Of a DNA stretch of 64,000 bases, positions 1-64,000 are shown piece by piece. Location: the IMG/VR virus record IMGVR_UViG_3300017917_003843, positions 1 to 64,000 of that record; one strand, written 5' to 3'. Both the position numbers and the translations under genes were made by a program. Positions within the stretch are counted from its first letter, which is position 1; each line of letters opens with the position of its first letter. The notes below the pieces were generated by a model. The model was not told the origin of the DNA. It saw nothing but the letters and a program-made list of their open reading frames with translations, and did not search any database. This DNA comes from a virus.

Positions 1-3000
1 CATACGATGCACTTGTAGCATCATTAGCATATGATGCACTAGTAGCAATATTTGCATAAGATGAACTTGTTGCATTAAATGCATATGAAGCAGATGTTGT
101 ATTGTTAGCATATGATGCAGACGTTGCATTATTTGCATATGAGGCTGTTATTGCCTGTGAAGCACTTATAGCATATGAGGAAGTTAATGCACTTGGAGCG
201 TGAGAGGCACTTAATGCATATGAAGCACTAGTTGCGGTAAAAGCATATGACGCACTTGTAGCATTATTAGCATATGATGATGTTGTTGCATTAAAGGCAT
301 ATGATGCAGAAGTAGCAATATTTGCATATGATGCTGTTAATGCTTGTGATGCTGATGTTGCTGTTTGAGCATTACCATATAAAGTACCACTAATAAAAGA
401 AGCATTAATCCATTTGGCTAGTGTTGTATTATAAACTAATGGTTGGTAGTTAGTTGGACCTGATAATTGAACATCAGATAAACCTGCTAAGGTTGATGTT
501 ACAACTGATCCTCCACCACCACTTCCTCCAACATTACGGAAAATACCTCCTGGAAGTATTTTTCCATCGTTTGGATTCTGTAAAGAACCATTATACTTAA
601 TTGTTATTGTTCCTAAATAAATAGCATTTTGTTGTGTATTAGGAGTTTCAATAAATTGTTCGTATGGTAAATTGTTAATAGCTTCTGTTTCACTAGCATA
701 CGCGGCAGTACCATAATAAACAACAATAGCTTTTGTTACAGAATTAGGGTAATAAAATGCACGTTGATTAGTCCAAGGTGTTGATGGTGATACACCTACT
801 ATACTACCTGAACCATTAGGATTATAATTTCCTGGGTCAATACCTAAATATCCTATACCACCATTTGTATCTTGAACAAATCCTGATCCAGATTGATAAT
901 ATCTAAATATTTTGGAAACATTTGTTCCTTGATCAGTAATATATGAAGGATTATTAGGATCTGTTTGATAATTTCTACCATCAGCCCAAGCAGTACCACT
1001 ACTTACTATTAAACTACCTGTAGCAGATCCACTAGGTGTTAAATAATATCCAGATAATTTTAATGGTCCAAAAGCTTTAACAAAATCATATGAACGTTGT
1101 TTCCAACCATAAGCAACGTTTGGATATGAAATACTACCGTTAGTAGTTGTTTGATTTTGGTGTAATACAGTACCAATTGAGATTGAAGTATTGTATTGAC
1201 CATCATTCCAAGGTGAAGTTTGTTGGAGTATTTGTCCACTTGAATCAATTCCAAGGAACGTTTGAATAGATGATGTTAAATAAGTTAAAGATTGATTTGT
1301 AAAATTACCCCAATTAATATATTGTACTGTTGGATATGGATTTTGAGATAAGGAAGCATTTAAATTTACAATAATACCACTACCTGAACTTAAATTAAAT
1401 GTAGTAGAACCTGTTACTGTAGATAATATACCACCATTTAATAAACCAGTATATAAATTACCTTCCAACCAACGTAAACGAGTTGTATTTGCATATCCAC
1501 CACCGTTTTGAGTAAAATATAAATCGTTTGTAGAACCAGAAACATAAATGTAAGATGCAGATATACTATTATCTATACTTCTTGATATAGGGTTAAATAT
1601 AACTACACCATTATGTTGGGTGTCTCCGAGTATTTTTATAGTAGGAGTTGATGGATTTTCAGAACCAGATATTATAATACTACCAGATAATAATGTATTA
1701 CCTAATAATGAATTATTACCTATTTGGAAGGTAGAACCAGTTATATTTAATGAACCTGTTAATACAGTATTTCCAACTAATGTATTTGAACCGCTAGTTT
1801 TTAAACTACCTGTTACTATTTGATCTCCAATGAATATATTTGAACCAGTAGTTGCAAATTCACTACTATTTTTACCATCTAAGAAGTCAGCATTATAAGC
1901 ATAAGATGAACTTAAAGCATATGAAGCTGAAGTTGAATTATTTGAATAACTTGCACTTAATACAGACATTGATGATGTCTGGTTTGTTGTTATTACGGTG
2001 CTATTATTTACAGCTAATGAACCTGTCACAGTAACTGAGCCGGTAAATTGATGTGTGTTTGATAGTTGTGAACCAAATATTGTAGAGCCAGTAACGTATT
2101 CTGTTGAAGAAGTAATAACTTGAGCAACTATTGTTTGTGCTGTTAATGTACCTGCTACAGTAAAGTCACTAGCAAATGATGCTGTTTGAGCATATGAAGC
2201 ACTAGTAGCAACATTTGCATATGATGCACTTATTGCTTGAGAAGCACTTATTGCATAAGATGCAGTTAATGCACTTGGAGCGTGAGAGGCACTTAAGGCA
2301 TATGATGCACTTGTTGCAGCAAAAGCATATGAAGCACTTGTAGCATCATTAGCATATGAAGCGCTTGTAGCATTATTAGCATATGAAGCCGAAGTAGCAT
2401 CACTAGCATACGAAGCACTAATAGTATTGTTTGAATTAATTGCTTGAGAAGCACTAATAGCAAATGATGCTGTTATTGATGGATCTAAATTTTGGGCAAA
2501 TGATGCTGTCGTTGCATATGAAGCAGAGGTTGCATTGAAAGCATATGATGCACTTGTTGCAACATTTGAATATGATGCGCTAACAGCATTATTTGAGTTA
2601 ATTGCTTGAGAAGCACTTACTGCATAAGATGCAGTTAATGCACTTGGAGCATGGGAGGCACTTAAAGCATACGATGCACTAGTTGCATTAAATGCATACG
2701 AAGCACTAAGAGCATTTGAAGCAAATGATGCAGTTCCTTGTAATGAACCTGTAAAACCAAGTGTTGATATTATAGAACCGGTAGTTATTAAAGAACCACT
2801 AATTCTTGTATTACCTACAATTGTTGCTCTAAATACACCACCTGTACTTGTTCTTGTTCCAAGTAGTAACTCACCACCTAACCAAGTTGTTGCTGTATCG
2901 GCATTACCAATCCATGTTCTATTACTTTCATTTGCAGCTTCTCCTTCAGAACGACTACCAAGAAATATATTATTAAAACCACTAACTAATGGAGTACTTA

Positions 3001-4255
3001 AACCTACACCAGCATTAAAACCAACTGCAGTGTTACGTCCACCACTAGTATTTGAACTTAATGCACCATAACCAAGTGCAGTATTAAATGAACCACCAGT
3101 ATTAGAACTTAACGCACTATAACCAAGTGCCGTATTAATGGAACCATCTTGATTGGCTGGTAAAACATTAAAACCAACAGCTGTGTTAGAATAACCCGTA
3201 GTATTAACACTTAGAGCACCCTCACCTATGGCGACATTATCAATAAAATCACCTTTACCTTTATTTATTGGTATACCATTAAATTGACTACCCGAAATAA
3301 AACTTGTTACAGTTAATGAACCTGTAATTGTAGTATTGGTGTTTACTCTGAATCCACTAACTGGGGAAATTGAAGCAGTAGCTGAACCTGATGCAATTTG
3401 GGATAAATTTAAACCTACAATTCCACTAGCTGGAATATTGTATAATCCACTTCCATCTCCTATAAATGAGCCTGTAAATAAACCACTAAAAGATCCAGTA
3501 TTAAATGAACTACTAAAACTTAAAAATGAACCTGATAGAATTCCAATACTTGAACTGTTAGCTAGTATACGAGAATCAAAGGATGCTGATGAAGCTAAGT
3601 AACTTCCACTAAGTAATGATATAGATGCACTTAAAGATGCACTAGTATTTAAAAAACTACTAGAAAGTATGCCAATAGATGAACTATTTGATAATATTCT
3701 TGAATCAATTGATGCAGATGTACTAATGTAATCAACTCCATTTACAGCAAGTGATCCAGTTATTGTAACTGATCCTGTAAATTGGTGAGTATTTGTTAAA
3801 GAACTACCAAATATTGTGGAACCTGTTATATACTCTGTAGAAGATGTTATAATTTGTGCAACAATAGTTTGGGCAGTTAACGTTCCTGCTACAGTAAAAT
3901 TATCAGCATATGACGATGTTTGTGCATATGATGAACTTAAAGAATATGAAGATGTTGATGAATTTGGTGCATGAGATGCAGATATAGCGAACGAAGCTGT
4001 ACCAAATAAACTACCAGTAATACCGTTAGATACATTAAGAGAACCCGTAATACTTTGGCTACCTAATAAATTGATAGACCCTGTATTTAACGTATTAGTT
4101 AATATAAATTCTTGAATAGACTCAACAGAACCCGAGCGTTTGATGTATGCTTTACCATCATAGGTATTAATTGCAACTTCACCTAATTGTAAAGAACCAG
4201 TATCTGGAACTTTGCCTTGTAACGCGGAGCGTTTTAATAAAATTGTTTGAGCCAT
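1..4255 (-). CDS. Giant repeat-built tail fibre protein (partial, runs off left edge)
   Basis: An open frame of at least 1418 codons starts at ATG 4255 (MAQTILLKRSALQGKVP) and is still open at base 1, so the C-terminus is missing. The N-terminal sequence QLGEVAINTYDGKAYIKR is typical of phage fibre attachment ends. The middle (about 3240-2950) has NTAVG/NTALGYSALSSNTGG repeats, a family known from trimeric fibre and adhesin stalks. Long tracts repeat ASYA-x-x-ATSASYA, SASHAPSALTASYA and ITGSL. A G-x-GSGLYNIPASG motif also occurs. An extended trimeric fibre or adhesin at the tail tip is inferred. A late-type promoter motif lies 34 nt upstream. Confidence 0.85.
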   Translation of the reverse strand, partial: MAQTILLKRSALQGKVPDTGSLQLGEVAINTYDGKAYIKRSGSVESIQEFILTNTLNTGSINLLGSQSITGSLNVSNGITGSLFGTASFAISASHAPNSSTSSYSLSSSYAQTSSYADNFTVAGTLTAQTIVAQIITSSTEYITGSTIFGSSLTNTHQFTGSVTITGSLAVNGVDYISTSASIDSRILSNSSSIGILSSSFLNTSASLSASISLLSGSYLASSASFDSRILANSSSIGILSGSFLSFSSSFNTGSFSGLFTGSFIGDGSGLYNIPASGIVGLNLSQIASGSATASISPVSGFRVNTNTTITGSLTVTSFISGSQFNGIPINKGKGDFIDNVAIGEGALSVNTTGYSNTAVGFNVLPANQDGSINTALGYSALSSNTGGSFNTALGYGALSSNTSGGRNTAVGFNAGVGLSTPLVSGFNNIFLGSRSEGEAANESNRTWIGNADTATTWLGGELLLGTRTSTGGVFRATIVGNTRISGSLITTGSIISTLGFTGSLQGTASFASNALSASYAFNATSASYALSASHAPSALTASYAVSASQAINSNNAVSASYSNVATSASYAFNATSASYATTASFAQNLDPSITASFAISASQAINSNNTISASYASDATSASYANNATSASYANDATSASYAFAATSASYALSASHAPSALTASYAISASQAISASYANVATSASYAQTASFASDFTVAGTLTAQTIVAQVITSSTEYVTGSTIFGSQLSNTHQFTGSVTVTGSLAVNNSTVITTNQTSSMSVLSASYSNNSTSASYALSSSYAYNADFLDGKNSSEFATTGSNIFIGDQIVTGSLKTSGSNTLVGNTVLTGSLNITGSTFQIGNNSLLGNTLLSGSIIISGSENPSTPTIKILGDTQHNGVVIFNPISRSIDNSISASYIYVSGSTNDLYFTQNGGGYANTTRLRWLEGNLYTGLLNGGILSTVTGSTTFNLSSGSGIIVNLNASLSQNPYPTVQYINWGNFTNQSLTYLTSSIQTFLGIDSSGQILQQTSPWNDGQYNTSISIGTVLHQNQTTTNGSISYPNVAYGWKQRSYDFVKAFGPLKLSGYYLTPSGSATGSLIVSSGTAWADGRNYQTDPNNPSYITDQGTNVSKIFRYYQSGSGFVQDTNGGIGYLGIDPGNYNPNGSGSIVGVSPSTPWTNQRAFYYPNSVTKAIVVYYGTAAYASETEAINNLPYEQFIETPNTQQNAIYLGTITIKYNGSLQNPNDGKILPGGIFRNVGGSGGGGSVVTSTLAGLSDVQLSGPTNYQPLVYNTTLAKWINASFISGTLYGNAQTATSASQALTASYANIATSASYAFNATTSSYANNATSASYAFTATSASYALSASHAPSALTSSYAISASQAITASYANNATSASYANNTTSASYAFNATSSSYANIATSASYANDATSASY

Positions 4256-4289
4256 ATTTATGAAGTAATTTAGTAGTATATACTACCCC

Positions 4290-4298
4290 TATAAATAT
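4290..4298 (-). promoter_or_regulatory. Late-type promoter motif upstream of the giant fibre gene
   Basis: Coding strand reads ATATTTATA, 34 nt before the ATG at 4255. A perfect inverted repeat (TAGTAGTATATACTACTA type) follows in the leader at about 4271-4287. Confidence 0.55.
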
Positions 4299-4317
4299 TT
4301 AAATTGACTAGAATATA

Positions 4318-5445
4318 TTAATTAAATCTAACACTCATTACGTGTACTGAGCCGCTATATTCTGTATACCCAGTTCCGGACCCACCAAATTGTGTAGGTA
4401 CTGTTGTTGTACCTCCTGTTGGCCAATTTCCCAAAACAACTCTATTAACAGCTGTAACAAATGCACTTCCCGAAATAGTAGCTGTTCTATTATTAGTTAA
4501 TGTTTGTATTGTTCTATAGAATGGACCACTACTGTTCATTATTAAAAAATATCTATTTGCTGGTATTGTAACTGAGTTGTTGATACTAGATGAATTAAAT
4601 CTACCTGCAGTATAACTAAATGAAGTAGAATTTGTTATTTGGGTTACAGCACCAAAACTACCTATTGAATCATTAACAGATGATACAGAAGCATACCATG
4701 CCCATGAGTTAGTACCATTTTGGGTTGTATTTAATCCAATATTAAATGAACCTGTAGATAATACTACTTGTTGATGTGCATAGAATAATTGCCAACACCC
4801 ATTGTTTGAATTAAATGCTACAGATGATGTTACCCCACTTTGAGCAGTATAGGCATCAAAAAATGTTCCTTTAGTATAATCAAATACAGAACCTGTTGCA
4901 GGTACTACAGGAACTGTTGGTGTAGGGGTTAAAGTAGGTGTTATAGACGGTGTAACAGATATTGTACGTGTTATAGACGGTGTAACAGATATAGTTGGTG
5001 TTATAGACGGTGTAACAGATATAGTTGGTGTTACAGTTCTAGTAACAGATGGTGTAACGGATGGTGTACGAGATGTAGATAATGTAATAGATGGTGTACG
5101 AGATACAGACGGTGTATTAGATGGATTAACTGGGCTTACTGTTATTGATGGAGTAATAGAAGGTGTTATACTAATACTTGGTGTAATTGATATACTTGGG
5201 GTTCTACTAATACTTATTGATGGGGTAACACTAACACTAGGAGTATTTGAAATAGAAATACTTGGTGTGTTTGAAATACTAACACTAGGTGTAAATGAAA
5301 TACTAGGTGTTACACTAATAGTAATACTTGGAGTAATAGAAGGTGTAGCTGTAAGGAAGGGTGTTAAACTAATAGATGGTGTAATAATGGGTACAATAGA
5401 TCCATTAGGTATTAGTCTAAATCCATTTGAAAATGATATTGCCAT
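4318..5445 (-). CDS. PSIT-repeat fibre/decoration protein with C-terminal globular domain
   Basis: 375 aa. After a short N-terminus (MAISFSNGFRLIPNG), residues about 20-180 are an uninterrupted low-complexity array of P-S-[IV]-[ST] and T-P-S-[IV]-[ST] units. The C-terminal 190 residues are non-repetitive, rich in S, T, N and aromatics, and probably a beta-rich head domain. The gene starts 10 nt after the stop of the neighbouring fibre gene, so the two are probably co-transcribed. I infer a stiff linker or stalk carrying a binding domain. Two more proteins with the same repeat lie at 37037-37774 and 37802-40576. Confidence 0.75.
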   Translation of the reverse strand: MAISFSNGFRLIPNGSIVPIITPSISLTPFLTATPSITPSITISVTPSISFTPSVSISNTPSISISNTPSVSVTPSISISRTPSISITPSISITPSITPSITVSPVNPSNTPSVSRTPSITLSTSRTPSVTPSVTRTVTPTISVTPSITPTISVTPSITRTISVTPSITPTLTPTPTVPVVPATGSVFDYTKGTFFDAYTAQSGVTSSVAFNSNNGCWQLFYAHQQVVLSTGSFNIGLNTTQNGTNSWAWYASVSSVNDSIGSFGAVTQITNSTSFSYTAGRFNSSSINNSVTIPANRYFLIMNSSGPFYRTIQTLTNNRTATISGSAFVTAVNRVVLGNWPTGGTTTVPTQFGGSGTGYTEYSGSVHVMSVRFN

Positions 5446-5454
5446 AACTTCGTA

Positions 5455-7419
5455 TTAATAAAATCCACCATCAATTAAGGTTTCTAAAGCAGTTAAACGA
5501 TAATTTACTGAACTGCTAAACGCAGTAACATTTCCAATACCTACAATAGAACCACTGATTACACCAGGTGCTTCAACAAATATACCTGATCCACTATTTA
5601 AGAATAATGAACTACTATCTAAAAGATAAACATTACTATCTATAATTCCAACAGGACCATTAAAAGTAGATGAACCTGTTATTTCAAATGAACCTGTTAC
5701 TTCTAATTTTTGACGTAAAGGACTAACATACGAAGCTGTTAGAGCATTATTAGTATTAGTTGCTTGAGAAGCACTTACTGCATAACTCGCAGTACCAAAT
5801 AATGAACCAGTAATACCATTGTTTACTCTTAGTATATTACTGATGTTTAATGAACCTGTTAATTCATGTTGATTATTTGGATTTATTAATAATTTTCTAT
5901 TAGTATCAACATTAAACCCACCAGCAAATATTCCTACTGTATTATTAGATGCATTACCTATATTTATTTTGTTACCAGTAGAGTATAAATAAGCATCATT
6001 AGCACTACCAACACCGTTTCCGTTATCAATATAATTTTCATTATTGATACCCATATTAACGTAATTGGTAAGCTCAGTACCATTATTTGCCGTAGCAACA
6101 ACGTCTGATGAAGCACTTACACCTTGATTGGTATTTTGAATATTTAATTGTAAGTAATTATCTAAATTACCTTTACCGGATATTACATTAAAGGATGATG
6201 TTGATGGTTGCCAAACATATAATGCTTCAGGAGCAGCAGTAGTTACACCATTTTGATTAATAGCAACACTAAATCCATTATCTACTTGATATATAGCACT
6301 ATCTGATAATACTTGAGATGAACTAAAGTATGGAATATGTGTAGCAGTACCTCGTAAATTATTTAATGAACCACTAAAGGATCCAGTAATAGTACCATTA
6401 AATGAACCACTAAATGAACCATTAAATGATCCAGTATTAAACGAACTACTAAATGCTAGAAATGAACTTGATAATATACCAATACTAGAGCTATTAGCAA
6501 GTATACGAGAATTAAATGAAGCAGATGTATTAATAAAATCAATACCATTTACTGCAAGTGAACCTGTTATTTTAACTGAACCAGTAAATATTTGAGTATT
6601 ACTTAGATCATTTCCAAATACGTTAGAACCGCTTGAATATAATACACTTGATGTAATAATTTGTGCAACAATTGTTTGGGCAGTTAATGTACCCGCTACC
6701 TTAAAATTATCAGCATAAGATGATGTTGCAGCATATGAAGCACTGTTAGTATTATCTACATTAAAACTAGCAGATGTATTATCACCATAGAAAAATGTGA
6801 TAACATCTGTATTTGTTTGATATGAAGCACTAACTAAAGTATTTACGTGTGAGGCAGTACCAAATAGTGAACTTGTAATTCCGTTAGTTACATTTAATGT
6901 TCCACTAATTATTTGGTTTCCTCTAAAAGTATTTGAACCAGTAGTTGCATATGAACCTGTAATATTAGTTATATTAATTATACGGTTATCAAATGACGCA
7001 CTAGCAACTAAAAATGAACTTGATAATATACCAATAGAAGAACTATTAGTAAGTATTCGTGTATTAAATGATGAACTATCATTTAAATAACTACCACTAA
7101 ATGTTGAAAATGAACTTGATAATATACCAATAGAAGAACTATTGGTTAATATTCTAATATCGAATGATGCAGAAGCAATATAATATGATGCTGTAAATGC
7201 ATTAAATGAAGCAGTACTAACAAAACTACTAGTAAATAAATCAGGATTGCCTGGTTCTCCTTTAGCTCCTTGAGGGCCAGGTGTAATAATTTCTACTACA
7301 TTAGTAATCTGTTGAGGGACAACAAGAATATTACCGAAGTCTTGATTAACATCGATAGTATTTATTGTGTTCTCTACGTTAACACTATTAAAATTGGTAT
7401 TAACATCTATTTGACTCAT
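5455..7419 (-). CDS. Tail fibre protein with collagen-like segment and shared repeat cassettes
   Basis: 654 aa. The N-terminal segment (SQIDVNTNFNSVNVENT) is followed near residue 50 by a short collagen-like run, GPQGAKGEPGNP. Then come cassettes of RIL-x-NSSSIGILSSSF and VAGTLTAQTIVAQIITSS ... FTGSVKITGSLAVNG. The same cassettes are in the giant fibre gene to the left. The C-terminal 150 residues are less repetitive. The start overlaps the stop of the 7419-7793 gene as TAATG, which suggests translational coupling. Inferred role: a side or short tail fibre. Confidence 0.8.
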   Translation of the reverse strand: MSQIDVNTNFNSVNVENTINTIDVNQDFGNILVVPQQITNVVEIITPGPQGAKGEPGNPDLFTSSFVSTASFNAFTASYYIASASFDIRILTNSSSIGILSSSFSTFSGSYLNDSSSFNTRILTNSSSIGILSSSFLVASASFDNRIINITNITGSYATTGSNTFRGNQIISGTLNVTNGITSSLFGTASHVNTLVSASYQTNTDVITFFYGDNTSASFNVDNTNSASYAATSSYADNFKVAGTLTAQTIVAQIITSSVLYSSGSNVFGNDLSNTQIFTGSVKITGSLAVNGIDFINTSASFNSRILANSSSIGILSSSFLAFSSSFNTGSFNGSFSGSFNGTITGSFSGSLNNLRGTATHIPYFSSSQVLSDSAIYQVDNGFSVAINQNGVTTAAPEALYVWQPSTSSFNVISGKGNLDNYLQLNIQNTNQGVSASSDVVATANNGTELTNYVNMGINNENYIDNGNGVGSANDAYLYSTGNKINIGNASNNTVGIFAGGFNVDTNRKLLINPNNQHELTGSLNISNILRVNNGITGSLFGTASYAVSASQATNTNNALTASYVSPLRQKLEVTGSFEITGSSTFNGPVGIIDSNVYLLDSSSLFLNSGSGIFVEAPGVISGSIVGIGNVTAFSSSVNYRLTALETLIDGGFY

Positions 7420-7793
7420 TAGCTAACAACAGTAACTTCCTTACTTAATTTAACTTTACCTTCTAATATTCTATTTACCACAGGGCAGTTACTACCCGAA
7501 ATAATGTCTAAATCATATAAGGCCTCATTAAATGTTAATAAAGAAGATGTACAGGAAGCTATATAGATACCTATAGTGCCTGATACAGCATTAGTCATAT
7601 TTAACCCAGTTCCGTCTGCATTTAAACTACTACTTAATGTTAATAGAGGAGGAGAACTGTATGTTTGTCTAATTTGCATTTTTGCACTATATTGGGATAA
7701 GTCAACGGGAGCTCCATTGGAATCATTATACACTATTGAGAAATTTAGTGTTGATCCTTGTTCTATTACAAATGAGTATCTACCTGCGGCCAT
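7419..7793 (-). CDS. Conserved virion protein with Ig/BppU-like beta domain
   Basis: 124 aa. The N-terminus RYSFVIEQGSTLNFSIVYND with VDLSQYSAKMQIRQ, and the later YDLDIISGS and EGKVKLSKEVT, match a widespread small phage virion family with a beta-sandwich like baseplate upper-protein N-termini. It sits between PhoH and a fibre gene and overlaps the fibre start by one base pair, so a fibre-adaptor or baseplate-periphery role is inferred. The family resemblance is from memory and the exact function is unknown. Confidence 0.65.
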   Translation of the reverse strand: MAAGRYSFVIEQGSTLNFSIVYNDSNGAPVDLSQYSAKMQIRQTYSSPPLLTLSSSLNADGTGLNMTNAVSGTIGIYIASCTSSLLTFNEALYDLDIISGSNCPVVNRILEGKVKLSKEVTVVS

Positions 7794-7799
7794 ATTATA

Positions 7800-8495
7800 T
7801 TATAAATCTCTTAATTCTTTATACAAAGACAAAACTGATTCTACAATTGGATGGCGATGATTTGTTTTTAAAGCAATAGCAGATACACCGTTTACAGTTC
7901 CCGCTACTTGTTTTGAAAGAAAATACATACCCGAGTCTTTTTTATTTTTTAAATCTATTTGAGTAGTATCTCCTACAATCACCATTTTACTTCCTTTACA
8001 TAGACGAGATATTACCATTTCCATTTGAGAATCAGTAACATTTTGAGCCTCGTCTACAATAATAAATGCATTTGAGAAGTTACGTCCACGCATAAACGCA
8101 AATGGTACGATTTCTATTTGTCCTCTCTCAAAATACATATCCACTTTCTCCTTATCATAAACACGATATGCGTTATCGTATATAGGGGCAACGAATGGAT
8201 CTAATTTTTCTTTAATACCACCAGGTAAAAAACCAATTTCTTCTTTAGCTGTTACTACTGGTCGTGCTATTATAATTTTTTCAACTTCTTTATTAAATAA
8301 TTGATCTAAGGCTGTTTGAACTGCTACTAATGTTTTACCACTTCCTGCTTGTCCTGTAATAACTGTTATATCACTATTTAATATTATACTTTTAGTTTCT
8401 TTTTGTTCTTCATTTAATTGAACTTGAAACTTAATCGGGTTTTTAGGTTTACGTTTTTCTCTAAAAGTCTCGTCAGTATGGTGGTTTGAACTCAT
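7800..8495 (-). CDS. phoH: PhoH-like ATPase
   Basis: 231 aa, the usual length of phage PhoH proteins. The Walker A motif is TGQAGSGKT (about residue 48) and the Walker B motif is FIIVDEAQNV (about 145). VIVGDTTQID matches the PhoH motif III, and the segment with RPVVTAKEEIGFLPGG is a PhoH-family hallmark. PhoH is a P-loop ATPase related to the helicase domain of RecD. It is common in phages, and its role in infection is unclear. Here it sits among tail genes with a late-type motif 23 nt upstream, so it is probably expressed late. Confidence 0.93.
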   Translation of the reverse strand: MSSNHHTDETFREKRKPKNPIKFQVQLNEEQKETKSIILNSDITVITGQAGSGKTLVAVQTALDQLFNKEVEKIIIARPVVTAKEEIGFLPGGIKEKLDPFVAPIYDNAYRVYDKEKVDMYFERGQIEIVPFAFMRGRNFSNAFIIVDEAQNVTDSQMEMVISRLCKGSKMVIVGDTTQIDLKNKKDSGMYFLSKQVAGTVNGVSAIALKTNHRHPIVESVLSLYKELRDL

Positions 8496-8518
8496 AAAAC
8501 TGGTTTAAAATTATCAAC

Positions 8519-8527
8519 AATAAATAT
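8519..8527 (-). promoter_or_regulatory. Late-type promoter motif upstream of phoH
   Basis: Coding strand reads ATATTTATT, 23 nt before the phoH ATG. It immediately follows the T-run of the upstream terminator, so terminator and promoter are back to back. Confidence 0.5.
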
Positions 8528-8538
8528 GCAAAAAAAAA

Positions 8539-8559
8539 GGCCGAAACAATGTTTCAGCC
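8539..8559 (-). terminator. Intrinsic terminator after the 8581-9252 gene
   Basis: On the minus strand GGCTGAAAC pairs with GTTTCGGCC around a short loop, followed by eight or nine T. Confidence 0.85.
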
Positions 8560-8580
8560 TTATTTACTAATATATTTACA

Positions 8581-9252
8581 TTAACCTACTCTATTAGCAG
8601 TTAATATTAATGAAGGTATAGCAGGTCCATAAGTAGGAGAAGCATTATATTGTATCCGAGCATCAGAAGAATCAGAAGCCCACATTAATTGAATAAAATC
8701 TCCAGCAGATGCACTAACAAACCAGTTCCAAGCAGCTACTGTTTTAGCATTACTACCTCCTAAGGTTGTTACAGCTGTGTTACTAATAGGAATATCTTGA
8801 TTATTTTGTTTAATCCATATGTAAATAATAAAATCAGCTCCTGCGGAAGTTTTATCTAATTGGGCTGAAAATTGTACATTATAGATACCAGTATGAGTAA
8901 ATTTAATTTTATCATTAATTGATCCAGAAACAATTACACCATTAGAAATATCTGTTGTGTTTAAAGACATTGTATTAGCTGTACCGGGTGTTGGGTTAAG
9001 CATAGATGCAGTATGATAAAATGAACCAAAATAATTAGTTACACCAAATGAACTTGTAGCATTATTAATAGATGATGTAAAACTATTAAATGAACCTGTA
9101 GATACTATAGATGATGATATTTGAGTAAATACAGAGTTTCCAACTGCTTGCATTGTTGTTTTTTTAGTTATACTATTATTTACAATAGCAAAAACATCTG
9201 TAGGTTCAGGTACTAATAATGAGGGTAACCCGGATATAGGTAAATCTGGCAT
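8581..9252 (-). CDS. Virion protein with C1q/TNF-like C-terminal domain
   Basis: 223 aa. The N-terminus (PDLPISGLPSLLVPEPTDVFAIVNN) resembles the start of many phage fibre-type proteins. A short S/T-rich linker follows. Residues about 85-223 look like a C1q-type jelly roll: KIKFTHTGIYNVQFSAQLDK, then DFIIYIWIKQN and WNWFVSASAGDFIQLMW. Such domains form trimeric knobs on fibres or capsids. The gene is between the capsid gene and phoH and ends at a strong terminator. Whether it decorates the head or the tail cannot be told from sequence. Confidence 0.65.
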   Translation of the reverse strand: MPDLPISGLPSLLVPEPTDVFAIVNNSITKKTTMQAVGNSVFTQISSSIVSTGSFNSFTSSINNATSSFGVTNYFGSFYHTASMLNPTPGTANTMSLNTTDISNGVIVSGSINDKIKFTHTGIYNVQFSAQLDKTSAGADFIIYIWIKQNNQDIPISNTAVTTLGGSNAKTVAAWNWFVSASAGDFIQLMWASDSSDARIQYNASPTYGPAIPSLILTANRVG

Positions 9253-9256
9253 ATTT

Positions 9257-9523
9257 TTATATTAATGAAGTTATATAAATTTTGGATCCATCTTCTTGTA
9301 ATATATAATTTAAATTTTCTTGTTGAAGAAATCCAGTTTGTACTATTTGAGATTCTTCATCTCCTTTAGGTTGATATGAATACCAACTTTCAAATCGAGC
9401 AGTATTTAATTGATCTAGGTATATGTTATAATGTTTTACTTGTTCGTTTAATGGTAATTTTCTAACCCAATCAATAGTTACAAATTGAGGCCATAATATT
9501 TCTTCGTAAATGTTTATTTTCAT
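9257..9523 (-). CDS. Conserved small protein of unknown function
   Basis: 88 aa, beginning MKINIYEEILWPQFVTIDWV. It is rich in aromatic and acidic residues. No domain is recognised. It is the first gene after the capsid terminator, has its own late-type motif 15 nt upstream, and ends 4 nt before the C1q-like protein gene, so the two form one transcription unit. Confidence 0.6.
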   Translation of the reverse strand: MKINIYEEILWPQFVTIDWVRKLPLNEQVKHYNIYLDQLNTARFESWYSYQPKGDEESQIVQTGFLQQENLNYILQEDGSKIYITSLI

Positions 9524-9538
9524 ATAACAATTATATAA

Positions 9539-9547
9539 TATAAATAT
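9539..9547 (-). promoter_or_regulatory. Late-type promoter motif upstream of the 9257-9523 gene
   Basis: Coding strand reads ATATTTATA, 15 nt before the ATG. It abuts the T-run of the capsid gene terminator. Confidence 0.55.
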
Positions 9548-9554
9548 AAAAAAA

Positions 9555-9577
9555 AGAGCCGAGTATATCTCGGCTCT
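9555..9577 (-). terminator. Intrinsic terminator of the major capsid gene
   Basis: AGAGCCGAG and CTCGGCTCT pair on the minus strand and are followed by eight T. It lies 27 nt after the capsid stop codon. Confidence 0.9.
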
Positions 9578-9603
9578 AATTTTTACTCGATTATCTATTC
9601 AGA

Positions 9604-11268
9604 TTAGTTAATTCCTAAAGAATTCAAACCTGAAACAAAAATCTTACCATAGAATTCTGGACGAACCATTTTCTTAGCGTAACGAGTCATGATACCTTTT
9701 CTTGGTACGAATGTAGCAGGATCATAAACTAGTGGAGTCATCAATAACGGCACATATGGAGCATAAACAGCACCTGATTCAAGGAACTGAGCACCTTTAT
9801 AACCAGTTAAGATTACGTTGTCGCTAAAATATGGGTTAACATAAACTTTGAAACGAGAGTTCAAAGTACCGATCTTTTGGCTACCGAAGTTAAATACTTT
9901 ATCTAATTCAGCACCTGCATCAGAAGCGTATCCAGGGATAGACTGCATGATAGTTGCTATAGCTGGAGAAATTACTAAGAAATTAGCTTGGCCACGTAAA
10001 GTCTTTTGCAAGATTTTGTTACTTACTGACTGGATTACAGTTCCTAAAGTTTGGAACCAACCACCTTGTGTGTTATAGAAACCACCAGTTGTAGCTGATT
10101 GTTGAACAAATGCTGAACCGTTCCATACTTGGTTGTTAGTTGCTGACCAGTATCCTGTTGTTGCAGCATCTTCAGTTAACATATCTAGGATTTCTAAATC
10201 GATTTCCATAGCGATATATTGAGATAATAAACCTGTTAATTCAGCTTCAGCATCAATGTTTTGGTAAGCATTCAAGTCTTGAGCTAATTCAGGTGTCCAT
10301 TGTGCTTTCAATTTACGAGTTTTCGCAACGATAGCTTCAGATTTTAACTGAATGTTAACAGTTGGGATATCGATTTGAACTGGGTCTGCAGCGTTAGGGA
10401 TAGCGATGCCAGTATTATCAGCTTCAAAATCACCACGTAATGCAGGAGTTGTTTGTTTTTCGTAGAACATAACAACGTTTCCTCCGTTAGGTTGAGCAGT
10501 TGTAACGAAAGTCATACCTGAACCACTTTGGTAGTTAGTAAACTGTTGCAATACAGTTGCTGGAGTAACACCTGAACCACTGATAATGAAAGCTGAAGCA
10601 GCTAAGAAATCAGGAAGAACAAGAGCAGCAGCTAATTGAGCATCAGTCATTGTTACTGTATATAACTGAGTTCCGTAAAAACGAGAATCATAGTTAATAT
10701 ATGGAGCAACAGAAGCAGAAGCAGCAGCAGCGTAAGAAGCAGTTGTGTTAGCTACAGAAGCTGAGAATTGGTTAATTGAGTAACCATAACGACCACGTCC
10801 ATAAAGACCACCTGTTGGATCTACGTTAGTGATAGAAGTATCAGTTCCTTGTACGTCAGCTAATGAACCGTAAAGTGATTTTCCTTGTACGAAAGGAGTT
10901 TTGTTATTACCATATTGGAAATCTAGATAAAATACTAGACCAGAAGGCATAGACATTGGTTGTACTGAAACGAAGTCTTTAGCAACGATTTCAGCAAACA
11001 CACGGCGTACCAAAGGCAACGCAATACCAGCCCAGTTTTCACCAGTTCCACCTAACATTGAGTTAGTACCAGCAGTAATGTTAGTAGATTCAACTACCAA
11101 TTGTTTAGCTTGGTTTTCAAGGATCATAGCCATATTGTTTTTCTCAATATCGCTAGACATTCCTTCTAATAAACCACTCTTTGACCATTTTTGAGCAACC
11201 TTAGCAGCTTCTGCTTGTTGGCTTTTCCATGGGTTAGCACTTTCTAAAAGTGTATTTAAAGTATTCAT
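9604..11268 (-). CDS. 23: Major capsid protein, T4 gp23-like
   Basis: 554 aa, similar to T4 gp23 (about 520). The N-terminus MNTLNTLLESANPW fits a gp21-cleavable leader (L-L-E before S). Later residues match gp23-type features: AGIALPLVRRVFAEIVAKDFVSVQPMSMPSGLVFYLDF near residues 80-115, then KLKAQWTPELAQDL, ANFLVISPAIATIMQSI and, near the end, FVPRKGIMTRYAKKMVRPEFYGKI. It forms the prolate or isometric head lattice and is matured by gp21. It lies directly after the scaffold gene and is followed by a strong terminator, as in T4. Confidence 0.95.
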   Translation of the reverse strand: MNTLNTLLESANPWKSQQAEAAKVAQKWSKSGLLEGMSSDIEKNNMAMILENQAKQLVVESTNITAGTNSMLGGTGENWAGIALPLVRRVFAEIVAKDFVSVQPMSMPSGLVFYLDFQYGNNKTPFVQGKSLYGSLADVQGTDTSITNVDPTGGLYGRGRYGYSINQFSASVANTTASYAAAASASVAPYINYDSRFYGTQLYTVTMTDAQLAAALVLPDFLAASAFIISGSGVTPATVLQQFTNYQSGSGMTFVTTAQPNGGNVVMFYEKQTTPALRGDFEADNTGIAIPNAADPVQIDIPTVNIQLKSEAIVAKTRKLKAQWTPELAQDLNAYQNIDAEAELTGLLSQYIAMEIDLEILDMLTEDAATTGYWSATNNQVWNGSAFVQQSATTGGFYNTQGGWFQTLGTVIQSVSNKILQKTLRGQANFLVISPAIATIMQSIPGYASDAGAELDKVFNFGSQKIGTLNSRFKVYVNPYFSDNVILTGYKGAQFLESGAVYAPYVPLLMTPLVYDPATFVPRKGIMTRYAKKMVRPEFYGKIFVSGLNSLGIN

Positions 11269-11287
11269 TTTTGTAATGTTTTTTTTG

Positions 11288-12403
11288 TTATTTAATATTT
11301 GCTAATTTTTGCATTCTAGCAATAAAGTCGTTGCTTTCAACAATAGTTTGTTTTTGTGGAGCAACACCAGCAGCTTTAGATGCAAATCCTAATGATTCTT
11401 TGATTTGTTGTTTTGCTGGAGTAGCTGTAAATGTTTCTGAAAGTGATTCATAAACAAGTTTAGCTTCTTTAGCAGATTCAGCTTTATCAAAGGCTTTCAC
11501 AACTTTTAATTTTTGTGACTCGTTCAAGTTTTTAGCTTTGAAGATTTTATTAACGTAAAGTAATTTAGCGTTTAACAAATTAACTTCTTGAAGTTCTTGA
11601 CGAAGAGTACTAACAGTTTCTAATGCTAACTGTAATTCTTCTTCCATCTTCTTTTTCTTCTTGTAGTCTTCAACTCCTTCTTCTTCAGCAGTGTCTTTTT
11701 TATCACCACGTTTAGCAGCAGGAACATCTCCTTTGTTACCACCATATTTCTTTCTTTCATTCAATTCTTCTGTTTCTTCGCTTAATAATTCAGCTAAGAT
11801 TTCATCTAAATTAAATTCTTCTTCTTCAGCACTTGCATCCATGTCCATATCAGCCATGTCATCTGCATTTGCTTCATCGTTAGTAACACCATCTCCACCA
11901 ACTTCTTGAGATACGATATCACGGATTAGGTCTTCTAATTCATCCATTGACAATTCAGATACTTCTTTTTCTTCGTCTTCGTCTTCTTTAGCGTCATCTT
12001 CAACATCTTCTTCAGTTTCTTCTTCTTCTTCCTCAGCTTCTTCAGCTTCGTTAAGTTCAGCATTTTCTTCAGACAATTCAGCATTCAATTCAGCAAGGAT
12101 TTCGTCAAGATCGATTTCTTCGATAGTATTATCGTCGTCATCATAGGATTCCATGTCGTAGGCTTCCTCAATGTTTTCTTCGGCTAGCTCATCTTTAAGT
12201 TCGTCCAACTCACGCTTAACTTTATCCATTTCTTTAGCTTCGTCTAAATCTTCGTCTTCCATTTCTTGTAACTTAACAGTTAACATGTTTTGTAAACGAG
12301 GAGCAAACGCTTCTTCAAGAGCAAGTTTAGCTTGGGCAAGAGCAGTTTCACGAACAGCTTTAGCATCAGCAATAGCCTCTTTTAAAAGGTCTTTTGTATT
12401 CAT
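11288..12403 (-). CDS. 22: Prohead core/scaffold protein, gp22-like
   Basis: 371 aa, extremely acidic: residues about 45-215 are mostly E and D. A helical C-terminal half follows (ELQLALETVSTLRQELQEVNLLNAKLLYVNKIFKAKNLNE), typical of gp22 scaffolds. The N-terminus MNTKDLLKEAIADAK has an L-x-E site. The C-terminus contains ARMQKLA, which recurs in the leader of the 24910-25365 protein. Scaffold directs capsid assembly and is degraded by gp21; several internal L-x-E sites are present. It lies 19 nt from the capsid start and has a long structured leader. Confidence 0.85.
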   Translation of the reverse strand: MNTKDLLKEAIADAKAVRETALAQAKLALEEAFAPRLQNMLTVKLQEMEDEDLDEAKEMDKVKRELDELKDELAEENIEEAYDMESYDDDDNTIEEIDLDEILAELNAELSEENAELNEAEEAEEEEEETEEDVEDDAKEDEDEEKEVSELSMDELEDLIRDIVSQEVGGDGVTNDEANADDMADMDMDASAEEEEFNLDEILAELLSEETEELNERKKYGGNKGDVPAAKRGDKKDTAEEEGVEDYKKKKKMEEELQLALETVSTLRQELQEVNLLNAKLLYVNKIFKAKNLNESQKLKVVKAFDKAESAKEAKLVYESLSETFTATPAKQQIKESLGFASKAAGVAPQKQTIVESNDFIARMQKLANIK

Positions 12404-12503
12404 TTTTCCAAAAATTTGTTTACGGAAATAAGCTTATTGATTAAAAGCTTAATAGGGATTATAAAATAGTGACGAGTCATATAGAGATGACTCATTAGTC
12501 GTA
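12404..12503 (-). promoter_or_regulatory. Long structured leader of the scaffold gene
   Basis: About 100 nt separate the late-type motif from the scaffold ATG, whereas other late genes have 3-34 nt. On the minus strand it contains GAGTCAT-ctct-ATGACTC type pairing and a second AAGCTT/AAGCTT stem. This may tune scaffold expression or stability. The idea is inferred from inverted repeats alone. Confidence 0.4.
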
Positions 12504-12512
12504 GATAAATAT
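12504..12512 (-). promoter_or_regulatory. Late-type promoter motif for scaffold and capsid genes
   Basis: Coding strand reads ATATTTATC, about 100 nt before the scaffold ATG and just after the terminator at 12528-12546. Confidence 0.5.
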
Positions 12513-12527
12513 ATGCAGAAATAAAAA

Positions 12528-12546
12528 ACCGCAACTATATTGCGGT
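12528..12546 (-). terminator. Intrinsic terminator upstream of the scaffold unit
   Basis: ACCGCAA pairs with TTGCGGT on the minus strand, followed by TTTTTATTTC. It ends the transcription unit coming from the portal/protease genes. Confidence 0.85.
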
Positions 12547-12553
12547 CTTTCTT

Positions 12554-12682
12554 TTATCTTCCTTGTCCTCTATATTTTTTTGGTTTTTCTTCTTTAGGAC
12601 CGTATGCTTTTTTTGCTTTTCCTACACTTTTTTTACCAAATGATATTTTTTTTGATTCAGCGGAACTTTTTACTTTTGCCAT
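12554..12682 (-). CDS. Small basic head-cluster protein
   Basis: 42 aa, beginning MAKVKSSAESKKISFGKK and ending KKYRGQGR, with about a third lysine or arginine. Very similar short basic proteins occur near gp21/gp22 in T4-type phages (from memory). It lies between the 12695-13066 gene and a terminator. DNA-binding or core-protein function is possible but not shown. Confidence 0.7.
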   Translation of the reverse strand: MAKVKSSAESKKISFGKKSVGKAKKAYGPKEEKPKKYRGQGR

Positions 12683-12694
12683 GACTATTAAAGA

Positions 12695-13066
12695 TTATGA
12701 TAATTCAGTTAATTTATAACGAGTTGAAAATAATAATTTTACTATATTGTCTATTTCATTTTGTATCCAGCTATCTTGTAAACCTGGAGATTGTCTAATA
12801 GATTCTACTATGGTGATTAGTTTATTAAAATATTTAATTATGTTTTCACAGCTAGCATCATTATCAACACCTAATACAGGTTTAAATTGAATTAAACCGT
12901 ATTTACCTTGATATGATTCAACTAAACCATCAACTAATCCTACAATTTCATCGTAATATCCTTGTAAAGCTACGTGTGCAGCATATGAACCAGGACCACT
13001 AACTCCTAAATGAAAAATGTGTGCTTGTGTGCGTGAGTGAAATAATATTGATGCTAATTCTTCCAT
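12695..13066 (-). CDS. Conserved helical phage protein (DUF5856-like)
   Basis: 123 aa, all-helical by composition. The N-terminus MEELASILFHSRTQAHIFHL, followed by HVALQGYYDEIVGLVDGLVESYQGKYGLI, matches a small protein family widespread in T4-type phages, which I recall as DUF5856. The spacing of H, E and D residues is reminiscent of four-helix ferritin/Dps-like bundles, but that is only an impression. The gene is 14 nt after the protease stop, so it belongs to the head operon. Confidence 0.65.
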   Translation of the reverse strand: MEELASILFHSRTQAHIFHLGVSGPGSYAAHVALQGYYDEIVGLVDGLVESYQGKYGLIQFKPVLGVDNDASCENIIKYFNKLITIVESIRQSPGLQDSWIQNEIDNIVKLLFSTRYKLTELS

Positions 13067-13080
13067 TTATTTTTACGGTT

Positions 13081-13722
13081 TTATTCAGGTAATTCGCACG
13101 GGCAAAAACCAGCTCTATTACACAAAATTTCAGTGATTAAGTCGTTTATTTTATTTAATTTTTCGTTACTAGCAGAAGGAGATTGAACATAATTAAGTGA
13201 TTCATTAACTATTTCCATAAATGCACCTTGAGTAGATGGTGTTGAAACAAAATCCCAACATAATAATTCAAAATCATCTTGTACTTCAACAGTTTCACCT
13301 AATTGCTTAACTGAACCCATACCACGAGATGAAATACCAACTGTAATACCAGCAATTAATAATGCTTTTAAAATATTACCTGAAGGTGTTGGAAGAATTT
13401 CAATTTTAGCTATTACATCATCACCATCCCACCATACATCTTTAACATTATGACAAACATTTTTTAAATTAATGATTGCTGATTCGGGGTGATCTAATTC
13501 GCCTAATGCTCTATTTTCTTTAATAAAGGTATTTTTATATTTTTGAACTTCACGTTCAAGTACCTCTTTAGGATATACACGACCATTACCGTTTTTAGCA
13601 TCAGCACGTTGTACTACACCTTGAACAATTAAACGACCATCATTAGTTTTTACAGACTCTTGTAATAACTGTGGCGTTAGGGAGAAGGTTGAAATGCGTT
13701 CTATTAATAATTCTTTAGCCAT
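13081..13722 (-). CDS. 21: Prohead protease, gp21-like (S78 family)
   Basis: 213 aa, like T4 gp21 (212). The catalytic histidine is in GELDHPES (about residue 100) and the serine in GISSRGMGSV (about residue 152). NGNGRVYPKEVLEREV and DDVIAKIEILPTPSGN are family hallmarks. The protease cuts scaffold, capsid and internal proteins after L/I-x-E, then destroys itself. Its N-terminus has ELLIERIS and LLQES, possible self-cleavage sites. Its ATG overlaps the TAA of the 13722-13964 frame (TAATG). Confidence 0.95.
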   Translation of the reverse strand: MAKELLIERISTFSLTPQLLQESVKTNDGRLIVQGVVQRADAKNGNGRVYPKEVLEREVQKYKNTFIKENRALGELDHPESAIINLKNVCHNVKDVWWDGDDVIAKIEILPTPSGNILKALLIAGITVGISSRGMGSVKQLGETVEVQDDFELLCWDFVSTPSTQGAFMEIVNESLNYVQSPSASNEKLNKINDLITEILCNRAGFCPCELPE

Positions 13723-13964
13723 TATTTTATATTATATCCTAATTTTTTTAATTTTATAGTAACACCTTTTATTATTTTATCAATTTCTTGACTATCATAG
13801 TAATGTTTTATTTTATTTTGATAATTCTTTAATGTAGCTTGAATATCTTTTGCATCAAATTCTAAATCTAAATCATTTGATCGTATTTGGTCAATCAAAT
13901 CACCTGTAATAACATCAATGATATCTTCTATAGCAGATGTTTGAACTTTAACTAGTTCAAAGTT
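13722..13964 (-). CDS. C-terminal extension reached by -1 frameshift (no start codon of its own)
   Basis: An 80-codon open frame (NFELVKVQTSAIEDIIDV ... LKKLGYNIK) ends in a TAA that overlaps the protease ATG. It contains no ATG or GTG; one TTG lies about 24 codons in. Upstream it is closed by a TGA about eight codons before the A10 run. It joins the 13952-14698 frame if one base is re-read at A-AAA-AAC. I infer programmed -1 frameshifting, polymerase slippage, or a one-base assembly error in the homopolymer. The fused product would be about 326 aa. Confidence 0.6.
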   Translation of the reverse strand, partial: NFELVKVQTSAIEDIIDVITGDLIDQIRSNDLDLEFDAKDIQATLKNYQNKIKHYYDSQEIDKIIKGVTIKLKKLGYNIK

Positions 13965-14698
13965 TTTTTTTTGTCTAAGAACTCACGAACTATTTTTTTA
14001 ATAGATTCTCTAAGTATTTCTTCTGTAGATGGTTTTTTAGTTTCTTGAAGAGAATCTAACAATTTATCATATAATAAATCCCAATACTTATTATAAAGTT
14101 CATCCAATTCAATGTCTGTTAATGAAGCACCGTCTTCAAATTCAGCATACGCTACGTAAGCATCAGAAAAATCAGGATAATCTGAGGTATCTACTCCATC
14201 AAATTCAATAGATGAAATATCAACTGGTTTTCCACTGATTATATATTGAAAACCTTGTTCTTCTTTTAACATTTGTTCTGTAGCTTTAGCAACCTTAACC
14301 TTTTTCATTTCATTTTTAGTGTCATGAGGTTTGATTGGTTCTAAACCATCAGATTTATCTTTAACTTTTTTATTTGTCTTAAGTTTAGGAATATCTTTTA
14401 CTGTAGTAGCAGGGTAAATACCATCTTGTTCATCTACTTCAGGAGATTGTTCAACTTTTTTGTATTTAGTATCTGCACTTGGAGTAGGTGATTCATATGA
14501 TGGGTCTTTATCGGGAGTTCCTTTAACAGCATCTCCTTCATTTAACAAACCTCTATTTTTAAGGATTTTCACTGAATCCTCAAATGAATTATGGTTAGTT
14601 ACGTGGTTAGGAAACATCATTCGTGCATTACGCAAGAATTGATATTTATCTATTTTACCTTCTTTTAGATCTTGATATTGTAGGCTAATACTTTTCAT
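13952..14698 (-). CDS. Prohead core-region protein, probably N-terminal part of a frameshift product
   Basis: 248 aa to its own TAG. The N-terminal block (LKEGKIDKYQFLRNARMMFP ... ILKNRGLLNEGDAV) is common next to gp21 in T4-type phages. The middle is lysine-rich and disordered. The C-terminal block (GVDTSDYPDFSDAYVAYAEF ... LTDIELDELYNKYWDLLYDKL) is also conserved, and the end SIKKIVREFLDKK is an amphipathic helix. LLNE before G is a possible gp21 site. A core or scaffold-associated role is inferred from position. The A10 run lies near its 3' end. Confidence 0.7.
   Translation of the reverse strand: MKSISLQYQDLKEGKIDKYQFLRNARMMFPNHVTNHNSFEDSVKILKNRGLLNEGDAVKGTPDKDPSYESPTPSADTKYKKVEQSPEVDEQDGIYPATTVKDIPKLKTNKKVKDKSDGLEPIKPHDTKNEMKKVKVAKATEQMLKEEQGFQYIISGKPVDISSIEFDGVDTSDYPDFSDAYVAYAEFEDGASLTDIELDELYNKYWDLLYDKLLDSLQETKKPSTEEILRESIKKIVREFLDKKKTLN
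13962..13972 (-). promoter_or_regulatory. Slippery A10-C site (candidate -1 frameshift)
   Basis: On the minus strand, ten A then C, which includes the classic heptamer A-AAA-AAC, four codons before the TAG of the upstream frame. No strong downstream hairpin or pseudoknot is obvious by eye. Confidence 0.5.
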
Positions 14699-15213
14699 TA
14701 TTCTTCAGTGTTTTCTTCTTCTTTTACTTCTTCACCAGTTAATTTTGTTAAGATATCTGATAGGCTATCTTTTATTTCATCTGTATCAAATACAACAGCG
14801 AACGATTTTGGATTTTTCTTATAATATTGTTCTGTTTCCTTTTTAGCTTTAGGTAAAGCAGACTTAATTTTTGTTACTAAATCAATCAATTCAGAAAATG
14901 ACTCAACACGAGATTTATGTAATTCTTCTCTTTCTTCAACTTTTTTAGGATCTTCTTCTTTTTCTTCAGCTAAAGATGCAAGAATATCTTCTAATTGTAA
15001 AGATTCTTGTTCAGTTTTTAATACTTTATCATAAGCTTCTTTCATGCTACGATATCCTTTCATCAATTCCTCAATGTCAGTTTTATGAGCACTACCTACA
15101 CCAGTACCATCTGCTTTTTTAGCTTCAGATACACGATATTTTATTTCTTCAGCTAAAGTATCTAATTTAGCTTTAAGTTCCTCTTTACTTAGTTTTTTTC
15201 TATCGTTGTTCAT
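14698..15213 (-). CDS. Coiled-coil head-cluster protein
   Basis: 171 aa, highly charged and predicted almost fully helical (LSKEELKAKLDTLAEEIKYRV; QLEDILASLAEEKEEDPKKVEE). The acidic tail ends KEEENTEE. The composition resembles scaffold/core proteins such as gp67 or gp68, but no homology is claimed. Its stop overlaps the next gene's ATG by one base, and its start overlaps the upstream gene by 4 nt. All genes from the portal to the protease are tightly coupled. Confidence 0.6.
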   Translation of the reverse strand: MNNDRKKLSKEELKAKLDTLAEEIKYRVSEAKKADGTGVGSAHKTDIEELMKGYRSMKEAYDKVLKTEQESLQLEDILASLAEEKEEDPKKVEEREELHKSRVESFSELIDLVTKIKSALPKAKKETEQYYKKNPKSFAVVFDTDEIKDSLSDILTKLTGEEVKEEENTEE

Positions 15214-15758
15214 TTGGATAATGTTCTGATTTTGTTTGATAAGTCATTAAGTCTTTCAGATAAAGCAGATAATTGTTCTGTTTTAGATGTCCAAAATGAC
15301 TCTTTTTTAATTGTATTTTCAGTTTTTAATCTATTTGAGTATTCAACTACTTGTTCAATTTCTCTAATACGTTTACTAACTTCTTGTAAAGCACGTACGA
15401 GTTTACGTTCAGGAGTTACTTTAGAAACATTTTCAGCAAAACGACGATATGAAATTTCATTTAATAACTCTTCTTTAACCATTTTTTTTATTTCTGTTTC
15501 AGTATACAATTTAGTTGATTTAGGTTTTGGTTTAGAAGGAAATTGTTTATAATCAAATATTTTAGAATCCGAAGGCATACCCGGTTTTACTCTTTTAAAA
15601 CCATCTTTAGTATAAGTACTAATATCAGCTTTACCAAAAGCATATTTACTAGTATATGCACCACCAGCACTAGCAGTAGTAGATACACCACCATCCATTT
15701 CTTCTAACGATGTATTAATTAATTCATCAATATATTTTTTCAGTGATTCTGGGATCAT
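15210..15758 (-). CDS. Head-cluster protein of unknown function
   Basis: 182 aa. The N-terminal amphipathic helix (MIPESLKKYIDELINTSLEEM) contains L-E-E, a possible maturation site. A glycine/alanine linker follows (VSTTASAGGAYTSKYAFGKADI), then a helical C-terminal half (YSNRLKTENTIKKE; LSALSERLNDLSNKIRTLSK). It overlaps both neighbours by 4 nt. The GGAYTSKYAFG linker is typical of small T4-type core proteins, as far as I recall. Exact role unknown. Confidence 0.55.
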   Translation of the reverse strand: MIPESLKKYIDELINTSLEEMDGGVSTTASAGGAYTSKYAFGKADISTYTKDGFKRVKPGMPSDSKIFDYKQFPSKPKPKSTKLYTETEIKKMVKEELLNEISYRRFAENVSKVTPERKLVRALQEVSKRIREIEQVVEYSNRLKTENTIKKESFWTSKTEQLSALSERLNDLSNKIRTLSK

Positions 15759-16606
15759 AGTGATTTAACTTCATGTAATAGTTCATGAAACTGAAGAAGA
15801 TTTAATATATCTTCATCTTTTACTGACTCAGTTTTATCTAGTGGTTTAATAATAGATGATAACTCATTTAATTTAATTTGAGTACGTTGATCTTTTACTT
15901 TACCCTTAAGATTATCTAATGATTTTTTAATTGAATCAAAGCTCTTATTAACATACTCACGTAATGAAACAGTATTAGATATATTGTTAATATATGTTTT
16001 TAATACATCACGTTGTTCTGGGAGTAATTCTGAATATTTTTGGTTAAATTTCTCAATCATGATTTTAGAAATCAAAGCACGAGTAGCTTTATCTTGAGAT
16101 GAATATTCTTCCATCAATTGATTTTCAACCTTATTTTTATCTACTTGTTGTTTTGTTAAAAATTCAAGTAAAGTTACTTTATTTTCAATAACAAATGAAG
16201 GATTAATAAATTCGGTTGACACTTGGGCTTCAATTAAATTATAAATAGAAGCATGTGCTTTATAATTATGAATTTTTGCTTTAAAAAATTCTTCTAAATC
16301 ATAATTTTCTTTAATTTCCTTAATAAGGTTATATTTTTCTTTACGTAAAGTAGTACGATTGATACGTTCAGATAGTTTAACTGTAGAGTTAATAATACTT
16401 TCTGCTTTAACTTCGTTTAATGAAACAGCTTTAGTTAATGTTTGATATAATTTATATTCTTTAGCTATTTCACCACGGGAAAAATATTTTTTAATAATAT
16501 TAACGGCTGCTGTTTCTTTATTAGACATAATATCTGCCGTAATTTGTCGGGTAAGGAGCTCAAATAATATTCCAGTATTTTTAAACTTATTATGTTTTAT
16601 TTTCAT
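15755..16606 (-). CDS. Conserved helical protein between portal and core genes
   Basis: 283 aa, rich in K, E, L and I and predicted all-helical. The N-terminus KHNKFKNTGILFELLTRQIT is a conserved opening of a family found beside the portal gene in many uncultured T4-type phages (from memory). Its position between portal and protease, where T4 has small core genes, suggests a role in prohead assembly. A late-type motif lies 16 nt upstream. Confidence 0.6.
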   Translation of the reverse strand: MKIKHNKFKNTGILFELLTRQITADIMSNKETAAVNIIKKYFSRGEIAKEYKLYQTLTKAVSLNEVKAESIINSTVKLSERINRTTLRKEKYNLIKEIKENYDLEEFFKAKIHNYKAHASIYNLIEAQVSTEFINPSFVIENKVTLLEFLTKQQVDKNKVENQLMEEYSSQDKATRALISKIMIEKFNQKYSELLPEQRDVLKTYINNISNTVSLREYVNKSFDSIKKSLDNLKGKVKDQRTQIKLNELSSIIKPLDKTESVKDEDILNLLQFHELLHEVKSL

Positions 16607-16622
16607 GCTAGTAATTACTAAT

Positions 16623-16631
16623 TATAAATAT
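16623..16631 (-). promoter_or_regulatory. Late-type promoter motif downstream of the portal gene
   Basis: Coding strand reads ATATTTATA, 16 nt before the ATG at 16606. Confidence 0.5.
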
Positions 16632-16636
16632 GCACT

Positions 16637-18499
16637 TTAGTCTATATCTTTAAGATTTGTTTCATCTAATAGTGAAGAACCAGTGTTTTCTTTATCGAAC
16701 ACATTAGATTTTTTAAATACTTCTTCAAGCATTTTTTTATTTTGTGCATATATTGCTTTAGTTCCTTCTAAAGATAATGGCGAACCACTTTTTGGTTCAG
16801 GTGCTTTAGCAGAATCTGGTCTTAAATCAACATTTTTTCCTAATGGATCTTTACCTAATACACGTTTTTGTGTATTATAAACAGATGTTTTAACTTGTGG
16901 TCTACCAATTGGGTTAGTTTCATCATAAACTGGTGGTACACCTACATCATTACGTCCTTTACCATATAATGAAGCAAGATCATGTGGTGTACCATATGAT
17001 TCGCCACTAACAACTGGATCATTACCTTCGTTTTCAATTTGTGATAAACGGAAGAAACGTTTTTTATCTTCAACTACTAAATCACGATAATCATCATACT
17101 TATCTTCACTCATGTGGAATAAATAATCATAGATAAAGTCAGTTGGGAATAAACCAGCATCCATTATATTTTTAGCTAGTTCTACTTTTTCTTTCATCAA
17201 CATTATACGCTCTTGATCGTAAACAATTGATGGAGTTGTTAATTCTAATTCAAAGTTAGTTAAACTTTCGTCTGTATAACCTTGAGAATATAAGTGAACT
17301 AATGCAATTTTAGTTAATTCAGATACTACAATACGTTGAATACGTTCAATTGTACGAGCAAAACGAATATCTTGTTGAGCTAATGTAGATTTACCTTCAA
17401 CGTCAGCCTCATATCCTAAGAACGCCTTAGGTACTTTCATTGCTGCTAACATTTTATCTCTTAGATAAATTACGTCATCAATAGCACTATACTCTAAACC
17501 AGGTAATGTATCTATTTTAGTTGATGTATTTCCACCTCTAACAGGTACCCAAAAATCTTCATTTACGTTCATCATATTATAACGTAAATTATATTCACCT
17601 GTTTTTGGATCAACATAAGGAGAACGTTGTGTTTGTCCCTTAAGTTTTTCCATAAATGCTGGGATTTCATTTGGTGGTATATTACCTGTATCTACATAAT
17701 AAACACGGCGTTGTGGTGCTCTTAAAATACGGTGAATTAACATCGCATCCTCCATTAAAGCTAATTGCTTAAATATTTTACGAGCGGGTTCAATATATGA
17801 ACGACCATAAGGAAGAAAATTATAATCACCTAATAAACGGAAATCAGCAATCTCATAATTTTCAAATACTTCATCTCTATCAGATGGTCCTAACACACCA
17901 GTATATGAAGCATTTGGTTCAACTCTAAATCTAACGTATGATGGATTTTTAGGATCTAATCCTTCTTCTCTTAATACGTTGTAAACATTTAAAGGAACAA
18001 CTTGATAAACACCATATTTTTCGGCAATATGTAAGTGTAGATAAAAATCACCATACTTACACATTGAACGAATCCAACCCCAAAGGTTAAATTCAATATT
18101 TAATACATCATAGAATAAATTATATAAAATACGTTGAATATTTTCATCAGACGATTTAATAGCTAATACTTCGCCTGCACCATTCTTAAGTGTAGATTCA
18201 TCAGCAACAATATCTAGTACAGATGCTACAATTGGATCACCATCCATTACCTCATAATCATTATACAATTGAGGTCGTAATACTGTAAAGTTAGAATAAG
18301 GAGCATTACCAACATATGTTCCCAAACCACCAGTGTAAATACGCTGGTAACGATCAGGATACATATTGGTTTGTACTACACCAGACGCTTGAATATGGTC
18401 AGTGTCTATTACTTTAACTTGATTACCACCAACGTTTCTAATAATGACGTCAGTTGAAAATAATCGTTTTAATCGGCCAAATAAGGAGGTATCTATCAT
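16637..18499 (-). CDS. 20: Portal vertex protein, gp20-like
   Basis: 620 aa (T4 gp20 is 524). Typical segments are MDGDPIVASVLDIVADEST, FNLWGWIRSMCKYGDFYLHL, PYGRSYIEPARKIFKQLALMEDAMLIHRILRAPQRRVYYVD and KVPKAFLGYEADVEGKSTL AQQDIRFARTIERIQ. It forms the dodecameric ring through which DNA enters and to which the terminase docks. The C-terminal 100 residues are extra and low in complexity. It starts 15 nt after the terminase stop. The late-type motif lies only 3 nt from the ATG. Confidence 0.95.
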   Translation of the reverse strand: MIDTSLFGRLKRLFSTDVIIRNVGGNQVKVIDTDHIQASGVVQTNMYPDRYQRIYTGGLGTYVGNAPYSNFTVLRPQLYNDYEVMDGDPIVASVLDIVADESTLKNGAGEVLAIKSSDENIQRILYNLFYDVLNIEFNLWGWIRSMCKYGDFYLHLHIAEKYGVYQVVPLNVYNVLREEGLDPKNPSYVRFRVEPNASYTGVLGPSDRDEVFENYEIADFRLLGDYNFLPYGRSYIEPARKIFKQLALMEDAMLIHRILRAPQRRVYYVDTGNIPPNEIPAFMEKLKGQTQRSPYVDPKTGEYNLRYNMMNVNEDFWVPVRGGNTSTKIDTLPGLEYSAIDDVIYLRDKMLAAMKVPKAFLGYEADVEGKSTLAQQDIRFARTIERIQRIVVSELTKIALVHLYSQGYTDESLTNFELELTTPSIVYDQERIMLMKEKVELAKNIMDAGLFPTDFIYDYLFHMSEDKYDDYRDLVVEDKKRFFRLSQIENEGNDPVVSGESYGTPHDLASLYGKGRNDVGVPPVYDETNPIGRPQVKTSVYNTQKRVLGKDPLGKNVDLRPDSAKAPEPKSGSPLSLEGTKAIYAQNKKMLEEVFKKSNVFDKENTGSSLLDETNLKDID

Positions 18500-18502
18500 A
18501 TT

Positions 18503-18511
18503 TATAAATAT
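18503..18511 (-). promoter_or_regulatory. Late-type motif directly before the portal ATG
   Basis: Coding strand reads ATATTTATA with 3 nt to the ATG. If it is a promoter, the transcript would be leaderless or start inside the gene, so the motif may instead act in translation here. Confidence 0.4.
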
Positions 18512-18513
18512 TT

Positions 18514-20097
18514 TTATCCTATCAACCAGGTAATATCTTCATTACCATAATCGGTAGGCATTTGCCATTGGTTTGGAGCGTTATAACCTCGGGCAGCATA
18601 AGGATTCATAAATCCTCGGTCAACATTAAAGCCTGTCAACATAGCTCTATCGTGTTCTGTATTATATTGTTTAAAGCGTAATGCTGTATCTCTTAAATAT
18701 AAACCCATACTATATGACATTACTAAATCGTCATTATATCCTTCTTGTGCTTGTGCTTTACTATTTTTCCAAATGAATATCTTCATTTCATCTACTAATC
18801 GTTTAGAGCGAATAACACATGTTTTTTCTCTAGCATATTCTCTAAACTTTTCAATCATCAATGGACGTGTTTTAGTTGAAGTTGTAAAACCTGCTACTAA
18901 ATTATCTAAATTATCATTTCGTCGTACCCATTGGTCTGATGTTAAAGCATCCATTTTAGGTGAGTAATATAAATTTCTATATCCTCTATCAATCACTGTA
19001 TTAACTGTATCCCAACCTACGTTAGCATTTTCAATTGATAATAAAGCATCATTATATTCAGATGCTAAAGCTACTAACAAATGCCCGTAATCACTAGTTC
19101 CTATTTGCCCTCTGTATTCAGCTACTTGTACTGCGTTTTCAATATCAAAAACATGGCACGCTGAATAATCTTTTCCATCTCCACGAGCAACGTCGGCTGT
19201 AACTAAATAATTTCTATTATAATCGGGTTGTTCCCATATCCATAAGTTACCATCTACTCCTCGTTTTTCCAAGGGATCCATTAAATTAGCTTCAAACCAT
19301 TTAATATCGTCTGATTCAAATACAGTATCACCAGATGTACTAAAGTCACAATCACATTCCTGAGCAGCTAATCGAATTCCTAAGTCAGCATCCTGTTGAT
19401 CACGCCATAATTGATTTCTTTCTGGGTGTACGGTCCATGGTAGTTTAATGGGGACAAATGAATTAGCTGCTATTTCAGCTTTAGCCCATGTTTTATGAAA
19501 CCAATTACCTGTACCATTTGGTGTAGATAAAGCAATACAACCTCCACCGGTTGCTAAGGTTTGTTGAGCAGAAGCAAATATTTCGTCAATACTATCAATG
19601 AACGCGGCCTCATCTATTAATAATAAGGATACAGCTTCTGAACGACCTGCATCCCCAGCAGCTGAAACAGCTTTAACTTGAGAACCATTGGTTAATTTAA
19701 GTAAAAGTTTATTATTCTCCAAAGGTTTTTCAGCGCCTCTTAACCATGAAGGTAGATTATCATACATAAATCTTACCTTAGTAACCATATTTTTAGCTGT
19801 ATCTTGCTTAGTTGCAATACATAATATATTTTTATCTTTATTAAATATCATCATCCATAAAGAAAATCCTGCTACTAAAGTAGATATACCTAGTTGGCGG
19901 GATTTTAAAACAATATTATAATTATTTTTTTGAAATTGGTGTAGTACTTTTTCTTGGAATGGATATAACTGAAATTGGATTCTACCTCTTGTTGGGTGTT
20001 GAATCATACAATATTTTTTCATGAAGTGAGCAGGATCTGTCATACATTTTATATACTCCTGCTTTATTATATCCTTAATATTAGGTTGATCACTCAT
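18514..20097 (-). CDS. 17: Terminase large subunit, gp17-like
   Basis: 527 aa, slightly shorter than T4 gp17 (610). The ATPase Walker A is KSRQLGIST (about residue 64) and Walker B is LLLIDEAAFID (about 160), with ALSTPNGTGNWFHKTWA as coupling motif III. The RNase H-like nuclease has VTADVARGDGKDYSACHVFDIE (about 300) and ALLSIENANVGWDTV, then a conserved late acidic DDLVMSYSMGLYL. It packages DNA through the portal. No small subunit (gp16) is recognisable next to it. A late-type motif lies 14 nt upstream. Confidence 0.96.
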   Translation of the reverse strand: MSDQPNIKDIIKQEYIKCMTDPAHFMKKYCMIQHPTRGRIQFQLYPFQEKVLHQFQKNNYNIVLKSRQLGISTLVAGFSLWMMIFNKDKNILCIATKQDTAKNMVTKVRFMYDNLPSWLRGAEKPLENNKLLLKLTNGSQVKAVSAAGDAGRSEAVSLLLIDEAAFIDSIDEIFASAQQTLATGGGCIALSTPNGTGNWFHKTWAKAEIAANSFVPIKLPWTVHPERNQLWRDQQDADLGIRLAAQECDCDFSTSGDTVFESDDIKWFEANLMDPLEKRGVDGNLWIWEQPDYNRNYLVTADVARGDGKDYSACHVFDIENAVQVAEYRGQIGTSDYGHLLVALASEYNDALLSIENANVGWDTVNTVIDRGYRNLYYSPKMDALTSDQWVRRNDNLDNLVAGFTTSTKTRPLMIEKFREYAREKTCVIRSKRLVDEMKIFIWKNSKAQAQEGYNDDLVMSYSMGLYLRDTALRFKQYNTEHDRAMLTGFNVDRGFMNPYAARGYNAPNQWQMPTDYGNEDITWLIG

Positions 20098-20111
20098 GTA
20101 TTTAATTTATA

Positions 20112-20120
20112 TATAAATAT
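20112..20120 (-). promoter_or_regulatory. Late-type promoter motif upstream of terminase
   Basis: Coding strand reads ATATTTATA, 14 nt before the terminase ATG and just after the hairpin at 20126-20147. Confidence 0.55.
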
Positions 20121-20125
20121 ATGAA

Positions 20126-20147
20126 GGCCTAACTTTAACGTTAGGCC
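20126..20147 (-). terminator. Hairpin upstream of the terminase unit
   Basis: GGCCTAAC pairs with GTTAGGCC. It is followed by TTCATATATTT, not a pure T-run, so it is a weaker terminator for the 20169-20861 gene. Confidence 0.6.
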
Positions 20148-20168
20148 AACAATATACCATATTCTAAT

Positions 20169-20861
20169 TTATTTAGCAAATACGCCTACTGCTACTCCTA
20201 ATGTAAATCCAACTAATGTTCCTTTAATAGTGCTCCAATATGCCTTGCGTTTAGCTACTTTAAGGTCTTTTTCTAACTTGCTATTTAAATCTTTGGAAAC
20301 GGCTAGTTGTTGTGATTTTATCTTTAATGCAGTGTCGGCTTTAACCAACGCTTGTTTAGAATATGAAAGTGAAGTTTTTAAGGTATCAACTTGATTTGTA
20401 AGTAATGATGATTTTGTATTTAACAAATTAACTTCATTATGTAAAAAATCTTTTTCTATTACTTCTTTTGCTATTTCATTACCTACATTTTTATCAATTA
20501 TTATATTAGTACCATGTTTAGTAATATGTGCATATCGTTTAATTAAAAAAGAATCAACGGTAGCTTTAGGAAGATTATTTAATGCATTTAATGCACTATT
20601 TTTTTCTTGTGTTAATATATTAACTTTATATTTGATTTGATCTACTTTACTATCATATTGTAATGCTACTTGCTCAAAATAATTGGATGAATCTTGTAGT
20701 TTTTCTTTATCTTTTATAGCATTTTGAAATAATATTTCTTTTAAAGCAATTTGATTTTTTAAAGAATCTAATTCACGACTGCTATTATAATTAATATTAG
20801 GATAATTATATATAAAATATATTATAACCGCTATAATAATTAAAAATACTACATTTTTCAT
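20169..20861 (-). CDS. Membrane-anchored coiled-coil protein
   Basis: 230 aa. One membrane helix is at the very N-terminus (NVVFLIIIAVIIYFIYNY). A long K/E/N/S coiled coil follows (LDSLKNQIALKEILFQNAIKDK ... LAVSKDLNSKLEKDLKVAK). A second hydrophobic stretch is near the C-terminus (GTLVGFTLGVAVGVFAK). This topology resembles spanin-type lysis proteins or envelope-spanning proteins, but no motif proves it. It ends at a hairpin before the terminase gene and follows the 20876-21901 gene by 14 nt. Confidence 0.55.
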   Translation of the reverse strand: MKNVVFLIIIAVIIYFIYNYPNINYNSSRELDSLKNQIALKEILFQNAIKDKEKLQDSSNYFEQVALQYDSKVDQIKYKVNILTQEKNSALNALNNLPKATVDSFLIKRYAHITKHGTNIIIDKNVGNEIAKEVIEKDFLHNEVNLLNTKSSLLTNQVDTLKTSLSYSKQALVKADTALKIKSQQLAVSKDLNSKLEKDLKVAKRKAYWSTIKGTLVGFTLGVAVGVFAK

Positions 20862-20875
20862 AATTGTTTACTTAA

Positions 20876-21901
20876 TTAATACACACTATCGTATGCTTTA
20901 AAATCATCACCACCATAGTCAACATCATCTACATCTTCATTGATTTCTTCATCATCAAAATCTTCAAATTCAAATTCTTCTTCTTCTGCTGGTGCTTCGT
21001 ATTCTTGACCTAATCTATCAAATATAATTTTAGATAATTGGGTTGCATTTACAGAATTAAATTTAAATTCAAGTGTTTTTAATACTTTTTCTTGAACACT
21101 AGGCTCTAATTTAACCAATTTATCAATCAATTCATTAAGTAATTCACTTAATCGATCTAAACTAGTTTCTTTACTTTGCTTTACTGCTTTTTTATAATCT
21201 TCAGGGCTTAAATCTTCTTCTTCACGAAGAATTTCACCAATACGAACACGTGAATCTTTGTATACGCGGATAATTTTAGAAATTAAATCAGCATTATCAA
21301 CAGTAAACATAGCTGCTTTTTGAGCATCTGTACTAGTAGATATTTTAGCTTTTTCTAATGATTTTTCATCAGGTCCTGATGGTGCTTCTGGTTCAACTTC
21401 AGCAGGTACATCTAGAATATCATCAAAATTTTCATTTTCAGGTTCATCTGGTACTTCTACTGTTTTTTCTTTTTCAGTTGGAATTAAAGCCCCAACATTA
21501 AGTAAAGCAGCGTAAATAGGATAAATAGCAGGCATTTTATTATATCCAATACCAGTTGCTATTTCAGGTCCTGTAATTTGATCTTTATCAGATAAAAAAT
21601 CTAAAACAGCTTTTAATTTTTTAGGACTTACAGGTCCACCAGTTTGGATATCCTTAGCTAGTTCTCTATAATCTGGAGATACTTTTAATACAGCAGCAGG
21701 ACGTGCCATTTCATCTAATTCAGCTTCTTCTAATTCAACTGAACCACCTTTTTGTAATTTTTGAATAATTGCAGCTCTATCGGTAGTTTGTACTTTACTA
21801 AATTCTGGGCTTGTTGTTATTTTTTTAACAGCTCCAGGTCCAGCATAAAGTGTTTCACGGATACGTGTCTTGATATATTCTTTTAAATCACTTTTTTTCA
21901 T
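20876..21901 (-). CDS. Candidate packaged protein with winged-helix domain (C)
   Basis: 341 aa. The leader is an amphipathic helix (MKKSDLKEYIKTRIRETLYAG), and EAELDEMARPAA around residue 65 contains an L-D-E site. Residues about 75-145 look like a winged helix (YRELAKDIQTGGPVSPKKLK ... IYAALLNVGALIP). Two related proteins lie at 24910-25365 and 28138-29106. A helical domain (DRLSELLNELIDKLVKLEPS) and an acidic tail of E and D follow. I infer a DNA-binding head protein. A late-type motif lies 19 nt upstream. Confidence 0.55.
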   Translation of the reverse strand: MKKSDLKEYIKTRIRETLYAGPGAVKKITTSPEFSKVQTTDRAAIIQKLQKGGSVELEEAELDEMARPAAVLKVSPDYRELAKDIQTGGPVSPKKLKAVLDFLSDKDQITGPEIATGIGYNKMPAIYPIYAALLNVGALIPTEKEKTVEVPDEPENENFDDILDVPAEVEPEAPSGPDEKSLEKAKISTSTDAQKAAMFTVDNADLISKIIRVYKDSRVRIGEILREEEDLSPEDYKKAVKQSKETSLDRLSELLNELIDKLVKLEPSVQEKVLKTLEFKFNSVNATQLSKIIFDRLGQEYEAPAEEEEFEFEDFDDEEINEDVDDVDYGGDDFKAYDSVY

Positions 21902-21916
21902 TGTAAAGTTTAGTGT

Positions 21917-22450
21917 TTATGATAAATATTTATTAATTGTGTCTAATATGATAGCAATTCTTTCCTCAGTACTACCTTTAATTTCAATTAAACGTTTAGG
22001 TGGATATGTTTTTAATAACCATTTAATTGATAAATCAATTTTATGACGATATTCAGCATTAGTTTCTCTAATACCATTATCTTCAATTTCTACACCTTCA
22101 GGTGAAACATAAAATATAATATCATACTGTTTAGCTAACAACATAGCAGCATCAAATAATATTTCCTTTTCATTAGACTTAATTGACCTAGCTTCTTTAG
22201 TAAACGCACACACATCATATATTGTTCTGTCGGTAAGTAAATTATCATTAAATAATTCACTAGCACGTTCCGCTATAAACACTAACTGACCTTTTACGGT
22301 CGAGTCAGTGTTTAATGGAATACCTAAATCACTCAAATATTTTGAACGTTCAACACATCCAACATATTCTTTAAATTCATCTAATTCTAATAATGCTTTA
22401 ACTAATGTAGTTTTACCTACACTCATTGTACCTGCTAATCCTATCTTCAT
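21917..22450 (-). CDS. P-loop NadR/AAA_28-like nucleotide kinase or ATPase
   Basis: 177 aa. The Walker A is GTMSVGKTTLVKAL at the N-terminus. LLTDRTIYDVCAFTKEAR and YDIIFYVSPEGVEIEDNGIR match NadR C-terminal kinase and related AAA_28 proteins. Those enzymes phosphorylate ribosylnicotinamide or small nucleosides; the substrate here is not determinable. It is the last gene of the FAD-dehydrogenase operon, which has the early/middle-type promoter, so a link to NAD or nucleotide metabolism is a reasonable guess. Confidence 0.7.
   Translation of the reverse strand: MKIGLAGTMSVGKTTLVKALLELDEFKEYVGCVERSKYLSDLGIPLNTDSTVKGQLVFIAERASELFNDNLLTDRTIYDVCAFTKEARSIKSNEKEILFDAAMLLAKQYDIIFYVSPEGVEIEDNGIRETNAEYRHKIDLSIKWLLKTYPPKRLIEIKGSTEERIAIILDTINKYLS
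21921..21929 (-). promoter_or_regulatory. Late-type promoter motif upstream of the 20876-21901 gene
   Basis: Coding strand reads ATATTTATC, 19 nt before the ATG. Confidence 0.5.
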
Positions 22451-22734
22451 TATATTCTATTTTTATACATTGGGTTTTTTGCTGGTGGTAATCCTGTATG
22501 ATCACGTTTGAATTCTTTAATTACATCACTACTATCTCCCTTATAAATACCCCAAAAATAATATTCTCTTCTACCATCTGAGTGGATATAGGCAGCCCCA
22601 TCCATATTATGTAACACCCAAATTTTCTCATTAGCTTTTGGATCGTTTTTATCATTAATACCATGACCTAAACGTGTTGTTTGAGCTAAATATAAAATAT
22701 CGCCCTCTGGTGTTTTAATTCTTTTTCTAGTCAT
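22450..22734 (-). CDS. Conserved hypothetical protein
   Basis: 94 aa, beginning MTRKRIKTPEGDILYLAQTT. It has a compact middle with HNMDGAAYIHSDGRREYYFWGIYKG, looks globular and basic, and has no recognised domain. Its stop overlaps the NadR-like gene's ATG and it follows the AT-hook protein by 1 nt, so it is part of the five-gene FAD operon. Confidence 0.55.
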   Translation of the reverse strand: MTRKRIKTPEGDILYLAQTTRLGHGINDKNDPKANEKIWVLHNMDGAAYIHSDGRREYYFWGIYKGDSSDVIKEFKRDHTGLPPAKNPMYKNRI

Positions 22735-22735
22735 A

Positions 22736-22987
22736 TTATTTGTTGTTTAATTTACGCTGTTGTCTATCTAGTTTACGATCGGCTTTAGCTTGTTTAGCTA
22801 AATTATTCCAATTTTTAGGTTTATCTAATCCATTTTTATATTTAATGTCTACAGAAATTGGACCTTTATTAACTTCATTTTGTTTATATGTCCATGTTAT
22901 AATAGTATCGACATCTTCATATGTACGAATTACATATTCACCTTGTTCTAATTCAGGTTCTTTGATTAATCTTGGTCTTCCTCTCAT
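22736..22987 (-). CDS. Small protein with N-terminal AT-hook-like motif
   Basis: 83 aa. MRGRPRLIKEP at the N-terminus contains the R-G-R-P core of AT-hooks, which bind the minor groove of AT-rich DNA. A beta-rich middle follows (GEYVIRTYEDVDTIITWTY), then a very basic tail (KQAKADRKLDRQQRKLNNK). DNA or RNA binding is inferred. It lies in the FAD operon, 17 nt after the dehydrogenase stop. Confidence 0.55.
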   Translation of the reverse strand: MRGRPRLIKEPELEQGEYVIRTYEDVDTIITWTYKQNEVNKGPISVDIKYKNGLDKPKNWNNLAKQAKADRKLDRQQRKLNNK

Positions 22988-23004
22988 ATTGTAAAATTAA
23001 AATA

Positions 23005-24318
23005 TTAATCTTGTATTAACAAATTTTCAGCAACATAAATACCATGAGCTCCTGATACTGTAATTCCACGAGCTGATAATGCATCTCCTACAAAATGTAC
23101 GTCTGGGTATTCTGTTAATGATAAATTATTATAATTAACCAATGGTTCAGGGGACAAGTATTTAACTTCAGGAATGTATATTCCCCAATCATCACCAAAA
23201 TTAAATACTTTATCCATATCCGAGATAAAATCAGTAATATAACTAAAATAACCTCCAAATATTTCAGCAACATGAATTAATCCTAACCAATTAATTGGTG
23301 TAGCTGATACTGTATTGCCTTCAGATGTTGTTGATGGTGTTCTAGATGGGGAAAAATATAATCCTGTTTCCTCTAGTTGTAATTTTGATACTACGTCTCT
23401 ACTCCATTTAAATGGATCTTCAATACCCTTAATTTCCATTAAGATACCAAAGTTAGTCATGTCATTTCTAAATTCTTCACCTTTTTTAGCATGACCATTA
23501 TATGAAATATCACCATATGTTTCTTCTACAGCGACATAAGCAGCATTGTTATTCGTGCAGAATGAACGTAAAGAAATATTATCAAATTTCTGATAAAGTT
23601 TAAAATCGTAAGATACATCGATTAATTGTTGAAAATATTTTTGTGGAGCTTCAAAACGAACACCAATTTGTACTGATTTAGGTTCAGTTGGTAATTTATA
23701 TTCATCTGATAATTGTTGAGCAAAATCAATACCTGATTTTCCTACAGCAAAAATTAATGTATCGTAGTCCATAGCATAAATATCTTCTATTGGACCATTA
23801 TCATCACTTAAACAAATATGTTTTTTCTCAAAGTCAATTGAGTATACTTCATTATTCCATTTAAAATATACACCTTTGTCAACTAAGTATTGATACCAAT
23901 GAACTGCGATTTCATGTAAGTAATTTGACCCAATATGCCATACAGGAAACATACGTAAACCAAAATATGGTTTAATAAATTCAGGTTCTGCTTGTGGATC
24001 AGACATAAATATTTCTTCTGGTTTAGGATGAAAACGAGTAAAATTATCTACTACTTGTTTCATTAATTCCATTGCCTTTTCATCACCACAATATTTTGAT
24101 AATTGACCTCCAATTTCAGTATGATAAGTTAATTTACCATCTGACCAACCACCGGCACCTAACATACCTGTCATTACTTCTTCAGGTAAACGATTATGTG
24201 GATCATTACCTTTATCAATGATTGTAATTAACCCACCTGGGTACCCATTATCTACTAATTTAGTAGCCGCGTTAATTCCAGCTACTCCAGCACCTACGAT
24301 TATAATTTTTTTATCCAT
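23005..24318 (-). CDS. FAD-dependent dehydrogenase (COG2509-like)
   Basis: 437 aa. The dinucleotide-binding motif is IIIVGAGVAGINAATKL (GxGxxG) at the N-terminus, followed by a D-K acidic end of beta 2. GAGGWSDGKLTYHTEIGG is the family signature after the FAD site. DTLIFAVGKSGIDFAQQL and VHFVGDALSARGITVSGAHG are the second and third FAD motifs. Length and order fit COG2509 flavoproteins, whose substrate is unknown. A soluble redox role during infection is inferred. It overlaps the upstream gene by 19 nt. Confidence 0.8.
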   Translation of the reverse strand: MDKKIIIVGAGVAGINAATKLVDNGYPGGLITIIDKGNDPHNRLPEEVMTGMLGAGGWSDGKLTYHTEIGGQLSKYCGDEKAMELMKQVVDNFTRFHPKPEEIFMSDPQAEPEFIKPYFGLRMFPVWHIGSNYLHEIAVHWYQYLVDKGVYFKWNNEVYSIDFEKKHICLSDDNGPIEDIYAMDYDTLIFAVGKSGIDFAQQLSDEYKLPTEPKSVQIGVRFEAPQKYFQQLIDVSYDFKLYQKFDNISLRSFCTNNNAAYVAVEETYGDISYNGHAKKGEEFRNDMTNFGILMEIKGIEDPFKWSRDVVSKLQLEETGLYFSPSRTPSTTSEGNTVSATPINWLGLIHVAEIFGGYFSYITDFISDMDKVFNFGDDWGIYIPEVKYLSPEPLVNYNNLSLTEYPDVHFVGDALSARGITVSGAHGIYVAENLLIQD

Positions 24319-24776
24319 TCTGGGGCGTTGTTTAATTTGTTATAATTTAATTTTTTGATTTTGATTTTATCTTCAATATAAAATGTTCTATAGGCTTCTA
24401 TAGTATTATCATTTTTGTATTCATCAGGCATACATTGTGGTGGAGGTGTAAAACCATTATCAGGAATATTAGGTTCATTGTTTTGGCACCATTCCATTAC
24501 ATCTTGTGTTTTATGATATTTACCATAACGTTTGGTAAATTCATAACATACCTCTAAACCATGTTCAACTAACCATCTATAATGTTGAATTGATTCTCTA
24601 ACCCATTTAGTTGATGGATGATTTAAATGAGCACGTTTATAAGGTGCCTCATTTCCGTTTTCCCAATGTGCTGTGCATAACATTTGAGCTGATTCTATTT
24701 GCATTTTGCGAATATGATCATCGCATAATTCTTGAGCAGCAATGGTTGGATTGTTGTTTATGTAAAATATGTTCAT
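24300..24776 (-). CDS. Conserved phage protein of unknown function, first gene of FAD operon
   Basis: 158 aa. The sequence has conserved charged and aromatic blocks: AAQELCDDHIRKMQIESAQM, LCTAHWENGN, KRAHLNHPSTKWVRESIQHY, and PPPQCMPDEYK near the C-terminus. A family with this pattern is common in phages, but I cannot name its activity safely. The H, D, E and C residues look like a metal or active site. The ATG is only 3 nt from the end of the -7 box of its promoter, so the mRNA may be leaderless. Confidence 0.6.
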   Translation of the reverse strand: MNIFYINNNPTIAAQELCDDHIRKMQIESAQMLCTAHWENGNEAPYKRAHLNHPSTKWVRESIQHYRWLVEHGLEVCYEFTKRYGKYHKTQDVMEWCQNNEPNIPDNGFTPPPQCMPDEYKNDNTIEAYRTFYIEDKIKIKKLNYNKLNNAPEWIKKL

Positions 24777-24779
24777 ACT

Positions 24780-24807
24780 GTAAAATTATAAACATGAATT
24801 CGGTTTC
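24780..24807 (-). promoter_or_regulatory. Early/middle-type promoter of the FAD operon
   Basis: Coding strand reads TTTG-GAAACCGAATT, N8, TAATTTTAC. Same boxes and spacing as the 56-63 kb promoters. The box ends 3 nt before the first ATG. Confidence 0.75.
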
Positions 24808-24818
24808 CAAACACAAGA

Positions 24819-24844
24819 GTGGCCCTGTCTAAAAGACGGGCCAC
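24819..24844 (-). terminator. Strong hairpin between the 24910-25365 gene and the FAD operon
   Basis: GTGGCCC-GTC pairs with GAC-a-GGGCCAC around a TTTTA loop. The downstream sequence TCTTGTGTTTGG is only partly T-rich. A second hairpin (GAACAG/CTGTTC) lies at about 24873-24894. Together they insulate the two units. Confidence 0.65.
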
Positions 24845-24909
24845 TACTCCATATTAATTAACTCTTAAGAGCGAACAGGTAATGAATCTGTTCTAAATGT
24901 TATTTTATA

Positions 24910-25365
24910 TTAATCTAATTCTAAATCAGCTAATCCCAAATCAGCAACAGATGTACGTGGTCTAGCAGTAGCAGGTTCTTTAGTTTTAGCAGCATATGAT
25001 TCAGTTGAGATCAATCCTTTTTCAACTAATTGATTAAATAAAGGATTAACAGCTGGTTGAGGAACGCCTTTTTCTTTAGCATAGTCAATCTTTTGAACAC
25101 GTTGTCCTTCTTTATTTTTCTTAAATAAATAAATTAAGATAGCAACGTGTGATGCTCTAAGACCTTCAGGCAATTCACCTGTAGCTTGTGCTTGCTTTAA
25201 AGCTTCTTTTCCTTCGTCAGTAATAGAATAAGCACCACCAGTACCAGCAGTACGAGCCATTTCATCTAAATCTTCTTCTTCTGCCATCATTGACTCTGCA
25301 ATTACCGGCATGCCAGCTAATTTTTGCATTCTAGCTGATTCTAAAATAAATTTTTTATCTTTCAT
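24910..25365 (-). CDS. Candidate packaged protein with winged-helix domain (A)
   Basis: 151 aa. The leader MKDKKFILESARMQKLAGMPVIAES has I-L-E before S, and ARMQKLA is shared with the scaffold C-terminus. EDLDEMARTAG supplies a second L-x-E site before residue 40. The rest is a winged helix: YSITDEGKEALKQAQATGEL, then KIDYAKEKGVPQPAVNPLFN and QLVEKGLIS. It is clearly paralogous to the domain in 28138-29106. I infer a DNA-binding protein packaged in the head and freed by gp21. A late-type motif lies 23 nt upstream. Confidence 0.65.
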   Translation of the reverse strand: MKDKKFILESARMQKLAGMPVIAESMMAEEEDLDEMARTAGTGGAYSITDEGKEALKQAQATGELPEGLRASHVAILIYLFKKNKEGQRVQKIDYAKEKGVPQPAVNPLFNQLVEKGLISTESYAAKTKEPATARPRTSVADLGLADLELD

Positions 25366-25388
25366 TTTCTTAAATAGGGGTATTTTAT

Positions 25389-25397
25389 GATAAATAT
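25389..25397 (-). promoter_or_regulatory. Late-type promoter motif upstream of winged-helix gene A
   Basis: Coding strand reads ATATTTATC, 23 nt before the ATG. Confidence 0.5.
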
Positions 25398-25416
25398 GTT
25401 ATGGGGGTTGTTTTCT

Positions 25417-25623
25417 TTAATTTTTAGTACTGTATTTAAAATTTCCTGTTTTCAAACGTTGTAATAAATCATATTGTTTATCAGTAGCAGCACCATTGTT
25501 TGCTTTAACGTTATTAATTATTTTTTGAATAAATTGACGTTGTTGAATAGATATACCATTAGATATATCTAATACTTGTTGAAAATATTGGGGATTAATA
25601 TTTTTTGTTCTTTCTAGTGCCAT
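25417..25623 (-). CDS. Small conserved phage protein
   Basis: 68 aa, helical, with the conserved-looking end ATDKQYDLLQRLKTGNFKYS. The family occurs beside similar SH3-like proteins in T4-type phages (from memory). No function is assigned. It starts 1 nt after the SH3-like gene stop. Confidence 0.55.
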   Translation of the reverse strand: MALERTKNINPQYFQQVLDISNGISIQQRQFIQKIINNVKANNGAATDKQYDLLQRLKTGNFKYSTKN

Positions 25624-25624
25624 G

Positions 25625-25981
25625 TTAACCTACAATATAATCTTGTCCTCCAACTTTAGCGGATATAATAGTGCTAAGATTGATTATTCTATAATCATTT
25701 TTTTGTAAATCATATACAGGTAATAAACCTTTAGATATAGGGTCATAAGGTAATGAACCCCCTCTTAAGTATCTTTTAACACCTAAGCGAGCGTTCATTA
25801 CTCTTGTTGTACCATCTTTTTTAACAAATGTTACAGTAAATATTTCTCCTTTACCTGAATTACGAGGATCAGTTGTTTTAATTATTTTAACTAATTCATC
25901 ACGACTAACACGCATAGCAGCTTCTTTAACTAATCGTCTTACTTCAGTAATTAACTGTTGTTTAAATTTACTTACTTTCAT
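25625..25981 (-). CDS. Candidate packaged SH3-like beta-barrel protein
   Basis: 118 aa. The leader MKVSKFKQQLITEVRRLVKEAAMRV is an amphipathic helix with I-T-E and V-K-E sites. The rest (FVKKDGTTRVMNARLGVKRY, then LLPVYDLQKNDYRIINLSTI) matches a short phage family predicted as an SH3-type beta barrel. Binding to nucleic acid or protein is possible. The leader suggests head packaging. A late-type motif lies 24 nt upstream. Confidence 0.6.
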   Translation of the reverse strand: MKVSKFKQQLITEVRRLVKEAAMRVSRDELVKIIKTTDPRNSGKGEIFTVTFVKKDGTTRVMNARLGVKRYLRGGSLPYDPISKGLLPVYDLQKNDYRIINLSTIISAKVGGQDYIVG

Positions 25982-26005
25982 TCCTTACACAGTTGAATGT
26001 ATGGA

Positions 26006-26014
26006 TATAAATAT
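26006..26014 (-). promoter_or_regulatory. Late-type promoter motif upstream of the SH3-like gene
   Basis: Coding strand reads ATATTTATA, 24 nt before the ATG. It lies just beyond the stop of the exonuclease gene. Confidence 0.55.
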
Positions 26015-26018
26015 ATTA

Positions 26019-26786
26019 TTATTCTGTACTCTTAGTAACAGTAGCTTCGTAAATTCTATTAGATACAGTATGATACCTAAAACAATCATTACATTGTAAT
26101 TGAACACGTGGTGTTCCAGTTGCTGTATAGCGTTTTTGGGAAAATCTCAAATTAGTAGACCCACACTCAGGGCATGAACAAGAATCACCATTATTTAAAG
26201 CACCATAATGTGTTTTGTGGGGAACATAACTTGCAATATGATCGTATACTTTTTCAAGTATTACTACATCATTCTTACAATAATCAACCATTTGTTTTAA
26301 TGCCTTCTTATCATTATTTAAAACAATATTTTTCCACAAATCAAATCCAGTTTCTGTTTTTCCACCTACACCTAAATAATGTGCAATATAATCTAAACGA
26401 TTACTATTAAAACGGAATTTAGAACGAGCATGTTTTAGTGTATCAATTGTAGTATATGTTGGAAAACAAGGAATACCATGAAATAAACAACGTGTTCTAA
26501 TCCATGGTAAATCGTATTTATCTCCGTTATGTCCTATCAATTCATGAGCTTCATTAGCTATTTCCATGAATTTTTCTAACATTGCTTTATCATCTTGGTT
26601 TTCATCCCACGTTAGAGAGTAAACCTTATCTTCACCAGCCCATTTGTAACAAATACAAATAATAGCTCGTTCTTTAATAATGTTGGTATATGGTACGTTT
26701 AGCTTATAACCAGCCGACCAAAAAAATCCGATATTGGGACTTGTTTCGATATCGAAAATTAACCTTTTCTTATTGATTTTATTCAT
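26019..26786 (-). CDS. DEDD-type 3'-5' exonuclease with C-terminal zinc ribbon
   Basis: 255 aa. The DnaQ/RNase H-like motifs are LIFDIETSPN (D and E, residue 11), LIGHNGDKYDLPWI (D, about 95) and MVDYCKNDVVILEKVY (Y-x3-D, about 170), giving a DEDDy set. The C-terminal zinc ribbon is CPECGSTNLRF and LQCNDCFRYH. The family is called RNase H-like or PolB-type exonuclease in phages and probably degrades or edits single-stranded DNA or RNA. It is a single-gene unit with an early/middle-type promoter. Confidence 0.82.
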   Translation of the reverse strand: MNKINKKRLIFDIETSPNIGFFWSAGYKLNVPYTNIIKERAIICICYKWAGEDKVYSLTWDENQDDKAMLEKFMEIANEAHELIGHNGDKYDLPWIRTRCLFHGIPCFPTYTTIDTLKHARSKFRFNSNRLDYIAHYLGVGGKTETGFDLWKNIVLNNDKKALKQMVDYCKNDVVILEKVYDHIASYVPHKTHYGALNNGDSCSCPECGSTNLRFSQKRYTATGTPRVQLQCNDCFRYHTVSNRIYEATVTKSTE

Positions 26787-26805
26787 AACAAGTTTTTTGT
26801 TGACT

Positions 26806-26833
26806 CTAAATGTAATTCCAATAGTTGGGTTTC
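26806..26833 (-). promoter_or_regulatory. Early/middle-type promoter of the exonuclease gene
   Basis: Coding strand reads GAAACCCAACT, N8, TACATTTAG. It ends 19 nt before the exonuclease ATG and lies between that gene and the 26840 stop. Confidence 0.7.
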
Positions 26834-26839
26834 CCTAAT

Positions 26840-27331
26840 CTATTGTAACTCCTCATCAGATATAGGTGTAGGAGTAGTATTTGCAGGTTCGCCTGATGCA
26901 GGGGTTAATTTTTGTTGAGCTAAATCTTCAGCTGATAGATTAGCATTTATGGGACCATATTGGATTAGTTCAGATAATGCTTTAACAGCACGTTCTCTTT
27001 CTTGAAGTATTAACATATCATACTTCATTCCTGCTATTTTAACAAGGAAATCTTCTGTATTCCAAATTAATGTAAATGTTTGTTGATTAGGAAGTATAAC
27101 TTTAAATGTGGTTGGTTTAGGAGCAACCCACTGAATATCTTGAACAAATATTCTAAATTGTAAAGTCATTAGTTTTTCTAATGTTTGACGTAATTGGGGA
27201 AAACGTGCTAACATAAGATTCATTGGAGATTCAGGATTATCTTGATACGCAGCATTATCTGTTTTACCAGTTAATTGGCGTACTCTACCACGAATATAAT
27301 CTTCTAACTCTTGTTTTGACTTAAATTCCAT
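26840..27331 (-). CDS. Conserved virion-associated protein of unknown function
   Basis: 163 aa. The N-terminal helix (FKSKQELEDYIRGRVRQLTG) resembles the leader helices of neighbours but lacks a clear L-x-E site. The middle is beta-rich (FRIFVQDIQWVAPKPTTFKV; NQQTFTLIWNTEDFLVKIAG) and the tail is proline/threonine-rich and acidic. Its start overlaps the stop of the 27331-28125 gene. A head-internal role is guessed from context only. Confidence 0.5.
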   Translation of the reverse strand: MEFKSKQELEDYIRGRVRQLTGKTDNAAYQDNPESPMNLMLARFPQLRQTLEKLMTLQFRIFVQDIQWVAPKPTTFKVILPNQQTFTLIWNTEDFLVKIAGMKYDMLILQERERAVKALSELIQYGPINANLSAEDLAQQKLTPASGEPANTTPTPISDEELQ

Positions 27332-28125
27332 TATTTTTTAGCTTTTGCTTTTTTAATTGCTATATTTCTTGCTCTTAAATAATCATCACTATCTACATCC
27401 CCATCATCATCTAAATCTTTACCTTTTTTTTCTGCTACTACTACATCTAATGGATCTTTTTCTTCTATTTTTAATGCATTCATAGTAGCATCTATTTGAG
27501 CTACATTTTCTTCACCATCTAAATAGTCAAAAGCACCTTGTAAATAATCTTTAGCTTTAATAATTTTGGATTGCCACCATTGTGGAAAATCTACTTCCAT
27601 ACCTGTATCACCATATGCATCTATTTTTTTATATAACATAGCAGCCATTTTAGCGGCTCTAGCTAGTTCATTTTTAAGCATTCCTGGCTCATCATCTTGG
27701 TGTCCTACATCTAAATCTTCAGTGTACATCCCACTAGAAGCAATATTACGTTGGCGTTCTAGAGTATATAATATATCATATAATTCACTTTCAACTGCTT
27801 GTAATCCTTTAGATACAGCTTCATCTTGATCAACACTAAAATCCATTTTTTGTTCAATTTTGGTTAATATAGCACCAATATTAAACAATAATCTATCAGG
27901 TGTTTGCTCATTAGCAGTAGTTTCGTTTTCCTCATTTAATCCTTTATCTTTAGCGCTTAAATAAGCAGCTACAGCCATTTTATGTCTTTTTTCTTTACCC
28001 GCTTTTTTAAATTGAGGTGCTTTAGATTTAGCAAAATCTTTAACATATTCACCCGCGCCCATAGATGGCTTTAATTTTTCGCTTATTACGCGACGGATCA
28101 TTTCTTTTAATTCGGATTGTTTCAT
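27331..28125 (-). CDS. Candidate packaged protein with EF-hand-like C-terminus
   Basis: 264 aa. The leader MKQSELKEMIRRVISEKLKPS is amphipathic with I-S-E before K. KEKRHKMAVAAYLSAKDKGLNEEN follows, with L-N-E. The centre is helical. Near the C-terminus D-L-D-D-D-G-D-V-D-S-D-D has the DxDxDG calcium-loop pattern and is followed by a basic end (RNIAIKKAKAKK). Similar DxDGDG-plus-basic tails recur in T4-type virion proteins (recalled). A calcium-stabilised structural or internal head protein is inferred. The late-type motif lies 4 nt from the ATG. Confidence 0.55.
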   Translation of the reverse strand: MKQSELKEMIRRVISEKLKPSMGAGEYVKDFAKSKAPQFKKAGKEKRHKMAVAAYLSAKDKGLNEENETTANEQTPDRLLFNIGAILTKIEQKMDFSVDQDEAVSKGLQAVESELYDILYTLERQRNIASSGMYTEDLDVGHQDDEPGMLKNELARAAKMAAMLYKKIDAYGDTGMEVDFPQWWQSKIIKAKDYLQGAFDYLDGEENVAQIDATMNALKIEEKDPLDVVVAEKKGKDLDDDGDVDSDDYLRARNIAIKKAKAKK

Positions 28126-28129
28126 ATAA

Positions 28130-28138
28130 TATAAATAT
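28130..28138 (-). promoter_or_regulatory. Late-type motif directly before the 27331-28125 gene
   Basis: Coding strand reads ATATTTATA with only 4 nt to the ATG. It overlaps the stop region of the upstream gene. Confidence 0.4.
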
Positions 28139-29106
28139 TAATCGTATCTATTCGCTTTATCTAAAAAATAGGCTTTAGTATTACTATATTCTTCTCTACT
28201 TTTTTCGTAAGCAGGTATTTTAAATCGCCCATACCATGGTTGGCTTCTATCAATAATAACCTTTAATGAAAGATCTTTATTTTTTTTCCAATTTTCTAAA
28301 TGCCAATCTTTATCAATTACCGTTAAACTATCACTATGAGGATCAGGTAAACTATCACCTTTTTGAATATTTTTTCCTAATTCTAATTCACCAATAGTAA
28401 CTGTATCAACATCATTTCCTTCACTAATAACAGTATCTAAAGCAGCCTCACCCTCTTTTCCTGGGTTGTAAAAGGTAATATCTCCATTTGGGGTTACTTC
28501 TTTAATTTTAACATTAACAGGATACATACCCACACTTGGATTTATTTTAGGTGAATACTTTTTAAGTAAACTACGTAAATTTGAAGGTATTTTATCTGTT
28601 ATTTGTTTAATTAATTCAGGTGTTACTAATCTATAATCAGCACTAGGACGACCACGTTCAATTTGTTCTAATGCTGATTTCATTAATGGGTTAATATATA
28701 ACTTGTATTCTGAACCTCCGCCTTGTTTATTAACTAATCCTTTGGTTACTAGATTATCAAATATTTTAGATACAGATAAAGGAGCAATACCAGCAGCATC
28801 AGCATAATCAGCTTTTTGAATATCACCTGCTTTAAAAGTTGATATTAATGCTTTAAGTTCATCAATTGTTGTTCCTTTAGGTAAAGTATTATCTACTTTA
28901 GCTTGTTTTAAAATATCTTTACCTTTATCAGATATAGAAAATGTTTCTACAGTATCACCATCACTTTTCTTTTTTAACAATTTAAAATACTCATTAAATT
29001 GACCTCTTCTAAGATCTTTAGGAAATTCTATAGTAGGAGGAATAAATCGTCTACCTTTTTTAACATCACCAATTGCTTCAGGTAGTAAATCGGTTAATTT
29101 AGTCAT
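28138..29106 (-). CDS. Candidate packaged protein with winged-helix domain (B)
   Basis: 322 aa. The leader MTKLTDLLPEAIGDVKKG has L-P-E before A, a model gp21 site. Residues about 55-140 form a winged helix paralogous to the 24910-25365 protein (FSISDKGKDILKQAKVDNTL; QKADYADAAGIAPLSVSKIF; DNLVTKGLV). A beta-rich C-terminal domain of about 170 residues follows, ending in RSQPWYGRFKIPAYEKSREE. A DNA-binding protein delivered with the genome is inferred. It overlaps the upstream gene by 8 nt. Confidence 0.6.
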   Translation of the reverse strand: MTKLTDLLPEAIGDVKKGRRFIPPTIEFPKDLRRGQFNEYFKLLKKKSDGDTVETFSISDKGKDILKQAKVDNTLPKGTTIDELKALISTFKAGDIQKADYADAAGIAPLSVSKIFDNLVTKGLVNKQGGGSEYKLYINPLMKSALEQIERGRPSADYRLVTPELIKQITDKIPSNLRSLLKKYSPKINPSVGMYPVNVKIKEVTPNGDITFYNPGKEGEAALDTVISEGNDVDTVTIGELELGKNIQKGDSLPDPHSDSLTVIDKDWHLENWKKNKDLSLKVIIDRSQPWYGRFKIPAYEKSREEYSNTKAYFLDKANRYD

Positions 29107-29362
29107 ATTTGTAAATTTTTAATATCAAATCACCTGTGCCTTTTATTAAACGGTGATACTTATGTTTGGGTATAAATATAGGAGGAATAAACGTAGTAGG
29201 CAATTCGTTTTCTAATTGTATTTTCCAATTAGTTTCTCCTTGAAGGTATAATGTTCTATGTTCATTATCACGGTGCCACATTAACTCAATAGGATCTACA
29301 TTTTCATCAAATTTGCGAATAACATATTCCTCAGTAGTTTTTATGTCAACATAGAGATTCAT
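29099..29362 (-). CDS. Conserved hypothetical protein
   Basis: 87 aa, beginning MNLYVDIKTTEEYVIRKFDE. It is beta-rich with several tryptophans (ELMWHRDNEHRTLYLQGETN). No domain is recognised. It sits between a 34-residue basic peptide gene and the winged-helix B gene with overlaps on both sides. Confidence 0.5.
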   Translation of the reverse strand: MNLYVDIKTTEEYVIRKFDENVDPIELMWHRDNEHRTLYLQGETNWKIQLENELPTTFIPPIFIPKHKYHRLIKGTGDLILKIYKYD

Positions 29363-29466
29363 TATGATTTTTTCTTATATATGCCTCGTTTTTGTTGTAA
29401 TTTAATTGCTGCTTTAGCAATTGCTTTACGAGCTTTTTTCTTTTGTTCTGCTTTAGTAGTTTGCAT
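29362..29466 (-). CDS. Very small basic protein
   Basis: 34 aa, starting MQTTKAEQKKKARKAIAKA and ending KRGIYKKKS. Nearly half is lysine or arginine and the rest mostly alanine, so it is one basic helix. Its stop overlaps the next ATG (TAATG), and it starts 4 nt after the kinase-like gene stop. It may bind nucleic acid in the head, but that is a guess from charge. Confidence 0.55.
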   Translation of the reverse strand: MQTTKAEQKKKARKAIAKAAIKLQQKRGIYKKKS

Positions 29467-29469
29467 TAT

Positions 29470-29997
29470 TTAAAAATCTAACATTTTTATGTTTCCTTTT
29501 TTATCATAACCAAACTGTCCTCCATGAAAATCATAAATATCAAACCAACCACTTTTAAAACGTTTAGTTTGAACAACATTATTGTATAATTTAATATAAA
29601 AATCAGCTATTTCATCATCTTGTTGTCTTATTTTAGCAACAAGTTTATCAAAGTAATCTTTATCACGTTCAGCACGTTTAATTGTACTTAAAATACTATT
29701 ATCAATAATAGAAGCTAATACATCAAAATCAACTTCAAATTGTTCAGTATCTAAACGTTCCATTTCAACCCATGTTATATCTTTATCACCTTTATAAATC
29801 CCAGTTTTATATATAATAGGAAATAAATCAGGACGAGATTTAAATATAGGTACCCATTTATTTACATATTTAGTTTCACCTACTTTATATACTTTATTTG
29901 GGTCTTTAGAGGGATAAACATTGTGTTCTAGTCCTTGACCAAGTATATCTTTATTAATAGTAGATAATTCGTTTAATATGTCTTCTAATTTAATCAT
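29470..29997 (-). CDS. Candidate packaged protein kinase-like protein
   Basis: 175 aa. The leader MIKLEDILNELSTINKD has L-N-E before L. The body has protein-kinase-fold features: a glycine loop (ILGQGLEHNVYPS), a lysine strand (NKVYKVGE), a hinge (ITWVEMERLD) and a combined catalytic/Mg loop (IYDFHGGQFGYDKKGNIKML, ending DF at the C-terminus). The loop asparagine of D-x-H-x-G-N is glutamine here, so activity is uncertain. The domain is minimal. I infer an injected kinase or pseudokinase. Confidence 0.6.
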   Translation of the reverse strand: MIKLEDILNELSTINKDILGQGLEHNVYPSKDPNKVYKVGETKYVNKWVPIFKSRPDLFPIIYKTGIYKGDKDITWVEMERLDTEQFEVDFDVLASIIDNSILSTIKRAERDKDYFDKLVAKIRQQDDEIADFYIKLYNNVVQTKRFKSGWFDIYDFHGGQFGYDKKGNIKMLDF

Positions 29998-29998
29998 A

Positions 29999-30826
29999 TT
30001 ACCAATATCCTGAAAATGTTGTTTTAAATCCTAATAATTTGGCATATCGAGGTAAACGGCATGACCAATATGATGCTTTTGTTCTATCTTTTTTATTAGG
30101 ACAATCGTGACGAGCAGAAAATGCTTTACGTGCTTTTGGATTATTTAATTTAGCACGTAATCCTGTTGTATCACCGAATGATACTTTTTTAATTTTACCT
30201 TTATCCTTAACGTACACATAGAATTTTTTAGAACCACCGCGTTTTGGTTTTCCAATAGGTGGGTTCTTTTTTTTATCTTTAGATTCAGATAGATTTTTTG
30301 TTATATTGTATAAACCAGTTGACTCCATGCGTTCTAATCCATTTAAAGCTACATTATTTACTGTTACTTTATTATCTCCTACTTTTAAATCTTTCATTTG
30401 ATTGGGAGCTAACATTTTACTAAAAGTTGGTGTAGATTTAAATTTATCTATCAATTTTTGATCAGTAAATGATATAATAATACTATGTGTATTTTTATTA
30501 TTTTCATCTAATGATTCATGTAAATCAATTAGTTCATCTAATGAAATAGGATAATCTAATGGTACCTTAATACCGTTATACATTCCGTATTCACCAATAT
30601 TTGATTCTAATAATTCAGCATCTTCTTCAGTTACTGAAAGTAATGAGTTATTATATAATGCTCGTGCTTCTTGAAATAAAGCAAAATAATTAGCAGATAA
30701 AGGACGGTATATATTTTCAAGTAATGGAACACCGTTTGCAATATGATATTGCATACCTTCAGATAAAAGAATACCTTTAGATTCTTTAATTAGTTGAGGT
30801 CCATTACATCCACAATCATTATTCAT
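29999..30826 (-). CDS. Head-associated protein with conserved C-terminal zinc/cysteine domain
   Basis: 275 aa from ATG 30826 (MNNDCGCNGPQLIKESKGIL). This start lies 5 nt after the previous stop; an upstream in-frame ATG at 30874 would overlap that gene. Early L-x-E-like sites are LIKES and LLSEG. The C-terminal 75 residues (KKFYVYVKDKGKIKKVSFGD, then FSARHDCPNKKDRTKASYWS and CRLPRYAKLLG) form a module common in T4-type virion proteins (recalled), with conserved C and H. The middle contains helices with HESLDENNK. A role inside the head is inferred. Confidence 0.6.
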   Translation of the reverse strand: MNNDCGCNGPQLIKESKGILLSEGMQYHIANGVPLLENIYRPLSANYFALFQEARALYNNSLLSVTEEDAELLESNIGEYGMYNGIKVPLDYPISLDELIDLHESLDENNKNTHSIIISFTDQKLIDKFKSTPTFSKMLAPNQMKDLKVGDNKVTVNNVALNGLERMESTGLYNITKNLSESKDKKKNPPIGKPKRGGSKKFYVYVKDKGKIKKVSFGDTTGLRAKLNNPKARKAFSARHDCPNKKDRTKASYWSCRLPRYAKLLGFKTTFSGYW

Positions 30827-30830
30827 AATA

Positions 30831-31247
30831 TTATTTATTAAATTTAACTTTTGCTTTTTCAGTATTAGCAACAAATTGTTTACCTTTTTTAGAACCTGCT
30901 ACTTTTTTACGAGCAGTAGCAGCGCGTTCAGCTTTAGTTAAACGATTTGCTTTAGCACGAGGCAAACAACGAGTTGTTGCTTTACCTTTCTTCATTGTAC
31001 CGCAAGGACCAGTTATATTACCTTGAGTATCGATTCGTACCCAATCTTCTTTTTCAAACCAATCACGTAATGATTCATCTAAATCATCTTCTTCCATTAA
31101 TCCTTTACATACTTTAACAGCGCGACCAGAAAGATAAGCTGATGGTTTTTCACCAGCAGCTATACGGCGATTATAATATGCTCTACCTTTAGGACAAAGT
31201 TTTTTTTCTAAAAGCGTTTCTAATAATATGTCAGATAGTTTTATCAT
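30831..31247 (-). CDS. Candidate packaged basic protein (DUF6321-like)
   Basis: 138 aa. The leader MIKLSDILLETLLEKK has L-L-E before T. CPKGRAYYNRRIAAGEKPSA and later LRDWFEKEDWVRIDTQGNIT, CGTMKKGKATTRCLPRAKAN and LTKAERAATARKK match a widespread small domain in phages, which I recall as DUF6321. EDDLDES gives a second L-x-E site. The tail is strongly basic, so DNA binding inside the head is likely. The late-type motif lies 3 nt before the ATG. Confidence 0.65.
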   Translation of the reverse strand: MIKLSDILLETLLEKKLCPKGRAYYNRRIAAGEKPSAYLSGRAVKVCKGLMEEDDLDESLRDWFEKEDWVRIDTQGNITGPCGTMKKGKATTRCLPRAKANRLTKAERAATARKKVAGSKKGKQFVANTEKAKVKFNK

Positions 31248-31250
31248 ATA

Positions 31251-31259
31251 TATAAATAT
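31251..31259 (-). promoter_or_regulatory. Late-type motif directly before the 30831-31247 gene
   Basis: Coding strand reads ATATTTATA, 3 nt before the ATG. Confidence 0.4.
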
Positions 31260-31262
31260 TTA

Positions 31263-31925
31263 TTACTCATCCATATACGTAAAAGTAGTAGAACCTGCTG
31301 CTGACCACCTATCAGAATTTTCACATATCCATGTTTTGGTTGAAAATTTAAAGTATGGAACTTTTAAATCTGTTGATGGTGTTTGTGATTGATGTTTCCA
31401 TAATATTCTATTATTTGGTTGAGCAGCAAATTGACCATTATCTAATTTAATAACATTAAATGATTTGTGCTCATTTGGTGTTTCAGACCATGATACATCT
31501 ATCTCGTTTGGATCAGATGAACATGAATCAATAGTAAATAAATAATATCCTGGTGCTTTTGATTTATCCTTCATTATTACTTCACAACGAGCATTTCTCA
31601 ATCGTTGTTTTTTAATAACGGTTATATTATATGAAAAACAATCCCATAATTGTAACCAATCTAATGGGTATAAATTATTTTTATCTATATTTGTTTTCCA
31701 AACAAAAGCATGAATAGGTAATTTATCGTACAATGCACCGTAATTATGTACAAACGATTCAAAATATAATGCTTGATTGGGGATTGATTTTGTTGTTATC
31801 CAATGAGCAGATTCATACTCATCTTCACCTAATAATTTACCTTTATTATCTTTAATAAAGTCATATAAAAATTCTTTACGTATAAAAACCTCTGTTGGTG
31901 GTATGTTTGCAACTAAATATGCCAT
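31263..31925 (-). CDS. Conserved phage protein of unknown function
   Basis: 220 aa, with many aromatic residues and a globular beta-rich composition. Segments include YDFIKDNKGKLLGEDEYESA, PNQALYFESFVHNYGALYDK, LDWLQLWDCFSYNITVIKKQ and LKVPYFKFSTKTWICENSDR. No catalytic motif is recognised. No leader is present. It overlaps the 31925-32242 gene by one base. The function is unknown. Confidence 0.55.
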   Translation of the reverse strand: MAYLVANIPPTEVFIRKEFLYDFIKDNKGKLLGEDEYESAHWITTKSIPNQALYFESFVHNYGALYDKLPIHAFVWKTNIDKNNLYPLDWLQLWDCFSYNITVIKKQRLRNARCEVIMKDKSKAPGYYLFTIDSCSSDPNEIDVSWSETPNEHKSFNVIKLDNGQFAAQPNNRILWKHQSQTPSTDLKVPYFKFSTKTWICENSDRWSAAGSTTFTYMDE

Positions 31926-32242
31926 TATTTTTCTCTTATTAGCAATTCACCTAATACTTCTAAACGTCCAACTTCACGTTGGAATTCAGTTTGAGTCATA
32001 CCTAATGATATCTTTTTATATGTTTCTTCAAATTCTTTTTTAGCTGCTTCTTTATCAAATTTACCTTCTTCTGCTTTTTTATAATATGGAGCTTTTACTT
32101 TAAAATGATGCCATGTTAATAATGCTAATCCACCTTTTTCTTCAGCATTAGAAGCAATTTTAGCAGCACCCTTACCACGTATTTGAGCAAATATTTCAAA
32201 GCTTTCTTTAGCTTCATTTAGTAGTTGAATAAGTTTAATCAT
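31925..32242 (-). CDS. Candidate packaged small helical protein
   Basis: 105 aa. The leader MIKLIQLLNEAKESFEIF has L-N-E before A, one of the clearest gp21-type sites. The body is charged and helical (FAQIRGKGAAKIASNAEEKG; ALLTWHHFKVKAPYYKKAEE) and ends in LEVLGELLIREK. Similar small proteins occur in other T4-type phages (recalled). The ATG overlaps the stop of the holin-like gene (ATGA). Confidence 0.6.
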   Translation of the reverse strand: MIKLIQLLNEAKESFEIFAQIRGKGAAKIASNAEEKGGLALLTWHHFKVKAPYYKKAEEGKFDKEAAKKEFEETYKKISLGMTQTEFQREVGRLEVLGELLIREK

Positions 32243-32418
32243 TTTTTTCCTTTGATTTTATAATATATTTGAACAACTAACCAACCAATAGAAGCTATAT
32301 AAAATATTCCTGTAAGTACTGGGTTGAATAGTTGAAAGAAACTGTTTAGGGCAGCTAAACAAGTAGTTGCTAAACCTAATGTATTTGCTTCTGGATTATT
32401 AAGGTTGTCTAGAATCAT
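32239..32418 (-). CDS. Small membrane protein, holin-like
   Basis: 59 aa, starting MILDNLNNPEANTLGLATTC and ending WLVVQIYYKIKGKK. One or two membrane helices are likely (about residues 13-32 and 35-52), with a basic cytoplasmic tail. This matches the size and charge of phage holins, but no lysozyme is adjacent, so lysis is only one option. A late-type motif lies 19 nt upstream, and the stop overlaps the next start. Confidence 0.6.
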   Translation of the reverse strand: MILDNLNNPEANTLGLATTCLAALNSFFQLFNPVLTGIFYIASIGWLVVQIYYKIKGKK

Positions 32419-32437
32419 TTATTAAGATTATTATACT

Positions 32438-32446
32438 AATAAATAT
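32438..32446 (-). promoter_or_regulatory. Late-type promoter motif upstream of the holin-like gene
   Basis: Coding strand reads ATATTTATT, 19 nt before the ATG at 32418. It overlaps the stop of the upstream zinc-finger gene. Confidence 0.5.
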
Positions 32447-33015
32447 TAAATTTTGGTTGCGTTTTTTATTTTATTTAACTTTTCTAATATTTGCTGTTTA
32501 ACTTCAACTTTATCTATACCATTACCTACCCAATTTTGAATAGTACCATCTTCAGTAACGTAACTATCATTAATTAAATCATCTAAAAATTGATCTAATC
32601 CACTAGTTATATTTTCAACAAAATATTTAGCATTATTTCTAATCATATTTTGTTCATATTCTTCGTATTTACCTTGCATTTTAAGTTCGCTTTCCATTTC
32701 TTGAACGCAACGTAAGCAAGTTTGATGAATACCAAACATTTTTTTATCTAATGGATGATTCATTGGTTTAGAACATTTAGGGCAAAGTAAAGGTATTATT
32801 GCCGATTCTATTTTACGAACAGTACGTTTAATACCGTTTTTAATAGTCCAAGTACGACCATTTTCTTCCCAAATATCACCTTCATCATGAAATTCTTCAG
32901 CTTGTGAATAACCTACAGATGTAATAGTTTTATCATTAACCTTTTTAGTAGCTAAATTACGCATACGTTGTAAATCGCGCTCACTAAATTCTTTTTTAAG
33001 AGTTGTTTCTTTCAT
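32446..33015 (-). CDS. Conserved phage protein with CxxC zinc finger
   Basis: 189 aa. The N-terminal region (FSERDLQRMRNLATKKVNDK; DEGDIWEENGRTWTIKNGIK) and a zinc knuckle (LLCPKCSKPMNHPLDKKMFG, then HQTCLRCVQEMESEL) are diagnostic of a T4-type family whose function is unknown (recalled). Four cysteines can bind one zinc. The C-terminal half is helical. It starts 3 nt after the metalloprotease stop. Confidence 0.65.
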   Translation of the reverse strand: MKETTLKKEFSERDLQRMRNLATKKVNDKTITSVGYSQAEEFHDEGDIWEENGRTWTIKNGIKRTVRKIESAIIPLLCPKCSKPMNHPLDKKMFGIHQTCLRCVQEMESELKMQGKYEEYEQNMIRNNAKYFVENITSGLDQFLDDLINDSYVTEDGTIQNWVGNGIDKVEVKQQILEKLNKIKNATKI

Positions 33016-33018
33016 AAC

Positions 33019-34041
33019 TTATTGTTTATGTGTTACTAACATTAAAGTTCCATTTCCTTTAATATCGTATTTTGAAGGTAAATTATTATCTATAAATTTT
33101 TTTAGTAAATTATATCTTTTTTGATTTATTGGAGATATTATTATAGAAATAAAATTAGGATTTCTTTTAATAAAATCTAAAAGTATAGCTGTAACTGTAG
33201 CATTTACTCTAATTGCTTTTCCTTCTCCAGTTAAAGGTAATTCGCTTATATTTTTATTTTGAATTTTATAAATTAATTCATAATTACCATCATCACTTGG
33301 AGAATCATATGCTAAATCATAATCACCATCTTCAATAGTAAATAATACATCATAATCAAAATTATCTGATTTAAATGTATATTTACTATTTTCTCCTCCA
33401 ACGTATTTAAATGGATAAGCAGATGATAAATCTTCACCTATTTCAGTAATTAAATGTTCAAATAGATTAGGTTTAGCTTGAGCAAAATTTCTCATTATAA
33501 CTGCTGCTTTAGAATTAGCTTCGTTTTCATCTTCACTACCTGTTTTACCTGAGTCTGGTTTTAAACGGCCTTCTAAATCTTGTTTATAATGAACTAATTC
33601 ATGAGCTAATGTTCTAAAAATATCAGCTGGGTGTCTTTTAGCAGTTATTATATAAATTGATTTTGTTCCTGGTTGATATCCACCCCATGAGCGCATATCA
33701 ATTGCTTCTTTAGAATTATTAGAAAATGTAATTTTAGGTAGTTTATCTAATTTAAGTTCATTCATACATGCTTTCATGAACTCACTAACTAATTTCTTAT
33801 TTAATGGAGAAATAGATGATTGATCTTCTTCTAAACGTACTTTAGATAATTTAGAGTAATATTTTGGATCCTCATATAAATGATCAAGAGCAATCCTAGC
33901 AGCAGTTTTAATACTACTAGTATGCTCTTTCTCAACTTTAATACCCATTTTTAACTGATACTTAATAGCGTCAATATCTACTTTATGTTTATTAGCTATG
34001 TCTTGGGGTGACATACTTTTGGATAAATGTCCGTCTTTCAT
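33019..34041 (-). CDS. Zinc metalloprotease with N-terminal DUF5661-like domain
   Basis: 340 aa. Residues 1-75 match the DUF5661 pattern (KMGIKVEKEHTSSIKTAARI; ALDHLYEDPKYYSKL). The protease domain has FRTLAHELVHYKQDLEGRL, a full HExxH, with a further glutamate in EDENEANSKAAVIM as likely third ligand. The C-terminal 130 residues are a separate beta-alpha domain. It could process head or host proteins. DUF5661-type domains recur in phage internal proteins (recalled). A late-type motif lies 22 nt upstream. Confidence 0.75.
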   Translation of the reverse strand: MKDGHLSKSMSPQDIANKHKVDIDAIKYQLKMGIKVEKEHTSSIKTAARIALDHLYEDPKYYSKLSKVRLEEDQSSISPLNKKLVSEFMKACMNELKLDKLPKITFSNNSKEAIDMRSWGGYQPGTKSIYIITAKRHPADIFRTLAHELVHYKQDLEGRLKPDSGKTGSEDENEANSKAAVIMRNFAQAKPNLFEHLITEIGEDLSSAYPFKYVGGENSKYTFKSDNFDYDVLFTIEDGDYDLAYDSPSDDGNYELIYKIQNKNISELPLTGEGKAIRVNATVTAILLDFIKRNPNFISIIISPINQKRYNLLKKFIDNNLPSKYDIKGNGTLMLVTHKQ

Positions 34042-34063
34042 TTAAAATATAGTAAGTACTATA

Positions 34064-34072
34064 TATAAATAT
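34064..34072 (-). promoter_or_regulatory. Late-type promoter motif upstream of the metalloprotease gene
   Basis: Coding strand reads ATATTTATA, 22 nt before the ATG and next to the stop of the nuclease gene. Confidence 0.55.
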
Positions 34073-34867
34073 TTAAGAATTAGTTTCAATTTTAACGAAT
34101 GTAGGTAAAGTTTCGGTTGCTGGTTTAGCATCTGGATTTTCTAAATGGTAAATATCTTTAACTTTTAAAAACATTTCAAAATTACGATCAATATCATCTA
34201 TTTCTTTTAATTGCCATCCTTTACCTTGAATTTTTTTACCGCTTTTATCTTCACCACGAGTTGATGTTTTTAACCAAAGAATACCAGTACGTTCAATTTT
34301 TTCATTATGTGTTTCATTCCATGCTTTAGCATACGATGCTAATTGCAAATCATATGATGTATGTAATGAATTAGACGTTTTATTATCTAATAACCATAAT
34401 TGATTATTTAAACGACAAACAATATCATTTGTACCAGCATACTCGTGTTCGTCTGAAAATAAATGATATTCGGTTGCTACTAATTCTGGTTTGTAAGTAT
34501 TCCAAAAATCAGCGAATTTTAAAATCATTTTCCAAACGTCTAAGTTATATTGAACGTTTCCAAATGAGTCAATCCAATTAATTTCTTCACCGTTTAAAAA
34601 TGAATCAATAGCATTGTGTACTTGAGTACCTTCGGCAGCAGCTTTAGCAGCAATAATATCTGAATTATGTCCTACATCTTTTAACCATGAATGAAAAAAT
34701 TGATTTTTAGGAAAATAATTTAATATAGACGTTACGGATGGATAATATTTATCATTTCGTTTATAAAAACGTTGATCTAATACATCTACACGTTTATCAC
34801 CCTCGTTATATTCAACAATACGTTTAATTTTGGGGTCTTTAATAATGTTTGAGTTTTTATCTATCAT
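34073..34867 (-). CDS. RecB/Cas4-like PD-(D/E)XK nuclease
   Basis: 264 aa. Motifs in order: YYPSVTSIL, AAAEGTQVHNAIDSFL (histidine of motif I), VATEYHLFSDEHEYAGTNDI (E and D), LWLLDNKTS (D-x-K core) and SYDLQLASYAKAWNE (Q-x3-Y). This is the RecB-family exonuclease pattern found in many phages, used in recombination or DNA end processing. The start overlaps the primase stop by 4 nt, so the two are translated together, probably with replication. Confidence 0.85.
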   Translation of the reverse strand: MIDKNSNIIKDPKIKRIVEYNEGDKRVDVLDQRFYKRNDKYYPSVTSILNYFPKNQFFHSWLKDVGHNSDIIAAKAAAEGTQVHNAIDSFLNGEEINWIDSFGNVQYNLDVWKMILKFADFWNTYKPELVATEYHLFSDEHEYAGTNDIVCRLNNQLWLLDNKTSNSLHTSYDLQLASYAKAWNETHNEKIERTGILWLKTSTRGEDKSGKKIQGKGWQLKEIDDIDRNFEMFLKVKDIYHLENPDAKPATETLPTFVKIETNS

Positions 34868-35817
34868 AATAAGCTTAATTTTTTGTTTACAAGTGATGAA
34901 AATGTAACCGGTTCAGTATTTTCAATGATATTAAGAAAATTTTCAAATCCAATCTCATTTGCATCTTTTCCATCTAATTCAACTAGATATACTTCTTTAC
35001 CAAACGACATTAATTTTTCACAATGTTTTAATGCTTCACGCAATGCGTCATTATCTAAAGCAACGTATATTTTTTGTACTTGGGAACTAACAATTTTCTT
35101 CATTAGTTCTTCTGAAATTGTTTTACCAAATAATGGTATGACGTTACGTTTAATAGTTAATGCGTCAAATATACCTTCAACTAATATAATAGGTGTATTC
35201 CAATTAATATAATATTCCCAACCAATTGTATTTTTTCCTACTGGTGGGTTTTTATATTTTTGTGATTCATCTGGGATATATGTTCGGGTAACAAAATAAT
35301 TTAAATTACCATCAGCATCATAAGAGGGGACAATAATTCTATGATTAAAACTACCTTCTACACAAAATCCAATATTATATTTAAAAATATCGTCCTCAGT
35401 GATTTTACGGTTTTTCAAAAATTTAATCGCGTGTTTTGCTTCAATCTTACTAACGCTATCTAAATTATTAATTTGAGATAAGGGAATAAATTCTTTAGGT
35501 AAAGCTAATGTTTGAAACTGTTCAACTTGTTTAGTACCCGGTTTAATTAATGAATTTAATTCTTGTATTTTAGAAGACGGTGCTTTTAATTTTTTAAATA
35601 ATGAAATTAGTGTTTTACCTTTCTCACCGCAAACCCACCAATGCCATGGGTTTTCCTTTTTTTCATTAGTATGTATTTGGATTTCTAATTTTGGTTTTGA
35701 ATGATTACAAAACGGACAATGAAATGCGGTATTATTACGAGCGGTAGAACGCCCTTTTCCCATTACCGATTCTATTAACCCAACCAATATTTTTTCCCTC
35801 ATTCCTTCCTCGTTCAT
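34864..35817 (-). CDS. DNA primase, DnaG/T4 gp61-like
   Basis: 317 aa. The N-terminal zinc-binding region is FHCPFCNHSKPKLEIQI and WHWWVCGEKGKTLISLF. The TOPRIM domain has PIILVEGIFDALTIKRN (E of motif 1) and KIYVALDNDALREALKHCEK (D-x-D), then YLVELDGKDANEIG. YNIGFCVEGSFNHRIIVPSY matches the DnaG catalytic core. It makes RNA primers for lagging-strand synthesis with a phage helicase not in this window. It is the first gene of its operon, under an early/middle-type promoter. Confidence 0.88.
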   Translation of the reverse strand: MNEEGMREKILVGLIESVMGKGRSTARNNTAFHCPFCNHSKPKLEIQIHTNEKKENPWHWWVCGEKGKTLISLFKKLKAPSSKIQELNSLIKPGTKQVEQFQTLALPKEFIPLSQINNLDSVSKIEAKHAIKFLKNRKITEDDIFKYNIGFCVEGSFNHRIIVPSYDADGNLNYFVTRTYIPDESQKYKNPPVGKNTIGWEYYINWNTPIILVEGIFDALTIKRNVIPLFGKTISEELMKKIVSSQVQKIYVALDNDALREALKHCEKLMSFGKEVYLVELDGKDANEIGFENFLNIIENTEPVTFSSLVNKKLSLL

Positions 35818-35863
35818 CTTTAATATTTTAAACGTTTAAACATTTTTCCCACTTTTAATGGGG

Positions 35864-35892
35864 GTAAAGTTAATGGAAATTCTTTAGGTTTC
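35864..35892 (-). promoter_or_regulatory. Early/middle-type promoter of the primase operon
   Basis: Coding strand reads TTTG-GAAACCTAAAG, N9, TAACTTTAC. The spacer is one base longer than in the other copies. The leader is about 40 nt and A/T-rich, with a small CCCA/TGGG hairpin. Confidence 0.6.
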
Positions 35893-36032
35893 CAAATGTG
35901 TATTAAAAATAAATTATAATAAAATACTAGGTGTAGTGTGGATTTTTTTACGAATATTTGGATAATTATATAACATTTTGTAGGTTTAGCAAAAAGGTAC
36001 AATACGTATAAACAAACAAATAAAATAACATT

Positions 36033-36194
36033 ATGCCATTATTAGCAATCTCATTATTAATTAGTACATTATTTAGCGCGGTTTTAGTCAAATTTGACAA
36101 TACTGAACGTAAAACTAAACAACCTATTTCAAACCGTCGTCATGCTGGGGGAAGAAATGGTTTATTAGATTTGAATAAAGATCTATCTGTTTAG
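36033..36194 (+). CDS. Small plus-strand protein with N-terminal hydrophobic segment
   Basis: 53 aa, MPLLAISLLISTLFSAVLVK then a polar, basic second half (NRRHAGGRNGLLDLNKDLSV). The N-terminal 20 residues could be a membrane anchor or signal peptide. It lies in the gap between the primase promoter and the endonuclease gene and is the only reasonably convincing plus-strand gene in the middle of the window. An A-rich leader (AATAAAATAACATT) precedes the ATG. No family is recognised. Confidence 0.55.
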   Translation: MPLLAISLLISTLFSAVLVKFDNTERKTKQPISNRRHAGGRNGLLDLNKDLSV

Positions 36195-36202
36195 TAGAAT
36201 AG

Positions 36203-36652
36203 TTATCCTTGTAAATCTTTACGATAAAATTTTCCTAATATATTATCGTTTATGTAACGATCATCTTCTAAAACGTTGTATTGAAATAACATTTTAGTTT
36301 CCCAATATGTTAATTCTTTTTTATTTTTACAAAGTTTTAACACATAACGATTCATTTCATCTTTAGGTAATACTTTTATTTCAGCGGCTGAACCATAATA
36401 TGTTTTCCAGTCGCTTTCTTTTACTATTTGTTTTTTAGTAGGTTTTTTACCTCTAGCAATAGGAAGCTCAGCTAATTCTTTTTTACCTAATTTCTTATTT
36501 GTAGTGTGAAAGAAATTTTTCTTACCAATATATTGACGTCCTGTAGGAATATGGTGTGTTATATAGATATAACCAATATATTCGTCAATATTAAAATTAG
36601 GATCATTGATTAAATCCTCTACTGTAGTAGTAGAATTTATTACTTGTAACAT
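36203..36652 (-). CDS. SegE-like GIY-YIG endonuclease
   Basis: 149 aa. The catalytic start is EYIGYIYITHHIPTGRQYIGKK, with GIY-like GYIYI and YIG, and the catalytic arginine in TGRQYIG. ESDWKTYYGSAAEIK, LCKNKKELTYWETKMLFQYN and YINDNILGKF match the SegE-type family of T4-like phages. Such enzymes are free-standing homing endonucleases that spread by cutting gene-lacking relatives. It lies at the boundary between the replication and tail clusters, a common site for such insertions. Confidence 0.8.
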   Translation of the reverse strand: MLQVINSTTTVEDLINDPNFNIDEYIGYIYITHHIPTGRQYIGKKNFFHTTNKKLGKKELAELPIARGKKPTKKQIVKESDWKTYYGSAAEIKVLPKDEMNRYVLKLCKNKKELTYWETKMLFQYNVLEDDRYINDNILGKFYRKDLQG

Positions 36653-36666
36653 AACTATATTTTATT

Positions 36667-37014
36667 TTATTTATCGTATTTAACTATAAAAGTCATATCC
36701 GTATTTTGAGACAAAGGAAGTGGTTGAGAAAATTTAGCAACTGCTAATAAATCATCTTGTTCATTGTATAAACCAATTGTTGTAACATATGGTTCAAAAT
36801 AAGAGGCAGTAGCAAAATATTTTACTTCAGGTATAGGAGTAGAAAATGATTGACTTATAAATCCACTACCACTCATTATATTAGATTGAAGTAAAGTTGG
36901 GTTATAAGATAAATTAAATTCATTATCCTTAACATGACAAATCACGTTTTGCTCGTATATTATTACTTCATTTTGAAATGATAGACTAAAATTTGAGGCT
37001 TGAGCTACTGGCAT
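36667..37014 (-). CDS. Small tail/baseplate protein, paralogue of the 40598-41620 C-terminus
   Basis: 115 aa. The end VTTIGLYNEQDDLLAVAKFS then QPLPLSQNTDMTFIVKYD is clearly related to the C-terminus of the 340-aa protein at 40598-41620 (TTVGLYNDSNELLAVAKLSR). Both belong to a motif family common in phage tail proteins (recalled). It lacks the N-terminal 220 residues of its paralogue. A late-type motif lies 14 nt upstream. Confidence 0.6.
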   Translation of the reverse strand: MPVAQASNFSLSFQNEVIIYEQNVICHVKDNEFNLSYNPTLLQSNIMSGSGFISQSFSTPIPEVKYFATASYFEPYVTTIGLYNEQDDLLAVAKFSQPLPLSQNTDMTFIVKYDK

Positions 37015-37028
37015 TATTTATTATTTAA

Positions 37029-37037
37029 TATAAATAT
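37029..37037 (-). promoter_or_regulatory. Late-type promoter motif upstream of the 36667-37014 gene
   Basis: Coding strand reads ATATTTATA, 14 nt before the ATG. Confidence 0.5.
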
Positions 37038-37774
37038 TAACAAGTAAATCCGGTCAATACTACTGCTGGGTTGGTACAACTTACAATACATGCTGATCCA
37101 ATTGGTTCTGGATCATTTCCACCAATATATGTACTACCTGTACCTATGTTACTCCCAGCAGGTACGGTTACAGATACATTAACTACACCAAAAGAAACAG
37201 TCACATTTATTGAAAATGTGGAATTTATAGATACATTACTTGAAAGTGTAATATAACCATCAACATAAACATTAGAACCAAATCCTGAAAAACCACCACC
37301 CACAACTGATACTGAAACTGGAGGGAGAGTAGATGGGGTTAGAGATGGTGTTCTACTAGGTGTTGGACTAGGAGAACCTCCACCTGGGGTTAGAGATGGT
37401 GTTCTACTAGGAGTTATACTAATAGAGGGTGTTAATGAAGCACCTGGTGTTTTAGATATTGTTATAGAAGGTGTTATACTAGGACTAACTGTTATAGAAG
37501 GTGTTACACTTGGAGTTACACTAACACTATTAGTAACAGTTGGAGTAGGTGTTGGAAATGGTAAATTTTCCTCGGTAACACACCCGTAAGCTACATTACT
37601 TATAACAACCGATGAAGACGGTATCCCATTTGGAAAACTAATAAAATATCCGGATTCTAACTGTGTTTTTGTAACATTAGCAGCATAAAGAGTCAACCCA
37701 CTACTTCCAGATAAATAAACATTAAATGGACCAGGAGTATTTCCTTCAATATAACTTATGGTGTATTCGGGCAT
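37037..37774 (-). CDS. PSIT-repeat tail protein (short)
   Basis: 245 aa. Residues 1-75 form a beta-type N-terminal domain (PEYTISYIEGNTPGPFNVYL; GCVTEENLPFPTPTPT). Residues about 78-155 are P-S-[IV]-T repeats, with TPGASLTPSISITPSRTPSL and a small GGG break. The C-terminal 90 residues are beta-rich (VYVDGYITLSSNVSINSTFS). I infer a decoration or fibre tip on a repeat linker. A late-type motif lies 12 nt upstream. Confidence 0.7.
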   Translation of the reverse strand: MPEYTISYIEGNTPGPFNVYLSGSSGLTLYAANVTKTQLESGYFISFPNGIPSSSVVISNVAYGCVTEENLPFPTPTPTVTNSVSVTPSVTPSITVSPSITPSITISKTPGASLTPSISITPSRTPSLTPGGGSPSPTPSRTPSLTPSTLPPVSVSVVGGGFSGFGSNVYVDGYITLSSNVSINSTFSINVTVSFGVVNVSVTVPAGSNIGTGSTYIGGNDPEPIGSACIVSCTNPAVVLTGFTC

Positions 37775-37786
37775 ATACTATTTTAA

Positions 37787-37795
37787 TATAAATAT
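37787..37795 (-). promoter_or_regulatory. Late-type promoter motif upstream of the 37037-37774 gene
   Basis: Coding strand reads ATATTTATA, 12 nt before the ATG. Confidence 0.5.
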
Positions 37796-37801
37796 TCTAT
37801 T

Positions 37802-40576
37802 TTAATAAGCATTACAAGCATCTTCACAACTTGATGATTGTGTGTATATATAAGGATCAACATCTATATCATAAGATGGACCTGATGTTGACCCAAAAGT
37901 TTGATATGATTTACTACCATCAGAATACCAAGACCCGTTACTTAAAGCATTGGTAGAACGTAATATAACTGTTAATCCATCATCTGTACAAGGATTTCCA
38001 CCATTACAAGTACTACGATAAGCCTGAGTATAATAATAACCAGGAGGTGATGTTGATGGTGTTACACTAGCGGCCGGTGTATTACTTACTGCGGGTGTTG
38101 GACTAACAGATGGTGTATTACTTGCTGCAGGTGTTGGTGAAGGTGTAGCCGATGGTGGTGTACAACTTGTTGCTGTAATTGAATTTAAAGTAAATGAGTG
38201 AGCTTGAGTAAATGTTGTTTCAACATATTTTCTAGTTCCAAAATCACCATTAACAAAAGCATAAATACCCGAACCAATAGTACTACTATAATCAGTAGTA
38301 GTTCTATAAACTACACCATCGAATGCATTACAGTTAACATTAGTATCATATACTAAGTAATAATAATAAGTTACTGATGGTGTTACAGTAGGTGTTGGTG
38401 TTACACTACTAGCTGGAGTAACAGAAATACTAGGTGTATTACTTATACTAACAGATGGTGTTACACTAATACTAGGAGTTACACTAATACTTGGAGTATT
38501 ACTTATACTAACAGATGGCGTTACACTAATACTAGGTGTATTAGAGATACTAATAGATGGTGTTGGTGATGGTGATGGGTTTATAGGAATACAAGATGTA
38601 TTACTTATATTAGTATAAACAAAAGTATTATTAGTAGAATTATAAGTAAAATATCCTACTTTATCATAAACTCCAACAGCTGAACAAACTTTAGATATAG
38701 TATCTGTATAACCTGCTTCAGAAGATGATACTCCAAAATTTACTCCATTATTAGCTGGTATATCTATTAAACTTTGGGTTTTATTAGAATTACGTACTGT
38801 TACACTTCCTGTTTGAAGAGTTGATAACCTAGCACCATGTAAGTCAAAAGTAAATATTGTAGTTGAAGGATAATCAGTTCTCAATAATTGAGTGTTAATA
38901 CCAAATCTATAAAATCTAGTAGCAGGTGATACTAAAACAGAAGCAGAATACCCAGCAATCATATAACTAGCAGTTGCTGATAGTGAACTTGTTGGTATAT
39001 GACTTGAAGCACTAATAGGAGATATCATAATATATGATCCACTAGCTTCAACTCCACTAGTTGCTTGATATAATCTAAAATCAAAAGTATCTTCACCAGT
39101 ATCACTATATATTACGTCAATAAATGAAGATCCTATAAGAGGAGGAGTAACAGATGGTGTTATACTTGGTGTTGTACTAATAGTAGGTGTTATACTAATA
39201 CTAGGTGTATTACTTATACTAATAGACGGTGTTACGCTAATACTTGGAGTATTAGAAATACTAATACTAGGAGTTACACTAATACTTGGAGTATTACTTA
39301 TACTAACAGATGGTGTAATTGAAATACTTGGGGTATTAGAGATACTAATAGATGGTGTTGTACTAACACCTGGTGTATTAGAAATACTAATACTAGGAGT
39401 TACACTAGGAGTAATAGAAGGTGTTACACTAACACTAGGTGTTTTACTAATTGAAATACTTGGACTAATACTTGGGCTAATAGTAATACTAGGTGTTAAA
39501 CTTGCTCCTGGTGTTTTACTTATACTAATAGTAGGTGTAACGCTTGGAGTAATTGAAATACTAGGTGTTATACTAGGACTAATTGAAATACTAGGTGTAA
39601 CAGATGGTGTTACACTTGGTGTAACAGAAACACTAATAGATGGTGTTATACTAACCGTTGGTAAAAAAGTAGCAAGAGTTGCTTCAAATTCACAATCAGG
39701 ATCAGTTACATTTACAGTTATTCTAGCTATATTACTTCTTAAATTTCCACAATAAGAACCTGTTACTAAAAATGAATAATCAGTTGTATAAGTACCTACA
39801 CCTAATCCACTAAAGGACATTGAAATTGTATTATTAGATCCTGTTCTAAAAAAATCACCAGTACTATTAGATAAACTAATAGATTGATTAACTAAGGTAT
39901 TTCCTCGTAAATCATCATTAGTAAGAGGTGATATAGATAAAGTAACTGGATTATTATAGTTACTTCTTATAATTGTAATAGTATCATCATAAGCAACTGG
40001 GGGTAAAGGAAATATTGATTGATAATCAGTATTAGTAATTACAATTATACCTTCAGGATAAAATATATTTCCTACGTGAGTTGTATTATCATATACATTT
40101 CCTTTTCCATCATCTCTTAAATTATAAGTAGATGAACTCATTTGAAGACTATAAGGTAAAACTCTTTGCCCGTATATATTTGGAGAAATAGAAATAACCT
40201 TAATAGTAGCATTAGATGCTGTTGGGAAATAAGGAATAAACGCTGGGTCGTTATTAAAATTAAAATATGAAGCTGTAGGTCTTAACCCACTAGCTGATTC
40301 ATAATATAAGGAAGAAGCCAATGACGCTGTGGATAAACTACCCGAGTATTGGTGATAAAATAATTGATTTATCTGAGTGTATGTTAATCTATCATAACGT
40401 CCATTAGTTATTGCTTCTCCTCCAGGAGTAAATGATCCTGTTAAATTAATACCATTATATACATTAATATAAGAATCATCTACGGGAAGTGGGCAATAGT
40501 TAAAATTCCAACTTTTATTTGCTACAACAGGTACTGTTATAACATCCGAAGATTTTAACTTTTTGAATGATCCCAT
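37802..40576 (-). CDS. Large PSIT-repeat fibre/adhesin protein
   Basis: 924 aa. Domains in order: an N-terminal globular part (about 1-180), a cadherin/Ig-like stretch (VAYDDTITIIRSNYNNPVTL; LSISPLTNDDLRGNTL) to about 300, then P-S-[IV]-[ST] arrays at about 310-480, 680-735 and 800-850. The arrays separate beta domains that contain TYYYYLVYDTNVNCNAFDGV and, at the end, a cysteine-rich motif CNGGNPCTDDGLTVILR. The layout is of beads on stiff linkers. Receptor binding is inferred from this layout and its place among tail genes. Confidence 0.75.
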   Translation of the reverse strand: MGSFKKLKSSDVITVPVVANKSWNFNYCPLPVDDSYINVYNGINLTGSFTPGGEAITNGRYDRLTYTQINQLFYHQYSGSLSTASLASSLYYESASGLRPTASYFNFNNDPAFIPYFPTASNATIKVISISPNIYGQRVLPYSLQMSSSTYNLRDDGKGNVYDNTTHVGNIFYPEGIIVITNTDYQSIFPLPPVAYDDTITIIRSNYNNPVTLSISPLTNDDLRGNTLVNQSISLSNSTGDFFRTGSNNTISMSFSGLGVGTYTTDYSFLVTGSYCGNLRSNIARITVNVTDPDCEFEATLATFLPTVSITPSISVSVTPSVTPSVTPSISISPSITPSISITPSVTPTISISKTPGASLTPSITISPSISPSISISKTPSVSVTPSITPSVTPSISISNTPGVSTTPSISISNTPSISITPSVSISNTPSISVTPSISISNTPSISVTPSISISNTPSISITPTISTTPSITPSVTPPLIGSSFIDVIYSDTGEDTFDFRLYQATSGVEASGSYIMISPISASSHIPTSSLSATASYMIAGYSASVLVSPATRFYRFGINTQLLRTDYPSTTIFTFDLHGARLSTLQTGSVTVRNSNKTQSLIDIPANNGVNFGVSSSEAGYTDTISKVCSAVGVYDKVGYFTYNSTNNTFVYTNISNTSCIPINPSPSPTPSISISNTPSISVTPSVSISNTPSISVTPSISVTPSVSISNTPSISVTPASSVTPTPTVTPSVTYYYYLVYDTNVNCNAFDGVVYRTTTDYSSTIGSGIYAFVNGDFGTRKYVETTFTQAHSFTLNSITATSCTPPSATPSPTPAASNTPSVSPTPAVSNTPAASVTPSTSPPGYYYTQAYRSTCNGGNPCTDDGLTVILRSTNALSNGSWYSDGSKSYQTFGSTSGPSYDIDVDPYIYTQSSSCEDACNAY

Positions 40577-40597
40577 TTAATAACACTATTATCTATA

Positions 40598-41620
40598 TTA
40601 ATAATCTAATTTTACTTTAATTAAAGCTTCTTTAGTAAAGTCTTTGGTTAATGGTCTACTTAATTTAGCAACCGCTAACAATTCATTACTATCATTATAT
40701 AAACCAACAGTTGTAATAAATGTTTGAGGATTATTAATTAAAGTTGTATAAAGTAAATTACCATTTGAATCTATAATTGATGGATTAGTAGTATAGTTAA
40801 AATCTTGGTTTTTTACTCGTGTAAAAAAGTAATGAGAAGACACATTTTCAGCAGATTGTAATCCAAAATAAGCACTTCCTGATATTAAATTATAAATACC
40901 AGTTGGGATATTACTATTAGTACCTGGAGCAGCTACAGTTGGGTTATATGCAATACCACCATTTGCTACTGATTTACTCAAGGCTGTTGGGTTTAATAAT
41001 ATGATATCATTATCTGGAAATAAGTATCCGTAAACAGAAGCAGAAGTAGCAGCAGTATATGCTGTACCTGCACTACCACTAATTAAAGTATAATATTGGG
41101 TTCCACCTGTTGTATAATTACTAGTAGTACTAATTTGACTATTATCCGTTAATAAAACTTCAGCAGCACCATTTTTTAATTTTAAGGTCATTGAACCTGG
41201 TTGGATATGTTCTTTATAACGATTTCTAGCTATATTTAAAATATAAATACCATTTGGTGAATCTGTTCCAAAAGTAAAACTTCCACTTTCTGTACCTAAC
41301 AATAATGTTCTATATTGTCCATAAACAACTCTAGAAACAGTTAGTGATGAACTATCTGGCATCCGTTGAGTTACAGCTGAATTTATATAAGTAGATCCAC
41401 TACCATATAAGTTACCATACTGAATAGCAAATTGTACAGATGATGATGTTGTTGTTAAAGCCCCTGGATATTCACTATACACATTTATATAAAATGAGCT
41501 AGTAATAACACTAGAAGTGTAATAGGTGGCTAAGATGTTAGTATCACCACTCCACATTGGTCTTACCACTGTTTCGGTACTTACTACAGAATCTTCTGGA
41601 TTATATCTTACAAATGACAT
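40598..41620 (-). CDS. Conserved tail/baseplate structural protein
   Basis: 340 aa, S/T/Y-rich beta-type sequence. MWSGDTNILATYYTSSVITS and SFYINVYSEYPGALTTTSSS open it, ERNRYKEHI-like IARNRYKEHIQPGSMTLKL is a conserved block in phage tail proteins (recalled), and the end is TFITTVGLYNDSNELLAVAK then LSRPLTKDFTKEALIKVKLD. It lies 22 nt after the large adhesin gene start and 7 nt from the next gene's stop. Baseplate wedge or fibre-attachment role inferred. Confidence 0.65.
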   Translation of the reverse strand: MSFVRYNPEDSVVSTETVVRPMWSGDTNILATYYTSSVITSSFYINVYSEYPGALTTTSSSVQFAIQYGNLYGSGSTYINSAVTQRMPDSSSLTVSRVVYGQYRTLLLGTESGSFTFGTDSPNGIYILNIARNRYKEHIQPGSMTLKLKNGAAEVLLTDNSQISTTSNYTTGGTQYYTLISGSAGTAYTAATSASVYGYLFPDNDIILLNPTALSKSVANGGIAYNPTVAAPGTNSNIPTGIYNLISGSAYFGLQSAENVSSHYFFTRVKNQDFNYTTNPSIIDSNGNLLYTTLINNPQTFITTVGLYNDSNELLAVAKLSRPLTKDFTKEALIKVKLDY

Positions 41621-41626
41621 ATATTA

Positions 41627-42289
41627 TTAAGAGTTTGTTTTTGTAATTGTTAAAGGAATAGTAATTCTAGCGCCACTATCTCTACCTAAAACAGTAATAG
41701 TAGTTGTAATTTGATTTAAATTAGAACCAAATAATGTATTAATAGTAGTACCTGTTAAGGTAAATGAAGTACCTACAATTGTTTGACTTACAGATGAACC
41801 AAGTGTTTGAGTAACACCTGTTGGTGTTGTTTCAGCACCTGTTATACCTGTAGAAGAAAATGTAGATAAGAATCTAACATCAGCAACTGTTACAGCATAT
41901 CCATTAGCTTCAAATGTAGAAGTAGCTCCTAAATAATTTAATGTTTGAGGAGTAATAGTTAATGTAGCTCCTTGTTTTAAATTAATACTATTATAACCAA
42001 CATTAATTACTGGTAGTCTAGCTGTTCCTCTAGGTAAAGTAACTAATTTATAAAGCATAATTTGAGTATCATCAGGAAAAGCTTCCATTAAAGGCATCGC
42101 TTCAATAGCTTGTCCATAAAATGCGGATCCTGAAGGATTTTGAGGGTTATATAAAGTATAATCAACCTCATCATCAGCTAAAGAAAACTGAGTAATTCTA
42201 AATGATCCATCATTTCTTGCTAATAATTCTCTACCTTTAGCTGTTAAAACTGCATCAATTGTTACAGTATTGTTATTTAAAATTGCCAT
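41627..42289 (-). CDS. Conserved virion protein of the tail cluster
   Basis: 220 aa. The N-terminal half (DAVLTAKGRELLARNDGSFR; ITQFSLADDEVDYTLYNP) is a hallmark of a virion protein family common in uncultured T4-type phages, as I recall. The C-terminal half has an Ig-like beta pattern (TTITVLGRDSGARITIPLTI). Its exact position in the virion is unknown; the neighbourhood suggests baseplate or fibre base. A late-type motif lies 19 nt upstream. Confidence 0.65.
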   Translation of the reverse strand: MAILNNNTVTIDAVLTAKGRELLARNDGSFRITQFSLADDEVDYTLYNPQNPSGSAFYGQAIEAMPLMEAFPDDTQIMLYKLVTLPRGTARLPVINVGYNSINLKQGATLTITPQTLNYLGATSTFEANGYAVTVADVRFLSTFSSTGITGAETTPTGVTQTLGSSVSQTIVGTSFTLTGTTINTLFGSNLNQITTTITVLGRDSGARITIPLTITKTNS

Positions 42290-42308
42290 TATTTTTTAAT
42301 GTTTTGAT

Positions 42309-42317
42309 TATAAATAT
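42309..42317 (-). promoter_or_regulatory. Late-type promoter motif upstream of the 41627-42289 gene
   Basis: Coding strand reads ATATTTATA, 19 nt before the ATG. Confidence 0.55.
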
Positions 42318-42338
42318 TAATTTTTTATAAAATTTAAA

Positions 42339-45300
42339 TTATGTTGTTATTCCAACGCCTACATCTACTAATTGTTGATTAACTCTCTTATTAATATTAT
42401 CAATATTATCTATTAATAAAGGACTAATATTAGATGCTATAGCGTATCCATATGATGTTTTTCCTGGAACTTTTGAATAATTTATAATAACATTAGTTTC
42501 ATCTACAACACGTTTCAAAAATAATACTTTATAATATTTGCTACAAGAATTAAAATAACCATCTATATCTTCTTTTACATAAATGTATGCTAAACTAGAG
42601 GTACCTATAAATTCAACATTATTGACAGTATATTCAGAATAAGGTCCATTAGCATCAACTGCTTGTATTACAATTTTATCATTTGGTTGTAAATAAAATG
42701 GATATAAAATATCACCATACGTTTGATAAAGGGAACTATACGAAGAAGAAACAACAGAATCAAGTGGATTAAAGAAATAAGACGGACCAAAAAATGGAGA
42801 TAATGAAGTATCTAAGTAAAACGCGTTTGCTGTTTGATCAAAACATACATCTATATTATTGGTAACAAGAGAATTATTAGCTGCTATAACTTTTAATATC
42901 CCATCAGCATTTAATGAAGCATTATATATTAAAGTAGGATCTCCTGAATTTCCATCATTATCTATAAAAAATCTAAAAACAATTTTATCACCAATAGCTA
43001 CATCACTTGCATTTAAATTTACAGATCTTCTAAATGTTAATGTTTTAGTAGCTGCTGAATCTGGAGAAGGTGGTGTTATACTAGAGTATATTTTTATATT
43101 AGAGTAATTATCTGGATTATCTGTTGATTTAACCCAAAAATATCCTAAAATATTACCTTGATAAGGATCAAATGTATCAGCATTTGGTAAATATCCTATA
43201 AATTTATATAATCTATAAGTAATATCAGCAGGACTTACTATAAAAGTGTTAATAGGTAGAGGATCATATATTGTATTATATTCATTAACATTATACCCAT
43301 TATAAAGAATAATATCATCTGATTGTTGAAGTTCAGCAATTACTTTAGTATATCCTGTAGGTATATTTCCTATATATACTTTATAAGTTTGTGCTTGAAA
43401 ACTAGCAGTAATGGCATTTGTATCTAGTTTAGTAAATGTACCTGTTGTAGAACTACTTACCCATAACTCCATACTACCAATTACTTCTTTAGAAGTAACA
43501 GTACTAGCAGACGCACTTACTAATAAATTAAAATCATAACTAAATTGATAATTTGATTTAGCTGGTATAGTATAATATGAAGAAGTAACTATATTTCCTC
43601 CTCCAGGGCCTGTTCCTAAACTAAAATAATTTCCAGTAGATGAAATAGAACTTACTGTATTAAATATGTTCCATACTTCATATTTTGAACCAGTAAAACT
43701 AGAAGAAGTAAATGTACTACTACTAGGTACTAAAGTACCAGGTACTGTATACAAATTAAAAAATCTATTTAATACATTTTGAGAATCTCCACCAGGTGCA
43801 GCAAATACAGAAGATGTTATCCAATTTGCTGATTCACTTCCATATAAATAAAATACTGGGAAGTAGGAATAACCACTTTCATAAATAATTTTATTACCGT
43901 TTGTTTGAGCTTGATTAGAATATTTTTGAGAATCAAATAATGAAATATTTAATGAATCACCTGCTTTAAAAGTATTCTGAACCTCTATCCAGTTTCTATT
44001 ACGTTTATTTAATTCAGTAAAACTACCTGTATCATCTACTAAATATTTTAAAGCAACATTACTTCTATAAGGTAAATAAACATTATCTACAACTTCAGTA
44101 AATAATCCAAGTTTTTTAACATTATAATTGATAACAGGAGATTGACCATATGAACGATCACCTATTGACCATGTGTTATATAATCTACTATATAATTGAA
44201 CACCATCATATCTTGGATTTTTGTATGATGGGTTAGGTAAATATGAATCTTGAAGTTGAACAGCACCTGTTATAGAATATGATGTAAAACATCTTCCTAA
44301 ATCATCTACAGAAAGTATAGGAATAACTAATTTTCTATAAGCAGATGTTAAACTTTCATCAACATTATTTTGTAAAATATTAAAATCAGAATTTATGAAG
44401 AAATTTTCATAAGCTGGAGCATTAATATTAAATATAAAATCTGTACTACCACTAACAAATCCAGGAGGAGTATACCCTATTGAATTATTTACTAAATAAG
44501 GATTACGATTATTTACTTCAAAAACAGCATAAGTATCAATAAATGAACCACTAATATTACCTTCATAATAAGCTTCTTTATCTCCACCTAAATAAAAATA
44601 ATAAGGATCGTATATTGGTAGAATAGCAGCACCTGTAAAATCAGCTTCCCAATCTGTACTATTAGTAAATATTGGATTATATTGAGCCACTTTAGGGCGC
44701 TCAAGTACTGGTGATTTAATAGATACTCCCGTCCATGTATTACCACGTGCTGGGGTGAAATCTTTGATCATCTTAAATAATGAATTATCAAAGAATTGTA
44801 TTAATCGTATAAATCCACCATAATCAAAAGGTTCATCAAATGTTTGTCCAAACCAATAATCTCGTTGATAAGATAGTGAAGGATAAGTTTCTAAAGATAA
44901 TGCAGTAGGATCACCAATATATTGATCTAAAACCCATGTTGGATCAACAGAAGTAATTGAAGAAGAAACAGCGGCATCAATTTGTGTTTGAGGAGAAAAA
45001 GATACATCAATAAAATGTAAATCCTGACTTTTAACTGCTCTTGATGAAGTAGTAGATGTTTCTAAACGTTTTACAGATGATAATACACTACCAGTAATAG
45101 TATTACTTCCTAAACTAATTTTATTAGTAGTATATCCTTTTAAATCTTGGTAGTCATTCATACCACCATATTCTTTAATAGGTAATATAGAACCAGTAAT
45201 ACCAAATACAGTAATTAATGATTGTAAACCTCCATGAGCTCCTTTAGCTTTAAATAAATAAGGTAAATTATGATAAATTCTCTTATATGATTCTATTACT

Positions 45301-46916
45301 AAATCTTTTCTGGGGATATTGTTTAAAAAACTACTTGATGGTGAATAATCACCATTAAAATCAACACTACCACTATATCCACCTACATTATAATCTAATA
45401 CAGTTTGATTACCTTGAGAATTATATAATTTAACACCAAATGATTCTAACCAATCATATACTAAATCTTGAGAAATACCTTTTTCCAAATTATTATCATT
45501 ATCCCAAACATCAGTTAATTTATCAATATAAATCCAAATATTATCAAAATATTGGCCAATCATATTAACAAATAAAATATAAGGAGCATAGTTATCTGGA
45601 TCTTCTAATATATAAGAAGGAATGACGTCTAATAATATATCTTTATTATCAATATCATAAGCACTTACTACATTAGAAGTAGTAGCATACCAATTCTGAA
45701 CTGTAACTGAGGATGATGGGTATAAAGTATATGGCTGTAAAGAACCTGATTTAGGCCATGGGGCAATATTATATTCAAGATAAGATCCTGTTTCTAAAGT
45801 AATTTCTACTATAGATGATGTTAATGAACTTGAAGTAAAATATAAATAAGATTCAAAACCATCAAAAGTTGCTATGATGTCATTTATACTTGAACTAGCT
45901 CTATTTACTGATGGAACTAAAGAAGGATTTGAAGCTGTTAATGGGGTATTAGTATTAATTTCACTTTGATAGCTTTCAATTTCTCCTATTTTAAAAACAA
46001 AATTAGATAATCTATTTTCAACCGAACTATAACGTGCAAAACCTGAACATTGGCTATAATCAACATTTATATTAACCCCCTGATTAGCAATAGAATTTAA
46101 TACTGCTTGATAATATGAACCAGTAAATGAAGATATAAGTTGATTATAATTGTTATAAGGTGTAGGAATTACATTTTTAGTTTGTAAGTCAATATCAAAA
46201 TTAGGACCTCTTAGTACAGGTTGAGGTAATGTAGGTATTAATTTATCTAAATTTAAATCAAATACGTAAGGATTAATTAATTCTTCTACAATCCAAAATG
46301 TATTTTTAACTCCTAAATTAAGAGGAAGTGGTTCATATAATTTAAATAATATATTTACTTGACCGTTAGTACCAAATTCTGTTAGAGCATTTACAGCTAT
46401 TACTTGATTGTTGTTACCAAAATTTAATATTACATAGTAATAATAAGGAACACTCGCTTGTTTTTGAGCAAACCCGCTAACAATAGATGCTAATTGTTGA
46501 TTTGATAATACTGTTGAATTAACTTTTAATTCGGTTCTATCCGAAGAAATCTGTTGAATATATAAATTATTATCAAATGGTTCACCTGATAATTTTCGAA
46601 AAAAATTATATCTAACTGTTACTTCACCAGATTCATATCCTAAATCTTTAATATCTTGAATAGGATCTATTTCAAGATTAGGTAATAAACTTTGTGAATA
46701 AGCAGATGTTGTAGGAAGTTTATATGATCTATAATTATAATCTGAATTAAGGGTAGTTCCTCCTAAATCAAATACAAAATATTCAATATAATCATTTGCT
46801 TGTCCAAATGTTTCCGATTGGATTATAGGAAGCATTAAGTTATCATCCTGTAGTGTATAACGATTTATTACACCAGTATCTAAAATCTGCCCTACTATTC
46901 TAATATTATCCGCCAT
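42339..46916 (-). CDS. Very large baseplate/tail protein
   Basis: 1525 aa. The N-terminus (ADNIRIVGQILDTGVINRYT) and a mid-region block (DWLESFGVKLYNSQGNQTVL, then SYKRIYHNLPYLFKAKGAHG and LQSLITVFGI) are recurrent in large T4-type tail proteins of uncultured phages (recalled). The rest is beta-rich with carbohydrate-module-like pieces, e.g. YYTIPAKSNYQFSYDFNLLV. It follows gp25, gp6 and two smaller genes, the slot held by the wedge protein gp7 (1032 aa) in T4. Equivalence to gp7 is inferred from order, not from similarity. Confidence 0.65.
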   Translation of the reverse strand: MADNIRIVGQILDTGVINRYTLQDDNLMLPIIQSETFGQANDYIEYFVFDLGGTTLNSDYNYRSYKLPTTSAYSQSLLPNLEIDPIQDIKDLGYESGEVTVRYNFFRKLSGEPFDNNLYIQQISSDRTELKVNSTVLSNQQLASIVSGFAQKQASVPYYYYVILNFGNNNQVIAVNALTEFGTNGQVNILFKLYEPLPLNLGVKNTFWIVEELINPYVFDLNLDKLIPTLPQPVLRGPNFDIDLQTKNVIPTPYNNYNQLISSFTGSYYQAVLNSIANQGVNINVDYSQCSGFARYSSVENRLSNFVFKIGEIESYQSEINTNTPLTASNPSLVPSVNRASSSINDIIATFDGFESYLYFTSSSLTSSIVEITLETGSYLEYNIAPWPKSGSLQPYTLYPSSSVTVQNWYATTSNVVSAYDIDNKDILLDVIPSYILEDPDNYAPYILFVNMIGQYFDNIWIYIDKLTDVWDNDNNLEKGISQDLVYDWLESFGVKLYNSQGNQTVLDYNVGGYSGSVDFNGDYSPSSSFLNNIPRKDLVIESYKRIYHNLPYLFKAKGAHGGLQSLITVFGITGSILPIKEYGGMNDYQDLKGYTTNKISLGSNTITGSVLSSVKRLETSTTSSRAVKSQDLHFIDVSFSPQTQIDAAVSSSITSVDPTWVLDQYIGDPTALSLETYPSLSYQRDYWFGQTFDEPFDYGGFIRLIQFFDNSLFKMIKDFTPARGNTWTGVSIKSPVLERPKVAQYNPIFTNSTDWEADFTGAAILPIYDPYYFYLGGDKEAYYEGNISGSFIDTYAVFEVNNRNPYLVNNSIGYTPPGFVSGSTDFIFNINAPAYENFFINSDFNILQNNVDESLTSAYRKLVIPILSVDDLGRCFTSYSITGAVQLQDSYLPNPSYKNPRYDGVQLYSRLYNTWSIGDRSYGQSPVINYNVKKLGLFTEVVDNVYLPYRSNVALKYLVDDTGSFTELNKRNRNWIEVQNTFKAGDSLNISLFDSQKYSNQAQTNGNKIIYESGYSYFPVFYLYGSESANWITSSVFAAPGGDSQNVLNRFFNLYTVPGTLVPSSSTFTSSSFTGSKYEVWNIFNTVSSISSTGNYFSLGTGPGGGNIVTSSYYTIPAKSNYQFSYDFNLLVSASASTVTSKEVIGSMELWVSSSTTGTFTKLDTNAITASFQAQTYKVYIGNIPTGYTKVIAELQQSDDIILYNGYNVNEYNTIYDPLPINTFIVSPADITYRLYKFIGYLPNADTFDPYQGNILGYFWVKSTDNPDNYSNIKIYSSITPPSPDSAATKTLTFRRSVNLNASDVAIGDKIVFRFFIDNDGNSGDPTLIYNASLNADGILKVIAANNSLVTNNIDVCFDQTANAFYLDTSLSPFFGPSYFFNPLDSVVSSSYSSLYQTYGDILYPFYLQPNDKIVIQAVDANGPYSEYTVNNVEFIGTSSLAYIYVKEDIDGYFNSCSKYYKVLFLKRVVDETNVIINYSKVPGKTSYGYAIASNISPLLIDNIDNINKRVNQQLVDVGVGITT

Positions 46917-47256
46917 TCAGTGATTGTTGAATTAATTTAATATTTTCAGCTTCAATTGTTAGTAATTGTTGTCTTAAAGTTGTTATTTCTTGTAATAAAA
47001 CATCAATATTAGTATCATCTGCTAATCTTACTCCCAAATATTCTGCTGTTTTATTTAAAATATATCGTTGAGAATTAATATCTCCTTCTTTAGGAATACT
47101 TAAAAATAATTCCTCATATAATGTAAAAAACTCATCAATGGTAAGTTCAGGAGCAACGGGTGTTACTATTGCAAATTCTTTAAATTGAGTATCTATAACT
47201 TTAGAAAATCTACCCTTATTATAAACTGCTTGTTGAACCGGAATTATTTCAGCCAT
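46906..47256 (-). CDS. Small baseplate-cluster protein
   Basis: 116 aa, with a helical C-terminus (IDVLLQEITTLRQQLLTIEA) that looks like a short coiled coil, and a middle with LTIDEFFTLYEELFLSIPKE. Both ends overlap neighbours (11 nt and 1 nt), showing tight coupling to the giant baseplate protein. Possibly an assembly partner. No family name known. Confidence 0.6.
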   Translation of the reverse strand: MAEIIPVQQAVYNKGRFSKVIDTQFKEFAIVTPVAPELTIDEFFTLYEELFLSIPKEGDINSQRYILNKTAEYLGVRLADDTNIDVLLQEITTLRQQLLTIEAENIKLIQQSLNGG

Positions 47257-48338
47257 TATTTGTTTATTTTAAATATGTAGTTATTATCATATACTACTGT
47301 TGAACCATCATTAAAAGATGATTTTATAAGTACTTTATAATATCTTTGTGGTTGTAAACCTGCCATATATAATATAAAATAATTCCCTGCAGAATCACAA
47401 CTTAGTTTAGTATAATTTATATCAAAATCTATAACATATTCTCCTGTATCTAAATCTTGTACAGCATAATATGATGATGAAGGTAAAGCACTATTTAAAG
47501 TATAAACAGATTGTGTAACGAATTGGCGCGTAGGATATGTAGGACGAGCATTTACTCTAAAATTATAAACAGTATCAGTATTATACTGCCCAATATTATT
47601 TCCTAAAGTAATAACAGTGTTATCATTAGATAATACAGATAAGCTTCCTGTTATATAACTACTATCATCCCATCTAATTTCAAGTTGAGGAGGATATATA
47701 GTATGAGTATTTCTAGAAAAATATTTTAATGAATATGAAGATGAAGGATTATATTCATAATTATCCATTTTAACCAAAATACCATTATTTGTTATACTTC
47801 CTGTATAAAACTGTGTTACAATATTAGTAATATCAGCATTTACATCTTTTGTACTGTTTATAACAAATGATTGAGAAGCAACATAGTTAGTATACCATGT
47901 ACCTCCACCTGGGCTATCTGTTTGGTAAGAACCCGTACTATTAGTAGCAAAACTAGATGTTCGCCAATTGATATTATTATTTCGTTGTACCCATGAACTA
48001 CCGTCTGTATCCGCGGGATTGTATAAAAATCTACCTGTTCCTTCTTCCCAAGATTGAGATACAGGGTAAAAATTTAAAGTATAATCATCAGGTAAAGAAG
48101 TAGCATTTGCTATAAACAGTTTTAAATAAGTTTTATAAGCACCTGTTACCTCATTATTTATAACATCTTGTATTTGAGATGTAGGAAATGTAACTAAAAA
48201 TCTAGATACTTGAGCATTATTATTGGATGAAGACATTTCATTTTGAATCTCCAATATTTGATCAAGCCCTGTATTAGTTAAAGGGTATGCAGAGTATACG
48301 GTTGTATCCTTTTCAGGAAATATTTTATAGACAGCCAT
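47256..48338 (-). CDS. DNRLRE/CBM-like virion protein
   Basis: 360 aa. The N-terminal 200 residues have the pattern of DNRLRE-type beta-sandwich domains: FPEKDTTVYSAYPLTNTGLD, then VSRFLVTFP, YLKLFIANATSLPDDYTLNF and YPVSQSWEEGTGRF. The domain usually binds carbohydrate or cell-surface material. The C-terminal 120 residues are a second beta domain (PTRQFVTQSVYTLNSALPSS). It sits between gp6 and the giant baseplate protein. Late-type motif 17 nt upstream. Confidence 0.65.
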   Translation of the reverse strand: MAVYKIFPEKDTTVYSAYPLTNTGLDQILEIQNEMSSSNNNAQVSRFLVTFPTSQIQDVINNEVTGAYKTYLKLFIANATSLPDDYTLNFYPVSQSWEEGTGRFLYNPADTDGSSWVQRNNNINWRTSSFATNSTGSYQTDSPGGGTWYTNYVASQSFVINSTKDVNADITNIVTQFYTGSITNNGILVKMDNYEYNPSSSYSLKYFSRNTHTIYPPQLEIRWDDSSYITGSLSVLSNDNTVITLGNNIGQYNTDTVYNFRVNARPTYPTRQFVTQSVYTLNSALPSSSYYAVQDLDTGEYVIDFDINYTKLSCDSAGNYFILYMAGLQPQRYYKVLIKSSFNDGSTVVYDNNYIFKINK

Positions 48339-48355
48339 CTATGTTATTTATTTAC

Positions 48356-48364
48356 AATAAATAT
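48356..48364 (-). promoter_or_regulatory. Late-type promoter motif upstream of the 47256-48338 gene
   Basis: Coding strand reads ATATTTATT, 17 nt before the ATG. Confidence 0.5.
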
Positions 48365-48371
48365 AGAATTA

Positions 48372-50183
48372 TTAAAAAGTTATTACCCGACCTTGAATAT
48401 CTAAATCAGGATATCTTATTTCAAAAATAGCAGGATCTAGTGATGGATACAATACGTTATTTCTAATAGCTCCTGCTACATCATAACTATAAGGAGAATA
48501 ATTAGTTCCTGATTTATTGGTAAATTCAACTTTAGTTACGGATTGTACACCATCAGTTTGTAGTAAGACAGAATATATTTCAGATATTATAATAGGTTGA
48601 TTAACTTGCCATTTATCTATATTAAAATAATCTTTTAATGCTATTATACAATTAGTTAATATCTGTTTATTACTCAAACCAGGAATAACAGTAATATCAA
48701 AACTTAATCCTAAATTAATATAAAATGCATCTTTAATAGTAATAGCATCTGTAACCATTCTAAATGGTTCTAAATATTCTTTTAAATTACTTTTTAATTG
48801 TGCAGTAGCATTTTCTAATCTTTTATCACCATCATATGCTAAAACATACATTGATAAAGCAAGAGGATTATTATCAATTAGTGGATCATTACCTGATTGT
48901 ACTGATAGAGCTGAAGCTTGTTCTACATATACTTTAGCAATAGTACCAAATTCAGAAGGCATACTTAAAGCACGAGTAATATAATCTTCTTTAGTTACCG
49001 CACGAAGTTGTGCTGAAAAAGAATTTAATGTATTTAATCGGATTTCCTCAACAGAATCTCCATCTCTACCACCAGTTGCTGGTAAGGGGTTAGTACATGC
49101 TAAAGTTAATAAAGATAAATTAACATATGATGGGTTTATAGTAGTTATACCAGCATTAGAAGTTATAATAACAATATCATTAGCAGGTACGTTAGCTGCT
49201 ATACCTCCCCCAACTGTATACTCAACATACATTGTCATGTTAGCAGGTACTATACCATATTGTTTAGTATAAAATACAGCAGCCTGATTGTAATTATTTA
49301 CTAAATCAGATGTATCAACAGAAGGAACTAAACCTAACTGTATTGTATCAGGGGTAGGAATAATAACACTATCAGCATCATTAACATACATTCCCGCACC
49401 AAATTGCATTTCTACTATTGTATCCGTTTTAATTCTTGTTACAAAACGATTAGGAGTTTCTAATAAACTCATTAAATATGGTACTTTATTAGCATTAATT
49501 CCAGTATTTGTTGTTTTATTAATAACGTTAGACTGAGCTAAATATGGTACTTCATACCACGTACTAGAATCACTTCCTGAAACTGCTAATATTTGTAAAA
49601 AATTAGGCTCATTAATTTCAACGGATGTAAATTTTTGAGGAGGACCAAATACAAATTCTGTGCTTTTTATTTCAGCAGATATAGCTTTAACGGATTTTTT
49701 AAACAGATAAGTATTAGGGTCATATAAACTAATTTCAACAGACCCTGTATCAGAAAAATCAACTTTATTTAGTGTTAAAAATTTAGTACCTGTAGTAGCC
49801 GACTGTAATTGAGTATTTTCAGGAATTATCAATGCATATTCTAAATTAGGTACACTACTTGATATAGGAATACGTTGATAAAAATCAATAAGTGCAACGG
49901 AAGCATATGATGATTTGGGGCGATAACCTAATGAATAAGCCATATTCAATAGATTTTCCTTTTGTTCAGCCGTTAGTACAAAATTTTCTTGTATTTGAGT
50001 ATCAGTATAAAATGATAAAACATCACCAACATATGCTGCCATTTCAATAAACATATTTCCAGGGGATGCTTCTGAAAAGTCAGTATAAGTATTAGGAAAA
50101 TAATTTTTAGCAAATTCAATTAAAGATGCTTTAAACTCAGGAAATGTCTTATTTAAATAAGATATATTTTTATTATCTGCCAT
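48372..50183 (-). CDS. 6: Baseplate wedge protein, gp6-like (J family)
   Basis: 603 aa (T4 gp6 is 660). The J-family features are PEFKASLIEFAKNYFPNTYT with DFSEASPGNMFIEMAAYVGD at the start, QENFVLTAEQKENLLNMAYS then LGYRPK, a beta region with GGRDGDSVEEIRLNTLNSFS, and AVTKEDYITRALSMPSEFG. VTDAITIKDAFYINLGLSFD closes the conserved part. gp6 forms the wedge ring that triggers sheath contraction. The start overlaps the gp25 stop. Confidence 0.92.
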   Translation of the reverse strand: MADNKNISYLNKTFPEFKASLIEFAKNYFPNTYTDFSEASPGNMFIEMAAYVGDVLSFYTDTQIQENFVLTAEQKENLLNMAYSLGYRPKSSYASVALIDFYQRIPISSSVPNLEYALIIPENTQLQSATTGTKFLTLNKVDFSDTGSVEISLYDPNTYLFKKSVKAISAEIKSTEFVFGPPQKFTSVEINEPNFLQILAVSGSDSSTWYEVPYLAQSNVINKTTNTGINANKVPYLMSLLETPNRFVTRIKTDTIVEMQFGAGMYVNDADSVIIPTPDTIQLGLVPSVDTSDLVNNYNQAAVFYTKQYGIVPANMTMYVEYTVGGGIAANVPANDIVIITSNAGITTINPSYVNLSLLTLACTNPLPATGGRDGDSVEEIRLNTLNSFSAQLRAVTKEDYITRALSMPSEFGTIAKVYVEQASALSVQSGNDPLIDNNPLALSMYVLAYDGDKRLENATAQLKSNLKEYLEPFRMVTDAITIKDAFYINLGLSFDITVIPGLSNKQILTNCIIALKDYFNIDKWQVNQPIIISEIYSVLLQTDGVQSVTKVEFTNKSGTNYSPYSYDVAGAIRNNVLYPSLDPAIFEIRYPDLDIQGRVITF

Positions 50184-50593
50184 TACTCAAAATTAACTGT
50201 TATATTATCTGTTTCTCCTGATATTAATATATAATATGTAATATTTACAGTTAATACATTTAAATCAGGATCGGGTGCAAATTCAATATTAGTGATTTGT
50301 ATACTAGGAATATATATTTCAACACTACTTTTAATGCTTTCTTCTATATTACCAAAAGAAGTAGGATCTATTTGTTCAAACAATTGTGCTCGTAAAAGAG
50401 TACCAAATTGAGGATTTTCAATTCGTTCACCTCTAGCTGTTAATAATAAATTTATAAGATTATACTTAAGTTGCTCCTTAGTAGAAAAAGTACTATAAAA
50501 AACACCAGGAGCATTAAATGGTAATTTAACACCAATTGCTGTATTTTTTTGTAAATCTCTAGGATCAACCCTAGTACTCTTTATATAAGCCAT
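50183..50593 (-). CDS. 25: Baseplate wedge protein, gp25-like
   Basis: 136 aa (T4 gp25 is 132). GPW/gp25 family features: LPFNAPGVFYSTFSTKEQLK, then NLINLLLTARGERIENPQFG and TLLRAQLFEQIDPT, the conserved E-R-x3-P-x-F-G motif. The C-terminal strands are NVLTVNITYYI. It joins gp6 and gp53 in the wedge and nucleates the sheath. It overlaps gp6 and the 110-aa gene by one base each. Confidence 0.92.
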   Translation of the reverse strand: MAYIKSTRVDPRDLQKNTAIGVKLPFNAPGVFYSTFSTKEQLKYNLINLLLTARGERIENPQFGTLLRAQLFEQIDPTSFGNIEESIKSSVEIYIPSIQITNIEFAPDPDLNVLTVNITYYILISGETDNITVNFE

Positions 50594-50925
50594 TATTGAA
50601 CTGCTCTAAAATTATTTATATCACCTGGGTTTTGTCTCATTTCTGATGCAACCTGTGCTAACATATTTTGATAAACGTTTTGTTTTTCACCAAACGTTTT
50701 AGGAACAGCCGCTGGTGGTGGAGTCATCCCCATTTGATCCATTAAACTTTGACGTAAAGCTGGATTAGATGGAGGTGTATTTGTTGTATTAAAACTTACA
50801 GTAGGCCATTCTTGTTGGGCAGTAAGAGATTCTTGAATTTTTTGCTTTCCAAGATTAGCTAATTCTTCTTTCAAAACTTCTCTAACAGCCTCTTTAATAA
50901 GATTTTTTAATTCATTTGATTTCAT
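50593..50925 (-). CDS. Small protein with capsid-leader-like N-terminal helix
   Basis: 110 aa. The N-terminus MKSNELKNLIKEAVREVLKE is nearly the same type of helix as the leaders at 21901, 25981 and 28125, with I-K-E and L-K-E sites. The rest is proline-, glutamine- and asparagine-rich and likely disordered (TPPSNPALRQSLMDQMGMTP). It lies among baseplate genes instead of head genes. The late-type motif lies 3 nt before the ATG. Function unknown. Confidence 0.55.
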   Translation of the reverse strand: MKSNELKNLIKEAVREVLKEELANLGKQKIQESLTAQQEWPTVSFNTTNTPPSNPALRQSLMDQMGMTPPPAAVPKTFGEKQNVYQNMLAQVASEMRQNPGDINNFRAVQ

Positions 50926-50928
50926 ATC

Positions 50929-50937
50929 AATAAATAT
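50929..50937 (-). promoter_or_regulatory. Late-type motif directly before the 50593-50925 gene
   Basis: Coding strand reads ATATTTATT with 3 nt to the ATG. Confidence 0.4.
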
Positions 50938-52244
50938 TAAGGTTCAAGATTTTGTTCGTCAATAATTAATTTTAGTTCTTCAACTAATACATAAGGATCT
51001 AATGTAAATGATGGTTTAGATTGTAATACTATAAATCCACTTCGATCGTAAGCAACAGCATATCTACGTTTATTACCTGATACTACAAATCTAGGATCAT
51101 TTTCTTCAAGTATACCGAATGTAAATCCTTTATAAATAGTACCTTGAAGTAATCCTAATTTTTTATTTAATAACTCATTAATTTCACTAGGTGTCAAATC
51201 ATTATTTATAGCTTGATCAACTAACTCATTTAAAGGTAGTAATCTTGCTTCTAAAGCCGTTATTTCATTAATTAAATTACTTAAAGCAGCATTTATTACT
51301 GCTATCATTACTAATAATGCATCTATAGTTAATGTAATTTTAGTAATCCGCTCAGCAATTACTGCTGTTATACTAAACGGAATTAATAATATTAATGTTA
51401 ATACTAAAGTAAATACAGTAAGTACTGTTTGTAATACTTCTAAAGCAGTTTTAATAAATGATATTTGAATATAAGCATTACTTAATTCAGCTACTGCTGC
51501 ATCTCTAGCTATTTTTGATTTAGCAATATCTTGTTTAGTTTGAGCGGATGCTAATATATCATTAGTTTTATTAACTAAATCTGTTAAATTTTGAACAGTA
51601 ACCGCTAATGATGCTAAATAATTATTTATTAAATAACCTATAGCATATAATACAAGTGCTTTAGCTGATGCTTTAATAAATCCTTTATTTTGTGCAATTT
51701 TAGCTTTTACACCATTAGTTGTAACTCTAATTTTATTTCTAGTTACCTTAGCATCACTTATTGCTTGTTCAGCTTCTGCACTCTCTTTTAAACTTTCTTC
51801 AGTAACAATATTTAATTGTTTATTAATATCTAAAATTTGATTTTCAATACCTTTTACATATTTTTCTGCTTTTTGTATTTCTTTTTCTGCTTTTTTTAAA
51901 GCTCTATCAGCAACTTTTAATTTTTTATTAGCTTCATTTTTTTGTTGCTTTAAAATTTCATCAGCATTTCCTTGAGAATTAACTTGAACTACATTATCCC
52001 CATATTCTTTATAATCATCAGCATATTGAGCTGCTAATGCTAATGCTTGTATAGGACTAATTTGAGTATTATTTAATGCATCTAAAAAATTTTTTGCTTG
52101 ATCATAATATGCTTTAGATTGATTATATAAAGCTTTAGCTGCTTCATATTGTAATTTCCCTTCTTCATATAATTTGGTACTATCTTCTAATGCTTTTTGA
52201 GCAGCATCTATTCTTTCTTGAGTTTGTTCTAAAGATGAAGCCAT
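50937..52244 (-). CDS. Coiled-coil protein with long hydrophobic segments (hub or tape candidate)
   Basis: 435 aa. Residues 1-170 form an alanine-, lysine- and glutamine-rich coiled coil (RIDAAQKALEDSTKLYEEGK; ADRALKKAEKEIQKAEKYVK). Hydrophobic helices follow at about 195-220 (ALVLYAIGYLINNYLASLAV) and 270-335 (TVLTVFTLVLTLILLIPFSI; ALLVMIAVINAALSNLI). A beta C-terminal region ends it. Tape-measure and hub proteins often have this build, but it is short for a tape measure and no homology is claimed. It lies between gp5-like and gp25. Confidence 0.55.
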   Translation of the reverse strand: MASSLEQTQERIDAAQKALEDSTKLYEEGKLQYEAAKALYNQSKAYYDQAKNFLDALNNTQISPIQALALAAQYADDYKEYGDNVVQVNSQGNADEILKQQKNEANKKLKVADRALKKAEKEIQKAEKYVKGIENQILDINKQLNIVTEESLKESAEAEQAISDAKVTRNKIRVTTNGVKAKIAQNKGFIKASAKALVLYAIGYLINNYLASLAVTVQNLTDLVNKTNDILASAQTKQDIAKSKIARDAAVAELSNAYIQISFIKTALEVLQTVLTVFTLVLTLILLIPFSITAVIAERITKITLTIDALLVMIAVINAALSNLINEITALEARLLPLNELVDQAINNDLTPSEINELLNKKLGLLQGTIYKGFTFGILEENDPRFVVSGNKRRYAVAYDRSGFIVLQSKPSFTLDPYVLVEELKLIIDEQNLEP

Positions 52245-53446
52245 TATGATGTTTGTGTTGTTTGAGAAACTAAAAAAGTTGGAATACCTAATTGGTCGCT
52301 ATATGTTTTTAATTTAGCTTGAAATACATTTGAAGCCATCATTAATTGAGTCATTGTTGTTCCTTCGGGAGTAATTACAGCAGTTGTTAAAGCTGAACTA
52401 AATGTGCTTAGATCTGTTATAAGGTTTGATAAAAGTAATTTAGTATCATTACCTAACAATACAGGTTGTGTCTTTTTAGATTTATTAGAAGGACCTAAAA
52501 ATATAGTATTATCTTGTAATGTAATTCCTACTTGTCTACTTTGTAAATAAATAGGACCTTGAGAATATAATTCAACACCTGTTTTACCGAATATTAGCAC
52601 TTCATCACTTTTAGAAGAAATAACAGTACGGTCAGCATTTATAACAACTTGAGGATTAACATAATTTTTAACACCGATAGGAGCAGTAATATTACTTAAA
52701 GAAATATTACCAATATCTAAAGGAATAGATTGATTAGATGTTAGATAAACAGATGATCCATCTTTATTTATATCTTCAACATGTAAATCTGAAGTAGGTA
52801 ATTTAAAATTATGTTGATTAGTAATTAATGTAATTGGATTATTTCTTAGTTCACCTGGATTAGTAGACCATGGAGTTAAATCTATATTTCCTGATTTGTT
52901 AGTACTTCCAAAACGAATTGAATTACCAAATCTACCTTCTAAAATATAATCACCTTCAAAAGTTTGTAAACCTCTAAAATTAGAATCTTCGTTAAATGAA
53001 TCGTATAATAAAGTTTTATCTTCATTTAAAAATAACCCATTAAATTGAGGACTATTCCAAGCATTAATTACACTTACATAATAGTTTTCTTCGGTTTTAT
53101 TAGTAATAGGAGAAGGAGCCGAGGGAAGTGGCATTAACAATACTATTTCACCTGGCAGTGGAAAGTATTTTTGATTAGGTATTAAAGGCAATGCTGTTGG
53201 GAAGTTAACTAAACTAGCATCATCTAAATTTTCTAATGGTATCTCACTAGATTCATTATATTCTTGATACAATATGGTACCAATACCATCCCATCTACCA
53301 TTTTGTTCCCATACTTGAGCGGGTACACTTCTTTCATTTAATATAACAGCATATACTTTTCCTACTTTATAATTTTGAGGAGGGAAATAATTATTATTCC
53401 CCATATTAGCTGTAATAAACGATACACCTTCTCTTACTTTTACCAT
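52244..53446 (-). CDS. 5: Baseplate hub/spike protein, gp5-like
   Basis: 400 aa. The N-terminal part looks like the gp5 OB-fold: YKVGKVYAVILNERSVPAQV, then DGIGTILYQEYNE and YFPLPGEIVLLMPLP. The middle has LEGRFGNSIRFGSTNKSGNI, found in gp5-type proteins of other T4-like phages (recalled). The C-terminal half has strand repeats (TVISSKSDEVLIFGKTGVEL; YLQSRQVGITLQDN) fitting a spike base. No lysozyme domain is present, unlike T4 gp5. Position before gp25 and gp6 supports a hub role. Confidence 0.6.
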   Translation of the reverse strand: MVKVREGVSFITANMGNNNYFPPQNYKVGKVYAVILNERSVPAQVWEQNGRWDGIGTILYQEYNESSEIPLENLDDASLVNFPTALPLIPNQKYFPLPGEIVLLMPLPSAPSPITNKTEENYYVSVINAWNSPQFNGLFLNEDKTLLYDSFNEDSNFRGLQTFEGDYILEGRFGNSIRFGSTNKSGNIDLTPWSTNPGELRNNPITLITNQHNFKLPTSDLHVEDINKDGSSVYLTSNQSIPLDIGNISLSNITAPIGVKNYVNPQVVINADRTVISSKSDEVLIFGKTGVELYSQGPIYLQSRQVGITLQDNTIFLGPSNKSKKTQPVLLGNDTKLLLSNLITDLSTFSSALTTAVITPEGTTMTQLMMASNVFQAKLKTYSDQLGIPTFLVSQTTQTS

Positions 53447-53447
53447 T

Positions 53448-53804
53448 TTATTTCTCCTTAGAACCTATTATAGTAGCATTAACTTCATGAACTGCTGAAA
53501 ATAATTGTTCTTTTTCAGCTTCACTTAATATCATACCAGCAGCTTCTTCTGAAGAACTACTAGACATAGCACGTTGAACAATACCTGCTAATTTAATCAA
53601 TTGTTCATCATTTTTAACACTTATATTCAAATGCTCAGCAATCAATGGAACTATCATAAGAGCTGATTGGGCATTTTCAACAAATGGTTTTAATGTTTCA
53701 ATTAGATCTTTTATTTGTTTTTCTTTCTCTTTAGAATTATTGTAAATGTCTTTAAGCAAATCAGAAAATTTCTTATTGCCCCACATTACTTGATCAAAAT
53801 TCAT
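53448..53804 (-). CDS. Helical hub-cluster protein of unknown function
   Basis: 118 aa, helical (FDQVMWGNKKFSDLLKDIYN; NAQSALMIVPLIAEHLNISV), with a serine run before EEAAGMILSEAEKEQLF. It precedes the gp5-like gene by 1 nt. A tail-assembly role is inferred from position only. A late-type motif lies 14 nt upstream. Confidence 0.55.
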   Translation of the reverse strand: MNFDQVMWGNKKFSDLLKDIYNNSKEKEKQIKDLIETLKPFVENAQSALMIVPLIAEHLNISVKNDEQLIKLAGIVQRAMSSSSSEEAAGMILSEAEKEQLFSAVHEVNATIIGSKEK

Positions 53805-53818
53805 AATTAATATTTGAT

Positions 53819-53827
53819 TATAAATAT
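53819..53827 (-). promoter_or_regulatory. Late-type promoter motif at the head of the baseplate cluster
   Basis: Coding strand reads ATATTTATA, 14 nt before the ATG at 53804, just after the sigma-factor stop. Confidence 0.55.
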
Positions 53828-53832
53828 AAAAT

Positions 53833-54615
53833 TTAAATATCTATGCAACCGTCATTATAATAATCATTAAACAACTCAGCATATATCGATTTTAATTTTT
53901 TAGTAATTTTAGTAATTTGAGGTGTATCTACATCAACAATTTCTCTAATGTAGATATACAATGCTTTTTTATTAAAAATATCCAAATTTTCTCTTTTACG
54001 AAATAACTCCATAATAGCATCTGCTGTTTTAGCATCTATTTCTTTAGAAAATAATTTATTAATATTTTTATCAATATATTGAACATACAAATTTATAAAT
54101 TCAGTTAAACTATTATCTTGATTATAATGTTCAACCATCGTGTCTTCTTTGATTTTTTTATCATCGTCAACTTCATTTATATCTCCTTTGTCTTGTAGTT
54201 TTTGATAATTTTTCTTATTTTTAAGAATTAAATAACGTTTAGCAATTGTACCAAAATAAGAATATGCTTTACCTTTATTAGGTTTAAACAATTTTAATTT
54301 TTCAAGTAAAAAAGCAATTACTTCTTGTTGTACATCTTCTACTGATTCTCCATCAGTATAGTAGAATTTAAACGTATGAATAATATTTTGAGTTAACTTA
54401 AAAAAAGCATATTCAATACGTGTACTATATATATGATTTCTAATTTCTTGATCATCAGATAACACATATTGGATAATAGCTTCTTGAGTATCCTCAGTAA
54501 AATAGGTATTAGACGTTTTAGGTTTACGTTTACGTATTTTTCCAGATTTAGTAAACTCAACTACAATCTCATCCTCTAATAATGGTTCGGGTTTACTTAG
54601 TTCTTGGGTTATCAT
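53833..54615 (-). CDS. 55: Late-transcription sigma factor, gp55-like
   Basis: 260 aa (T4 gp55 is 185). Sigma region 2 resemblance lies in AFFKLTQNIIHTFKFYYTDG, SVEDVQQEVIAFLLEKLKLF and KPNKGKAYSYFGTIAKRYLI, the pattern of gp55-type sigmas in T4-like phages. The N-terminus has a basic patch (KSGKIRKRKPKTSN). In T4, gp55 with gp33 and the clamp gp45 directs host polymerase to late promoters. Here it probably reads the ATATTTAT motif. Neither gp33 nor gp45 is seen in the window. It overlaps the upstream gene by 23 nt. Confidence 0.85.
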   Translation of the reverse strand: MITQELSKPEPLLEDEIVVEFTKSGKIRKRKPKTSNTYFTEDTQEAIIQYVLSDDQEIRNHIYSTRIEYAFFKLTQNIIHTFKFYYTDGESVEDVQQEVIAFLLEKLKLFKPNKGKAYSYFGTIAKRYLILKNKKNYQKLQDKGDINEVDDDKKIKEDTMVEHYNQDNSLTEFINLYVQYIDKNINKLFSKEIDAKTADAIMELFRKRENLDIFNKKALYIYIREIVDVDTPQITKITKKLKSIYAELFNDYYNDGCIDI

Positions 54616-54889
54616 TAAGATTAAAGTCGTTTAATTCGCGTTGTAAAGTTTTTATACTTTCAAAAAACCATCCAATCTCATCATCAGATTCGAATGTTCC
54701 TTTATCATCTATTTCTTGTAGACGTCTGTCAGTAAATTGAAGTGTATTAGAAAATTTAGCAATATATTGTTCTTGTACATCAACAGTTTGCTCTAATATT
54801 TCAACCTTGTTAAATAAGTTATAAACAATGTATCCTAAAACACTACTTAAAATTGAAAGTAAAATAATAAAAATTGTTGTTAGTTCCAT
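54593..54889 (-). CDS. Membrane-anchored small protein upstream of sigma factor
   Basis: 98 aa. One N-terminal membrane helix (TTIFIILLSILSSVLGYIVY), then a coiled-coil stretch (NLFNKVEILEQTVDVQEQYI) and an acidic tail. Its coding end overlaps the start of the sigma factor and its start overlaps the 54880-55062 gene. Family members sit next to gp55-like genes in other phages (recalled). Function unknown. Confidence 0.6.
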   Translation of the reverse strand: MELTTIFIILLSILSSVLGYIVYNLFNKVEILEQTVDVQEQYIAKFSNTLQFTDRRLQEIDDKGTFESDDEIGWFFESIKTLQRELNDFNLNDNPRTK

Positions 54890-55062
54890 TGGTCTTGTTC
54901 GCTACTAATATTGTCTTTTAATTTAGATAATAGTTCTTTAATTCGATCAATTGTTACTTGAATATTCTCAGCAGGGTGTGAACGGTGAACACCCATTTCT
55001 AATGCTTTGATTTGACTTTCAATCTTATCAATTTTTGTAAGAGCTTGTTCTTTGTATTTCAT
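54880..55062 (-). CDS. Short coiled-coil protein
   Basis: 60 aa, KYKEQALTKIDKIESQIKAL then a histidine break (MGVHRSHPAEN) and a second helix (VTIDRIKELLSKLKDNISSE). Helical-hairpin composition. It is the first gene of the sigma operon and is preceded by a hairpin-rich 180-nt leader. Confidence 0.55.
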   Translation of the reverse strand: MKYKEQALTKIDKIESQIKALEMGVHRSHPAENIQVTIDRIKELLSKLKDNISSEQDQWN

Positions 55063-55243
55063 AAAATCATTTTTTAGTTTTAACTATTAATATACGAACC
55101 TCAATTAAGGCATCCAAGCCTTAATCAACCTGCTTTGCATCAACACAACAACATCATCAATAAATACGTATATACAATGAAATATGCGCAGTAGCGCGCA
55201 TAGAGTGATAGCCCGACTAAATAAATAACCGGGCTATACTATA
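55063..55243 (-). other. Non-coding stretch with three hairpins upstream of the sigma operon
   Basis: On the minus strand in order: ATAGCCCG/CGGGCTAT (55206-55237), ATGCGC/GCGCAT (about 55184-55201), and TTAAGGC/GCCTTAA (about 55104-55124). A TATTTATTG stretch resembling the late-type motif lies between the second and third. No open frame is visible. The first hairpin may terminate the 55244-55513 gene; the others sit in the leader of the sigma operon. Confidence 0.5.
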
Positions 55244-55513
55244 TTACAAACGAGATGCAATCGCAATCTCTTTTAAATTAATTTTTTTAAGCGGATAAGA
55301 AAATACCTTTTTATCGATCATCATGTCAACTGTTTTTTCCTCAATCGGATTATCAGTAACGTATATAGACATATCATCAGAAGTATTTGAACCGGGTACA
55401 TCAAGAAAATTTGTTGTATCAAGTTCAAATCCAGGTTGAATTTGTTTTAATATTTTGTTCATACGATTGATGAACGCTGCTTTATCTTTATCGTGAATTA
55501 GATATTCTGCCAT
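55244..55513 (-). CDS. Conserved hypothetical protein
   Basis: 89 aa from ATG 55513 (MAEYLIHDKDKAAFINRMNK). A longer frame upstream (to 55612) would overlap the neighbouring gene and include the late-type motif, so I choose the shorter start. The sequence FELDTTNFLDVPGSNTSDDM and EEKTVDMMIDKKVFSYPLKK is globular. Possibly a small regulator. No family recognised. Confidence 0.6.
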   Translation of the reverse strand: MAEYLIHDKDKAAFINRMNKILKQIQPGFELDTTNFLDVPGSNTSDDMSIYVTDNPIEEKTVDMMIDKKVFSYPLKKINLKEIAIASRL

Positions 55514-55538
55514 ATTGTATTTAAATAAAAATGCTGGG

Positions 55539-55547
55539 TATAAATAT
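55539..55547 (-). promoter_or_regulatory. Late-type promoter motif upstream of the 55244-55513 gene
   Basis: Coding strand reads ATATTTATA, 25 nt before the chosen ATG. Confidence 0.5.
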
Positions 55548-55565
55548 ATATACCATGTAAAAATT

Positions 55566-55754
55566 TTATAATTCGAGTTTTCGGTCAACAGGTGAATATA
55601 GTTTCCGAGCACTTTTCTTGCGATAATAACGCACAGTCCATTCGAGTGGCCCCGTTTGGTGAAACGAATAAGCGTGTGCTTTATTTACGTAGTGTCTTAC
55701 TTGATATTCGTCCATTTCATAGTATGCGGACGTGTCTTTATCTGTTAAATTCAT
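55566..55754 (-). CDS. Small conserved protein
   Basis: 62 aa, with DEYQVRHYVNKAHAYSFHQT and TVRYYRKKSARKLYSPVDRK. It is strongly basic at the C-terminus. It overlaps the 55751-56101 gene by 4 nt, so it is translated with it. Function unknown. Confidence 0.5.
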   Translation of the reverse strand: MNLTDKDTSAYYEMDEYQVRHYVNKAHAYSFHQTGPLEWTVRYYRKKSARKLYSPVDRKLEL

Positions 55755-56101
55755 AGCTTTTCTATTTCCTGTTTAACTTCTTTCCAATATTGATTTAATG
55801 GTTCAAAATCATAGTCATTAATTATCACTATTGCATCAAGTATCTCATCTACTGCAATTAATGCACATTCTTTAGCATCTTCATCTACATCATCATCATA
55901 CATAAAATTTGCTCCTAAGTACATTCTAAATTTTAAGAATAGTTCTTTTGCTTTTTCTTTTGGTGTCATATCTTTATTTTCGGGTTCGGCAAATATACTT
56001 TTATCACACGCATCACACCAATCTGTTTGATCCAAATCAACTGGTGCTCCACAATCACATTTAATTACATTCGAATACATAATATTTGATAGATTCTCCA
56101 T
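55751..56101 (-). CDS. Zinc-ribbon protein of unknown function
   Basis: 116 aa. The N-terminal CDCGAPVDLDQTDWCDACDK has two C-x-C/C-x2-C pairs for zinc. The rest (KEKAKELFLKFRMYLG, then DAKECALIAVDEILDAIVII and EPLNQYWKEVKQEIEKL) matches a common helical phage protein family (recalled). The start overlaps the previous gene by 41 nt. A second ATG at 56080 is an alternative start. Confidence 0.6.
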   Translation of the reverse strand: MENLSNIMYSNVIKCDCGAPVDLDQTDWCDACDKSIFAEPENKDMTPKEKAKELFLKFRMYLGANFMYDDDVDEDAKECALIAVDEILDAIVIINDYDFEPLNQYWKEVKQEIEKL

Positions 56102-56216
56102 TACTGTTTATAAATGTACAAACTTTAGGTTCTCCTAATGCTTCAAGTTCTCTAAGAAGATTAGGGTCAACTGAAAACATATAGTCTATGGTTGTTTGAA
56201 GATATATAAATTTCAT
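56061..56216 (-). CDS. Small hypothetical protein; start corrected
   Basis: 51 aa from ATG 56216 (MKFIYLQTTIDYMFSVDPNL). A longer in-frame start at 56264 exists, but that stretch is the promoter (GAAACC box, N8, TACATTTAC), so it cannot be coding. Two further residue blocks (LRELEALGEPKVCTFINSNG) look beta-alpha. It overlaps the zinc-ribbon gene. Confidence 0.5.
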   Translation of the reverse strand: MKFIYLQTTIDYMFSVDPNLLRELEALGEPKVCTFINSNGESIKYYVFECN

Positions 56217-56233
56217 GTTTTTATGTTTAATCC

Positions 56234-56261
56234 GTAAATGTACGTATATACGTTTGGTTTC
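56234..56261 (-). promoter_or_regulatory. Early/middle-type promoter P56.2
   Basis: Coding strand reads TTTG-GAAACCAAACG, N8, TACATTTAC, ending 17 nt before the corrected ATG. Confidence 0.7.
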
Positions 56262-56328
56262 CAAAAAAGATCGTTAAAAAAAAGAGTTTGCGGGTCGTGA
56301 ATTTTTTATCGAAAGGGCTATAATGGAT

Positions 56329-56358
56329 TTTGTGGGGTGAAATTTTGTGATATATTTG
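56329..56358 (+). promoter_or_regulatory. Host-type promoter for plus-strand RNA
   Basis: TTTG (56329-56332), 18 nt, TATATTTG (56351-56358): a near-perfect Bacteroidota sigma-A promoter (TTTG-N19-TAnnTTTG), on the strand opposite to the flanking genes and lacking the phage GAAACC block. Confidence 0.7.
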
Positions 56359-56361
56359 TAT

Positions 56362-56531
56362 ATACGCGCGCGTGGCCGAATTTTCGTAGTCTTGTTGAAG
56401 ATGCGGGGAAGTCCGCGGCCCATATACGCGCCGTCGATGGACCGCTATTGCCGTGGGCTCGTTTCGCCAGCGCTCCGTCAGCGCAGCGATAGTGAAGGCA
56501 CCTCTTTTGAAGGTGCCCTCTTTTTTTTTAC
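56362..56531 (+). ncRNA. GC-rich structured RNA of about 165 nt
   Basis: The segment runs from a host-type promoter to a strong terminator. It is much richer in G and C than anything nearby. Visible stems include GCGG/CCGC at about 56403-56416, GCCCA/TGGGC spanning about 56418-56458 and GCGCT/AGCGC at about 56470-56484. A direct repeat ATATACGCGC occurs near 56360 and 56424. Open frames across it read through the terminator and lack homology. A phage regulatory RNA is inferred. It matches no RNA family I can name. Confidence 0.6.
56497..56529 (+). terminator. Strong plus-strand intrinsic terminator
   Basis: GGCACCT pairs with AGGTGCC around CTTTTGA, followed by CTC and nine T. It ends the plus-strand RNA and faces the minus-strand gene at 56546. 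Confidence 0.9.
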
Positions 56532-56545
56532 TACCGGCGGTTTTT

Positions 56546-56836
56546 TTATGTTAACGTTAAATCTATATGTACATCGTCTATGTATGTCCTTATTTTAATA
56601 AATCCACTATCTGTAAATTCCTGCATATAATCATCCGGAGCGAATTTATTTGCTATCATTTTAATTATCCCCACATTATGATCATGCAGTATTTTAATCG
56701 ACGGCTTTAGTTCACCCGTTGCCGGGTTATAATATCGTTCCAATGAGATATGAAATGCAGTTTTCTCAATTGCGCCTTCAAACTTTTCATTCAACTTTAA
56801 TAATACTTCCGTGTACGCACTTAATGTAGTTTCCAT
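56546..56836 (-). CDS. Small hypothetical protein
   Basis: 96 aa, with TTLSAYTEVLLKLNEKFEGA, AFHISLERYYNPATGELKPS and TDSGFIKIRTYIDDVHIDLT. The leader before its ATG is ATTAAAGTTATG, shared with its neighbours. It is the second gene of the unit driven by P57.1. Function unknown. Confidence 0.6.
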   Translation of the reverse strand: METTLSAYTEVLLKLNEKFEGAIEKTAFHISLERYYNPATGELKPSIKILHDHNVGIIKMIANKFAPDDYMQEFTDSGFIKIRTYIDDVHIDLTLT

Positions 56837-56862
56837 AACTTTAATTTTTAAATTGTTATTAA

Positions 56863-57084
56863 TTATTTATTTTCACCTGAGAATATTCCAAATGCACCTA
56901 CGATTGCCCCAAACATGAATAATACATGAAAGGGTATTGTGTCCGTATTTGCATCTGCACCTATTATATTATACAGGGCAATAATCGTTAAGATTAATCC
57001 TGCAATCGCAATTACAACTGAACCTAATTCAAGATTTCTTTTACGTTCATCTTGAGCCTTTTTAATCATTTCTTTAGTAATCAT
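56863..57084 (-). CDS. Small membrane protein; start corrected
   Basis: 73 aa from ATG 57084 (MITKEMIKKAQDERKRNLEL). The in-frame ATG at 57108 lies in the conserved leader and is rejected. Two membrane helices are likely: SVVIAIAGLILTIIALYNII and HVLFMFGAIVGAFGIF. A cytoplasmic basic N-terminus follows the positive-inside rule. Function unknown; a membrane effector early in infection is possible. Confidence 0.65.
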   Translation of the reverse strand: MITKEMIKKAQDERKRNLELGSVVIAIAGLILTIIALYNIIGADANTDTIPFHVLFMFGAIVGAFGIFSGENK

Positions 57085-57130
57085 AACTTTAATTTTTAAA
57101 TTGTTCATTAATTATTTAACTTACTATACT

Positions 57131-57158
57131 GTAAATGTAATTAAAGTAACTGAGTTTC
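57131..57158 (-). promoter_or_regulatory. Early/middle-type promoter P57.1
   Basis: Coding strand reads GAAACTCAGTT, N8, TACATTTAC. Confidence 0.75.
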
Positions 57159-57185
57159 ACTATGTACCTTAATTAAACTAATAAA

Positions 57186-57203
57186 GCCCCGATTGCTCGG
57201 GGC
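57186..57203 (-). terminator. Terminator of the 57222-57554 gene
   Basis: GCCCCGA-GCAA-TCGGGGC hairpin followed by TTTAT on the minus strand. The same stem recurs at 58164 and 58658, and a variant at 57657. Confidence 0.85.
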
Positions 57204-57221
57204 TATTATTAATAGCTTTGA

Positions 57222-57554
57222 TTATTTGTAATCATTATAATCAATGTATTCAACATTGTTAATCTGTGTTTCAATATAATCAGCTATTGAGCGGTCAGTA
57301 AGCTTCATTTGAGCATCATACACACGTATATCTTTAACGTCTATATTCATTTCATCAGCAGCTTCATGAAATGCATCATGTGATGTAGCAATAACATCAT
57401 TTAAATCATTAATGAATTCTTGTTCGCTGTATTTATTATTTAAATAAGCATCTACAACAGCGTATTCGTTTTCATTAATTTCAATAACACTTAATCGTCC
57501 GTTTTCAATTGGGTCAATTGTTAAATTTTTGTACGTTAATTTAAATTGTTTCAT
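57222..57554 (-). CDS. Small acidic protein; start corrected
   Basis: 110 aa from ATG 57554 (MKQFKLTYKNLTIDPIENGR). The upstream ATG at 57578 is part of the conserved leader. Acidic, alpha-beta composition (VIEINENEYAVVDAYLNNKY; EQEFINDLNDVIATSHDAFH). One-gene unit between P57.6 and the terminator at 57186. Function unknown. Confidence 0.6.
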   Translation of the reverse strand: MKQFKLTYKNLTIDPIENGRLSVIEINENEYAVVDAYLNNKYSEQEFINDLNDVIATSHDAFHEAADEMNIDVKDIRVYDAQMKLTDRSIADYIETQINNVEYIDYNDYK

Positions 57555-57601
57555 AACTTTAATTTTTAAATTGTTCATTAATTATTAATTTTTACTACGA
57601 T

Positions 57602-57629
57602 GTAAATATAATTAAAAGAATTACGTTTC
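57602..57629 (-). promoter_or_regulatory. Early/middle-type promoter P57.6
   Basis: Coding strand reads TTTG, GAAACGTAATT (sharing G), N8, TATATTTAC. Confidence 0.8.
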
Positions 57630-57656
57630 AAAATATTCCGTTATGATACTTTAAAA

Positions 57657-57674
57657 GCCCTGATTACTCAGGGC
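57657..57674 (-). terminator. Terminator of the 57685-58071 gene
   Basis: GCCCTGA-GTAA-TCAGGGC hairpin followed by TTTTAA. Confidence 0.85.
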
Positions 57675-57684
57675 TCTAATTTAT

Positions 57685-58071
57685 TTATGCTCCCATTCTA
57701 CGTTCGGCAGCTTCAATTGCTCTACTTAATCGTTCTTCTCTATACCACTCATATATTAAGTTGTCCGCCCATTCAGGTAATTTATATTCCAATGTTACAC
57801 GTTCTCCGTTACAGTAAAGACATACTTGATCAAATCCACCTCTATGATAATTTTCTAATCCCTCATAATCACCATCTTCTTCCATTAAGTCTACCAAGTG
57901 ATTTTCATCTAAGTCACTTCTGAAATGGTGTCCGTGACCCTCACAGTCAGAACATACTTGATAGGCAGCTGGAACTCTAATTATACCTTCATGGTTTAAT
58001 TCCTCATTATATTCACCTGTTTTAGGATCATAATTAATAAGTGCATCGTGTTTGTAATTCATCATTTTCAT
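57685..58071 (-). CDS. DnaJ-type cysteine-motif protein; start corrected
   Basis: 128 aa from ATG 58071 (MKMMNYKHDALINYDPKTGE). The ATG at 58083 is in the leader. Paired motifs AYQVCSDCEGHGHHF and FDQVCLYCNGERVTLEY (C-x2-C-x-G) resemble the zinc repeats of DnaJ. A zinc-binding fold is likely. The C-terminus is basic (LIYEWYREERLSRAIEAAER). One-gene unit under P58.1. Function unknown. Confidence 0.65.
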   Translation of the reverse strand: MKMMNYKHDALINYDPKTGEYNEELNHEGIIRVPAAYQVCSDCEGHGHHFRSDLDENHLVDLMEEDGDYEGLENYHRGGFDQVCLYCNGERVTLEYKLPEWADNLIYEWYREERLSRAIEAAERRMGA

Positions 58072-58108
58072 AACCTTAATCATTTAAATTTTTAATTTTT
58101 AACAATGG

Positions 58109-58136
58109 TTAAATATAATATATTTAGTTGGGTTTC
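58109..58136 (-). promoter_or_regulatory. Early/middle-type promoter P58.1
   Basis: Coding strand reads GAAACCCAACT, N8, TATATTTAA. Confidence 0.75.
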
Positions 58137-58163
58137 TCAAATTGCCTCAATTAAACTAATAAA

Positions 58164-58181
58164 GCCCCGATTGCTCGGGGC
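58164..58181 (-). terminator. Terminator of the 58192-58446 gene
   Basis: GCCCCGA/TCGGGGC hairpin with TTTAT downstream. Confidence 0.85.
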
Positions 58182-58191
58182 TCTAATTGTT

Positions 58192-58446
58192 TTAATCCCT
58201 ATCAGGATAAATGTCTTCCCATCCATCAACTGCATGGATGTTATACCTTGTCTGGTATGTCATTTCCCTTTCTTTACGTTCTTCATAACTAGGATCGGGT
58301 TCAACAATGTAACATTCATCCGGAAATAATTCGTTTAATTCATTTGCGGATGTTTTTGCTTCATCAAATGTTAAACCATCTGAATGCATGTCTCCACCAC
58401 CTGAAATTTCAACAACCTTCCAATACTCAATTCTTACATTTTCCAT
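58192..58446 (-). CDS. Small hypothetical protein, downstream of tRNA
   Basis: 84 aa: MENVRIEYWKVVEISGGGDM, a helix (TFDEAKTSANELNELFPDEC) and DPSYEERKEREMTYQTRYNI. Its leader carries ATTAATGTTATG. It is likely co-transcribed with the tRNA-like gene from P58.6. Function unknown. Confidence 0.55.
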   Translation of the reverse strand: MENVRIEYWKVVEISGGGDMHSDGLTFDEAKTSANELNELFPDECYIVEPDPSYEERKEREMTYQTRYNIHAVDGWEDIYPDRD

Positions 58447-58482
58447 AACATTAATTTTTAAATTTTTAATAAAATACTATTG

Positions 58483-58569
58483 TGACCAGAGCGGGAATCG
58501 AACCCACAATGAGAATCTCTCTATCTACCATTACTAGCATTCTCAATCACCTAGATCAACCATCTGGTC
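58483..58569 (-). tRNA. tRNA or tRNA-like gene, anticodon uncertain (possible Ser-GCT)
   Basis: The 87-nt gene has a perfect 7-bp acceptor stem (GACCAGA/TCTGGTC) and a canonical T arm (GTGGG-TTCGATT-CCCGC). A14 and GG of the D loop fit, but the D stem is weak. Its length suggests a long variable arm, with GAGA-GAT-TCTC pairing. A loop ATGCTAG would give anticodon GCT (Ser), but the 5' stem TGAGA pairs perfectly with TCTCA much further 3', not next to the loop. A degenerate tRNA, an inserted segment or a mimic are all possible. No CCA is encoded. Confidence 0.65.
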
Positions 58570-58602
58570 TTCCTTGTTAAGGAATTATTTTAACTTATTA
58601 AG

Positions 58603-58630
58603 GTAAAGTTAATATGATTAATTGGGTTTC
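58603..58630 (-). promoter_or_regulatory. Early/middle-type promoter P58.6 (tRNA unit)
   Basis: Coding strand reads GAAACCCAATT, N8, TAACTTTAC. A TTCCTT/AAGGAA hairpin lies between this promoter and the tRNA 5' end and may be a processing site. Confidence 0.8.
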
Positions 58631-58657
58631 ACAAGTTTCCTCAATTAGACTTTAAAA

Positions 58658-58675
58658 GCCCCGATTGCTCGGGGC
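58658..58675 (-). terminator. Terminator of the 58686-58955 gene
   Basis: GCCCCGA/TCGGGGC hairpin followed by TTTTAAA. Confidence 0.85.
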
Positions 58676-58685
58676 TCTAATTTAT

Positions 58686-58955
58686 TTAAACCATTATATA
58701 ATATATAAATTCTCCATCTTTAACTTTATCAACTACAAACTCATCATCAGTTAAATATTTTTCTAATACATTATCTTCTATTTCTCTAACATATATACTA
58801 CAACACTCTAATATAGTAATACATTTATCTTCAAAATCAATTTCCCAATAATCCTCATTATTTATATCTACTATAAATTCAAATTCATTAATATTATCAT
58901 CAATAAATTTACTTATCAATTCTTTTACTTTTCCTATATTTACAAATTTTTCCAT
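58686..58955 (-). CDS. Small acidic protein
   Basis: 89 aa, very acidic with alternating beta and acid (FEFIVDINNEDYWEIDFEDK-like pattern). It has KFVNIGKVKELISKFIDDNI at the start and two cysteines in ILECCSIYV. It is the second gene in a unit with 58967-59257. Acidic composition suggests a DNA mimic or decoy, but this is speculation. Confidence 0.55.
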   Translation of the reverse strand: MEKFVNIGKVKELISKFIDDNINEFEFIVDINNEDYWEIDFEDKCITILECCSIYVREIEDNVLEKYLTDDEFVVDKVKDGEFIYYIMV

Positions 58956-58966
58956 AACTTTAATTT

Positions 58967-59257
58967 TTAAATTAATAAAGGATTCTTTGAAACAATTAAA
59001 TCAATTTTATTAAAATCTTCTCTCAAATTAAAAGTTTCATCTTCAATTTCAACATATAAATCTAAGTTTTCTTTATAACATTCTTCACATACATTAAGAA
59101 CATTTAATAAATCAAAATCTGTTAAATTCATATAAATTGAATAAACTTCATTAACTGAATCATCAATTTCAACTTCAAATCCTAATTTCTGATATTTCTT
59201 AATTAATTCAAAATCTGAATCAACAAAATAAAATAATTCTTTTTTTATGTTTTCCAT
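58967..59257 (-). CDS. Small acidic protein
   Basis: 96 aa: ENIKKELFYFVDSDFELIKK, then YSIYMNLTDFDLLNVLNVCE and FNKIDLIVSKNPLLI. Acidic, similar in style to its downstream partner but not clearly paralogous. First gene after P59.3. Function unknown. Confidence 0.55.
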   Translation of the reverse strand: MENIKKELFYFVDSDFELIKKYQKLGFEVEIDDSVNEVYSIYMNLTDFDLLNVLNVCEECYKENLDLYVEIEDETFNLREDFNKIDLIVSKNPLLI

Positions 59258-59298
59258 AACTTTAATATTTAATCATTAATAATTAATTTTTATAATAT

Positions 59299-59326
59299 TT
59301 AAATATAAAAAAAATAATTAGGTTTC
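59299..59326 (-). promoter_or_regulatory. Early/middle-type promoter P59.3
   Basis: Coding strand reads TTTG, GAAACCTAATT (sharing G), N8, TATATTTAA. Confidence 0.8.
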
Positions 59327-59349
59327 AAAATGTTCCGTTATGTTTTTTT

Positions 59350-59508
59350 TTATCCTCGATTATATTTTCGCCTCATTGTTTGACGTTCAATTTCTCGGAT
59401 ACGCTCTAATCGCTGTGCTTCAACAATTAATATTCCGCAACATACTACAAACGTCACAAACATCAAAGAATACAATAATACTTTAATAACTTCGTTTAAA
59501 TTTTCCAT
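59350..59508 (-). CDS. Small single-span membrane protein
   Basis: 52 aa: MENLNEVIKVLLYSLMFVTF, then VVCCGILIV to complete one membrane helix (residues 10-29), followed by a charged tail (EAQRLERIREIERQTMRRKY). It lies between the 59524 terminator and P59.3 and has no clear promoter or AAAGTT leader of its own, so it may depend on read-through. Function unknown. Confidence 0.55.
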   Translation of the reverse strand: MENLNEVIKVLLYSLMFVTFVVCCGILIVEAQRLERIREIERQTMRRKYNRG

Positions 59509-59523
59509 AGTCGAATAAATTAA

Positions 59524-59547
59524 AGGGCGATAATTTCTTATCGCCCT
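59524..59547 (-). terminator. Terminator of the 59556-59903 gene
   Basis: AGGGCGATA/TATCGCCCT hairpin followed by TTAATTTATT on the minus strand. Confidence 0.7.
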
Positions 59548-59555
59548 GTTTTTAA

Positions 59556-59903
59556 TTACACAATTTCAAAATGTTTTTCAATCATGTTTCTAACAGCTCG
59601 TCTTACTTCTGAATCATCAATTCTGAATCCATCTACTTCAATTGTTCTGTCATAAACTGAAACATCAAAGTCTGATATAAGATCATCTCCACATCCTGAA
59701 ATTTCATCTACGATATCATCTACTAATTCATCAGCGGCTAGGTTTCCAAGTCGCGTTAGCATTGATTCACCTCCGTTCAGTTGGTGTCTTACTTCATCTT
59801 CAATGTTCAATTCATTGATGATGTGTTCCATTGTTTCAGCGTTTGCATTTATTCCTCTTAGGATAGCAACCACTAATTTTACTAATTCACTGTTGTCATT
59901 CAT
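59556..59903 (-). CDS. Small acidic helical protein
   Basis: 115 aa, with VKLVVAILRGINANAETMEH, ADELVDDIVDEISGCGDDLI and DDSEVRRAVRNMIEKHFEIV. The mixed helical and acidic composition fits no known family. One-gene unit between P59.9 and its terminator. Function unknown. Confidence 0.6.
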   Translation of the reverse strand: MNDNSELVKLVVAILRGINANAETMEHIINELNIEDEVRHQLNGGESMLTRLGNLAADELVDDIVDEISGCGDDLISDFDVSVYDRTIEVDGFRIDDSEVRRAVRNMIEKHFEIV

Positions 59904-59936
59904 AACTTTTATTTTTTAATTGTTTAACTTAATACT

Positions 59937-59964
59937 GTAAATATAAAAAAATTAATTGGGTTTC
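59937..59964 (-). promoter_or_regulatory. Early/middle-type promoter P59.9
   Basis: Coding strand reads GAAACCCAATT, N8, TATATTTAC: an exact consensus copy. Confidence 0.82.
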
Positions 59965-59990
59965 ACTATGATTCGTTTATAACAAAAAAA

Positions 59991-60007
59991 GCGGTGTTAA
60001 ACACCGC
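59991..60007 (-). terminator. Terminator of the 60013-60414 gene
   Basis: GCGGTGTTTAACACCGC followed by seven T on the minus strand. Confidence 0.92.
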
Positions 60008-60012
60008 CTTAA

Positions 60013-60414
60013 TTAACCAAAAATAACCTCACCAAAAAACACCGTTTGTAATATAACGTCTGCTGTAACTGCATCATCACGTCCTTCTGCCATATCAAGT
60101 ATGTGGTTAACAGGTGCTGTTTGTACTTTGTTATGAACATCGTCTAATGTAATTACAAAACGTTCTTCATCATTATCATAATCAATTAATACTAATTGAT
60201 CTCCTCCTCTCAACATTTCCATCAAAACATCTTCATAACACCACCCTGTAGCTTCTTTTTCATTTAAACGCTTTTTAGCATTTTTTCGAGCAGCCACTAT
60301 ACTTTCAGAATCATCATCTAATTCTAAACCATAACCACTAATGTAACCTAATCCGTTACACAAAGCATTGTAAAAATACTCTTCGGATTCCTCTTTACTT
60401 AATTTAATTTCCAT
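60013..60414 (-). CDS. Small acidic protein of unknown function
   Basis: 133 aa: EIKLSKEESEEYFYNALCNG, then YDNDEERFVITLDDVHNK and ADVILQTVFFGEVIFG at the C-terminus. The long helix at 20-45 (DDDSESIVAARKNAKKRLNE) is charged. One-gene unit under P60.5. No family is recognised. Confidence 0.6.
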   Translation of the reverse strand: MEIKLSKEESEEYFYNALCNGLGYISGYGLELDDDSESIVAARKNAKKRLNEKEATGWCYEDVLMEMLRGGDQLVLIDYDNDEERFVITLDDVHNKVQTAPVNHILDMAEGRDDAVTADVILQTVFFGEVIFG

Positions 60415-60452
60415 AACTTTAATTTTTAAATTGTTAATAATTAATTAATGAT

Positions 60453-60480
60453 GTAAACTTAATATTAAAAATTAGGTTTC
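60453..60480 (-). promoter_or_regulatory. Early/middle-type promoter P60.5
   Basis: Coding strand reads GAAACCTAATT, N8, TAAGTTTAC. Confidence 0.8.
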
Positions 60481-60498
60481 ACAACACACCTCAACAAA

Positions 60499-60527
60499 AC
60501 AGCACTACCGAATATCGATAGTGCTGT
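60499..60527 (-). terminator. Terminator of the 60560-61208 unit
   Basis: ACAGCACTA/TAGTGCTGT hairpin followed by TTTGTTG on the minus strand. P60.5 begins just beyond. Confidence 0.75.
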
Positions 60528-60559
60528 AAACATTAAAAATTAAAAATTAAAAATTAAAA

Positions 60560-60925
60560 TTAAAGTATGAAATTTAATTCGCTTCCAGTATGTGTGTAGC
60601 ATTTCCACTCTCCATCCTCTGTATACAAATACTTGTATGCTACATCACGATCAGTTATATAGTTTCTCAACGGTATTGTAGCAGCATCATTTCCGTCGTT
60701 TTTCTTTAGATCTCTCCGGTAAGAAACTGTTTCATCTAACGTTTCAGCCAGGCTACTGATATCACCTAACTCTAACAATTTTTCCACTTTAAATGGGGTG
60801 TCAAAATACTTTGCTAACATCATCCCGTTGTGTTCAGGATAACCATCCCAGTGGCAATAAATAAATTTAACAGTTGGGTTCGGGCCCTCCGGACCCGAAA
60901 TCCCAATGTATGATCTTGTCGCCAT
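60560..60925 (-). CDS. Conserved phage protein (MATRSYIGI family)
   Basis: 121 aa. ATRSYIGISGPEGPNPTVKF, IYCHWDGYPEHNGMMLAKYF, VEKLLELGDISSLAETLDET and DRDVAYKYLYTEDGEW are hallmarks of a small family found in many phages and some bacteria (recalled). Function unknown. It follows the 60927-61208 gene by 1 nt. Confidence 0.7.
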   Translation of the reverse strand: MATRSYIGISGPEGPNPTVKFIYCHWDGYPEHNGMMLAKYFDTPFKVEKLLELGDISSLAETLDETVSYRRDLKKNDGNDAATIPLRNYITDRDVAYKYLYTEDGEWKCYTHTGSELNFIL

Positions 60926-60926
60926 A

Positions 60927-61208
60927 TTATGCTTGCCCTACTACTTTACTCCAAGTATCAGTTGATAATCGACCTACAACTTCGTCTTCAAGTTCATCCT
61001 CTAATTCATCCTCATCTAATTTCAACGAATCTGTCAACGATAACATTTTAAGAAATGATAACTTAACTAACCCCATAAACTCTGGGTCATCCATCATTGC
61101 TGCGGTCAACATATTACTTAATGTTCCACCGTTTCCCATTACTTCTACTTTCAAATCGTCGCCTACAACCTCTAGTACAATACGATTTACTTCTGTTTTC
61201 TTTTTCAT
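60927..61208 (-). CDS. Small acidic protein
   Basis: 93 aa: KKKTEVNRIVLEVVGDDLKV, then LSNMLTAAMMDDPEFMGLVK and an acidic helix (LKLDEDELEDELEDEVVGRL). First gene of a two-gene unit under P61.3, with leader ATTAAGGTTATG. Function unknown. Confidence 0.6.
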   Translation of the reverse strand: MKKKTEVNRIVLEVVGDDLKVEVMGNGGTLSNMLTAAMMDDPEFMGLVKLSFLKMLSLTDSLKLDEDELEDELEDEVVGRLSTDTWSKVVGQA

Positions 61209-61252
61209 AACCTTAATTCTTAATTGTTAATTGTTAAAATTTATTTAATGAT

Positions 61253-61280
61253 GTAAATATACACAAAAAAATTGGGTTAC
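61253..61280 (-). promoter_or_regulatory. Early/middle-type promoter P61.3
   Basis: Coding strand reads TTTTG, GTAACCCAATT (sharing G), N8, TATATTTAC. It directly follows the upstream terminator hairpin. Confidence 0.82.
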
Positions 61281-61282
61281 AA

Positions 61283-61307
61283 AACTTACCTCAATTCGAG
61301 GTAAGTT
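61283..61307 (-). terminator. Terminator overlapping the 61291-61506 stop codon
   Basis: AACTTACCTC/GAGGTAAGTT stem on the minus strand followed by TTG. The gene's TGA lies inside the hairpin. Confidence 0.7.
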
Positions 61308-61506
61308 CCTTGTATTTAGCTAAACATTCAGGGCAACCAATTTCCTCTACTTCTTCAATCCGAGCCCAATTAGTTGATAGCATCGGTGTTTCACACAACG
61401 TTGTACCTGAAAAAACACCTGCCTGGGCAATATGTGCCTTATTACTCCACACTGCACCTTTGTTTCCGAACATATAAAAATTCGACTTTAATTCACTTGT
61501 TTTCAT
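61291..61506 (-). CDS. Small cysteine-containing protein
   Basis: 71 aa: KTSELKSNFYMFGNKGAVWS, then HIAQAGVFSGTTLCETPMLS and EIGCPECLAKYKEL. The C-x2-C at the end, with an earlier cysteine and histidine, may bind zinc. Second gene of a unit with 61526-61726. Function unknown. Confidence 0.55.
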   Translation of the reverse strand: MKTSELKSNFYMFGNKGAVWSNKAHIAQAGVFSGTTLCETPMLSTNWARIEEVEEIGCPECLAKYKELTSN

Positions 61507-61525
61507 AACCTTTATTTTTTAATTA

Positions 61526-61726
61526 TTAAGAATTAAGTTTTCCACATTCATATCCTGCCAACAATAGTTTGTACATATTCAAACCATCTTTAGCTTTGAA
61601 CGCTACTTTAACTGTACCATCAGTTTCAGTTTCCAATACTTTTAAAACATCAGAGTCTTTAAATTGCTCTTGTAAAAATGGCAGCTGATGATCTGCTACC
61701 CAGAAAAAATAAGTGTTGTTTGTCAT
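61526..61726 (-). CDS. Small hypothetical protein
   Basis: 66 aa: TNNTYFFWVADHQLPFLQEQ, then SDVLKVLETETDGTVKVAFK and LYKLLLAGYECG-like end (MYKLLLAGYECGKLNS). Compact alpha-beta composition. First gene after P61.8. Function unknown. Confidence 0.55.
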   Translation of the reverse strand: MTNNTYFFWVADHQLPFLQEQFKDSDVLKVLETETDGTVKVAFKAKDGLNMYKLLLAGYECGKLNS

Positions 61727-61758
61727 AACCTTAATTGTTTAAATTTTTAACTTATGAT

Positions 61759-61786
61759 GTAAAACTAATAATAAAAATTGGGTTAC
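61759..61786 (-). promoter_or_regulatory. Early/middle-type promoter P61.8
   Basis: Coding strand reads GTAACCCAATT, N8, TAGTTTTAC. The GTAACCCAAT box is also the 3' arm of the upstream terminator. Confidence 0.78.
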
Positions 61787-61800
61787 TCACGTAACCCAAT
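61777..61800 (-). terminator. Terminator fused to promoter P61.8
   Basis: ATTGGGTTAC-gtga-GTAACCCAAT on the minus strand followed by TTTTTATTATT. It ends the 61813-62260 unit. Confidence 0.8.
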
Positions 61801-61812
61801 ATAACGTTTTAA

Positions 61813-62025
61813 TCATTCAAACTTAACCTCTACATTTAAATCATACAATATGTTAAGGAACTCACCACCCCAGAATTCTGTGTCACCATCTGTCCATCTG
61901 TATTTTACAGTTAACATATTCTGTAGTGCATACCAGTTATTATCACCTATTAATATTTCAGTAACGTTATTTGTTTTAACGTATTGTTCAATGGTTTGTT
62001 CAATCATGTATTCTCTTGTTTTCAT
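61813..62025 (-). CDS. Small hypothetical protein
   Basis: 70 aa: KTREYMIEQTIEQYVKTNNV, then TEILIGDNNWYALQNMLTVK and TEFWGGEFLNILYDLNVEV. Second gene of its unit. Function unknown. Confidence 0.55.
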   Translation of the reverse strand: MKTREYMIEQTIEQYVKTNNVTEILIGDNNWYALQNMLTVKYRWTDGDTEFWGGEFLNILYDLNVEVKFE

Positions 62026-62029
62026 AACT

Positions 62030-62260
62030 TTAATAATTTAATGTAAATAATACAACTTCTGGTCCACAATAATTGTCTTCATCGTCGAATAATTCTGATT
62101 CTCCTTCATATTCGTCGTCTGATAAAACATCTCCTAATGTAACATCTTCTTTTTCAATGTTAATTTTTGTCGTCCAATCTGTAGGATCAGTATAGGAAAA
62201 CATTACTTCTGCTTCTGGATAAAATTGTCCTAAATGTTCAATTAATTCTTTTACTGTCAT
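62030..62260 (-). CDS. Small acidic protein
   Basis: 76 aa: TVKELIEHLGQFYPEAEVMF, then an acidic C-terminal half (VTLGDVLSDDEYEGESELFD). First gene of a two-gene unit under P62.3. The start KELIEHLGQFYPEAEV resembles short phage proteins that are common but unnamed. Function unknown. Confidence 0.55.
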   Translation of the reverse strand: MTVKELIEHLGQFYPEAEVMFSYTDPTDWTTKINIEKEDVTLGDVLSDDEYEGESELFDDEDNYCGPEVVLFTLNY

Positions 62261-62292
62261 AACTTTAATTGTTTAATTGTTTAACTTATATT

Positions 62293-62320
62293 GTGAAGTT
62301 ACGATTCGTAGTTACGTTTC
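62293..62320 (-). promoter_or_regulatory. Early/middle-type promoter P62.3 (minus)
   Basis: Coding strand reads GAAACGTAACT, N8, TAACTTCAC. Lies 20 nt from a plus-strand copy, forming a divergent pair. Confidence 0.7.
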
Positions 62321-62340
62321 ACAATAAAAATAAAATTTGT

Positions 62341-62368
62341 GAAACCCAATTCTTGTTATTAATTTTAC
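62341..62368 (+). promoter_or_regulatory. Plus-strand copy of the early/middle-type promoter
   Basis: GAAACCCAATT, N8, TAATTTTAC on the plus strand, preceded by TTTGT. It is the only copy on this strand, with consensus boxes and spacing. Confidence 0.8.
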
Positions 62369-62395
62369 CCTGTTGATAGTTAACAACTGAACAGG
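62369..62395 (+). promoter_or_regulatory. Inverted repeat at the plus-strand start site
   Basis: CCTGTT-gat-AGTT-aac-AACT-g-AACAGG begins right after the -7 box. It could be an operator or a 5' hairpin of the RNA. Confidence 0.5.
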
Positions 62396-62401
62396 TGCCC
62401 A

Positions 62402-62677
62402 ATGAAACGGGTAAAGAGATCAGAGGTAGGTTACTTTAAACGGCCGACGTCCGTCATTAAAGAAAAAAAAACATCAGTACACGACAGCCCAAGGAATAAA
62501 GATCCAGAACGCAACTGCATCCTGGATCTATTCACCACTTATGATTACATTTACTACTTAATTTCTAAATCACTCAATTCTGTCATAACATTTTCAATAG
62601 CTACTTTTCTCGGACGTCCTCGTCCTGCATATACCCCACTTGCTCTTTTCTCATTCAACGCAGCTAACCTTTGTTGA
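62402..62677 (+). CDS. Doubtful plus-strand frame downstream of the plus promoter
   Basis: 91 codons, basic N-terminal half (MKRVKRSEVGYFKRPTSVIK). The last 124 nt are antisense to the AT-hook protein gene. The ATG is about 30 nt from the expected start site but lacks the usual AAAGTT leader. The transcript could code for this peptide or act as an antisense or structured RNA. Confidence 0.3.
   Translation: MKRVKRSEVGYFKRPTSVIKEKKTSVHDSPRNKDPERNCILDLFTTYDYIYYLISKSLNSVITFSIATFLGRPRPAYTPLALFSFNAANLC
62501..62528 (-). terminator. Hairpin downstream of the AT-hook protein gene
   Basis: GATCCAG/CTGGATC stem, followed by TTTATTCC on the minus strand, 26 nt after the stop of the 62554-62901 gene. 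Confidence 0.55.
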
Positions 62678-62901
62678 CGAGGGCTGTTAGGATCAATTTT
62701 TCGTCCACGCTGAATTTCAACACCCGCTTCAATCAGCTGTGCTTTAAATTGCAAACGTGCTTGACGAGCACTGTTCGGATCAACCTTACGTCCACGTTGC
62801 TTTACTTCTACAGCTTCCATTTCTAGAATTTCAATTGCTGCTTCTACTGCTGTGTTGTCAATCGCTTCGATTTCAACAACTTTTGTTTTTTTACTTGCCA
62901 T
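62554..62901 (-). CDS. Protein with three AT-hook-like motifs
   Basis: 115 aa. Two copies of Q-R-G-R-K-[VI]-D-P-N-S-x-R-Q-x-R-L (about residues 35-50 and 64-79) and a third GRGRPRK near residue 95. The R-G-R core is the AT-hook DNA minor-groove binder. The N-terminal 30 residues are acidic and helical (EAIDNTAVEAAIEILEMEAV). Binding to AT-rich phage or host DNA is inferred. It could be a repressor or nucleoid protein. One-gene unit under P62.9. Confidence 0.65.
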   Translation of the reverse strand: MASKKTKVVEIEAIDNTAVEAAIEILEMEAVEVKQRGRKVDPNSARQARLQFKAQLIEAGVEIQRGRKIDPNSPRQQRLAALNEKRASGVYAGRGRPRKVAIENVMTELSDLEIK

Positions 62902-62943
62902 AACCTTTATTTGTTTTGTTTTTTGTTTTGTTTTAACTATGAA

Positions 62944-62971
62944 ATAAAATTAATAAAAAAAATTGGGTTAC
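62944..62971 (-). promoter_or_regulatory. Early/middle-type promoter P62.9
   Basis: Coding strand reads TTTTG, GTAACCCAATT (sharing G), N8, TAATTTTAT. Confidence 0.78.
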
Positions 62972-62981
62972 AAAACCAACC

Positions 62982-63149
62982 TTAACAATACAACATTTCA
63001 AGACACTCAACGTGGTCCCACATGTTCATATCCTCAAAACTGGAATATGCAGCGTCAAAATCATCTGTTAAGTCCATAATTAACCTAACATCGTTAACAA
63101 CATTTATCCCAAATGCTTTAACTGCTTCATTAATTAATTCTTTATTCAT
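62982..63149 (-). CDS. Small acidic protein
   Basis: 55 aa: MNKELINEAVKAFGINVVND, VRLIMDLTDDFDAAYSSFED, and MNMWDHVECLEMLYC at the end. Helical and acidic. First minus-strand gene after the long non-coding region, under P63.2. No family recognised. Confidence 0.55.
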   Translation of the reverse strand: MNKELINEAVKAFGINVVNDVRLIMDLTDDFDAAYSSFEDMNMWDHVECLEMLYC

Positions 63150-63174
63150 TTTTATTTATTTTAAATTCTATGTT

Positions 63175-63202
63175 TTAAAGTTATGAATAATTGTTAGGTT
63201 TC
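63175..63202 (-). promoter_or_regulatory. Early/middle-type promoter P63.2
   Basis: Coding strand reads GAAACCTAACA, N8, TAACTTTAA. A weaker copy (GAAACGTAATT, N7) lies at about 63244-63274. Confidence 0.7.
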
Positions 63203-63303
63203 ACAACACAAAAAAATAAAAAACGTATCGTAACACGTATTAAAAATAAAAAAATAATTACGTTTCACAACACAACAACAAAAAACTTTTAATCTCTAAT
63301 GGT

Positions 63304-63359
63304 ATCTGAGCCGCAATAAAGAACTTTCACCCGCGTCCTTCTTTAGCGTTAGCTCAGAT
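63304..63359. other. Long nested stem-loop element
   Basis: ATCTGAGC and GCTCAGAT form an 8-bp stem; inside it CGC/GCG and AAAGAA/TTCTTT pair, leaving a GC-rich apical loop of about 15 nt. It can fold on either strand. Possible origin, operator or small RNA. Confidence 0.55.
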
Positions 63360-63754
63360 TGGACCCTCTTTTAGTATATACTTTTGTTTTTAAAAAGAGA
63401 CGGAATGTATCGGAATGAAGACATTACCCTTTTCATCACATCATACCACCCACACACTCTACATTTTCCACATACCATAACATATCCAAATATTCTAATA
63501 TAACAATATACCTATGTTTTGATATACTTATATTTTGTTTTCCATCCTTTCACATACTACATACAACAAAAAAACTTGCGAAATTCTCGCATTTTCCTTG
63601 CGAATTTTAAACGACCTCTTATTGATCAACAACATACGCGCTCGAAAATTTTTGCGCGGTATACTCAATCTCCCAGCGTTCAACACATCACATCGTCTAC
63701 CCGTTCGCCCGTTCACCCTCGTTTATATCTACCCCATCTCGTTATCTCGTATCA

Positions 63755-63811
63755 CGTTACGTTACGTTACGTTACGTTACCACGTTACGGTACGACGTTA
63801 CGTTACGTTGC
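63755..63811. repeat. CGTTA pentamer tandem repeat
   Basis: Five perfect CGTTA units (63755-63779) followed by degenerate copies with CACGTTACGG and CGACGTTACG. Possibly iterons or a site bound by a phage protein. Confidence 0.7.
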
Positions 63812-63888
63812 ATACAAAAAAAAACATCGTCGACGTTGTTGTTGTCGGGCTGGGTATTATTATTATTATTATTCCCTCTCTTAGTTAA

Positions 63889-63910
63889 CATCAATTCTTT
63901 TGAATTGATG
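63889..63910. other. Perfect 9-bp hairpin at the right edge
   Basis: CATCAATTC-tttt-GAATTGATG. It overlaps the ATG of a plus-strand frame (63908) and the stop of a minus-strand frame, so its meaning depends on which is real. Confidence 0.6.
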
Positions 63911-64000
63911 GCTTCATACCTTGAATGTTATCAACAACAAAAATATCAACAACAAAAAACCGATGATTCTCAACCCAAACATGTTGTGGTCTCCCAAAAT
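63891..64000. CDS. Partial gene at right edge, strand ambiguous
   Basis: Two frames reach the window end. Plus: ATG 63908, MASYLECYQQQKYQQQKTDD, open for 31 codons. Minus: 35 codons ending at TGA 63891-63893 with HVWVENHRFFVVDIFVVDNI. Both include a direct repeat of the DNA. Third-position GC does not separate them. Sequence beyond 64000 is needed. Confidence 0.3.

Follow-up and report, generated by a model that had tools for sequence, protein, structure and literature searches.

A phage head-core gene with a frame break at a run of ten adenines in a metagenomic T4-like virus record

The question raised by this locus is whether two reading frames that meet at a long run of adenines, just upstream of a prohead protease gene, are linked by programmed frameshifting, are two separate genes, or are the two parts of a single gene whose frame is broken. 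An earlier note had proposed a -1 frameshift joining the two frames, with the caveat that an indel must be excluded. The window analysed here is a stretch of 64,000 nucleotides from an IMG/VR virus record of 68,439 bases.

The locus and its two frames

The minus strand of the window carries T4-like head genes: terminase, portal (phrog_213), a set of small genes, an S77 prohead protease, a scaffold-like gene and gp23. The major capsid protein gp23 (PF07068, E 3e-79) has its best cultured match in Flavobacterium phage immuto (53% identity over the capsid protein), and its presence together with the gp21-type S77 protease near the split gene places the latter in a T4-like head module. The first frame of the split gene lies between a gene at 14698-15213 and the protease, which is the next gene downstream (Table 1). 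With portal-side genes on one side and the protease on the other, it occupies the position of T4 gp67/gp68. In its product, a conserved N-terminal part is followed by a middle module, which is shuffled, and at the end by an amphipathic helix (EILRESIKKIVREFLDKKK); the protein gave no match in PHROGs and only a sub-cutoff match in Pfam. The middle of this protein (IEFDGVDTSDYPDFSDAYVAYAEFEDG, window 14010-14250, minus strand) has a 55% match to an otherwise different gene (L006:3914-5182), which adjoins a terminase. To judge from such sequence matches, the middle modules of the head-core gene are apparently shuffled between relatives.

Table 1. Features at the split gene and the gene downstream of it (window positions)
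Feature	Position	Strand	Remarks
Prohead core protein serine protease (gp21 / Peptidase_S77), 213 aa	13081..13722	-	phrog_207 E 9e-59; PF03420 E 8e-31
-1 frame continuation, 80 codons + TAA, C-terminal domain	13722..13964	-	homologous to the in-frame C-terminal domain of relatives
Perfect 8-bp hairpin TTTGAACT-AGTTAA-AGTTCAAA, just 3' of the A run	13940..13961	-	-6.8 kcal/mol alone
Frame-0 ORF, 248 aa, stop TAG	13952..14698	-	residues 1-146 with 68-80% identity to relatives
A10 run (T10 on the plus strand)	13963..13972	-	in-phase heptamer A-AAA-AAA at 13970-13964

The first frame ends in ...REFLD KKK TLN, its stop lying four codons past the A10 run, as the earlier note had described. In the -1 frame the sequence reads KKK-NFELV...GYNIK over 80 codons (13964-13725) to a TAA at 13724-13722, the last A of which is also the A of the protease ATG (a 1-nt overlap). 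The sequence likewise agrees with the earlier description of this second frame as an 80-codon ORF devoid of ATG and GTG; its single TTG is codon 23, and a start there would give a protein of 58 aa. Two details of that description need correction. The zero-frame codons across the run are GAC AAA AAA AAA ACT, and the slippery heptamer named previously, A-AAA-AAC, is out of phase, the in-phase heptamer being A-AAA-AAA. The in-frame TGA upstream, placed at eight codons, lies 13 nt (about 4 codons) before the run, at 13985-13983. The frames join whenever the length of the A run equals 2 modulo 3; the record has A10, and one additional A joins both. No other homopolymer in the window is as long as this run, and no other of at least nine bases lies inside a gene there. 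Runs of nine or more A's are no more numerous in the window than expected from shuffling, and in this genome of 30% GC the A10 run in itself is thus unremarkable.

The protein domain encoded by the second frame has homologues (tblastn E 7e-18 to 1e-6), and the base composition of the frame is coding-like, with GC contents by codon position of 40/17/7% as compared with 47/29/16% in the first frame. This combination of homology and composition is not chance, and it bears out the earlier impression of natural-looking protein sequence.

Homologues and the distribution of the break

Relatives were obtained by a protease-led search, and a further profile search raised the homologues to about 22 distinct sequences. 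A scan of genome contigs for relatives found none, and a peptide search with the extension alone returned no match because the extension evolves fast. In L003, L007, L011-13 and L018, tblastn matched the 80-aa extension as well as the N-terminal part, at one locus and in one frame, and these loci read as single uninterrupted ORFs of 355-478 aa. L020, L042 and L009/L010 align likewise, such that the N-terminal part and the C-terminal domain occur in one ORF in seven distinct relatives (L011-13, L003, L018, L007, L042, L020 and L009/10). More specifically, phages with N-termini or proteases 68-84% identical to those of the window carry the C-terminal domain (at most about 48% identity) within a single uninterrupted ORF. 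The fused ORFs end in a motif of the GYNIK/GYNLK type, in most cases with the same TAATG junction to the protease as in the window. When aligned to them, the final helix of the first frame (ILRESIKKIVREFLDK) matches the helix just before their C-terminal domain, with the A run located in the variable linker that separates this helix from the domain. The extension sequences are too variable in alignment for a pattern search. An AlphaFold model of the in-frame relative L013 has a mean pLDDT of 53, and only its N-terminal helices and C-terminal domain (three helices, pLDDT about 60-76) are moderately confident. These alignments show that the two frames belong to one gene, predicted to encode a head-core-region protein and lying immediately before the prohead protease gene in this T4-like phage. 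Of the frameshift proposal, the joining of both frames into one protein is upheld by homology, but the programmed shift is not, the homologues being unbroken.

The comparison with homologues, which the earlier note had named as a check, revealed neither a split gene nor a second part with its own start; both parts lie in one frame. It is extremely improbable that the second frame is a separate gene starting at TTG or another rare codon. One TTG is present, but its use would drop the first 22 codons, and the relatives encode the C-terminal domain only as the C-terminal part of a fused gene, none of the homologues possessing an independent start for it. On these grounds, and in the absence of ATG or GTG, a second gene with its own start was rejected.

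Other homologues, including L002, L015, L021, L022 and L023, do not have the C-terminal domain, and in them the gene terminates directly behind the same helix. Because the gene ends at the helix in one set of relatives and is fused in the other, the short and long products of the window would each resemble a natural protein. A different run, A9 (AGTC-A9-C/G), is kept in frame at codons 138-140 of the homologous gene in L003, L004, L007, L011, L018 and L042; this second run could be a slippage site in its own right.

The break itself is private to this record. As far as read, none of the approximately 22 distinct homologues is broken at the junction, and the complete ones all run unbroken to within a few nt of the protease start. 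None has a long A run at the junction and both parts share one frame, the pattern expected of a private indel and not of a conserved recoding site. Among 132 distinct protease loci, an open frame of at least 50 codons that has no start and ends at the protease start is found in the window only. The ORFs of two long relatives, of 115 and 174 kb, were all compared against the window and covered about 46 kb of it, within which the split gene was the sole colinear frame split. The contig is therefore not generally indel-ridden, and a general proneness to indels was rejected as an explanation. Repeats and paralogues account for the other multi-frame matches in this comparison, most of which lie at 0-7 kb and 37-41 kb. 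Several large genes at 4954-7000 and 37300-39700 of the window have common repeats in different frames, among themselves and with genes of the relatives; these are likely tail-fibre or adhesin-like repeats. The split gene is thus broken within a long homopolymer and otherwise intact in comparison with its in-frame relatives. The earlier caution about an indel was well placed, the break being a private, one-base length mismatch in the A run.

The condition of the extension bears on the age of the break. It is stop-free and 48% identical to that of L013, where pairs of relatives range from 20% to 82%, and it is no more diverged than several of the relatives' extensions are from each other. The protease of the window is an outlier, with 75-83% identity to the relatives as compared with mostly 93-97% among them (L007 excepted). 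An extension that is free of stops, retains coding composition and is 48% identical to that of L013 despite the more distant protease has undergone little or no decay. Such preservation is compatible with a recent indel, with an error and with continued expression alike, and the break is most likely either artefactual or, as its state of preservation suggests, recent.

Explanations for the break

The preferred reading, held at a probability of roughly 0.8, is that of one gene whose frame is broken in this record only by a one-base mismatch in the A run, the break being recent or artefactual and rescued by slippage if the A10 is real. It comprises two options, the weights of which are judgements and not computed values. 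In one, the consensus of the record, or the sampled majority, would be one base off, through a consensus error or a minority-length allele; such an error or length variation at the run is given close to an even chance. Counting against an error are 14 distinct A runs of at least nine inside long frames (window and related loci), 13 of which read through in frame, including an A10 (L211) and an A11 (L217). Such runs are therefore usually assembled correctly, which leaves room for a real A10. An exact-flank search of IMG/VR, from which nearly identical records may be missing, found no other record of the same locus with another run length.

In the other option, a plausible though somewhat doubtful one, the phage truly carries A10 and RNA polymerase would slip on it in an unprogrammed manner. 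Insertion of one base in the transcript, the favoured direction on A runs, would convert A10 to A11 and join the frames, and the long protein would then be made in part, beside a short form resembling the natural gene of sister phages. The run has the features expected for transcriptional slippage, namely an A or T run of about 8-9 or more at which a single-base insertion restores the frame. In reporter tests, bacterial RNA polymerase exhibits no detectable slippage on fewer than 7 T's or fewer than 8 A's (PMC6260861), and slippage on A runs of 8 or more is length-dependent (PMC6260861, PMC5574713). In Citrobacter rodentium, transcriptional slippage on an A11 tract restores tssM1 with an efficiency of about 20-25% (PMC4256274), and Blochmannia has eight genes that are frameshifted at homopolymers and otherwise kept intact (PMC3017870). 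It is unlikely, though conceivable, that a real A10 has turned a single-form head-core gene into a two-product gene, in which slippage, perhaps aided by the hairpin, sets the ratio of a short protein, like that of one sister clade, to a long protein, like that of the other.

Two further explanations also accept the A10 as real. A true truncation, leaving the phage with the short 248-aa protein alone and the 80-codon domain as a recently formed remnant, would parallel the relatives that stop the gene directly past the same helix (L002, L021, L022, L015, L023 and others). However, the C-terminal domain is intact and has no stops, its codon usage is biased, and the conserved GYNIK and the TAATG junction stand at its end, whereas a remnant would soon decay, and the A10 would slip anyway; this explanation is distinctly unlikely. 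Highly unlikely is a selected, programmed -1 ribosomal frameshift at A-AAA-AAA with the hairpin, which would yield short and long head-core proteins in a fixed ratio. Dual head proteins produced by frameshifting are known in other phages (PMC5009743), both products here resemble natural proteins of relatives, the zero frame does contain an in-phase heptamer of the X-XXY-YYZ type, and a perfect 8-bp hairpin that includes the frame-0 TAG lies directly 3'. Ribosomal slippage on A-AAA-AAA is possible if the A10 is real. A hairpin of this kind occurs within 10 nt of about 0.5% of window positions and is thus unlikely to lie there by chance, which counts against the preferred reading; the MFE z for 103 nt is -2.6, and the hairpin was picked out after the fact. 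The usual spacing between heptamer and structure is 5-9 nt. The hairpin, which is the sole candidate stimulator, begins about 2 nt past the in-phase heptamer and is AU-rich, and its short spacing and low stability (-6.8 kcal/mol) make it a poor canonical stimulator; it leaves a weak argument for stimulated frameshifting. No SD-like stimulator was seen upstream of the run, neither the shift site nor a change of frame occurs in any homologue, and the relatives make a single form only. A conserved programmed -1 site is thus unsupported, given some 22 unbroken homologues, a start-less frame in the window only and a sole split in about 46 kb. On the plus strand, the same hairpin followed by T10 (13940-13972) resembles an intrinsic terminator; this was considered, and there is no plus-strand gene nearby.

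Comparison with known systems

Because the homologues show one gene with a private break, the locus is best annotated as one gene with a frame problem and not as a recoding site, and the case shows how frame breaks in metagenomic phage genomes can be judged. If the A10 is real, the locus would offer a natural test of the tolerance of an AT-rich phage for poly-A breaks in a structural gene, one whose short and long forms both occur among relatives.

A homopolymer-interrupted phage head gene, whether real or artefactual, is of a kind already known. In position, between portal and gp21-type protease, and in being helix-rich and without an enzyme domain, the gene is like the prohead core genes at the T4 gp67/gp68 position, but it has no sequence match to the core-protein families in PHROGs or Pfam and is a member by position only. 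As in T7/T3 gene 10 and the major head protein of Lactobacillus phage A2, a head gene would yield a short and a -1-extended product; those frameshifts have been shown experimentally, some with stimulators (PMC5009743), whereas the homologues here are plain single ORFs. The likeness to tssM1 of C. rodentium (A11) is that a long A run is soon followed by a stop, that one more A restores full length, and that a short and a long form are involved. Slippage in tssM1 is supported by Western blot, mass spectrometry and RNA analysis (PMC4256274), whereas the phage gene is known from its sequence, has A10 and has no conserved site in relatives. Comparable, too, are genes of AT-rich endosymbionts that are frameshifted at poly-A runs (Blochmannia vafer, PMC3017870; Buchnera), in which a one-base break in a long A run likewise interrupts a gene that is otherwise intact, conserved and in frame in relatives; in contrast to these, the present case is a phage head gene in a single metagenomic record, and A10 is the run length in that record.

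Follow-up and report, generated by a model that had tools for sequence, protein, structure and literature searches.

What is the role of a short, GC-rich, intergenic segment that runs opposite to the surrounding genes in a T4-like phage? The window analyzed here, a stretch of 64,000 nucleotides, is part of a 68,439-base virus record and encodes a T4-type terminase, a PhoH-like protein and a primase-like protein, as well as a protein with sigma-70 region 2 (positions 53833–54615). The latter is inferred to be a late sigma factor of the gp55 type, and the host to belong to the Bacteroidota. A sequence-only reading had interpreted the segment as an RNA gene with a host-type promoter and a strong terminator, and several of the features on which it drew are indeed present. 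On the plus strand, TTTG (56329–56332), an 18-nt spacer and TATATTTG (56351–56358) form a promoter-like pair; TTTG-N17–20-TAnnTTTG has four matches in the 64 kb when both strands are counted, and no other match ends in TATATTTG. The intrinsic terminator on the same strand (56497–56529) consists of the hairpin GGCACCT/AGGTGCC (56497–56517), CTC and T9 (56521–56529), and terminator-like sites in the surrounding 2.2 kb number 4, compared with 0.9 in shuffles. The GC content of the locus is 57% (150-bp windows) versus 30.5% for the window, whose highest GC peak lies here; the direct repeat ATATACGCGC occurs at 56360–56369 and 56422–56431; and the large ORFs are all on the other strand. The strongest feature of the locus, a series of 11-nt repeat units starting at 56443, 56454, 56465, 56476 and 56487, was absent from that reading.

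Homologs were sought by starting from IMG/VR loci that bear relatives of the sigma-like gene and searching the RNA region against them. The matches lie in the same place in the relatives, upstream of the sigma-like gene and on the strand opposite to the genes. A scan with the core pattern yielded 111 stretches and a profile search 142 matches, of which 117 are unique and 96 remain once near-duplicates are removed; nearly all homologs are uncultured metagenomic contigs. This conservation rules out a chance origin of the locus. In ten long records the core pattern is single-copy, the exception being a single overlapping match on the reverse strand, where one copy is palindromic. A search of isolated phages (50,697 isolate records) and plasmids gave no match to the element of a relative and only chance matches to the window query, and a protein search with the neighboring gene returned no relatives. 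A host origin was rejected: the scan of bacterial genome contigs produced 31 matches in unrelated bacteria, about the chance number estimated for 17 fixed bases. A coding function was also rejected, as the conserved ATG of GTCGATGG meets TAG in the many homologs that read CGCAATTAG and the 11-nt repeats break frame; plus-strand ORFs over the element are taken as spurious. On these alignments and searches, the locus is a single-copy, non-coding, GC-rich element common to more than 100 uncultured T4-like phages. No element is recognizable in 19 of the sigma-bearing loci that extend further than 2 kb upstream, an absence that is uncertain because many of them are short flanks. In one relative in which the element was not recognized (L075), a stretch of 53% GC lies ~3.4 kb upstream of the sigma-like gene and is followed by an A-run and a hairpin; it is possibly a diverged counterpart.

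The several possible stems proposed for the RNA turned out to be no more than expected by chance. The minimum free energy of the RNA is −63.6 kcal/mol, corresponding to a z of −1.42; of 200 shuffles, 18 do equally well or better. RNAalifold on 81 homologs gave −1.23 kcal/mol with 0 of 6 pairs compensated, consensus folding of 96 sequences had the same outcome, and the mean z for the folding stability of individual sequences was −0.12 over the 96 homologs. Corrected covariation scores revealed no helix among the covarying column pairs, and segments paired with their own partners no better than with partners swapped from another genome. A helix suspected by eye, CGATGGG/CCCATCG, was withdrawn because it did no better than swapped partners. 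Neither the window nor the loci of eight relatives gave an Rfam match at the gathering threshold, and permissive thresholds gave nothing or chance-level matches; a tRNA/tmRNA search found none. Of the proposed check by conservation and covariation in relatives, strong conservation was borne out and a covarying helix was not. The locus has no conserved fold, and its interpretation as a structured RNA gene fails.

A structure of a kind that these methods miss, such as a pseudoknot or a helix that shifts register, is highly improbable. It would accommodate three observations: on the RNA strand, the 5′ part has a slight folding advantage over shuffles (−0.32, s.e.m. 0.11); UGGACCGCA/UGGGAGCA, a small pairing in the core, hardly varies; and an alignment of the close clade reaches −13.5 kcal/mol, a weak result in which compensation affects 3 of 16 pairs. 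Set against these are the zero compensatory changes in 81 sequences with no covarying helix, the equal pairing of swapped partners and the empty Rfam result. Compared with shuffles, the core and repeats have a slightly lower tendency to fold, whichever strand is taken (+0.40 and +0.27).

What is conserved is an order of sequence elements: ATATNNGTATATAC, a variable spacer, the core GTCGATGGACCGC...TGGG, and then the 11-nt direct repeats. The palindrome GTATATAC, whose first copy in the window is at 56358–56365, is followed after ~78 nt by GTCGATGGACCGC. The intervening plus-strand spacer (56366–56431) varies in sequence and is nearly constant in length, with few alignment gaps; in 79 of 93 relatives, the palindrome region and the core are 79 or 80 nt apart. 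The core (56433–56461, plus strand) is the most conserved part, with most columns of GTCGATGGACCGC and TGGG at 1.7–1.9 bits. Across the 93 relatives profiled, the palindrome has G at 0.98 and the final C at 0.81; its TATATA was imposed by the search, which demanded a portion of the motif, and the perfect columns are to that extent built in. The same does not apply to the fixed distances at which the palindrome clusters or to its occurrence in one or two copies. In 73 of 95 loci, additional GTATATA/TATATAC motifs occur within 510 bp on the upstream side, most of them −172 to −196 or around −272 from the core; they amount to 142 occurrences versus 19 expected, where one GTATATAC counts as two.

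The repeats, with the consensus CCGCTATC, are direct and in strict 11-nt register, with 3 to 5 units per locus. Self-match at a lag of 11 is 0.437, with further peaks at 22 and 33, compared with ~0.17–0.31 at other lags; the unit boundaries, like the core regular expressions, were set after the alignment had been viewed. The window has five units: unit 0, CGCTATTG (56443–56450, plus strand); unit 1, TGGGCTCG (56454–56461), assigned to the minus strand; unit 2, CGCCAGCG (56465–56472, plus strand); unit 3, CGTCAGCG (56476–56483, plus strand), which is CGCTATCG in most relatives; and unit 4, CGATAGTG (56487–56494), which in the window is near the reverse complement of CGCTATCG. Most units have the forward orientation (CGCTATC). 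Across the family, unit 1 (TGGGAGC) is closer to the reverse complement, with a mean profile score of 1.85 in that orientation versus −0.92 forward, and some genomes, the window included, contain an inverted unit. Dyad symmetry within the repeat unit is only suggestive: the correlation of 0.62 is equaled by 8% of column permutations.

Is the locus transcribed, and from which promoter? Judged against the Bacteroidetes primary-sigma promoter (−33 TTTG, −7 TAnnTTTG), both boxes of the host-type promoter claimed for the RNA are found in the window, and the pair is not conserved. Of 91 relatives, ~29 have TATATTTG, and in just 1 of these 29, the window itself, is it preceded by a correctly spaced −33 TTTG. 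The putative −7 box (TATAT[TG][TC]G in relatives) takes the forms TATATTTG (28), GATATGCG (20), TATATGCG (13), TATATGTG (12) and TATATTCG (7), plus rarer ones, and this degeneracy weighs more against a conserved rightward promoter. The two-box arrangement is peculiar to this genome, and a conserved host promoter in this direction is not supported. RNA-strand terminators within 140 nt of the array occur in 31 of 89 relatives, versus 2–10 (~6) in shuffles of the same sequences, an approximately fivefold enrichment; here, as in all our comparisons with shuffles and permutations, each related genome is counted as if it were independent of the others. Terminators on the other strand number 13, versus 0–6 in shuffles. 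Because the RNA-strand terminators are enriched, the locus is probably transcribed on the plus strand, and the −7-like box and terminator of the window would delimit a transcript from 56363 to 56529 with no conserved structure. The RNA gene of the sequence-only reading is thus upheld as a probable transcript and not as a structured one.

A second, conserved host-type promoter, P_L, points leftward, along the direction of the genes. In the window it lies on the minus strand at 56235–56265, with TTTG (56265–56262), N19 and TACATTTA (56242–56235), and its spacer contains the second copy of GTATATAC (56244–56251). Among 65 relatives, a loose P_L pattern is found in 26, versus 1.2 in shuffles, and a strict pattern in 10, versus 0.2. 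The gene that P_L would drive differs between phages. ATATNNGTATATA, considered as a general promoter, was rejected because there are one or two copies per genome (one in four of the five genomes examined and two in G009).

A trans-acting small RNA that is largely unstructured, made as a short early transcript, with repeated CCGCUAUC binding protein or RNA targets as a sponge or regulator, is the main competing explanation of the locus, possible but doubtful. The terminators in 31 of 89 relatives would be expected of it, as would the full host-type promoter in the window and the orientation of the locus opposite to the genes in every genome examined, and conserved small RNAs that are unfolded are known in this phylum. 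GibS of Bacteroides is such an RNA, conserved, largely unfolded and equipped with a terminator like the transcript proposed here, but no 11-nt repeat array is described for it (PMC7366714). The GibS model matched the window at chance level only, on the other strand. The explanation is weakened by the rightward promoter, which relatives do not conserve, by low foldedness that is equal on the two strands, and by the fact that a single-stranded decoy needs neither fixed spacing nor an 11-nt register. A more specific version, in which such phages widely encode largely unfolded decoy RNAs whose CCGCUAUC in 11-nt register titrate a host or phage RNA-binding protein, is quite unlikely. Should the locus act as RNA, these phages would have in it a conserved RNA that is invisible to structure-based searches.

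A DNA site bound by protein is favored over a structured RNA because conservation is at the level of sequence, the repeats are phased with the helical turn, spacing is nearly fixed, the locus is single-copy and there is no fold. We therefore consider the locus to be tentatively an iteron-type cis-acting DNA site, most likely for the initiation or control of phage replication and comparable with T4 oriE, and assign this reading a probability of about 0.42. In such a site, a phage or host DNA-binding protein would occupy the 11-bp units, which are aligned on approximately the same side of the helix, and GTATATAC would be bound by a second factor; the resulting nucleoprotein complex, acting with transcription that starts at the flanking promoters, could open or license the site and so start or control phage DNA replication. 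Counted in its favor are the 11-nt periodicity with its harmonics, the presence of GTATATAC at the element and again in P_L, and the persistence of the locus beside a divergent gene that changes. Counted against it are a GC skew with no inflection at the locus, the weak dyad symmetry of the unit and the neighborhood, in which no initiator gene was identified beside the locus. The enriched RNA-strand terminators also count against it, as they suggest that the transcript itself may matter.

The same arrangement could serve another cis-acting DNA function, namely a partition or centromere-like site, a packaging site or a regulatory array for the leftward promoter, which we regard as unlikely. Partition sites also have phased direct repeats beside a promoter, and the occurrence of GTATATAC both at the array and within P_L would suit such functions. 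However, inspection of the conserved neighbors recognized no partition gene, and the terminase gene is ~36 kb from the locus in the window. The divergent gene that adjoins the locus was rejected as its dedicated partner, since this gene varies between phages while the locus persists. In 44 relatives, the divergent neighbor belongs to a family of 50–95-aa proteins with LTKEAF...GLTLEQ. Small AT-hook-like proteins with RGRP repeats are also common near the element, in relatives and in the window (~62554–62902, minus strand).

The proposed replication site resembles T4 oriE in layout and not in sequence, and its origin activity is putative. T4 oriE contains evenly spaced 12-nt repeats that are kept in syntenic regions of related phages, and the role of these iterons has not been established (PMC3016281). 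The repeats here are likewise short, direct and evenly spaced (11 nt) and keep their position among relatives. The T4 record describes the oriE primer RNA as complementary to the transcript of gene 5; the RNA strand of our locus is also opposite to the neighboring genes. In contrast, the T4 origin coordinate is inside gene 5, whereas the array here is intergenic, GC-rich and unrelated in sequence. T4 oriE appears to depend on an early-mode promoter only (PMC3016281); here relatives do not conserve the rightward promoter, the host-type promoter that is conserved runs in the direction of the genes, and RNA-strand terminators are enriched. A switch in strand bias is not seen. In two long relatives of 166 and 174 kb (L189–L206), one strand carries nearly all genes and GC skew is nearly uniform, and neither in these genomes nor in the window does the skew inflect at the locus. 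T4 oriA and oriC also lie outside nucleotide strand-bias switches (PMC3016281). One genome has two blocks of strongly positive GC skew against the genome trend, 0.49 in L198 (15–20 kb) and 0.31 in L204 (130–135 kb). Within the stretch of T4 that was read, a repetitive protein segment of gene 5 near oriE (L225:2980–3140) gives one of the two strongest 12-nt periodicities, and it presumably corresponds to the published iteron cluster.

Two further systems invite comparison with the putative origin. The replication origin of the PLE satellite of Vibrio cholerae also has repeats in a non-coding region (PMC8263062), but the PLE iterons are semi-palindromic units of ~30 bp bound by a known RepA, and no initiator was found here. 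The RNA-based origins of extrachromosomal mycobacterial prophages are likewise small, non-coding, transcribed regions implicated in phage replication (PMC7157519); those prophage replicons lie near parABS, and no such cassette was recognized at our locus. If the locus is an initiation site, a large group of uncultured T4-like phages would have an iteron locus that lies between genes and is under no coding constraint, and, because the role of the T4 iterons is still undefined (PMC3016281), it would offer a cleaner system in which to study what iterons do. Under either the DNA or the RNA reading, the locus marks abundant environmental phages that are unmatched in the isolate records, and it is a control site that can be tested.

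Two other repeated motifs were noted. On the minus (gene) strand, TATATTTAT is concentrated between genes, with seven of the eight window copies intergenic and a similar distribution in four relatives (also L189–L224), and is a candidate for a late promoter of the phage; it is a different motif from TATATTTG. A repeated leader resembling AATAATTAATGAACAATTTAAAAATTAAAGTTATG precedes small genes on the minus strand, at ~56837–56872, 57089–57115 and 57557–57590, and is probably what had earlier been called the phage promoter block.
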